Assembly (NCBI RefSeq): GCF_019059575.1
Contig: NW_024882709.1
Span: forward strand, 1-64,000
Source of the DNA: Amphibalanus amphitrite
Lineage: Eukaryota; Arthropoda; Thecostraca; Balanomorpha; Balanidae
DNA length: 64,000 nt
Direction of reading: 5' to 3'
The position numbers and the translations under genes were made by a program. The notes beneath the pieces are model-generated. The model did not search any database. It was not told the DNA's origin and saw only the letters and a list, made by a program, of their open reading frames with translations. This document shows, one piece after another, positions 1-64,000 of this stretch (its first letter is position 1; every line of letters starts with the position of its first letter).

Positions 1-1373
1 TCACCTCGCTTACGGATCAGCGTCTACCATTCACAAATAGCCCAGCTAACAATTTGCCGTTGTTACAACGTCGTTTAAACGTTGTCAAATGGTTACCACA
101 ACGTCCCGATTTATCGTTGTGACAACGTAATTTGTGTAGACTCCAGACAACGGCGTGACAACGTCATCCGACCATGCATTTGAATGTCATCACAACGTTC
201 TGTAACGTGGCCGTGACGTCCCAAAACTGTTCTTACAACGTCCCGCCAACGTTATGAAATGTTTTCTGTAACGTACCAACAGTGTTTCTGGAACGTTTCA
301 CCACGTTTCCGCAACGTGACTACAAGGAATATAGAACGCTTTGGCAACGTCTCTGCGGCGTTTTTATCACGTGCGCACCACGTTGTCGCTACTTCGTATT
401 GCCGTCCCTGCGACCCTGAGTAAACGTCCATACCTAACATTTTCGCAACGCCCTCTCAACGTGTTCGCAAATCGCAACATACTCAGAATGTGTTTCCGAC
501 GCTCTCTTCCCGTTCTCTAGACTTGTAAAAAAGGCATGTAAGAAGTGTATATTTCAAAACATCATACAGATCAATTTACAAAAAAAAACGACGGCGGCGG
601 CATCGGTGATGGGGCATGGGGCCCAGGGGCGCTCCCATGGGGGCTTGGGACGGAATTGGGTTCTACCGGCTCTGGCGCTAGCCGTTAGCACGCCAGAACT
701 GGTGGAAGTTCACTTCCTCACTAACCCTCGCTGGGAGGATCACTCGGCGGACCGTTAGGCACCGGCTCATTTGCGGCCTCGATGTCCCTAGGCAGCTGGC
801 AGTGCCTGACTAGACGGTCTGCGCACCCCCCGTTCCGGGCGCAGCTTCCGGACAGCCACTTCGCTACCGCATTGCCGACAGTAGGCCTGCCACAAAGCGC
901 TGACGAGTTGCAGGACGTCTGCGGGAAGACATGAGGGAAAATCAGACATTCAATTCATGAAAAAATCACAAAAATACCTGCACCACTTTCCGTAACAGTG
1001 CGACAGGCTAGGTCAAACATGCCAACACCTTAGAGGCTAGAGCTACAATGAACTATAGCCTAGACCGCACGATATTACAAGGCACAATCTTGCAAATGCT
1101 ACTCGTAAATGGTACTTTGACTTACCAGTCAAAGCAACAATCGCATCAAACGCAGACAACTGGCGCTATCTTTCATCTTCCAGCTATCTCAGCCGCGCCC
1201 GCCGCCGGCCCTCACTGCTCGCTCGCGCCGCGTAGACTGCGGCTCGGCCGGCTGGCTCTGAACGCCGGCCGGTGACACTGACGTCACGGCCCCTCAGGCG
1301 AGGTCAGGGCGCGAGCCACCGTTCGCCGAGTGGCGGCCCGCGTGGCTTGCTGGCAGCCGCGGATAACAGCCGC

Positions 1374-1453
1374 GTTTACATAGGGATAGTTGCAAGCCTC
1401 TAGCTCCGCCTGTGATGCAAAACATGCCAATGACGCTTTGCAATTTACACATG

Positions 1454-1511
<58 letters not shown>

Positions 1512-1785
1512 GAGAGATAGAGAGAGAAAGGTATCAGAATTTACTTGTAAAAACACCGCTAATTATTCAGTACCTATAATGTCAAGGTTGTGAAAAACCG
1601 TTTTAACAACAACCCGGTTTACATAGCATATTTGACGAGGCTCTAGCTGGTTAATTTGACGATAATTTCGTTGCAGTGGTCTTCAAATATTTAGAGGGGA
1701 TCATTTTGTAAATTGTTAAGCACCATTGGCATCTTTTGCAACATCACGGACGGAGATATAAGCTTGCAACAAACCCTATGTAAAC
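1374..1785. mobile_element. Nested inverted-repeat element (MITE-like)
   Basis: GTTTACATAGGG at 1374 is mirrored by CCCTATGTAAAC ending at 1785. The match runs inward imperfectly for about 55 bp on each side (1378-1432 against 1727-1783), including GTTGCAAGC / GCTTGCAAC. It lies within the larger ACAACGT-rich element and contains the AT microsatellite. No coding capacity is seen. Confidence 0.5.
1454..1509. repeat. (TA)n microsatellite followed by GA-rich tract
   Basis: About 27 TA dinucleotides run without interruption, followed by an AGAGAG-rich tract to about 1530. Short Ile-Tyr reading frames on both strands here come only from this repeat. Confidence 0.95.
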
Positions 1786-2330
1786 GTGTCTAACGTGTTG
1801 GCGACCACCAGCTGACAACGTGAACAGTCCAAGTGTTAAAATATGTCAAATTTAACGATGAAAACTGAATATGCGCATTGAAAATCAAAGGAAATGCATT
1901 ATATGGCCATATATGTCACCATGCATTATCAAAATATAATGCTGCAAGTGCGCGGTTGCAGCAACGTACCAATAAAACGTTGTCACGACGTTTTACCACG
2001 ACTTTCGGACCAAACCATGGCTTCACAACGTTCAGAACGTTGCTACAACGTAATTAAAACGTAATTTCGCAACTTACCGAAACACGACGTTGTGACAACA
2101 TTGTAGTAACGTTTCCTGTTAGCTGGGAGGTGGCTAACCAAGTGCGTTATACCTACGACAGCGATCGTCTAAATTATGAAATGGCCGTCTACAGTGTTAG
2201 AAGTGTAGGCATTTACCAATGACTGTCCCACGGTTTTTATAGTTATGTGTTTAGCCAAATTATAGGTTTGTAGTTTTGTATAGGCTTGTACTAGGTCTGT
2301 AGTGTGTACCTATCTAATATCTATACTCAC

Positions 2331-2373
2331 GCAGTGTGGCGCATAGAAGCGCTAAAAGGAAGACCAACTTCAT
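2331..2373 (-). CDS. First exon of a small secreted peptide gene (copy 1, partial)
   Basis: On the minus strand, ATG at 2373-2371 opens a 43-nt exon coding MKLVFLLALLCATL plus one base. It ends at 2331 just before a good splice donor (GTGAGT, 2330-2325). The 14 residues are a typical hydrophobic signal-peptide start and match the first exon of the complete gene to the right, minus three residues. The matching second exon is not found between here and the window start, where the ACAACGT element lies; it is probably beyond position 1. The mature peptide is therefore unknown. A TATA box sits 39 bp upstream of the ATG. Confidence 0.6.
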
Positions 2374-2411
2374 GGTTGTTTGTTCTGAGCCTCGTCGGCC
2401 CCCCAGCCTGT

Positions 2412-2418
2412 TTTTATA
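2412..2418 (-). promoter_or_regulatory. TATA box of peptide gene copy 1
   Basis: TATAAAA on the minus strand, 39 bp upstream of the predicted start codon and in the same position as in copy 2. The predicted 5'UTR is very short (about 10-15 nt). Confidence 0.55.
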
Positions 2419-2848
2419 GTGGTCTGAACTGTCAAAATGGTGCCCCATAGGTCACCTCTGTGTCGCCCGCTCCTAGAATCGTAAACGCTGAAAAATATGT
2501 TGACATTTTGAAATGGGTTTGACTTGTCTGAGCTTTTCGAAACTGAGTGGTGGGTAGATACCCGATTTCTGCATAGCCCTCTTTTGTACGGACTTTGATA
2601 TTTGATAGTAGTGGTCTTGATCAAGCAATAAGCTTCCGATGGGGGTAGCGAAGACAGTAGATACCTATATGCCGGGGTAACCGTCGAATGTCCATTCCTT
2701 CGGCTCCAATTCAGTGGGCTGATGATTCCACCTTAGATCTTTAACCCATGAAACAATCGTTCCCCAGCGAAATTATATTGCATTGTTTCTTCATAAGCCA
2801 AATATACAGGTCACGAGAGCTTTACTCGTTGGTTTGGTACAATGTGCA

Positions 2849-2854
2849 TTTATT
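2849..2854 (-). terminator. Poly(A) signal candidate for cysteine-rich peptide gene
   Basis: AATAAA on the minus strand, about 185 bp past the stop codon of the complete peptide gene. It is the nearest such hexamer I see downstream. Confidence 0.4.
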
Positions 2855-3039
2855 ACGAACTGGAGGTGAAACGAAGATATCTGACAAAGCCTGGTTCGGA
2901 TAGGGTTGATAAAGCTGTGCGTGATTCAGCCCTGCTGCGGCCGGTATCCTGGCCCGTCAGCCCCTGCTGCGGACGGCGGGTCTCGGGCTCGTCTTCTCCC
3001 TGCGCCGTCCGTCTCCCGGTATTCGACGCCGTGTGACGT

Positions 3040-3599
3040 TCAGAAGCATCTGGAGTACCAGTGTTTGGTTTGGGTGACCAGTCCGCAGCGGCGCTTGTAT
3101 TTGGGACACCTGATCTTCCAGTGTGTGTAGGGCCTACAGACGGGCAGGCACATGTATCCCCATTTGGTGGGGCAGCACTTCCAGCCCGGCCGAGAGCAGT
3201 AGCACTTGCTGGCGCTGGCCGATGTCTTGTAGGTCCGTAGGTAAATTATGTGGTGACGGGGGCACTGCCACGCGCTCGCCGATTCTGCAATTGAGTATTT
3301 GCACTAAATTAGTGCTCATATTCACAGAAGTAAACTCACACAGAAACAGAGCTCCACACACATTGCTGAGAACATGATTTCTGTTGTTATCACCAGAACT
3401 ATAATTATACGTCACACATACAATTTTACCGACAAAACGACGCTACATACATGAATTATTTGTTTGCGCAGTCATTGTTTACAGCGTACCTACAACTAAC
3501 TGCCCATGAAATAGCCACACTATATTATAGGTATATAGTATACTCACGCAGCGTGGCACATAGAAGTGCCAGCACCGGTAGAAGGAAGACCAACTTCAT
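3040..3599 (-). CDS. Secreted 98-aa cysteine-rich peptide, two exons
   Basis: Exon 1 (3599-3548) codes MKLVFLLPVLALLCATL plus one base, then donor GTGAGT. Exon 2 (3284-3040) follows acceptor TTGCAG; the intron is 263 bp and phase 1 matches on both sides. Total 297 nt, 98 aa plus stop TGA. The hydrophobic start and a SASA/W junction near residue 22 fit signal-peptide cleavage. The predicted mature part (about 76 aa) is basic, rich in Tyr and Trp, and has ten cysteines, arranged C, CYC, CC, C, C, C, C, C with the last next to the end (SRCF). Ten cysteines would allow five disulfides, as in secreted toxins, antimicrobial peptides or small matrix proteins. I do not recognise the family, so no function is assigned. 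A TATA box, short leader and poly(A) signal support a real gene. Confidence 0.75.
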
Positions 3600-3750
3600 G
3601 GTTGTTTGTTCTGAGCCTCGTCGGCCCCCAGCCTGTTTTTATAGTGGTCTGAACTGTCAAAATGGTGCCCCATAGGTCACCTCTGTGTCGCCCGCTCCTA
3701 GAATCGTAAACGCTGAAAAATATGTTGACATTTTAAAATGGGTTTGGCTT
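3538..3750. repeat. Right copy of ~210-bp direct duplication (partner 2321-2530)
   Basis: Same unit as 2321-2530: promoter, leader, signal-peptide exon and donor of the minus-strand peptide gene. Similarity fades near 3750, just before a poly-T and poly-G stretch. Confidence 0.85.
3637..3643 (-). promoter_or_regulatory. TATA box of cysteine-rich peptide gene
   Basis: TATAAAA on the minus strand, 38 bp upstream of the start codon at 3599. Conserved with the duplicate promoter at 2412-2418. Confidence 0.6.
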
Positions 3751-5163
3751 GTTCGATTTTTTTTTGGGGGGGAGGGGGTAAAACAGGATGGAGGGTTTCC
3801 TGTTTTACTGCGCGTTGTCCTTTCAGAATTGAATCGTCGCTTGGACGGACATTTGCACTTTCAAAGCAAAATTAGCTGTGCCCTCGACCAGAGACCAGAA
3901 TGTACGGCCCTTCAGCAAAAAAGTGGCTGGTTAGCCGATGCGTTTTTAGCCCACGCCGTCCTGGTGGTCTAAGTTTTTCCGTGGTGTACGAGGGGGGGGG
4001 GTGGCGTCTTCACGCCCCCCCCCCCCGTCTAACTCGGGTCCTGAGTCATTCCATAGAGTAGAATGCCTGAATATTAGGCATTCCACAGACTGCCTACTCA
4101 GTCCATAGAATGCCTGGTCATCCAGGCATTCTACAGAACGCTTAGGCATTCAAAATGCCTGGTCGTTTAGAGGGATTCCTGGTCGTCCAGGCATTTTAGA
4201 GAATGTCTAGGGATTCTATAGAATGTCGAATTCTACACATTGGCTTGGGGCTATGACATAGAAAGTCTGTGGATGAACTATGCGGCGGTATACATACCCC
4301 AAGTCGCGCTGTGCCCAAGTGGCACCGACTCCGGGAACCGTCTGTGGTGTATCGCCGGCTGACGCAGCGGTTTGGACGAGAAGAAACAGCCGCGTGCTGA
4401 CGTCACCGGGGCTCCGGGACCAGTCAAAACAACTGAGAAAGATACACGGCACGTGCCGGACGGTACGGCGGCAACTCATACGGCCTCCAGTGGCGCTAGA
4501 GTGGAAAATCCACACCGCCAACGTATACAAGGCAAAACTCGCCGAAACGGATGCTCAGACAACGTACTTACGTCTCAAATAGGTGTTTGCAAAACGTGCA
4601 AAGGAGTGTGCTCACTGCACTCTCCTAGTAGACCCAAAATGTACGTGCTATGATCCGTAAAAGGCAACTGTGCTTTGATGTGAAATGTGAAGGTCTATAT
4701 GACATGGGATTTTTAGTAGCTTGTGGGCATGGTTTTCTACGGACGGATGTTGTTTCAGCTGCTATTGATCAAGAGCCGTCCACCCTGTGCAGTGTGCAGT
4801 GTGCAATTACCCCCAGCCTTTCCTCCCCTCCCCAGAGAGGCCGCAGCGGCAGCGGAAAGGTCGCCGAGCCCACCTGGCTGTTACGAAACCCTTGGCAGTC
4901 CCCTGGGGTCGCCGCCATCACTGTCACGAGTCGCCCCTGGGTCTGTCACGGACGTTGACACCCCTGGCCGGAGGAGGGTGGGGCCTCTGAATCACTTTCA
5001 TGACCTATGGCTGGCGGCCAGCGCCGACCGCCGGGGGGAGTGAGGGGCCCGAGCTGGCAGGGCTTCTGTGTAAACAGAAAAAAACGGGCGACGCAGATAC
5101 GTGACATTCAGACCCTACATACATGTAGGTATACGGCCTCAAGCGTCCTACCTCCTTGGTCAG
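3751..5163. other. Intergenic, no gene recognised; hairpin-rich 4040-4230
   Basis: The start is poly-T/poly-G rich (3760-3780) with long G and C runs (3990-4028). From 4040 to 4230 short palindromic units built on CCAGGCATTCTA recur, such as GAATGCCTGG followed by CCAGGCATTC, giving several potential hairpins. Short overlapping reading frames at 4216-4653 and 4650-5043 match nothing I know. Confidence 0.5.
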
Positions 5164-5170
5164 CATGACC

Positions 5171-5233
5171 CACAGACTTCTCTATACATGGACTGTGCAC
5201 TGATCTGGCCGAAGTAGCATAAGGGGCCCAAAA
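5171..5233 (+). repeat. Left terminal inverted repeat of P-type element
   Basis: 63 bp, identical to the reverse complement of 11039-11101. Flanked on its outer side by CATGACC. Confidence 0.95.
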
Positions 5234-5649
5234 TTGTGGCAATACGTTTGAAGCATTTGCCAGGGAGCATGGCCATTTTTCTTTGAATTATTCATTTTAA
5301 CGTTCTGGAACCTTCGCTTAAATGGAAAACAAAACATTTTCCGCTATGTTTTCCCGCCAGAATTGCCAATCTTGAGTCAAAATTCCAGGCTGTGGACTTA
5401 AATATCAAGCGAAGATCAGAGGCATGCAAGTGTTTCTGTGCATTTTGAGTTGTGTGTTCAATGGTAGGTACTGTCATAAAACAGAAAGTTATACTCCCAG
5501 CTACAAGTGGACTACTTTTCACCATCGATCAGGTTCAACAAGGACAGTTTTGGTTCCCACACGTATGTATTCGTAGCGATTCCCAACGGCCAGCATGGGC
5601 ACAAACACCGATTTGGTCCACTATCCCAGCCCTTGGGCCGATTCTCCTG

Positions 5650-5757
5650 GGACGTCTTGGGCCGGCTCGTCAGAAGAGGCAGCAGCGGCATGCTCTGTGA
5701 TCTCTGTGACGGCTCGCTGGTCGTTTTCCAGGCGTTGATGAGAGACAGGGTGCATGC
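5650..5757 (-). repeat. Duplicated transposase segment inside the P element
   Basis: This ~108-bp stretch closely matches 7580-7687, in the same orientation, within the transposase coding region (residues around HPVSQQRLENDQ and AAAASSDDPAQD). It lies beyond the C-terminal stop of the transposase, so it is a second, displaced copy. It may derive from another P-element copy or from internal rearrangement during gap repair. Confidence 0.7.
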
Positions 5758-5782
5758 TACATGTTCTTGAACAGGCATGAAC

Positions 5783-6013
5783 TCAGCTCGCGCCCGTTAG
5801 TTTGCGGATCTTGTCAGAGTCCACACCGCGCCCACTGGTGCGCGTCGGCGGCCCCTTTCGTTTCTTGCTATGCACTTGGCTGTTCACATCCTTCACGTGG
5901 TTAGACACGAACACGTTAAACAGCGCTCCGGCCATGGTGGCGAGGATATTGCTGGTAAACTTGTGCCCCCTTCCACAAGCCACTTCCTTCAGTTCTTCGT
6001 CATCGCCGAGCAT
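5783..6013 (-). pseudogene. C-terminal segment of the P transposase, cut off by the LINE
   Basis: The frame from 6013 to the stop at 5783 (MLGDDEELKEVACGRGHKF...) is on the transposase strand and lies directly on the far side of the LINE from the frame ending at VFRSVVQN near 7239. It looks like the original C terminus of the transposase. It ends in a basic, lysine-rich tail (SKKRKGPP). The link is inferred from position and strand; I have not aligned it to a known P protein. Confidence 0.55.
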
Positions 6014-7238
6014 GCTTTTGACAAAATTACAGCAGCATGGTGTCGACGCTGGATGGTTTCGCTCTTACCTTACCGACCATACTCAAAGTGTTTCTATCCC
6101 AGATCCCTTTTCCGGCCGTAATCGCCTCTCACAGCCACTGCCGAACGCCATGGGCGTTTTCCAGGGGTCGGCCCTTGGGCCCTTACTTTACACTGTTTTT
6201 GCCAATGATCTGAGTTTTTACGCACCGGATGCTCATGTCGTACAGTATGCTGATGACACGCAAGTTTTAGTGTCAGGAAGTAGGGATGATTTGACTGAGT
6301 TAGTGTCGCGGATGGAGAGCTGCCTTGCGTCGCTCGACTTATGGTTCAGGGGTAACTCCCTGAAGGTGAATGCTTCCAAGACGCAGCTGTTGGTGTTCGG
6401 CAGCCGGCGGAACCTCCGCAGCGTTCCCACGCTCGAGGTGCGGTTCCGCGGCGAGAGTCTCCGTCCGGAGCCTACAGCACGCAACTTGGGTGTCGTTTTC
6501 GACCCGATATTGTCTTGGGACGCTCATGTCGCACATGTCGTGAACAAGTGTTTTGGAATGTTGATCGGTCTTAGCCATATTCGACATCACTTGCCTCAAA
6601 ATGTAGTTCCTACTATCGTACACGGTCTCGTCCTGTCACATGTCAGATACTGTTTAACTGTTTATGGCAACGGCTCAGACAAAAACCACAAACAGCTCCA
6701 AAAAGTCATTAACTTCTGTGCCAGGGTTATAGCTGGCAGGCGCAAGTTTGACCACATCTCTGACATCTTAAATGGTCCGGACTGGCTTACCGCTAAGCAA
6801 CTGTCGGAGTTTCATACCTTAACCCTCGCTCATCGCATCTTACGATCGGGAGAGCCGTCTACACTTGTTTCACTTTTTAGAAGAGTGTCTAGTTTACGTG
6901 ACCGACCCACGCGACAAGATAGCCATTTTTATCTACCTCGTGTCAGGTCAGAGGCAGGACGGCGTCAGTTTGCGTACCGAGCCCCACAGCTATACAACAG
7001 TGTGCCGGAACGGCTGACTACGCTCAGCACGGACGTTTTCAAGCGGAGCTTGAGGCGTACTCTGAAGTGAGAAGCGACTACCGTGTGGTGTGTGATGCCA
7101 TTGTATGAGCAGGTGTGTTTCCAATTTTGTAAACTTGTACGTATCTCTTACTGCCCTGTATGACACTGGACCAAGAATAGCCACAGCTGCAGTGGATGGT
7201 TCAAAGATATGCAATAAATAAATAAATAAATAAATAAA
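6013..7238 (+). mobile_element. 5'-truncated LINE (Jockey/CR1-like) with (AAAT)n tail
   Basis: The plus-strand frame from about 6013 to 7070 codes the back half of a non-LTR reverse transcriptase: LLTKLQQHGV..WFRSYL, then QGSALGPLLYTVFAND, the catalytic YADDTQ box, RNLGVVFD, and a C terminus of the LYNSVPERL..FKRSLRR type. That layout is typical of the Jockey/CR1/L2 group. The endonuclease and front half of the RT are absent, so it was truncated at its 5' end on insertion. The 3' end carries five AATA/AAAT units at about 7212-7238, a usual tail in this group. It lies antisense to the P-element transposase and interrupts it. I see no clear target-site duplication. The upstream part of the same open frame (5802-6012) is P-element sequence, not LINE. 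Confidence 0.88.
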
Positions 7239-10200
7239 GTTCTGAACCACAGATCTGAACACATTCTTGGGACTTGAACTGCCAAAGAGGATGGTGCGAG
7301 TCTCTGACTGTGAATTCACCAGAAGTCTGTAGAGCTGGCAGACCTCCATGACGACTCGCAGGCACAGTTCACTCGGTTGCAGGAGCTTTCCACGGTTGAG
7401 GAGGTCGGTGAAGCTAGCAGCCACCAGCTTTTCTTCAGCATTCTCTGCCACCACGGTTACCAGTTGCGCCCTTAGCCCGTCAGAGAGTAGCGCGCGACAC
7501 TCATCACATCTGTGAATCTTCTTGACTGAGTGGGCTAAATAGCCTGCTATGTGGTGCAGAGCCTGCTGTGTCCCTTCTGGGACGTCTTGGGCTGGGTCAT
7601 CAGAAGAGGCAGCAGCGGCATACTCGGTGATCTCAGTGACGGCTCGCTGGTCGTTTTCCAGGCGCTGCTGAGAGACAGGGTGCATGCCAGCCGTCACTGT
7701 GCTCAGACCATAGCCTGAGAGCCAAATTAGGCTTTTTACGCGGACGATAGCCTCTCCTTCAAAAAATTGACGAGAGCTCGCCCAGAAGTTGCCTCCGGCC
7801 AGTTTCCGGAGATGGCCGAAGTGACCTTCTGGCCGGTCGGATTGAATCTTGCCAAGCAGGACATGCTCGAGATCACACTGTCTGAGCAGATACTTGGCCA
7901 GCCCGACCAGCCCTCGACAGGTTGCTGCCACTCCACGTATCGTGTCGAGCGACATTTGCGTCTTCTTGTTTCCCTGGGCTTCCCAGCGCAGCATCATCTT
8001 TCCGAACTTCTCGATGTATGCCAGCCCTTCTTCATCTCCAGTGGAAATAGGCTGCAGAGTCGAGTCGTTGCGACGAACATGCTTCCCAGGGGACTTCACG
8101 TTGACGATGTCGAACCACCTCCGAACTTGGTGCAGGAACTCTGCTGTACCGTTTAAGGAGCCGTACTCTGCATGTTGCCCATAGTAGCGGAGCGCAGCGA
8201 TGGTTGTCTCGTGAGTGGCTGCTACGGCGAGCTGCACGTTCACGCGCTCTATGCTTGTTGGATGGAGCACCTTATCCGTGAGTCGGTATGCCATCTTGGC
8301 ATCAGAGCTGTACTCGATGGAGTGTACCTTTTCCAGGTGGCTGAGGTGAACATCCAGAGGAGGCCCACCTGCATCGAGTGGCGGACAGTGCAGTTGTTTT
8401 TTGTTCAGGAGGTTGAAGTACATGTTTTTGAACAAGTGGACTGAGTCGTACATGGTGTATATCCTGTCATCACTGTGTGGACTCCAGGGATTCAGGATAT
8501 ACTCCTGATGCCTCCCATCTTCTCCAAGCGCTCGATGGAAGGCTTGGTTTGTTCTGTGTCCGTCAGTTGTAACGGACACTACACGGTACCCAAGATGGGT
8601 GAGACATCGCAGGACTTGGAAGAAGATTCTCTTCATTTCTTGGGTTGTGACGTGGGTGACTGGCGACATGGTTACCAAATCCTCGTAGTTCCCGGCAACC
8701 GACGAAATGTGGGCGCAGAACAAGGTACTGGCGACAGCTGTTGCTTCTCCGCTGCTCTCCCCATGCAGTCTTCCTCCCGCCAGATCGAGTGCTGTGGCAC
8801 AGTAAACCTCGTCCATGGCCAGATTTACCAGCCGTTCTCTTGGAGACAACTTGGCGACCCGCATCTCCAAATACTTGATGGTCCCGATCTCCAGTCCCTC
8901 TTGCACGCTTAGTGCTGACGTAAGTCTCCGGAGAGTGACTCTGTGTGGCAGGACCAGAAGACCCGAGCTGCGCATGTCTTCATACAGTCGGGGACTCGTT
9001 CGGCTCCACACCACTGCAGTGGACATGAGTGTCGTGCTGTACCTCCTCCTTTTTGCTGGACTGAGTCGGAGTTGCAGCTGTTCAGCGGCGAACTCCCCAA
9101 AAGTACCGCATGATCCAGCTGCATCGTCCGTGCTGATTTTCTGCAGAAAATGCAGTGCAGTCATCACGTTGCCATCTTTCAAAGACTGTGCCTTGAGGAA
9201 CGCCAGCACGTTCAGGACCTCAGTCGTCGTTTCGAAGCTCCCGGGAACGCTTGTCAGATCAGCTGCCCTAAGAGTAGGCAACTCGCTCCCGGCTGCGTAC
9301 AAACGGAAACGAAGATCACTGTAGATCGTCAGGTTTCGTACGATGACTGGAATACCTTGATCTGTGTCAAATGCCTCCATTCTGATCGTCACAATGTCCT
9401 CCTGAAGTTCAGGAACATGCATCTGTACGAGCCGGTACCCAGTCGGCAGGTCCACCGTAGAGAGCTTTCTCACCATGTCGGTAAGAGATGCCACGTTCTC
9501 GGAACGAAACATGGATGCGGCTTGTTCCTCCCACAGTTCTCTTTGCAGCAGCCTTCGTGCTGTTGGAGTCGCGCGTATAGTGGGTCGTGGAGTCTCCTGT
9601 CCGCTCTCATTCCTGCAAAAGGAGAGAAATATTTCACTTCACAACTGCATTTAGCAACGGTTGCAAAATATATGGGAAACAAATTAGCATACATGGGTAA
9701 TTTGGACATTGCCGGATAAATGCTATAAATTGATAAATGTAGCTCGGAACTTATATACACAAAAAGAAGTTATATACAGTTATATACACAAAAAGAACAA
9801 TTCAGCAGCATGTGCGACCCTTTTTAACCGCTATGTATGCATGCAGGTTAACAGTTCGGCCTACGGAGGTCATGTAAGGTCAGCTTGTAAGGTCGGGTCG
9901 GGTCAGAAAAGGAAAAGATTAAAATGTGCTGAAACCGACTCCAACTCCGGGCCGTCAGAGTTGTCTGGATCAAAAGTTATTCAAGAAAACCATCAGAAGT
10001 AAAAACGAACATTTTTCTTCGGTTACCTCTGGTTGGTGACCCAGTTTTTGACCTGACCGAAAAATGACCGAAGTACTTTCTTACTGTTTTTTTTTTACCG
10101 TTCTTTCGAACGCCGCCTACCGCTTGTCTCTACGACGCCCCCCCCCCCCCCGGCCCGCTGATGGGGCACCGGCCCGGCGCGGGTTAACGTCTGACATGAT

Positions 10201-10664
10201 CACATTAATGACGTAACAGATCAAAGGTCATTTGAGGTAGAGTTCCCAAATTTTCACAGGTGTCAAAATGTAAAGACCATCCTCAACACCTAAGATGTCC
10301 TTAATACCTTACTAATGCCCATATTGCTTTGATGAGGTATAAACATATCAACTTACTTGTCCCGTGGTGGGAGCACTGTTGGAACTGCGGTTGGCTTGAG
10401 GCGCCGTCGCTGACGGTCGGTTCTTCTTGTCGTGGCAGTGACACAAAAGTCATCACTGGAAAAGTGGAGCTCACAAACCCCACCACTTTTAGGGTATGAT
10501 TCTTTTACACCTCGTCTGATTGCTTCCAGCCACTTCTTTCGCAATGCACATTCGCGTGGAAAGCTAAATACCGATACCTTTCCCTTTCTCTTGTCACTTC
10601 CTCTCCGATGCCGTGTGATTCTATATCCAGAATAACAATTACGTACCGTACACTTCCGTGTCAT
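7239..10664 (-). pseudogene. THAP-domain P-element transposase, interrupted
   Basis: Exon 1 (10664-10357) codes a THAP zinc finger: CTVRNC near the start, KKWLEAIRR, then CELHFSSDDF and an AVPTVLPP-type end (C2CH pattern). Donor GTAAGT follows, and a 744-bp intron ends at TTTTGCAG; exon 2 starts at 9612 with matching phase. The large frame then gives a P/THAP9-type core: MDEVYCAT (first catalytic Asp), VSVTTDGHRTN (second Asp), DSVHLFKNMYFNL (the GTP-binding insertion region in Drosophila P), and SDRPEGHFGHLRKLAGGN (catalytic Glu). The P-derived frame runs to VFRSVVQN at about 7239, where the antisense LINE begins; the probable C terminus lies at 6013-5783. All catalytic positions look present. 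Length (about 890 aa before the break) is near that of THAP9. The LINE cuts off the C terminus, so activity is unlikely. Confidence 0.88.
7580..7687 (-). repeat. Source copy of the duplicated transposase segment
   Basis: In-frame transposase sequence near-identical to 5650-5757, about 1.9 kb away in the same orientation. Confidence 0.7.
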
Positions 10665-11038
10665 CAAAAACCCTTTCAAAGGAAAATAGAAAAGATGGAA
10701 AATAGACAACTAAAATCATAGGCTAAATATCCTAAATGTGGCGAAGCCTTGCTTAATTTTAGGGCCTTGGCTTGATTGTGGCAGGATTTCCAGAAAATAA
10801 AGAATTTGCGTGCAACTCATTGGTGCTTATTTGCGGGAGATACCTCCGATATTCTCAGATATCATTTACCACTACTATTTTCATGAAAACTGTTATTGTT
10901 GTTAACGATTTTTTTTTTGTTTATATCAAAATCAAAACATTTTTTTTTTTACTTACTAGACAGATAAAACTTCAAACAATATCCATGTTAAATTTTGCCA
11001 GGTTTGCAGGGTTCTTAATAAGTTAAAACTAGGTTCAC

Positions 11039-11101
11039 TTTTGGGCCCCTTATGCTACTTCGGCCAGATCAGTGCACAGTCCATGTATAGAGAAGTCTGT
11101 G
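11039..11101 (-). repeat. Right terminal inverted repeat of P-type element
   Basis: 63 bp, the exact inverted copy of 5171-5233. Flanked on the outer side by CATGACC at 11102-11108. Confidence 0.95.
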
Positions 11102-11108
11102 CATGACC

Positions 11109-11918
11109 TAATCTCTCGCCCTGCTGGAAGTTTCAGATTTTTACACGCCCTGCTTTGGACTGAAAGCATCTGTCTTTCTCGAGCAGCGTGCTGCTGCGCT
11201 GGTGCAGTCCTCGACAGTTTTCTTCCCCCAGCTGTGAAGTGATGCTGCTCAGCCTACGCAGTACGAAGTCCCTGATTTGCTATTCCTCGCATACTTTAAG
11301 AAAAACCTTTGTCTCTGGAGCCGGCGTGATTCCGACCAGGGTATGTTGAATTTTCCGACAGTGCTGGATCTATGCCATTGACCTTTATAGAGGTCACCGG
11401 AGGCTGACGTTCACAGGCGAACCATTCGACAGATCGGGGTGAGCGACGTTTGGAGAAATCTGCCCGGTAGCGCGCGAAAACATCCCGTGCGTCATCCAAG
11501 ATTCCATGAATTTACTCCATGACGTCAATAACTTACCGCCGGTGGCTCCGCAATCGGCTAATCTGGTACGCAAGATCCGGCAGTGATATCGAATAGTTTG
11601 ATGACAGCTCGGATGAATGTGTCTTTGAATGGGTACCGCAAAATGCAATGCATTTGGATTCGCAAGTGCAACTGAGACGACTGCAGCAGCTGTTGCAACA
11701 ACTGGAACTGATGTTCCAGCCTCTTCGGTGCCCTCTTCTGCAGCCGTTTCCGCTGAAGCTTCTGAAGCTGGCGATGCTGCTGCAGCTGTCACTGCAGCAG
11801 TGTAGCTTGTGACCAATGATATTTGGCAGCTAATGAGCTGCGTACGCGCCAGCCCGTGCCGTCCCGTCCCTGGCTCCTGCCACCGTCCGTCCCGGCCGCT
11901 GTGTTTATATTTCCGCGG
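11109..11918. other. Intergenic region upstream of the clip-annexin gene
   Basis: No gene is recognised. A minus-strand open frame at 11816-11394 is Ala/Glu/Thr-rich through a GCA/GCT-type triplet repeat (11670-11800), and I do not call it a gene. The stretch becomes CpG-rich toward the promoter from about 11840. Confidence 0.4.
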
Positions 11919-11919
11919 C

Positions 11920-11925
11920 TATATA
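11920..11925 (+). promoter_or_regulatory. TATA box of clip-annexin gene
   Basis: TATATA within GGCTATATAGAGGG, 118 bp upstream of the predicted start codon. Transcription would start near 11950, giving a 5'UTR of about 90 nt. The surrounding sequence is GC-rich, so the motif stands out. Confidence 0.6.
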
Positions 11926-12042
11926 GAGGGCCGTGGCCGCCGGGGCGCACACCAATCGGTTCCGGCCGACCTCCAGCGGCTCTCGGTGGCAGCAGTGTGT
12001 GTGACTGGACTGGACTGACCCTCCCCGGTACCCCGGAGAGCG

Positions 12043-15000
12043 ATGCGCGCGCTAGTGGCCTGCCTGGCGGTGGCGGCGGTGCTGACGGCGCCGGCCGCCG
12101 CTGACAGGTTCCGCACGGTGCTGGTCGGCGGGCAGCCTGACTGGGCCGCGGCCGGCGGTGACCAGGGCTGTGACATCTGTGGCGGCGGCGGGGGTCACTC
12201 GGGTGGCGGCTACCGCACCTCCTCCTCCCACAGCAGTCGCTACACGAGCTCCGGCCAGCTGGCGCCGCGCTACCGGCCCGGCCTGCTCGGCCGCAGCGGC
12301 GGCGGACAGCGGCGCACCTACCACTTCTCCAGCGAGGAGTCCGAGTACACCTTCAGCAACGGCACGCACAGCACCACCATCACCAGCAAGCGCTCCAGCG
12401 AGGGCGTGCCCCAGTTCCACCTGCGCATGACGCGGCTGGCCGACGGCGCCGTCATCGAGAGCACCGTGCTCTCGGAGGCCGAGTACCGCCAGCGGCGCGC
12501 CAGCCTCGGCCTCACCGGCTCCGACGGCAGCTTCGGGTTCGAGTCGCTGGGCGGCGGCGAGCTGCACGGCCTGAGCTCGCGCCGGCTCTCCGGCGAGGAG
12601 CTACTGACCGAGATGGAGCGGCGGCTGGCGCACCGGCGCGGCGGCCACGGCCGGCACTCCACCACCAGCTTCTCCAGCGAGGAGTCGCACTACTCGTTCA
12701 GCAACGGCACGCACACCACCAGCATCACGGGCCGCCGGAACAGCGAGGGCGTGCGCGAGTACGGCCTGGAGCTGATCCGGGACGCGGACGGCGCCGTGCT
12801 CGACCGCGCCACCATCTCTGAGGCCGAGTACAACCGGCGGCGACAGAACATGGTCGGCGGACGCGGCTTCGACGACGTGTTCGACATCCACGGCGTGCGC
12901 GGCTCCGGAGCCAGATTCGACTCGCGCTTCGACTCGCGGTCCGACTCGCGGTCACGGTCCCACTCTGAGTTCGGCTCGGACTCTGCCGAGTCGGAGTACG
13001 GCTCACGGTCGGGCGGCCGGCGGCCGACGCACAGCGGGTCCTCCGGGTCCCGCTCCACATCCTATTTCCGCGAGGAGCGCACCGAGACGCGCCGCGAGGA
13101 GGGCGCCGAGAGCTGCGCCTGCGTGTCCCGCTCGCGGTGTCTGTACTCGGACCGGGTGGTCTCGGCGGCCGCGCTGAGCCGCTGCCGGACCGACGAGGTG
13201 TGCTGCCGCGAGCAGCGGCCGTTGCTGCCGCGGGTGCCCACCGACTACCCGCGGCCGGCGCCCACCGAGCGGCCCGTGCGCCGGCCGCAGGCCGAGCCCC
13301 AGGTGCGCGAGGAGCCCGCCTGCAACTGCGTGCCGCGCGACACCTGCTCCTACCGCGAGCGCGACTTTTCGCTGGCCGGCCTGCAGAAGTGCCGCCGCCC
13401 GATGGTCTGCTGTAAGCGTCAGCTGGTGTCCCAGCCGGCCGAGGAGCCGGCTCCGCTGTTGCCAACCCCGGCCCCCGTCCCCCGACACACCACCCCCGAC
13501 CCGGCCTTCGTGCAGCGCGAGCGCGACCTGTTCAGGGACATTGTGCAGCACGTGGACACGGACGAGCGGGCGCCCGTGCAGCGGCCGGTCGACCTCCGCG
13601 GCCTGCAGAGCTCGCTCTCGCGGTACGATGACGCCAGGGACGTGTCCGGCGGCCACCGGCGCACCGAAGTGAGTCGCACCGAGCACTCGCGCACCGAGAC
13701 CTCGGGCGCCGCGCCTCTGCCGGCCGTCACCGGCGGCCAGACGAGCAGCACGCGCCAATACAGCTACCGCAGCCGCAGCTCCTCCGGCGAGCAGCTGCCC
13801 GAGCCGGCGGACCCGCGCCGGCCGCTCTACCCTGCCGACAGCAGCGCCGGCCACAGCCGCCGCACCCACTCGTACGAGAGGACCAGCTCGGGGTACCGCG
13901 GCGCCGGCGCCGACCTGCTGTCCGGCGCCCACGGCTCCGGCTACACCGACAAGGAGGACTCTGCCGAGCAGAGCGGCTCGCGGGTCATCTCCAGCCGCCG
14001 GCACTACTCGGAGCGGCGCGTCGTCTCCGGAGAGGACAGCGGCGAGCAGGCCACCACGGGCGGCTACCCGCGCTACCCGGACCGGCCGGTCGACCTGCCG
14101 GGCCCGCAGCTGGGCTCCTCCAGCAGCTCGCGCCACTACTCCTACCGCAGCTCCTCCAGCTCGACCTCGTCCGGCGAGCAGGGCGACGCCGCGCTGCTGG
14201 CCGGTGGCGCCGGTTTGCGCGGCCAGCACAGCGCTCAGCGGCCGGAGGTGACCAGCTCCTCGCGGCGCTACTCGGCCCAGCACTCCACCTCGAGCGGCGG
14301 CGGCGGCGGCGCGGGCCTGCTGGCCGGCGGAGACGCGGGCCTCTCCGGCGGCGAGTCGGTGACCTCGTCCCGCCACTACTCCGAGCGGCGCGTGGTGTCC
14401 GGGGACGCCGGCGGCGACCTGGGTCTGTCCGGGGGCGACCTGGGCCTGGCGGGCGGCTCGTCGGGCGGCTACTCGAGCGGCTCGAGCTACCGGTCCTCGT
14501 CCTCCTGGTCCTCCCGCTCTGAGAGCGGCTCCTCGGGAGGACTGGTGCCGTCCGGCGGCGGCTCCCACCAGTACCCTGCCGGCTCCGCGGGCGGCAGCGG
14601 CTCCAGCTACCGCTACTCGTCCAGCTCTCACTCCTCGCAGGCGGTGAGTGTAGCGCCGACGACCAACTCAGAACTCTAAGAAGCATCGATTTTATCAGCT
14701 GTTTCATCAAACTGTCCATGCTTAACGTTCATACGAACAACAAACTTATACTTAAAGCTCAAAGCACATGTCTAACATAACTCACATTATATCAGACCGT
14801 CTTGTCTGTTGTTCCTCCGAAACTTCATACCAAGTGGTGCCTTGCATAGAGCACTATTCGCCTTCTGAAGCGTCTTACAGCTCGGCCTTCCCGGCCCTCA
14901 CTGAGTCTCTGTCCCGTCAGGCGCCGCTGGAGTCGGGCTCCAGCTATTGGAGCAGCTACTCGCAGCAGTCGCAGCGTCACCGTCGCGGCTGGACCGACCT

Positions 15001-18000
15001 GTTCACCGGCCGAGACGAGACGCCGCGCGCCGCCGCCGAGGCCGGCGACAGCTGCGTCTGCGTGCGCTTCGACCGCTGCTCGGACGGCAACCTGCTGCAC
15101 CACGGCGCCGACCTGCTCGACTTCAGGTGGGTTAAACCTGACCTGTCAGACTTCAGGTGGGTCCAACCAGACCTCGACTTCAGGTGGGTTAAACCCGACC
15201 TTCAACACTTCACTGGGTCCAACCCGACCTCAGCCCGAACAGCATTTACTCATTCAGGCATTTTAGACCTGCGAGTAGTGGTAGCGATAAGTGTTCCTCT
15301 GCCGTCATTGTTCAGAGTCGAAGTATATTTCGTGTCGTATCCGTGCATATGTATGTGTCTCCACTGATTCCTCCCCTCCCGTGTCCGTCCTGCAGTATCG
15401 GCTCCCGGAAACAGTGCTCCGGGTTCCGGGTCCGTACTGACTCTGTGTTCCGGGTCTGTACTGACTGTGTTCCGGGTCTGTACTGACGCTGTGTCCGTCC
15501 CACAGTATTGGCTCCCGGAAGCAGTGCTCCGGGTTCCGGGTGTGCTGTGACACGCCGCCGGAGGTGCTCCGTCAGCTGGAGTCCACTCCGGGCCTCCGGC
15601 CGGGCGTGGTCACCTCTGTGCCGACTGCCGAGCTGGAGCTGGCCGGCCGCTCCTCGCCGCTGGCGCCGCACGTCTCCAGCTCCCAGCCCTGCGTGTGCGT
15701 CTCCTCGTACCTGTGTCAGGGCGGCCAGATCGGCGCCTCGCAGCAGCTGCTCGTCGACATGCGCCAGGTCTCGCAGACGGGACGCTGCAGCTACGACGGA
15801 CAGGTGAGCTCACAGGTGACGGCTGAGCTCACAGGTGATCGGTGAGCTCACAGGTGATAGCGGTGACAGGGTGACAGGAGATTGGTGATCTGACCAATTC
15901 ATTCGTCATGATGTTTGCTGGACAGGCGAGGATTGGAGAACGAACGTTAACTGGAAATCGGCATTATCCAGTAGCGTTTTGCGTTCTTGGCAAAGGCAGT
16001 TGAGTTTCAACATCACCGTGCACATATCGCGTATCGTTGTTCAGATATGCATTGCCATCACACTGTGTAATGCTATTATCAGGTGTGCCGTTCTATCACT
16101 CTGTGCTGTGCTGTGCTGTTTTCAGGTGTGCTGCGCGGTGCCGTGGGCCCAGGTGCAGCCGACTACCCCGCCGGCGCCGTGCAGCTGCGTGCCTGGAAAT
16201 CAGTGCCGCCAGCAGGATATCCTCACCCGCTACACCAACGTCAACGCGCCCACCTGTCCGGGCACTCAGGTAAGTATGGACAGGGCCAGATTTTGGGCAC
16301 ATGCCAATAGCCATTCACGGAGTCAGATAGGTCCGGTCAGGGTTCAGTGAAAGGTTCTGGGTCCATAAAGGGGTGTGGGTCAATAAAGAGTGAGGGATTG
16401 GTCCATGAAAGGCAGAAGGTCAGTAAATGGGGATGGGTCATTAAATGGGTCAATAAAAGGGGGCAGAGTCAGTGAACGGTGACAGGCCAATAAAGGGGTG
16501 GGCAGGTCAGTAAAAGGGGGACGGGTCAATAAAAGGGAGACGAGTCAAGCGGGACAGTCTTTAAAGACGTTTCCGATCCTCGGAACACCGACTTAGCCCG
16601 TTTCGTTCGGGCCGCCACTCTGACCCCCCCCCCCCCCCTCTGCAGGTGTGCTGCTCCCGTCCGCAGTCGGGCGGCCCGGCGGTCCGTCCGCCCGCCAGCA
16701 GCCTGGACCGTATCGAGTACGACATGTACCGGTTCTGCAAGTCGTACCCGCTGAGCGTCGCCTGCTCCAGCACTCACCAGGTGAGAAACGGGGAGACTAC
16801 CGGGGAGAGAAACTCACACTAACTCACTGAGTCAGGAACCCGCTGGTACGCAAATGGGGGGACGCTGGCTCTCGAGAAAAATCAATTTTGTTGGTATATT
16901 TCATAGGAACTAGTAATGCATTCCTACTTGCGATAATGGTTTCCATTTGACTGCTGATAACGTAACATTTTCCCCAATCCTTTTCAGTTCAACGTTCTGC
17001 CGACTCTCCGACCTACGCCGTACTTCGACGCTGAGCGGGACGCCAGAGCGCTGAAGTGAGTATTATCGTTTGTTTTTGTTCATCTGAGAATAGTCGTTAC
17101 ATAATCCGGAAAAATCCTAACGAGCAAGTATCATTTTCAATGTTCGGTCCGATTTATACGTAGGCTCCGTGTGACCTAGTCAGGGGCCGCTGAATAAGCT
17201 TGTATGAAGTGGATGTTAGACGGCAGTGGAGGTTTGTACGTGTGCCGGTCCTGTCGGTACCAGGCGCTGCTCGGCCGCCGCTGCCGCCGCAGACGTCTGT
17301 CTCTCGTCACAGCCACCGTAAACACTGGTCGACGGAAAACTAGGAATGTTAGGACTGTTCTGATACGGGCACGATCGGCCCCCGCTGGGAGTTGACCGAG
17401 GTGATATCACCGCCGACAGTCAGCTGAGCAGGGTCGGGTCACCACTGACAGTCAGCTGACTGCGATTTGACAGTGAGACAGCTGACTAATATAGTGATAT
17501 TGCTGACAGTTGACCCGGATAGTGTCGCAGTCAGCTAACCTGTCACGTGTCGCTGCCATCTCGCCCCACCTCTGTACCCAGCCGCTCAGTATTGTTGATC
17601 CCCCGTCTGACACTGAATACAATCTCCCACAGCGACGCGTTCGGCCTGTTCGGAGTCGACGACGACGTCCTGATCGGTATCCTCACCAAGAGGACCTTCA
17701 AGGAGCGCGCCCTCATCAAGCAGGCCTTCGCGCGGCTCACAGGCTCGGTGAGAAGGATATGGGTGATATTGTGAGAACGCCCGTGCTGCTGTCATCACTG
17801 ACAGCAGTACTGGAGTTTCTCACTCTCAACTCTCAGTAACTATCCATTTCGGAGACGTCGAGGGACGCGGTTTTAGGTCACCACTGTCAAACACTGGGCT
17901 GGTAAAAAGATAATGAGGTTACCCGGTCCTGCTTCATTCGCTACTGGCGGCTTCGTGACCTAGTTCTGGTCATCAGCTTCTGGAAGAGACTGATAGTTCG

Positions 18001-21000
18001 GCTCTGCTAAACTTCTGGTTCGTGGTATACACCCGGCTGCTCCAGGCTGCAGCTGCCGACGGATGGTAGAGCCCTGGTTCTGTTAAACTCGGTGCCTGGC
18101 CCGGGTGTCCGACATTTGTCCGGCCCTGAGCTGCTTCACTAAGGCCCCGATGTCGTCCAGCGTTGGCCTTGTCCCGTGGCCGTGTTTTCGTCCAGCGCCG
18201 CCGGTGGCCCGCTGTCCCAGATCCGCTGGCCCCGGTCCGCCGGCGGCCCCTGGCTGCCGCCGGCCGAGGTCGGCCGTGTGTTTACAGTGGGGAGACGGGA
18301 CCCAGACGCCTGTGTCGGGCCGCGCGGTCACAGAGCCACCAGTGGCCCGGCTAGGGACGGAGCAGGGTAGACCGTCTCAGCTACAGCACATAGCTCAGTC
18401 CGCCCACATACAGAGACTGTCCATGTCAACGGGGTAATGGGACAGAATATGCTGTAGGATATGAGGGTTGATAATCCGTCCGGGTCGGAAAAGTTGCAGG
18501 ATTTGTATAAAAATACGTGGATTAAAGCTGTTTAATGACATACGAAAAACAGCCAATTGTGGCTGACTCCCTGACTCCGAACACCTGCTAAGCCTCAGCG
18601 GTAGTGACAGATCCAGCAGTATAGTACCGCTGTGAGTTCGTCTCGCAATGTCATCAGCCTGCGACCAACTCTCTGAGACTAATATGAAGTCATCCGATGG
18701 ATACCTCACACCTCTGACGTGCTGTGCCGCAGAACCTGGCGGACAAGATCGAGAGGTACTCGACGGGCAACTACGAGGACCTGATGGTCGAGCTGCTGGA
18801 CGGCGCCTCCATGGAGGAGTACCTGGCCAAGCGGCTGCACGAGGGCATGGACCGTCTGGGCACGGACGAGGACGTGGTGCTCGAGACACTGATCAGCAGC
18901 ACTAACCAGGAGATCGCCGCCATCAAACCCTACTTCTACGCAGGTCGGTGGACCAGAGATGAAACCCAAATTCTACGCTTGTACTCGATAATGAATGTTT
19001 CGAGGTGACTAGCCAAAGGACTAGTCACCGGATCTCGGACATTAGATCTGTATAGTGTGCTTCCGTGCATTAGCAGGCTCGTGCGAATATTCTTGGGCTA
19101 TAACATATGTCTGTCTTTTGTCTTTTCTCACTATTAAAGCATCGTCATTTTTGTGCGAATGTGTCCTTTCTTCTTCTAACGAAAAGTAAAAACATCGACC
19201 TTGGACTCTTTCCGACCATGTAGGTTCATTGTACTTCAGCCGTCAATGTCCTTCAACTATGTTTAGTCTCCCGGTGTCTAACCCCGTCCGCCTCCCGCAG
19301 AGTCCGGCCACACGCTGGAGGACGACATTGCCGACGACTTCTCCGGCGACCTGGAGGACATTCTGGTGGCTCTGGCTAACGGCACGCGCGACAACAGCTT
19401 CACCGTGGACCGACGGCGGGCGCGCGAGCAGGCGGCCGCCCTGCGCAGCGCAGGTACGGAGCCGCGGGTCTGAACAGGGCCGGGTGATTGCTACCGAGTT
19501 TGATCGAGGTGTTACCATGTTAGTGTTAGTTTGATAGTTTTACCGTGTTGGGGCTGGTGTTACGTTTGGTAAAATTCATTAAACGTGATGTACAGCTATC
19601 CTTGATGAAGGTTTACAACTTTTCGGAAGCCTAAATTGAAGCATAAGAATGACAATATGTACGGAAATCGATAGCTAACACTAAGATATATCGGTGTTTT
19701 GCAACGGTACTTTGCTATAAAGTTAAGCTCAGCGTGACAGCATTGACAACCTTCAATCCCGTCTTAGGTTGGACACCACTGACCGTTCTCTGCCGCTGTT
19801 TGGCCAGGTGAAGGGCTGGGCACCAGTGAGGAGACGTTCAAGTACTATCTGACGCACGAGAACTACGCGCAGCTGGCGCTCATCTTCTCCGAGTACGAGC
19901 AGCTCGCCGGCGAGACGTTCGAGGATGCGCTGGAGGATGAGTTCAGCCGGCACACAGAGGACGCCGTACTGGCCATCGGTGAGGACGGGAGGGGAGGACT
20001 GGGGCTGACGACAATAGTGATACTGGGGATGACAGTTCTAAACGTTATAAATCGGGTAAATGCTTCATTGATAAATGTCTAAGAGCTCACCATCTCGCGT
20101 TTCACTTCAGTCGTTCTCTAGGCGATGGTTAAATTACACACGTCGGGTTACTCTAGCTCGTCCCATCGGAGACTCGATTGCTGACTTGCCCCTACCCCAC
20201 CTCTGACCCCTCTGCCCCTCCCCACCTGTGACCCCTCTGCCCCTCCCCACCTCTGACCGCTCTGTCCCGCTCCCCCCCCCCCCCCCACCTCTGACCGCTC
20301 TCCCCCTCCTCCCCACCTCTGACCCCTCTGCCCCTCCCCACCTCTGACCGCTCTGTCCCGCTCCCCCCCCCCCCCCCCCACCTCTGACCGCTCTCCCCCT
20401 CCTCCCCACCTCTGACCCCTCTGTCCCCTCCCCACCTCTGACCGCTCTGCCCCGCTCCCTCGGCAGTGGAGGTGACCAGGAACCTGCCGGCCTATTTCGC
20501 CGGCCGGCTGTACGACGCACTGTGGGGCCGCGGGGTGATCTCCAAGGACGACTCGTCTCTGCGGCGGATCATCATCTCCAGGGCCGAGCGGGACCTGGGC
20601 TCCATCGCGCAGGAGTACCAGCGCCGCTACGGCAACTCGCTCAAAGACGATATCGAGGTACGGGACACGGTATCACCGGTCACAGACAGCACACGGTACA
20701 CACTGCACACACACACACACAGCACACAGCACACCACACACAGCACAGCACACAGCACACGTACCAAAACCGCGCACAGTGCCAGCGCCGCTGCGGGAAC
20801 TCGCTCAAAGACGATATCGACGTACGGAGGAGACACGGGGGTAGCGAGGGACACTCAGATACACGCAGCGCACTCGGCAGCATACACCATACGCCGCTTA
20901 ACGTACGGCCCACCGCTAAAGTAATGTGCTGTTTTACCAATCTCAACGGATGGCTTTGACTGGCGATTTTTTTAATGCGGAGTAATCGAAAGGAAGACGT

Positions 21001-21682
21001 CAAAAGATAAAGTTGCAGCTGCAAATGTGACGATACATGTAAGCTACATTCAAAGTTTCATTGTAGTGTGGCTAATCGTTCCAAAGCTTCAGAAGCAGAA
21101 CATACTCTTGACTGAAACCGCACATTACTTCTGCTGTGGACTGTACGAACTTCAACACAATGCACATTGCGCAGCCTAGTAAAGTCGAATTCAAGTTGTG
21201 TCGTTTATCCACGTTGATGTTTTGTGTACTTGTTTATAAATGCAACAATTTTTATTTAATCATTAATGAAAAATATGACTATGTTTTTCGACAATAAGGA
21301 CGTAAATATATTTTCGTAAAATTGACGACGTAAAATGCTGAAATCTATATAAACGTTCGATGACCTTGCCATGTGCTCAGTTTTCCGTATTTACCGGTGC
21401 TATATTCGTTCCGATAGTCTCGCCCCAACTTCCCCGTACTTACGCCAGAGCTGTATCCGCCCCTACATTCTGGCCCGTATCACTGATGTATCCGCCCCTA
21501 CATTCTGGCCCGTATCACTTATGTATCCGCCCCTACATTCTGGCCCGTATCACTGATGTATCCGCTCCTCCAATCTGCCCCGTATGACCACTCCGCGGTG
21601 TTGACGCCAGTGTTTTATCCCGTTCCAGACCAAGTCCACGTCCGACTATGAGGACGCGCTGGTGTCGCTGATTGGCGGCTAG
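12043..21682 (+). CDS. Secreted clip-motif/annexin fusion protein, 1448 aa, 12 exons
   Basis: Exons: 12043-14643, 14921-15126, 15506-15803, 16126-16269, 16646-16780, 16988-17055, 17633-17747, 18733-18943, 19301-19453, 19808-19978, 20467-20657, 21629-21682. All introns are GT-AG with matching phases; the sum is 4347 nt. The protein starts with a signal peptide (MRALVACLAVAAVLTAPAAA). A Ser/Gly/Arg-rich region follows, with two ~65-aa repeats holding FSNGTH (near 92 and 206) and several YSERRVVSG-like units. Five clip-like motifs of the CxCV...C...C...VCC form lie at about 358-388, 427-457, 912-950, 998-1038 and 1054-1086, like PPAF-2-type clips of serine protease homologs, but no protease follows. 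Residues ~1145-1448 form four annexin repeats. Calcium loops look kept in repeats 2 (RLGTDE) and 3 (GLGTSE) and degenerate in 1 and 4. Annexins normally lack a signal peptide. Inferred role: extracellular calcium/lipid-binding or matrix protein. Confidence 0.85.
15121..15226 (+). repeat. Tandem copies of the exon 2 splice donor
   Basis: The exon-intron junction CTTCAGGTGGGT (real donor after 15126) recurs at 15151 and 15178, with a degenerate fourth copy near 15207. The period is about 27-30 bp, each followed by TTAAACC or CCAACC. The first copy gives the phase that fits exon 3. Confidence 0.85.
15382..15545 (+). repeat. Duplicated acceptor and start of exon 3, with spacer repeats
   Basis: GTCCGTCCTGCAG plus the first ~35 bp of exon 3 (TATCGGCTCCCGGAA...) at 15382-15431 is repeated at 15494-15543, where it joins the real exon. 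Between them a TCCGGGTCTGTACTGAC unit is repeated. Only the right copy continues into the VCC codons. Confidence 0.85.
15797..15880 (+). repeat. Repeated donor-like units after exon 3
   Basis: The donor CAGGTGAGCTCA (exon ends 15803) is followed by near-copies of GAGCTCACAGGTGA at about 20-bp spacing up to 15880. Confidence 0.7.
16330..16555 (+). repeat. Degenerate minisatellite in intron 4
   Basis: About eight imperfect units of GGTCAATAAAAGGGG type, roughly 25-30 bp each. No reading frame of note. Confidence 0.7.
17056..17632 (+). other. Intron 6 of clip-annexin gene
   Basis: 577 bp without a further exon that I can fit. Repeated CAGCTGA words with GACAGT lie at 17410-17500. The long intron 7 (17748-18732) likewise shows no gene, only a CpG-rich stretch at 18110-18370. 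Confidence 0.5.
20170..20460 (+). repeat. C-rich minisatellite before exon 11 acceptor
   Basis: Imperfect ~20-25-bp units of CCCCACCTCTGACCGCTCTG, with two long C runs, end directly at the exon 11 acceptor (CGGCAG, 20461-20466) and form its pyrimidine tract. Open frames here are repeat artefacts. Confidence 0.85.
20695..20765 (+). repeat. CA-rich microsatellite and partial exon 11 echo
   Basis: ACACACAC/AGCACACAGCACAC tract just after exon 11. It is followed at about 20780-20825 by an echo of the exon's end (CAGCGCCGCTGCGGGAACTC... GACGATATCGACGTACGG), again including a donor-like site. Confidence 0.75.
21455..21590 (+). repeat. 36-38-bp tandem repeat before exon 12
   Basis: Four units of TATCCGCCCCTACATTCTGG plus CCCGTATCACTGATG, about 40 bp upstream of the last exon of the clip-annexin gene. 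Confidence 0.9.
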
Positions 21683-22540
21683 CCGTCAACTATCGACTGC
21701 TGATGTGATATACCGGACGGGCCGGCGGACGGGGCCGGTATGGGGACCGACCGGCGGTCACGTGTGACCCGCGGGGCGCCCTAAACAGAGGCGCTGGAGT
21801 CGGGGAGAGGACCCGGGTGTGCTCAGAGGGGAGAGAGCTGTACCTACAGCCGTGAACACTGACCGCATAGTGAAGTGGTATTGTGACAATATAATTTTGA
21901 GACTGTATGCAGTGTTTGGCTCGCTCAAAGGGACAATCGAATGGGGATCCCGAAAAAAAATGCGAATGCATCATAAAATATATATTTTGTAAAGGTAGTT
22001 GATTTTTAGATGGTGAGCTTTGCTTCTTGCGCAATACACGGGCGCCAGCAATCGAGATAAGAAAATGGTGCACGCCTTTTGGACATAATGTGAATCAGTC
22101 CGAACATCGGTCAATCAACGAACACTGTCCAGCATTGTCAAACACCTGAACCACGGTAAAAAGACGGTCACAGCGAATAGGCGGTCACATATTCCGCGGA
22201 GAGTATAAATAGACGATTACATTAGCACGTTAAATATTTAATGACGGTCATATATTACGTGAAGTAGGCGGCCATATGTATCATATACTACGTAATATAG
22301 GCGGTGTCGTATGCATTCACACCGTGGTGCCTCACATTGATGTAGCGCCTCTACATCGAGCGGTTTACAGTTGCAGTTACAGTGACTCGCCACCAGGCTT
22401 CAGCAGCTTCAGACTCGCCGATTTACGGGCTGGAAGCACTAGCGCCTCCACAATTCTTCATGGAGCATTTGGTACCTAGTTGTCTGTTGTATGTAGCTAC
22501 TAGGTTTTGTCGGTACGTTTCACCTGGCATCAATGTCTGC
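21683..22540 (+). other. 3' flank of clip-annexin gene
   Basis: Probable 3'UTR followed by AT-richer sequence. I find no clear AATAAA near the stop; an ATAAAATATATA stretch at about 21972 is the nearest A-rich candidate. No gene is recognised. Confidence 0.35.
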
Positions 22541-22543
22541 CCG

Positions 22544-22688
<145 letters not shown>

Positions 22689-23832
22689 CACTCTGTATCT
22701 CGCACTCTCTTTCTTAAAACGTCAGGGAGGTGTTATCCCGCGTCTGGTAAGGTGCGATGCGGCTTCCTTGACGGCCGGTGTGGGGGCGGTAGCGGCGGTG
22801 GGGGGGGGGGGGAGAGCGGTGGGATGCACGTGGCGGCCGCCGCCCTCTCACCGGCCGGCGACCATAGAGATGGACAAGTACCGCCTCCTGGCGACGCCGG
22901 AACAATTACCTGAGCATACCACGCATCGGCAGCTCGGACGGGTACTGGAATGAGTGGAATGTGACTCCCATTGCTCTTTCCTAGCCGGCACCTGTAGCTC
23001 CCACTGCTCTGTCCCGACCAGTCGCTGTTGTCCCCTCACCCCCCCCCCCCATCTGCCGGATTGCAGCCGCCAGCCACTGTGATGACATCACCCCGCGTGC
23101 CGCCGCACCCCTGCCCCTCCCCCTGCCGCCGCGCCGGCCGGCGGGCTGGCACAGCCGGTTTGGCGGTCATAAATGCACCCCTCCCCCGTCCGTGGCTCCC
23201 GCCCCACCCTCGGCCGCCTACGCCGTCCGTCTCCGCAGTCACGACCCGCGGCTCACAGCGGAGAGAGGCGGACAAGGACGATACGTCACTGAGTGGGAAG
23301 GGAACAGGCGGGACGGGGCTGGAACCGGACAGGGAGGGGCTGGCTAGGAACGGTACGTCGACGAGGCAGTAATGAAACAGAACTAACGATGAAACTGAAA
23401 CGAAAACGAGAAAATGTCATTACATTTATTCTGCTAATTCATAAAGAATTAGATATGGAGGATGTGCATCTGTAGAAAAAGAAACCAGAAAAACAAATGA
23501 TACCTAAAGATATATTATATTTGGTCAAGTCACCAAATACGTTTCAAAATGATCGGGATCCTTAGGTATTATTAGTCCATTGAAACAACAAATATGACTG
23601 TAGGCGGTTTTAAATTTGTAGGTAATAAAACAACTACAAAAATGTAATGAGGAATCATAGAAATACACAGGTGGATACACGGGAAGAGTTTTAGGTCATT
23701 GATAAAACCATCAATGATCAACAGTTATGAAAACTCCCTCCCTAAACCCGCCGGCAATGAAATTGGTGTGATACCTCCCAAAATACAGAGTAAGACCCAT
23801 GAATTTCAATGCAGTGTTTACTTTCAGTGACT
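22689..23832. other. Intergenic, no gene recognised
   Basis: GC-rich to about 23370 with several poly-G/poly-C runs, then AT-rich. Short open frames have no recognisable domain. Confidence 0.4.
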
Positions 23833-23835
23833 CAC

Positions 23836-24612
23836 GTCTCCCCACTCCCCACTCCCCACTCCGTCTCCCCACTCCCCACTCCCCACTCCGTCTCCCCACT
23901 CCCCACTCCCCACTCCATCTCCCCACTCCCCACTCCGTCTCCCCACTCCCCACTCCATCTCCCCACTCCCCACTCCCTTTCCCCCTCCCCACTCCGTCTC
24001 CCCACTCCCCACTCCATCTCCCCACTCCCCACTCCGTCTCCCCACTCCCCACTCCGTCTCCCCACTCCCCACTCCATCTCCCCACTCCCCACTCCCCCAC
24101 TCCCCACTCCCCACTCCCTTTCCCCCTCCCCACTCCGTCTCCCCACTCCCCACTCCATCTCCCCACTCCCCACTCCGTCTCCCCACTCCCCACTCCGTCT
24201 CCCCACTCCATCTCCCCACTCCCCACTCCGTCTCCCCACTCCCCACTCCGTCTCCCCACTCCCCACTCCGTCTCCCCACTCCACCTCCCCACTCCCCACT
24301 CCATCTCCCCACTCCCCACTCCGTCTCCCCACTCCCCACTCCGTCTCCCCACTCCCCACTCCGTCTCCCCACTCCCCACTCTGTCTCCCCACTCCCCACT
24401 CCGTCTCCCCACTCCCCACTCCATCTCCCCACTCCCCACTCCGTCTCCCCACTCCCCACTCCGTCTCCCCACTCCCCACTCCATCTCCCCACTCCCCACT
24501 CCGTCTCCCCACTCCATCTCCCCACTCCCCACTCCGTCTCCCCACTCCCCACTCCGTCTCCCCACTCCCCACTCCATCTCCCCACTCCTCACTCCGTCTC
24601 CCCACTCCCTAC
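23836..24612. repeat. ~780-bp CCCCACTCC minisatellite
   Basis: Tandem array of a 10-bp core (CCCCACTCCC) grouped into ~23-bp units ending GTCTC or ATCTC, plus a few TTTCCCC variants. Strand asymmetry is extreme, with almost no G on the plus strand except in CCG. The 250-340-residue frames open in all phases on both strands follow from the repeat. Confidence 0.97.
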
Positions 24613-24653
24613 CCCGCCTGCCGGCTGCGCCCGCCCGTCCGCCCACACTAAGT

Positions 24654-24950
24654 AGTGCCCGGCGGCACAGTCTATCCACAGGCGCCCAACACCAGTGACA
24701 TCTAGTGACGGGAATGTAAACTACGCGGTCTGGCGGCACAGTCTATCTGCAGGCGTCGCTACTACTAACGTCATCTAGTGGCAGAAACGCATACTTGGGT
24801 AGCATTGCGGCACAGCCTAGCTGCAGGCGCGTATCACTCCTGCCATCTAGTGAGAGAAACAAGTACTTTGAGAGCGTTGCGGCACAGCCCGCCTGCAGGC
24901 GCGAATGTAACCGCCATATGGTGGGAGAAATGCGCACTTGGAATGCGGGT
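24654..24950 (+). repeat. Four ~80-bp tandem units with CTCF-like core
   Basis: Each unit holds GCGGCACAG, then CTGCAGGCG or a close variant, then a CATCTAGTG core: ACATCTAGTGACG, TCATCTAGTGGCA, GCCATCTAGTGAG and CGCCATATGGTGG. The last three approach the CTCF consensus CCMYCTRSTGG (established motif). The array lies between the two annexin genes. Insulator function is inference only. Confidence 0.7.
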
Positions 24951-25186
24951 ATGGTTGCATCATGTTAACATCCACGTCCATCATTGAGGTTCATTCGAAT
25001 ATCGATGACCTTCTTCGACATTCAGATTCATATTCGTCCCGACCTATCGATGACCTTGAATGATATTCACATTTGCGCTCAGATCGATATTCGTAAAACA
25101 CAACGATAGGGCTTTCACAAAGTTTAACATACCAAAATACTTCTTACGGTGAGGAGAAGCTTTTTCGAGCTTCAATCCTGACCTAA

Positions 25187-26028
25187 CCCTATTAGTGGCA
25201 GGGGGGTTGTTTTTATCCACCCCTCAGGTTTTTCGGGAATATCTCCGAAACCGCTGAAGCTACGATGCTGAAATTTTCTGACTTTTCGTAAAACTAAATT
25301 GGGCACATTCCCTGAAAATTTCAAGTTCATAACTTTACCAGGGGCGGCTCCAGAGCACTGGGAATTGGGGGTCCTATTCGTGAAGCGAGTCATTTGGGCG
25401 AAGATCACGATGCTGCACCAGTTTTACGAACAGTGAATGAAAGGTATCATGTGATAACATATACAAAGTTATTGTGCATCCTCTTCCTGCATCCTCAAAA
25501 AGGGGGGTTATTTTTTACCTCCCAACATAGGTGCCCTGACACCGCCTATGCATGACCAATACAATTTTAGTCGTTCTCTCATAAGAAAATTGTAACATAA
25601 CAAGACCATTGCCACCCTTTTTAGAAACAGTACCAACAAAAACCTTATTTACTATACTTTTTGTGTACCCCCAATCTCAATGATCTGTATCCGCCTATGA
25701 TTTTTGAAAATGCATATTTTTAGGATCCATGTGAATTCCTGGTTCATTCTCTATCGATCGGCAAAAGTTGCGTTAAGATTGGTTCAGAAACCTGGCCGTG
25801 ATAAACAGTCTAAAATGTATCTGCAATTTGCCCGTTTTTACCCCCCTCTACCCCCCTATTGACATTTTTTAATTTTATTTTTTTTAGAAATGTAGATCAC
25901 GTTGAGCCAAATCGAATGCCGTTTGAATTTTGAAAATCGGCCGGTTAGATCTCGAGATATCAAGGGGGGTCGTAAACAGCCCCCCCTGCCACTAATATGG
26001 GGTAGCCAGGAGCCTGCCACTAATAGGG
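25187..26028. mobile_element. 842-bp MITE, TTAA-type ends
   Basis: Ends CCCTATTAGTGGCAGG at 25187 and CCTGCCACTAATAGGG ending at 26028 are exact inverted repeats. TTAA follows on the right and CTAA precedes on the left, a TTAA duplication with one change. A second inner copy of CCTGCCACTAATA lies near 25987. No transposase frame. TTAA targets with CCC ends fit the piggyBac-like group of non-autonomous elements. Confidence 0.8.
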
Positions 26029-26032
26029 TTAA

Positions 26033-26713
26033 ATCTTTATCTTGATTTCGAAATTTAGCGTCAAAAGACGGGGTGTCGCATCACGGTGCCCTTTTCGTCT
26101 GATCGTTTCCTAAATGGAACCTACTCGTACTTGGGTAGCGTAGTCCGTCTATGTGTTCCTCGCCTATTGGACCGTCGGGGATGATCATGACCTGTGAGCC
26201 CTAACTTGACTTTTGATGGAGGGTCAAAGGTAAAAGTTTAAAAACCTTACCACCGAGAAGCTTGTGATTCCGCCACTAAAATATCGGAAATAAAACTAAA
26301 ACTAGAAAATTTATATGATGTTAGTCATATATGTAGGTAGTTAGATACGGGAGATGTTAAATACCATGACACTTAAAAAAACACCCTGTATGCCTATGTA
26401 TACAACGAGCTCTCCCATTATGGTTTGGTAATAATTCTCGTTGTGGTATGGTATGGTACGAATGAGCCTTGCATATAGCTACCGGGAGTCGGAGCCTGTT
26501 ATGAACACTCCACCGCCGATGCGCTGCCTCCCTCCCTCCCAGTCGGCGGACCGACCAGCGCGGCGGGCCGCCGCAAGTACCGGTACTGGGAGCCGGCGCG
26601 CTGCCCAGCTCTAGGCGGCGCGGCGGTGCCGGCCGGCGCCCAGTCGTCCGTCCGTCCGTCCGTACGCCGCCCGTAGTCCGTCCGACAGCAGCGCTCCTAC
26701 TGAAACAGCAGCC
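26033..26713 (+). promoter_or_regulatory. Upstream region and probable promoter of annexin gene
   Basis: AT-rich to about 26500, then a CpG-rich stretch up to the start codon at 26714. It includes a CCGT tandem (26645-26665) and no TATA box that I can place. No other gene is seen. Confidence 0.35.
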
Positions 26714-43534
<16,821 letters not shown>

Positions 43535-43654
43535 ACGCTCCGCCATAGGTCAGACCGAGCGGCGGCGGAGGCTCTGCGGGACACCGCGGCTCCACCTGCC
43601 GCGCCGCACTGCAGCTCTCGGTCACAGGGGGCGCTCCGCTGTCCTGAGGGCGTC

Positions 43655-43790
43655 CTCTGACACCGCGGGCGCCGTCCTTTGACACAGCGGGCGCCGTCCT
43701 CTGACACAGCGGGCGCCGTCCTCTGACACTGCGGGCGCCGTCCTCTGACACTGCGGGCGCCGTCCGGTCACAGCGGGCGCGGGTGCTGGG
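43655..43790 (+). repeat. ~22-bp minisatellite in annexin 3'UTR
   Basis: About six units of GCGGGCGCCGTCCTCTGACA just after the annexin stop codon, so probably transcribed. Confidence 0.85.
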
Positions 43791-44126
43791 AACACTGTGA
43801 ACGAATGCTTGCAGCAGCTGAATTGCCATTCTCATGTGTCACTGGTTGTTACTATGTGCCTAAAACGCTTTATAGGCGAGCTGTGAATCGGATGATTGTA
43901 CTCTGGTGTTTTTTTTCGTGCTGCCAAGTCAGATTTAGTTGTCAAATGTACCCGCACCATGGAGGAAAGAAAGGGCGCAGTTTTTGGTGTCGAACTAATG
44001 TCCGACTACATTTCACAATCTCGCTCAGTCCACGACTGCCTCTTTAGTACATCACCGAGAACCATACGCTTTTAGGCTTCACGAGTTTCTATACTTCTGC
44101 TAGCTTTAACACGAATCGTCCAGCTT

Positions 44127-44132
44127 AATAAA
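44127..44132 (+). terminator. Poly(A) signal candidate of annexin gene
   Basis: AATAAA, about 590 bp past the stop codon. First clear hexamer downstream. Confidence 0.5.
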
Positions 44133-44628
44133 CGTGTGAAAATAGTTATAAATGTGTTTAGAAGTATTGGATGAGGACGGGAAATATAAATGCTGCCGAC
44201 TGCTCGTTGGTTGAGTCATTGTTTTCACAATAACGATTATGCAGAAAAAAATATCGCTCATTTTGGGAAGTTATTACCCAGATTGAACGGACCTAGCCCG
44301 TTGAAGGCTTCCCGCGATCGGGAGATTACTGAGCGTGTTTGTTACTTATTTGGTACCTACTGGGTGGGCTACTGGGTCTTCATCCTCGAGGACTCCAAGT
44401 CGACATTATTCGCTTATTCCCTTGCACAAGTATTTCCATTCCCCGCCCTCCTTGTGATTGCTTGCCAATTCTCATGCGTTCATTGTGATTGGCGATCTCA
44501 GCCTGCGGCTGGGCCGTGGGCATTGCATTGTCCTGTTCTCAACAATAACTCCAGCCACATTATTTCCAACTAGTCAGAAAGGCAGATGATGCTATCTTCC
44601 TAAGTTCATAAGTTGTTTGATAACTTAA

Positions 44629-45535
44629 CCCTCGCCGGCACAGGCCATTTTGCGTCCTTCGACGGCACAAGGGGGGGGGGGGGGTTGGTACGACCCCCCT
44701 CGCGTTTGGCCCCTGATCGAGCTAAAGCTTCGCGGAAAAAACGAGCGTGTTGCCCGTCACGAGAGGAAGCTGATGATGCCCAATTTTAAGGTCCTAGGTC
44801 ATCGGGTGACCTTCCAGGTCAGGTCAATGACCCGAAAACCGGGAAAATCGGGACCTGTTAGAAAGTCGTAAAGTGTGGCTGTTATGTGGTTTTCCGGGGT
44901 GCTGATCACGAATATCGTGTTAGTTTTGATCAGAGATGATGTCTTTAAGCATTTAGACCAGGTCGGGTCAGGTCAGGTCAGGTCAACCGGTAGGGGTTGT
45001 GACGGGTATTCGTAATACGTGTCAACCGCCTCTGACAGCTTCGTAACATGTTCGTAACATGTTACGAAGGCACCAAAACTACTTCGTAAATGTTCAAATG
45101 GTTGCTAAATTCGAATTCAGCTCCAAAAACTAGCCTAGAAACATGTAAAATTCAAAAAAGTGAACCGAAGTCACCCGAGGTCACCAAAGGTCAATGACCT
45201 GACCTGACCTTCAGGTGACCTTGACACCCACCCTAATGTATGGGAGCAACATCAAATCACATGTTTGAAGGTTTGAAACCACGAAAAGCTTGCAAACGCG
45301 CGGCTAATGCGAGCCGACATACGCCGAATCGCGATTCCGGCCAAACATGGTCTCGGAAAAGAGGTCACAAGTCAAAGGTCATTTGGGTCAGGGTCATGAA
45401 ATTTTTAGGGTAGGTGTAAAATTGATCAATGCGAGGGTACTGAAAGTTTCGTTGCGATCAGACGCTTTTTACGCGAGTTATTCGCGAAAAACCTTAAGGG
45501 GGGTTGCATCAACCCCCCCCCCGTGCCGGCGAGGG
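44629..45535. mobile_element. TTAA MITE 1 of the 44.6-51 kb cluster
   Basis: CCCTCGCCGGCAC at the left and GTGCCGGCGAGGG at the right, each bordered by TTAA (44625-44628, 45536-45539). 907 bp, no coding capacity. Holds AGGTCA direct repeats (for example 44958-44990) and inverted TGACCT runs (45180-45225). Confidence 0.88.
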
Positions 45536-45682
45536 TTAAAGACTACTTTTTTTGACTACTTTTTAAGTCATTTATAGGTTATGTTACACAAGATATAGGT
45601 ATGCTTATTTCTTTGGACCACGTAACAGAATCAGTGAATGGTGCAATCTTTGGCCGTTGAAGGCCGTCTTCAGCATGTTTAA

Positions 45683-46864
45683 CCCGCGGACGGCTGGGGG
45701 TCCTGGATTTCCACGCCCTGCTGGGGGGAGGGGTGTTTGAACACCCCCCTTCTAACTCGGCTCCTGGGCCACGTAGCGATACGCGGAAGGCAGCGTTAGA
45801 AAGAACGCCAAAAATAATGACGAAATCACTTCGGTCACTTTTTGGTCAGGTCAAAGGTCAGGTCACCAGAGGTCATTGAAGGCAAAATTTCGCCGATTTT
45901 CAGGTCGAATGTCGACAATTTCCAGGAAGCCAACGCATAACTCGGGAACCAATAAAGCTACAGCGCCGCGGAAAAGCGCATTCGATAGCCCTATTAACGC
46001 CCTTTCTGAGTAATTCTCTCAGATTTGACCTAACGTCAACGGTTTTGCCTGCAGGGGACAAAAACTGCAAAAATAGCCGATTTTTTCTGAAAGTTTTTCT
46101 GCAATAACTTTTGACCCAAGCCTTGTAAGAGCTTACTTTTACCGGCATCGTGTTCCTCTCGTCAAGACGCATCGAATGAACTACAACTTGACCTTGAAAG
46201 GTCAACTTGAAAATTTGACCTCAGGTCAAGGTCATGACCTGACCGGAAAGGGTCATGTTGCATATCAGTCGATCTGTATCGTCGAGCTGAGCACATCTAA
46301 GGCGTTTTCACCGCTCTAGCATGCCTCTATCAAAAGTTATTTGCGAAAAACTGTTAGACACCATTCGTGACCTGAGATGACCTCAGGGGCATAAATAGGG
46401 GTTACAGACACCAATTTCATGTTCAGTGTGTCTAAACCACTTGTAAATCAGTGTTTGGGAGTGTTTATAATGTCTTTCGTCCAAAAGAGACGCATTTCAA
46501 TTTTCTCCCATTGACTTATAATGGAGAGGTCGCAAAATTGATCTGACCTTAGGTCATGGATATCAAAATTCCGAGATATTCATTTTATAGACACTGTTAC
46601 CCTTAGCAATCGCTGAAAGTTTCAAAGCGATCGCTCACTCGGTGTAGCTATGGCAGACATTGAAACGTTTTATGAGGTGAGGTCACTTCAAGTGACCTGG
46701 TGACCTGACCTTGAATGACCTCGGTCTGAAATTTTCACAACATGTGTAGAATTGATATATGATAAGGTGTACCAAAACGGCGGCGCTCCGTGCCGCCGTT
46801 TTTGAGATATTCGCGAAAAACCACAAGGGGGGTGTTCAAACACTCCCCCCCAGCAGGGCGCGGG
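45683..46864. mobile_element. TTAA MITE 2
   Basis: Left end CCCGCGGACGGCTGGGGG, right end CAGCAGGGCGCGGG, with TTAA on both sides (45679-45682, 46865-46868). 1182 bp. Ends match imperfectly; dense AGGTCA/TGACCT words. The right TTAA is shared with the next element. Confidence 0.78.
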
Positions 46865-46868
46865 TTAA

Positions 46869-47915
46869 CCCTCGCCCAGTTGGGGGAGGGGGGGGGTTGC
46901 AATCTGGCTCCCCTGTGGTGTTTTCTAAGTAACAAGAAAACGCTTCGCACAAAATTTCAAGTCTTAGGTCACCTTAGGTCAGGAGTTATTGAGGTCAAAC
47001 TGAGGTCATGTTCGAGTAAAAATGAGCAAAAAACATGAAATCTTGAAACGCTCACCAATTCTGCAGTTAAAAAGCAATTTTAAAGTTCTTTATGTGGTTG
47101 TGTAGACAAAAGACGGCGCTACAAAACTGCTATCTCGGATTTTCGAAATTTTGGGATTTTAACCCCCAAAAATTAAAAAAAAATTGACTTTTTAAGAAAA
47201 ACTAAAAAAAATCCAAAAACTTTTTGAATGTCGAAAAAAACGGAATAAATGTGATAGTCCCTGCGCTCTTCGATATACATACCAAATTTTAGATCGATAC
47301 CCCTTTTTTGCCAAGTTATAGCGAACAAACTGTTAAAAATTGATGACGTCAAATTTTTGATACCCATTTTATGCAAAAATATTAACTTTGAAATTTGACC
47401 TTATTTGACCTGACCTTGACCTGACCTTGACCTGACCTTCACTAAAACAATCTCAACTGACCCCAAGGGCTGCCTGTCCCACATAATCGCATTTGGCATA
47501 TAAAATGGACCATAAAACATGCATCACATGATATTTTTAATTTGTGACCCTCAGTGACCTGACCTCTGTGACCTGACCTGGTATCACTGACCTCAAGTAG
47601 CAAGATATGTGTTTGACGAACATTTCCCCATCGATGATTTTCAATGAAATGCATTTTACTCGATTTTACAACGCATTTCTTGAAATGCCTATAAACGGTG
47701 AAAATTCGACCTTTGACCTGACCTGTGACGTCATCGGTTTGACCGAGGTCAATGAAATTGGGTCACAAGGTAGTTCCCCGTTGGGGCTATCCCACGCCGT
47801 TTGCCGCTTGTCGCTACGTTGCGTGGTTCTCGAGATCTTAGGTGGGGGGGGGGGTCAAAATGCCCCCCCCCCCCCATCAAACCGCGTTGCTCGGTAGACC
47901 CCATCATGGCGCGGG
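46869..47915. mobile_element. TTAA MITE 3
   Basis: Starts CCCTCGCCCAGTTGGGGG and ends ATCATGGCGCGGG before TTAA (47916-47919). 1047 bp. Its interior is close to the intron 7 copy (41379-42554) in reverse orientation, including the TTGACCTGACCTT array and the fixed 50-bp stretch around CTTGAAATGCCT. Confidence 0.75.
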
Positions 47916-48320
47916 TTAAATCTTAGATTGATACTTCCTTTTTTTGGCCAAGTCATAGCAAAAAACTGTTCAAAGTTCATGACGTCAATTTTTTTTAGAT
48001 AACTCAATTTGTAGCCATTCTAGATCACGTAGCACAAAACAAAGACCACCATTAGACTTCCCGTGACGAGCTGCATCGAATCGATGCCCATCTTATGCAA
48101 AGATATCAACTTTGAAATTTGACCTAATTTGACCTGACTTTAACCTGACCTTGACCAGAGCATAACCCAAACTGGCCACAAAGGCTGCCTGACCTACAAA
48201 ATAGCATTTTTCATGTAAAATGGACCATAAAACATGCATCGCGTGACTTATTTTCGTATTGGGACCATCAGTGACCTGACCAGTGACATCTGTGACCTGA
48301 CCTAGTATCAGTGACCTTAA

Positions 48321-49455
48321 CCCGTGCCCCGTAGGGGGGTGCCGAAACGGCCCACCTGTCCTTTTCCGTCGATATATCCTAAACGGCTGGAGATATCGCC
48401 ACCAAACTTTCAGGACCCCTCCGGGCATCAATTTTACACATTGTGACCAAAAATTTTCCAGAGGCTATGATAGGTTGGCCACAAATGACTTCAGAATGAC
48501 GTCATGTTCTGTCATTTTCAACCGAAAAAAGACCTTCGCGAGAAGACCTGTCAGGCCTACAGCTTTGAAGATACAGAAAAATGATTAAGGCATAAAAGGT
48601 GTAGAATTAATAGGATTACAAAACTGCTATCTCGGATTTTTAACATTTTTGAGTTTTGACCCCCAAAAATCAAAAATGCAATTTTTGTTTAAATATTAGC
48701 CAAAAAACCCAAAAAGTTTTTGAGTTTCGTAAAAACCGGGATATATGTCATAGTACCTACTGTCTCCTATCTAAATATCAAGTTTTAGATCGATACCTCA
48801 TTTTTTTGGCCAAGTTATAGCGAAAAAAACTGTTCAAAAATGATGACGTCAAATTTTCAAACTCAATATTTGGCCATTCTAGACCTCCTAGAGCAAAACA
48901 AAGACCACCATTAGACTCCCCGTGACGAGCTGCATCGAATCAATACCCATTTTATGCAAAAATATCAACTTTGAAATTTGACCTAATTTGACCTGACCTT
49001 GACCTGACCTTCACCAAAACGTGACCTACGCTGGCCCCAAAGGCTGCCTAACCCACATAATCGCATTTGTCATGTAAAATGGACCATAAAGCATGTCACA
49101 CGACACTTTCATATTGTGACCCCGGTGACCTGACCTCGCTGTGACCTGACCTGGTATCAGTGACCTCAGATAGCAAATGATGTGTTTGACGAACAATATG
49201 CCATCGATGGTTTTCAATAAATTACCAATTTACTCGATTTCACAGCACATTTCTTGAAATGCCTGTGAACTCCGACCTTTGACCTGACCTGTGACGTCAT
49301 CAGTTTGACCTAGGTCAATGAAATTTGGTCAGAATGTAGGTCCTTGGTGGGGCTATCGAACACCGTTTGAATTTTGAAAAGCGGCCGGTAAATTTCAGAG
49401 ATCTTAGGGGGGGGGGGTGAAACTAGGGTCCGCCGATAGCCCTACGGGGCGCGGG
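48321..49455. mobile_element. TTAA MITE nested in the outer element
   Basis: CCCGTGCCCCGTAGGG left and CCCTACGGGGCGCGGG right, with TTAA at 48317-48320 and 49456-49459. 1135 bp. It carries long TGACCTGACCTTGACC runs near 48980-49160. Confidence 0.82.
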
Positions 49456-49564
49456 TTAACTAGTAAAATATGTGTTTGACGAACGATTCCCCATCGATGA
49501 TTTTAATGACATGCATTTTATTCGATTTTACAACACATTTCTTGAAATGCCTGTGCCCCGTTAA

Positions 49565-50753
49565 AACCTTCGCCCCAGAGTGGGGGGGGGGGGGGCATAT
49601 GTTACCACCCTGTCGTGTTTTTCGCGTGTGAATAAAAAACAGCGGCGCGTAGCGCCACGCCGCTTGGGGTAGCTTTTCGCACATCAATTGTGGACAATGT
49701 GTGAAATTTTTGACCCCAGGTCATGTCAGGTCAGGTCACCAGGTCAAGTTAACTGACCAAGCCTAAAAAAAAGTTTGCAATTATGTCCAGCCTGCAGTGT
49801 TTGTCAGAAAGGTTTTAAACTTGGTGGATTGCATGATGTTATAGGCGCCTACAATTTGTATATCTCGGATTTTTTATACCCGTGACCTAAGGTCAGGTCA
49901 GTGGCGTAACCTTACCATTATAAGTCAATGGAGAAAAATGAAAATGCCTCTAGATCCGTGTGTACGCATAGGAACAGTCCAAATATTTCAGAATCACAAT
50001 GATTCGGACCACCCGTGACGACCAAGGTGTCGTTTTTGCTGATAGCCTCTAGAAAGGTCATCCGAGGTCATTTGAGGCTACAAACAGAGTTTTGCCAATA
50101 ACTCTCGATTGGAAAGAGATAGAACGCTGGGGATGGTCTCATTGTGTTTGTCTTGCCGAGACGCATCGACTGATATGCAACATGACCTTTTCCGGTCAGG
50201 TCATGACCTTGACCTGAGGTCAAATTTTCAAGTTGACCTTGCAAGGTCAAATTATAGCTCATTCGATGCGTCTCGGCGAGAGGAACACGATTCTGGCAAT
50301 AGAAATGTCGTGGCGTTTTTTAGTCAAAAGTTATTGTCGAAAAACACTTTCCGTAAAAACAGCTATTTTTGGAGTTTTTGCCCTCTGGAGGCTAAACCGT
50401 TGACCTGAGGTCAATTTTGATGATCAACTTATCGAAAGAAGAGTTCAAGGGCTATCGATTGCTTTTCAATGCGTTTTTCTAACTATCATAGTTCCTGAGA
50501 TAAATGCATGTTTTTGGAAAAGTATAATGACATTTGGCAAATTTTGACCTTTGATGACCTCCAGTGACCCCAATATTGCTCTAAGATGAAAAATGACCGA
50601 AATACTTTCAAACGTACGCATTGAGAGCTATCGATTGCTTTTTACCGCGTCTTTCTAGCCCTCTTAGTTTTTGAGTTAGAGGTGGGTGGTAACATAACCC
50701 CCCCCCCCCCCCACTAGGGCGAAGTTGGCTGAGACCGCCACTGGGGCGCGGAT
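49565..50753. mobile_element. Second TTAA MITE nested in the outer element
   Basis: TTAA at 49561-49564 and 50754-50757; left part AACCTTCGCCCCAGAGTGGGG, right part CCACTGGGGCGCGGAT. 1189 bp; the ends are less exact than in its neighbours. Interior has AGGTCAGGTCA near 49727 and 50193. Confidence 0.65.
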
Positions 50754-50970
50754 TTAACGGTGAAAATTCGACTTTTGACCTGACCTGTCACGTCATCGGT
50801 TTGACCGAGGTCAATGAAATTAGGTCACAAGGTAGTTCCTCGTTGGGGCTATCCAAAACCGTTTGGAGTTTGTCGCTATGTTGCGTGGTTCTCGACATCT
50901 TAGGGAGGGGGGCAAAATACCCCCCAAACAGGGCGCGTTGCTAGGCCGACCGAAACGGGGCACTGGTTAA

Positions 50971-57256
<6,286 letters not shown>

Positions 57257-58252
57257 AGGGGCTGGAGGACCGACCGGGCCGGGCCGGGCCGCGGGAGGCG
57301 CCGCCCGGACTGACGGAGGGAGACACCGGCGACAGAGCGCACAGCCAGCCATCTGAGGGAGAGGGGAGGTACAGACATCACTGACACAAACTGACACACA
57401 CACACGGACCCCAGCGTCCGGCCAAAGATAATATTAAAACACAAACGCAACACTGAACAGACTACCTGTAACAAGCAGCCGAATACAGACGGAACCGGAC
57501 GCGCACGGCCGGGCCCCTGGACACCCACAGTCAGACAGAGACGCGCCGACTCGACCCGTGCGGCTGCCGGGTGTGGCCGGTGCTGACGGGCGGCGCTGCG
57601 GCGGCTGGCCGTCCCCCTGCTGGGTGGGAGGTGGCCGGCGGACAGTGGTACAGCGGCGGCAGCAGTCCGCGGACCGATGGACAGAGAGTGCGGCGAACGG
57701 ACGGCGCAGGACCGGCCGGCCGCCCGCTGTAGTCATGATGTGTCGCGCGGCCCCCTCGCCTGTCCCAATGTGGAGAGAGGGAACGAGAGAGAGAGTGTGT
57801 GAGAGACTCGGCCGCGGCGCCGGACGGCCGTGCGATATTTTTAGACGGAGCGTCTCAGAGGGCGCCGCTGGACCGCCGCGCCCGGCCACTAAATAGACAA
57901 CGAATTGTACGTGTCTCCGGCGGCGCGGCGGCGGCTGCGGGCCGGGACGGGCCACCCCGCGCAGCGCTAGTTAAGTTGCTGGTTTCTAACAGTTTATTCG
58001 TTGTATTGTTTACCAGGCGTCCGCTGATCACCGCTATGTATGCCCTCGGGGCGCTGCGACCGCCCGCCAAACCCGTGAAATGGTGCTTTCTGCTTGATTC
58101 CTGTGCTAGCGGCGTCCCGTGGTGGACGGCGCCGCGCCTGCCATCTGCCGGCCGGCTGCAGAACTAGTGGTTCGGCCGGTGGCCGTGTGGAGGACGTTTT
58201 GTACATAGCGCAGCCCTCGGCCCCGGCCATGCACTTCGCAGACGACTTTTTC
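57257..58252 (+). other. drk 3'UTR
   Basis: About 1 kb of CpG-rich sequence between the stop codon and the poly(A) signal. No second gene is supported; minus-strand frames (57434-57955) are composition-driven. Confidence 0.5.
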
Positions 58253-58258
58253 AATAAA
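58253..58258 (+). terminator. Poly(A) signal of drk
   Basis: AATAAA in TTTTTCAATAAACGG, 997 bp after the stop codon. Confidence 0.6.
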
Positions 58259-59225
58259 CGGATGACGAGAGGACCAGGGTTTTATGTGCTGTATATGACT
58301 GGGATAATAATGTTCTCCAGCTGGGATGATGGGTTAGCGCTCGCCGTCTGCAGGTTCTACACGTCTAGCCGACTTCGAGTTATTTGCTGGGGTGGGTACG
58401 TGCCAACAACGGTGTGCTGAGTAATCTGTTATCATATTTAACCTTCAGGCTACGGACAAATAACACCTGTCATCACACATAACTCCTCTGTAGCGTCTGT
58501 CCGCGCCTGGCCGCCGCGGGCGGACCGACCGCGCTGACATCTGGCGGGGACTGCCGGAGTTGAGTGGGGAACGTAAACACAGGGCTCCGTCGACTGACAG
58601 AGCCTGCCACCCGTCTGCAGTGAGACGTTCCGGGCAGCCTCAGATCAGCGGCACGGCGCGGCGGATACCGTGAAAAGAACTCAGCCCCGGGACGGAATTA
58701 TCGCGCAGCTCTCTGGCTGGTGTCTGACTCCCGCCTCTGTCTGGTGAAAGGCCGTTTGGCACGGGTCTTGGCTTTAATCGTCGCCTGGTGCAACTGCTAT
58801 GAAGGAAGTGTGGAGCAGATTATCCGAGACTCCACTGCACGGCCGATGTCGGGTGCGTATTATTTAGGCCAGGGTTCATAATGTCCAGGGTACGATGTGT
58901 CCAGTGCTCGAAATGGCCAGTGCCTTGAATTGGCCAGTGTTCATATTGTCCAGGGTTTGCATGGTCCAAATGTGGCCAACTGGCTGCAGATAGGGTAAAT
59001 TCAAAGAGGCCAGGGTTCATAATGTCCAGGGCACGATGTGTCCAGTGCTCGAAATGGCCAGGGTTCATAATGTCCAGGGCACGATGTGTCCAGTGTTCGA
59101 AATGGCCAGGGTTCATAATGTCCAGGGCACGATGTGTCCAGTGTTCAAAATGGCCAGTGCCTTGAATTGGCCAGAGTTTATAGTGTCCAGGGATTACACA
59201 GTCAACCAAACCAAACCAAACCAAA

Positions 59226-59275
59226 CCTAACCTAACCTAACCTAACCTAACCTAACCTAACCTAACCTAACCTAA
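59226..59275 (+). repeat. Interstitial telomere-type repeat (CCTAA)10
   Basis: Ten exact CCTAA units, the complement of the TTAGG telomere repeat of most arthropods. It follows an ACCAAA tract at 59205-59225 and lies in the loop of the foldback element. Confidence 0.9.
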
Positions 59276-59329
59276 GGTAATGATGTTTGCCTACCGGGGA
59301 TAAGGAAATAGTTTCTCGCATGAATAGAT

Positions 59330-59455
59330 TGCAAGCAATAGTAAATCAAATATTTTTAGGTTAAGTGGTTATGCATCAGGCTTCAGGCCTTCGGCCTGAA
59401 GCCAGATACATAACCACTTAACCTAAAAATATTTGATTTACTATTGCCTGTAATC
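59330..59455. repeat. Inner palindrome of the foldback loop
   Basis: CAAGCAATAGTAAATCAAAT mirrors ATTTGATTTACTATTGCCTG; arms of about 60 bp meet at GGCCTTCGGCC near 59393. Contains AGGTTAAGTGGTTATG / CATAACCACTTAACCT. Confidence 0.85.
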
Positions 59456-59987
59456 TCTCCTAAGGCATTGCCTTCGGCACTGCACTGCTTCGCATTGAGC
59501 TGGTTCCGTGTTTTTACATAATGACGTCACTTTCAATGACTATGTAATCCCTGGACATTATGAACTCTGGCCCATTCAAGGCACTGGCCATTTTGAACAC
59601 TGGACACATCGTTCCCTGGACATTATGAACCCTGGCCATTTCGAACACTGGACACATCGTGTCCTGGACATTATGAACCCTGGCCATTTCGAACACTGGA
59701 CACATCGTGCCCTGGACATTATGAACCCTGGCCTCTTTGAATATACCCTATCTGCAGCCAGTTGGCCGCATTTGGACCATGCAATCCCTGGACATTATGA
59801 ACTCTGGCCTATTCAAGGCACTGGCCATTTCGACACTGGGCATATCGTACCCTGGACATTATGAACCCTGGCCAGAATGAATGTTCCCCCCGATGTCCCT
59901 GGAACGACACCTGCGCAGGTCACACGCACCCGAAACCCCAGCTCGGGGCGGACCTCGGTCTGTAGGACGTGCCCCCGCCGACCCTGA

Positions 59988-60113
59988 CCCTGATGTTCCC
60001 GTCCGGTGGCTGTTGGCACCTCTCGGATACCCTGATGTTCCCGTCCGGTGGCTGTTGGCACCTCTCGGATACCCTGATGTTCCCGTCCGGTGGCTGTTGG
60101 CACCTCTCGGATT
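59988..60113 (+). repeat. 42-bp tandem repeat, three units
   Basis: Three copies of CCCTGATGTTCCCGTCCGGT plus GGCTGTTGGCACCTCTCGGATA, the last slightly changed at its end. Confidence 0.93.
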
Positions 60114-61397
60114 CGGGATATTTGGCGTAACAGGTGACCACTACATACCACGGCCTTATCTCGAGCGTCAGACGGGACAGTGTAGAACGGACAGGGAAGA
60201 GTCTGGGACGAGAAAAATATCGGCCTATAGAACTGTCAGTCATGCCTATATTCGTCACCGGGTGTCGGTTATACCTCCTCAGTGGTGACAGCCATCCTCC
60301 ACCTGTCGACCTGCCATTCCCTTTGTTAGATGACCCCCTCTCACACAGAGTGTCAGCAGAAGCAGGCACTCCCCCCCCCCCCGTGTAGTGGTGCTCCGTC
60401 CTCCGTCAGCTGCTCCGTCCCGCCTGTCTTGTGGTGCTCCCCCAGTCTGGTTGTTTGGTACCCCTAACGGTGCTCCGTGCGGTGCTCCGTCCCCCTAATG
60501 GTGCTCCGCCCCGCCCGTGCGGTGTTCGGTCCCCTAGCGGTGCCCGGCCCGCCGCCTGTCTGGCGGCGGGCCGTGCCCCGCCGGCCGCCGACAGCCGCCG
60601 GGCGCCGGGCAGGCCCGCGGAGCCCGGCGCTCGGCGGCCCCTGCCAACGAAAACACGCCGACGTGCACCACTTCCGTCGACCCGGTTTTCCTCCAGCCAC
60701 CCCGGCCCGACCTATAACCGATCTCCGAGAGCGAACGCCCTGCCTCCGCACCGGGGTGTGAAACGGTACTGAAACAGGTGACCCGGGAATGATTTGGGGT
60801 ACGTCAGACGGCGGACGAACGGTCTGAACGTTTTGATAGAACGTTATGAGGCCGGTATAGAATATCGTAATTTTCCATACCCAATGCGAACAAATAAACG
60901 AATCCTATTATACAACAAGTTACAATAGACTGATCATAGACTGATAGATTAGGGCCCCAAGGCCTAGGGACCGACCACCGTTTCCATCTAGACCGAACAC
61001 TTCTTCGTAATGGACACACGTAGCACTAACAATGAATATCATTTATTTCGGTATATCAAATGTATGTCACACCGTTCACTTATGACATCATGTGTGAGGA
61101 TCAATCCGATTGGTCTGGCACACAAATAATGCGAGGAAGACATGCACGCGGTGAATAGGTGATGCTCGTTACATGGAACATGAACCGCAGACGGAGGCCC
61201 AGGTCCAAAGCCACCGATTGTGTCCAGGCACACCAAGAGGCAGTCCTTTCATCGCAGCTTCTGGCGGCTGGCAGTCGCCGTCAAACGAAGCAATCATGCA
61301 GCGAACAGTCACAACGGAGCAACGATAGCGGCATCGACATACGCTCACACTGCACAGAAACGGGACATTTAGCCTCACCGTGACACCAACGTTTTTA
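60114..61397. other. Intergenic, no gene recognised
   Basis: GC-rich with repeated GTGGTGCTCCGT words at 60380-60540 (a loose minisatellite), then AT-rich from 60780. Small open frames have no recognisable domain. Confidence 0.4.
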
Positions 61398-62082
61398 CGG
61401 AGCGAGCGAAGCGAGCGGAGTCTCATACTGAATTAAGGGAAAATCCTGAGTATGAGCGGCCGGCCGGCCGGCCGGCCGGCCGGCCGTGGGGACGCTCTTC
61501 AAAAGCTAATATCTTAGGAACGGGACATCCGATTGACAAGCGGTCTTCTTTACTGAATGTCACTTGGACGTAAAAGTTCTGTGGTGTGATGGCCACCATG
61601 CGTTCTTGCCAACCACCGCACGTGGCGCGTGGTAAAGTTGGACATTTTTTAAGAACCCCAAAATTGCAACCTCAATAACGGCACAACGGTCGGGCCGATT
61701 GAATTGAAACTCGGTACACAGTTAGGTCTCCATCAGATAACTCATCTGCATGTGTTAAGGTTGGGGTGCTACAGCACGTGCGCACGTGCAGGGGGCGCTC
61801 CCAGATCTCGAGAACGGCTGGGCCGATTGCGCTCAAGTTTGGTACACGGTTGGGGACCAGTTAGTAGGGTGCCGTGCAAAAGTCAGTTTGGACCCCGCTT
61901 GCACGTGCGCACGTGCAGTGTGCCGCTTCCAGATCTCGAGAACGGCTAGGCCGATTGCGCTGAAATTTGGCACATCGCTAAAGACCGGTTAGTAGGGTGC
62001 AGTTGGAGGTACAAGTTAGTTGGAGGTACCCCCTCGCAATTTCGCACGTGCAAGGCCCATCCTCTCGCTCGCTCCGTTGGTC
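61398..62082. mobile_element. Repeat element with inverted CGGAGCGAGCGA ends
   Basis: CGGAGCGAGCGAAGCGAGCGG at the left and TCGCTCGCTCCG at the right are inverted. Inside are a (GGCC)n tract (about 61460-61487) and two to three ~130-bp units of the form AGATCTCGAGAACGGCTGGG, then GGTACACGGTTGGGGACCAG, then GCACGTGCGCACGTGCAG (61670-62058). No open frame with a known domain. Confidence 0.6.
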
Positions 62083-62362
62083 GCCCAAAAGGCGTTTTAC
62101 TGGTAGTAGTTTCGCCACGGCGAGACTTGGTAAATAATCTAAAATCATCTGCCAGTGCACAGTATTGGTCAACACGTGTCGTAAAAGTACGCTATTTTGA
62201 TCGTTTATCTACCATTTTGACCGTATGTCTAGCATTTTGATCGGGTACTTTTTTATCGTGACCTTTTTGATCGTATACCACTTGATAGCGCACGAGTCTG
62301 GCCGAGTCAAGTCGTTGGAGTCGGATCTCTCTACCTGGCCAGTTCGCCCGGCAGTTCAGAGT

Positions 62363-63918
62363 CTACTCGACGTCTTCCTCGGCCAGCGAGCCGGCCGGAC
62401 TGTGCCGCGGACCGGAGGCCGCCGACGCCGCCGAGCTCTGGCTGCCGCCGCCGCGGCCCTCCGTCAGCTCCGGCCCACCCTCCTCCTCGAGGGCGGGCCC
62501 GCGCGCCGTCAGCGCCACCCAGTCCCGCAGCCGCTGCCGCTTGGCGTCGTGATCGACGACCGTCTCCAGTCCGAGGGCGCGCAGCGGCGCCAGCACGGCG
62601 TTCTTCTGCTGCTGACACGAGTGCACCGACCACGTCGAGTAGCAGACCGAGGTGGCGTCGCCGGCGTCCACGCCGTCGCCGGCGGCGGCCGAGGCCGAAC
62701 GGGCCGTCCAGCGGTGGCCCAGGTGCCGGCCGATCTCGGTGACGGCGCAGCGGCGGCGCGCGCGCGGCTCGAACAGCCGCCGCAGCAGGCTCTGCAGCCG
62801 CAGCGAGAACTCGCCGAACCGGTGCGGAGCGCGCAGCGCCCGGTAGCCGCGCCACTGGCAGAAGGCCGCGTACCGGGCGTCGGTCTTGTCGGCGCGCTGC
62901 CAGGGCAGGGCGCCGGTCAGACACACCACTAGCACCACGGCCAGCTGCCAGGTGTCGTGCGCGGCCGCCACCGTGTACAGCTCGCCGCGCGGCTGGCTCA
63001 CGACCTCGGGCGGCGCGTACGGCGCCCACTCGTCGCCGCGCCGGGCGCGCCAGCCCACCGGCCGCGTCTGGTCAAAGTCGGCCAGCTTGACGCGCGACAG
63101 GTCGCTCTTGAAGACCAGGATGTTGTCGAGCCGCACGTTGCGGTGTACCAGGCCCTTGCTGTGCATGAAGTCGAGAGCGGCGACCAGCTGCGGCGCCAGC
63201 AGCTTGGTGTTGCGCTCGCCGATGCCGCCGTTGGAGACGTAGCAGGCCAGGTCGCCGAACTGAGCGTACTCCTCGGCGAACACGAACATGTCGGACGTGC
63301 TGAACGCCACGTCGTACGTGGTCACGATGCTCCGGTGGGGACTCAGAAAGTAACTGCCGGCCGGGTGGGAGGTACGGGTCAGCACACCCGTCACACACGA
63401 AACGAGCATCCATTCGATCATCCTTTATAAGACAGAGTGGACAGTGGCTTCCGTCTTTAGCGTAGTTCAGTACCGGGGATACCCTGGAAGCGGCCGAGCT
63501 CACCTGTAGTGGAACTCGCGCAGAAAGTCGGCCCGGCTGGTGGCCACCTTGTGAAGCGCCTTGAGGATGACCTCGTGTCGGCTGTCGCGGTGCTCAGCCA
63601 GCAGAATACGGCCGGACCACACCTCGCAGAGCGTCTGCAGCACCTCATACTGCTCCTCCAGCTTCACCTGACATGGAGGGAGCTGGGGTTTGAACGCATC
63701 TGGCTATTTCACCAGCCACAGTCACACAGTCATTCAGCGTCTGTAGGATATCAAACTTCTCATTTAGCAACCTGTCAGCGTTTGCAGTCGTTTATCGTGC
63801 AATGGAATATCCGGTATTGCGGCTGACTTACCTCCTCCAGCTTCAGGTTCCTGATCTGATGAATGCTTCCCTTCCTTTCACTGGAGCTGTGACCGGATTT
63901 TCTGGGCCGGTCGCTCAT
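62363..63918 (-). CDS. SBK-like protein kinase family member, probable pseudokinase, 413 aa
   Basis: Exons on the minus strand: 63918-63832, 63667-63504, 63353-62363; phases match and the total is 1242 nt. The kinase domain spans about 36-290. Features seen: no clear glycine loop (TLCEVWSGRILL); the ATP-site Lys is present in VILKAL (about residue 65); FLREFHYSYFLSPH and FVFAEEYAQFGDL resemble SBK-type kinases (SH3-binding kinase family). The catalytic HRD is HRN (154-156) and the following Lys is Arg (HRNVRLDN), while the metal-binding Asn stays. DFG is DFD (176-178). PYAPPEV, DTWQLAVVLVVCLTGALPWQ and the C-lobe look normal. From these changes I infer weak or no phosphotransfer, perhaps a scaffold role. 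The C-terminal ~120 residues are low-complexity (Ala/Glu/Gly/Ser). The next gene, drk, is an SH3 adaptor, but nothing shows that they interact. Confidence 0.82.
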
Positions 63919-64000
63919 GCTCCGTCACTTCACTGGGAAGTATCCCGTTCGAGTTCGACCGAAGCTGTCACCGAGACGCTCACTTCACTCTGCTCCGTCA
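63919..64000 (-). promoter_or_regulatory. 5' flank of the SBK-like gene
   Basis: Short stretch to the window edge, probably 5'UTR and part of the promoter. No TATA box is visible in the 82 bp available. Confidence 0.3.

Follow-up and report, generated by a model that had tools for sequence, protein, structure and literature searches.

Annexins share a membrane-binding fold and are normally intracellular, and Drosophila masquerade carries five PPAF-2-type clip motifs. Clip proteins act in melanisation, and PPAF-II interacts with phenoloxidase through its clip domain (PMC4372372, excerpt). An annexin-like nematode effector, 4F01, has been analysed among stylet-secreted effectors (PMC5802810, excerpt), and the curing of barnacle glue has been likened to clotting (PMC3040736, excerpt). 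In barnacle adhesive, annexins with signal peptides and four annexin domains are described for both the goose barnacle Pollicipes and the acorn barnacle Amphibalanus amphitrite, and a single sentence (section 3.7) states that, in the Pollicipes adhesive proteome, these annexins have a CLIP_1 domain as well; CLIP_1 is named only for Pollicipes (PMC8371367). The main text of a shell-plate proteome (PMC11293433) mentions neither annexin nor the gene described below, LOC122371205, and excerpts of a crab haemolymph study list an annexin A11 and a clip serine protease as two distinct proteins (PMC8047416).

Here we analyse a 64,000-nucleotide stretch of A. amphitrite DNA (the window) that holds a gene joining CLIP modules to a four-repeat annexin. 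Sequence comparison indicates that this join is real and old, and that a goose barnacle shares it. The initial annotation knew of no such fusion, which is no longer exact given the sentence on Pollicipes, so the fusion is not wholly unreported. Its statement that annexins lack signal peptides holds as the usual rule, with exceptions such as 4F01.

Gene structure and domain composition

The 12-exon model translates into 1448 residues and a stop codon, has GT-AG borders at all 11 introns and equals NCBI LOC122371205, a model built on a genome of the same species, letter for letter (Table 1). Translation reproduced the annotated 12 exons, 1449 codons and junctions 16780/16988 and 17055/17633, together with all five C-x-C-V ... 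V-C-C motifs.

Table 1 Features of the long CLIP–annexin gene and its protein
Feature	Residues	Coordinates	Strand	Basis
Whole 12-exon gene		12043..21682	+	Translation, match to NCBI LOC122371205
TATA-like box upstream of start codon		11919..11926	+	Read by eye
Exons 1–6		12043-14643, 14921-15126, 15506-15803, 16126-16269, 16646-16780, 16988-17055	+	
Exons 7–12		17633-17747, 18733-18943, 19301-19453, 19808-19978, 20467-20657, 21629-21682	+	
Hydrophobic N-terminus, likely signal peptide	1-20	12043..12102	+	Hydrophobicity, translation; cut site by eye
SSEES...SEAEY repeat domain, copy 1	~92-152	12316..12498	+	Translation, alignment
SSEES...SEAEY repeat domain, copy 2	~206-267	12658..12843	+	Translation, alignment
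Short clip-like motif 1	358-388	13114..13206	+	Cysteine pattern only
Short clip-like motif 2	427-457	13321..13413	+	Cysteine pattern only
Ser/Gly-rich stalk	~470-867	13450..14643	+	Composition
Furin-like site RHRR	886-889	14975..14986	+	Motif search, alignments
CLIP 3, split by intron 2	912-950	15053..15548	+	Best Pfam CLIP_1 stretch, cysteine pattern
CLIP 4, split by intron 3	998-1038	15690..16134	+	Cysteine pattern; taken as second CLIP_1 stretch
Clip-like 5, split by intron 4	1054-1086	16180..16654	+	Cysteine pattern only
Two-cysteine linker CKSYPLSVAC, exon 5	1114-1123	16736..16765	+	Alignments
Intron 5, join of CLIP exons with annexin exons		16781..16987	+	Matching phase-0 intron in short gene
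Four-repeat annexin core, exons 6–12		16988..21682	+	Pfam PF00191

A Pfam scan of residues 1-460 returned no family above its cut-off. The SSEES...SEAEY repeat domain is kept in the Pollicipes alignment. Residues 471-880 are 22% Ser and 15% Gly. The RHRR site that follows aligns with RRRR in Pollicipes and marks the border of the part common to the shorter paralogs described below. RxRR also matches at residue 149.

Domain search with CLIP_1 and annexin profiles found both families in one protein. Pfam CLIP_1 (PF18322, PPAF-2 type) scored 34.6 bits against a gathering score of 26, with two stretches, the better at residues 905-951 (motif 3) and the other taken to be motif 4. The clip label of the initial annotation thus stands by profile for two of the five motifs, and for the other three by cysteine pattern only. 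A CLIP_1 scan of the genome (22 matches) listed the short paralog and not the long gene, whose clips 3–5 are interrupted by introns, and the CLIP part, searched by sequence against solved structures, gave no match at E 1 or better. At E 0.01, Pfam found only CLIP_1 and Annexin, and no trypsin-like domain, in the long A. amphitrite protein and its Pollicipes ortholog. In each of the two species, long and short forms alike retain the CKSYPLSVAC linker with minor changes.

The C-terminal part comprises four annexin repeats (PF00191, combined E 3.2e-56). When a type II calcium site is defined as KGxGT plus an acidic residue about 40 residues on, that acid is kept in repeats II and III and lost in I and IV in 6/6 family members. 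The window's plain annexin has itself lost one such acid, that of repeat II.

Two features bear on the location of the protein. Its N-terminus has a Kyte–Doolittle mean of 2.99 (ten residues), compared with at most 0.53 in seven plain annexins. The annexin core holds 0-1 cysteines in the six CLIP-annexins, counted over the core only, compared with a mean of 4.2 in 78 plain annexins, counted over the whole length of hits of 280-360 residues; such near-absence is expected of a location outside the cell. On these sequence-based grounds, the predicted secretion of the CLIP-annexin, as initially annotated, is highly likely.

A barnacle gene family

In Pollicipes, an ortholog shows the same arrangement, at 63% over the C-terminal part, and both species also carry a shorter paralog that lacks the Ser/Gly arm. 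The A. amphitrite short gene has 10 exons over 8653 bp, and the introns after its exons 2-9 match long-gene introns 4-11 in phase, the comparison of gene structures being made within A. amphitrite. P0008, a 513-residue frame from a contig no longer than 1841 bases, corresponds exon by exon to exons spread over the 8.65-kb short gene, indicating that a spliced mRNA across the CLIP/annexin join existed; a genome search found no intronless near-identical copy. P0008 lacks one CLIP module (CLIP 2). Splicing of CLIP 2 as an internal intron was rejected, as the exon holds no GT-AG intron that explains the loss.

As defined here, the barnacle CLIP-annexin family has a predicted signal peptide, CLIP modules, an FCKSYP linker, a near-cysteine-free annexin and shared intron phases, and the long protein has them all. 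In a tree of 33 rows (6 CLIP-annexins, 7 A. amphitrite plain annexins and 20 sequences hand-chosen from 91 hits outside the CLIP-annexin group), the annexin parts of the CLIP-annexins formed one clade at 100/100 and the long forms grouped at 95/98. Exon hits were assembled for five of the plain annexins, the window gene's own exons were joined for another, and C72 came in one piece; P0008, P0010 and the plain annexin gene at C2100 were left out. A tandem origin from the neighbouring plain annexin was not supported: the grouping is weak (54/81), although exon lengths are similar. At the window's plain annexin there is a retroelement, and the other haplotype suggests the intron position.

Among scored candidates, CLIP plus annexin occurred only in barnacles or in unnamed contigs. 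Each word-based protein search was set to a length range and scored the 7997 or 8000 candidates with the most words in common, so that absence outside barnacles is weak evidence. The family may have begun with an ancestral gene, bearing a signal peptide and CLIP exons, that became linked through an intron, today's intron 5, to exon 2 of an annexin gene; a later duplication would then have yielded the long and short forms.

One gene across the join

That gene prediction falsely merged two adjacent genes, one for a CLIP protein and one for an annexin, is very improbable. A plain annexin gene does lie farther downstream in the same orientation (39577-43534), and the transcript-type evidence stems from the paralog and not from the long gene. 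However, that evidence crosses the join, the identical domain order recurs in Pollicipes and in the short paralogs, and the intron phases at the join equal those of the short gene. Exons 6-7 offer no start codon for a separate annexin, nor does its loss of cysteines fit one; residues 1110-1207 hold no methionine, and with the donor patterns applied, intron 5 gave no candidate first exon. Intron 6 gave two weak ATG-to-donor candidates, which were taken as chance. Between haplotypes, dN/dS is 0.06 over exons 2-12, the span of the test, with exon 1 (2601 of 4347 coding bases) outside it; the CLIP exons 2-5 give 0.12 and the annexin exons 6-12 give 0.03. Exons 2-12 are under purifying selection. 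Together, the ortholog, the paralogs, the spliced-mRNA evidence from one of them, this selection and the loss of cysteines bear out the annotated fusion, and we regard a single gene joining CLIP modules to annexin as nearly certain.

Possible function

The adhesive annexins of PMC8371367 very probably belong to the same family, and it is likely that CLIP-annexin family members are present in adhesive. N-glycosylation sequons were rejected as a means of telling which form the published A. amphitrite adhesive annexin is, since long and short forms have three each (two each in Pollicipes).

We tentatively propose, by analogy, a docking scaffold. Outside the cell, the CLIP modules would work as they do in PPAF-II-type serine protease homologs and dock a clip protease, phenoloxidase or a similar partner, while the annexin, with acidic ligands in repeats II and III and not in I and IV, would anchor the complex to membranes, vesicles or matrix of negative charge. 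A Ser/Gly-rich arm, perhaps cut off at RHRR, would be the addition of the long form, and the likeliest site of action would be the system of cement, cuticle and wound clot. We put the chances of the whole explanation (a secreted CLIP-annexin of fusion origin that acts as such a scaffold) at about even. The initial guess, a calcium-dependent protein that binds lipid or matrix and serves clotting, immunity, cuticle or adhesion, agrees with the adhesive location, but with the type II sites of repeats I and IV lost, simple calcium-dependent binding may be less strong than that guess supposes.

A purely structural cement or cuticle protein is somewhat unlikely. Here the CLIP modules would serve only as disulphide-crosslinked spacers and the annexin as a calcium-mineral or matrix glue, with the Ser/Gly arm as a filler resembling silk; a protease cascade would not be involved. 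The signal-peptide annexins in the adhesive of both species (PMC8371367), the arm itself, the several cysteine-rich motifs and the partial loss of calcium sites agree with such a role; yet a PPAF-2 profile match above cut-off and the low dN/dS of the CLIP part seem more than spacers need, and the short forms lack the arm. It is quite unlikely that the protein instead works in haemolymph, as an immune or clotting factor coating microbial membranes or those that expose phosphatidylserine, and reaches the adhesive by leakage only, although haemocytin, vitellogenin and apolipophorin stand in the same adhesive list (PMC8371367) and the melanisation role of clip proteins would suit it. An annexin, which one unstated, peaks in juveniles in a barnacle settlement study (PMC3923807, excerpt), which is not decisive.

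With the docking scaffold in mind, barnacles may have taken an annexin from the cytosol and made it an extracellular anchor for cofactors of clip proteases, much as Gla domains in vertebrate clotting fix a cascade scaffold to membranes or surfaces, and may have used it to cure cement before the lineages of acorn and goose barnacles split; by analogy this is conceivable, but we consider it unlikely. The family is a conserved case of an annexin apparently moved outside the cell by gene fusion, with a testable trail in its sequence: signal peptide, cysteine loss and edited calcium sites. Should family members prove to act in barnacle cement, named proteins would connect the curing of the glue with the clip-protease chemistry of clotting and melanisation in arthropods.

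Comparison with known systems

Like PPAF-II and masquerade-like clip serine protease homologs, the barnacle proteins are predicted to be secreted and have CLIP_1 (PPAF-2 type) modules; unlike them, they carry an annexin in place of the trypsin-like domain. With the arthropod annexins B9, B10 and B11 they share four PF00191 repeats, and Aethina annexin B11 was the best match outside the CLIP-annexin group among scored candidates (41%), but the barnacle proteins differ in their signal peptide, CLIP modules, near-absent cysteines and loss of the repeat I and IV calcium sites. Nematode 4F01 resembles them as a secreted annexin-like protein (PMC5802810, excerpt). It is not known to carry CLIP modules. 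The adhesive annexins of PMC8371367 share the signal peptide, the four annexin domains and, in the Pollicipes ones, CLIP_1; to that description, whose excerpted text does not contain them, the present analysis adds gene structure, paralogy, selection and a candidate mechanism.

One gene joins CLIP and annexin

The 12 exons initially annotated as one gene join in frame, as claimed, into 4347 bases (1448 residues plus a stop), and all 11 introns have GT...AG ends. Among 5.8 billion proteins searched, the uncharacterized A. amphitrite protein LOC122371205 matched at 100% over the searched part; direct comparison found the two letter-for-letter the same at whole length. The window is bases 1–64000 of contig C1212 in an assembly totalling 807.5 Mb. 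In a Pfam scan of the whole protein, CLIP_1 (PPAF-2 type; 34.6 bits, cut-off 26) covered two stretches and Annexin four (E 3.2e-56), with no other domain at E 0.01. The four-repeat annexin core also aligned along its full length with solved annexins, annexin VI among them. All five CxCV...VCC motifs are present, but the clip profile supports only two of them as clips; a sequence comparison of the CLIP part with solved structures gave no match at E 1, and a CLIP_1 genome scan (22 matches) listed the short paralog and not the long gene. The SSEES...NGTH...SEAEY repeat domain gave no Pfam match above cut-off.

Two adjacent genes, with a separate annexin starting at exon 6 or 7, would be the alternative to a single gene. 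The long protein is free of methionine from residue 1110 to residue 1207, which leaves exons 6 and 7 unable to begin a separate annexin; with the donor patterns applied, intron 5 yielded no first exon for one either. In A. amphitrite the short gene is divided into ten exons across 8653 bases, and the last eight exons share the phases of long exons 5–12 at nearly equal lengths (long/short: exon 5, 135/147; 6, 68/68; 7, 115/115; 8, 211/211; 9, 153/156; 10, 171/174; 11, 191/191; 12, 54/57). P0008, a protein-search match with ~99% identity to the short-gene product, has an open frame of 513 residues and a contig no longer than 1841 bases, yet the exons matching it are dispersed over the whole 8653 bases. 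It is most simply read as a spliced transcript; a processed DNA copy, of which the genome search found none, would likewise prove that an mRNA spliced across the CLIP–annexin border once existed. P0008 lacks the second clip, and no canonical splice sites were found to explain this. Together, short-gene phases, P0008 and the lack of a separate annexin start bear out the single gene: the CLIP–annexin join is real.

Features located in the window
Feature	Position	Strand	Details
Reverse transcriptase fragment	5781–7067	+	
882-residue frame	6993–9638	-	TNP-like transposase domains, one above cut-off, one just below
SSEES...NGTH...SEAEY repeat domain	12316–12843		two copies; well conserved in Pollicipes
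Broken copy of exon 3 start (intron 2)	about 15395–15505		by eye
Broken copy of exon 11 end (intron 11)	about 20785–20830		by eye
Gypsy-type LTR retroelement	33682–39543		two identical 255-base LTRs, TTAT target duplication
Plain annexin gene	39577–43534	+	seven exons seen
Protein kinase domain	62366–63424	-	E 1.6e-24

Some 33 bases separate the Gypsy-type element from the annexin exon that follows it. Its insertion looks recent and not fixed, since the site is unoccupied in the other haplotype (L015:3565–3849).

A barnacle family and its origin

The ortholog of the goose barnacle Pollicipes pollicipes has 1538 residues, the layout of the long gene and six clip motifs. Both species also carry a shorter paralog (Annexin A3 or A3-like by name) in which the annexin comes after a signal peptide and three clip motifs. 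In three protein searches, 7997, 8000 and 8000 candidates were scored and 4, 5 and 97 matches kept. Among the four matches to the long form, P0004 has annexin repeats without CLIP_1. In the annexin search, whose length range excludes the long forms, CLIP_1 was found in 4 of 97 matches: the two short paralogs (P0005, P0006) and the further members P0007 and P0008. Two more members (P0009, P0010) have only the annexin part visible. This group of six scored at least 407 bits, and the next match was beetle annexin B11 (305 bits, 41% identity). The CLIP-annexins form a family, which to date has turned up in barnacles.

In a 33-row tree the six CLIP-annexins included fall into a single clade (100/100), within which the long forms cluster (95/98) and the short forms have no resolved order among themselves. 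The grouping of the long forms suggests that the long/short split predates that between A. amphitrite and Pollicipes. According to an excerpt of PMC11331182, four barnacle species, A. amphitrite and Pollicipes included, diverged about 247 million years ago, and a whole-genome duplication came earlier. In Pollicipes the long and short genes sit on sequences that differ in length (36.9 and 26.3 Mb), a placement that fits an origin of both forms in that duplication and is no proof of it.

The join lies in intron 5, because exon 6 has an annexin-typical start (PT...FDA..DA..L) and exon 7 equals the matching exon of the downstream plain annexin in length and phase (115 bases, phase 2, taking 39577, read by eye, as the start of the latter). 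This position is as expected if a CLIP gene was fused to an annexin gene at the second exon of the latter. The grouping that would make the plain annexin of the window the source had 54/81 in the 33-row tree, where that gene pairs with one on C1373 (100/100). Its exons as read encode five cysteines, unlike CLIP-annexins; its first coding exon was not found. The genome search gave about ten annexin genes in A. amphitrite, most present twice, probably because both haplotypes were kept in the assembly. Two of them (C72/C1592 and C2100/C93) are single open frames, intronless in appearance.

On the second haplotype, exons 2–12 are full-length with intact splice sites, and 9 of 582 translated positions differ. 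Over exons 2–12, with 46 changes synonymous and 9 not, dS was 0.1145 and dN 0.0069 (ratio 0.06), with ratios of 0.12 for CLIP exons 2–5 and 0.03 for annexin exons 6–12. Exon 1 differs between haplotypes by insertions and deletions. In that haplotype exon 10 is followed by three broken copies of its own end (L013:9783 to L014:75). Exons 1–7 appear twice on C1610 in opposite orientations (L018, C1610:1–9999, and L013, C1610:28500–38499) with almost equal match figures. This is an inverted duplication or an assembly fault, and may explain the NCBI partial model LOC122374165.

Secretion, calcium sites and adhesive annexins

A signal peptide is likely: the first residues of all seven family proteins tested are strongly hydrophobic (Kyte–Doolittle means over ten residues, 2.04–3.21), unlike those of seven plain annexins (0.53 or less). 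Of six members, four lack cysteine altogether in the annexin core and two have a single one there; 78 plain annexins of 280–360 residues average 4.2, with at most one in only seven, six of them from legumes. A furin-like site (RHRR in A. amphitrite, RRRR in Pollicipes) marks the border between the extra N-terminal arm of the long form and the part common to both forms. CLIP-annexins thus look secreted.

Calcium sites were aligned across the six members, seven plain annexins and the plain annexin of the window. In all six, repeat I has lost its first glycine and acid, repeats II and III retain the acid, and repeat IV has lysine instead, in a loop longer by three or more residues; the first glycine of repeat II is arginine in five. 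Acid loss is not special to CLIP-annexins, because the plain annexin of the window has lost that of repeat II. Given these changes, binding is expected to be altered and not to be simply like that of annexin A5.

An annexin of unstated type has its maximum in juveniles, according to a portion of PMC3923807. Published reports would allow a model in which secreted CLIP modules dock clip-protease or phenoloxidase partners and the annexin holds the complex on membrane or matrix. The initial statement that no such fusion was known is no longer accurate: in section 3.7 of PMC8371367, one sentence already reports CLIP_1 with annexin for the Pollicipes adhesive proteome, where both annexins also have predicted signal peptides (2/2). 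The single annexin of the A. amphitrite adhesive proteome, possibly from the long or the short gene, likewise has one (1/1).
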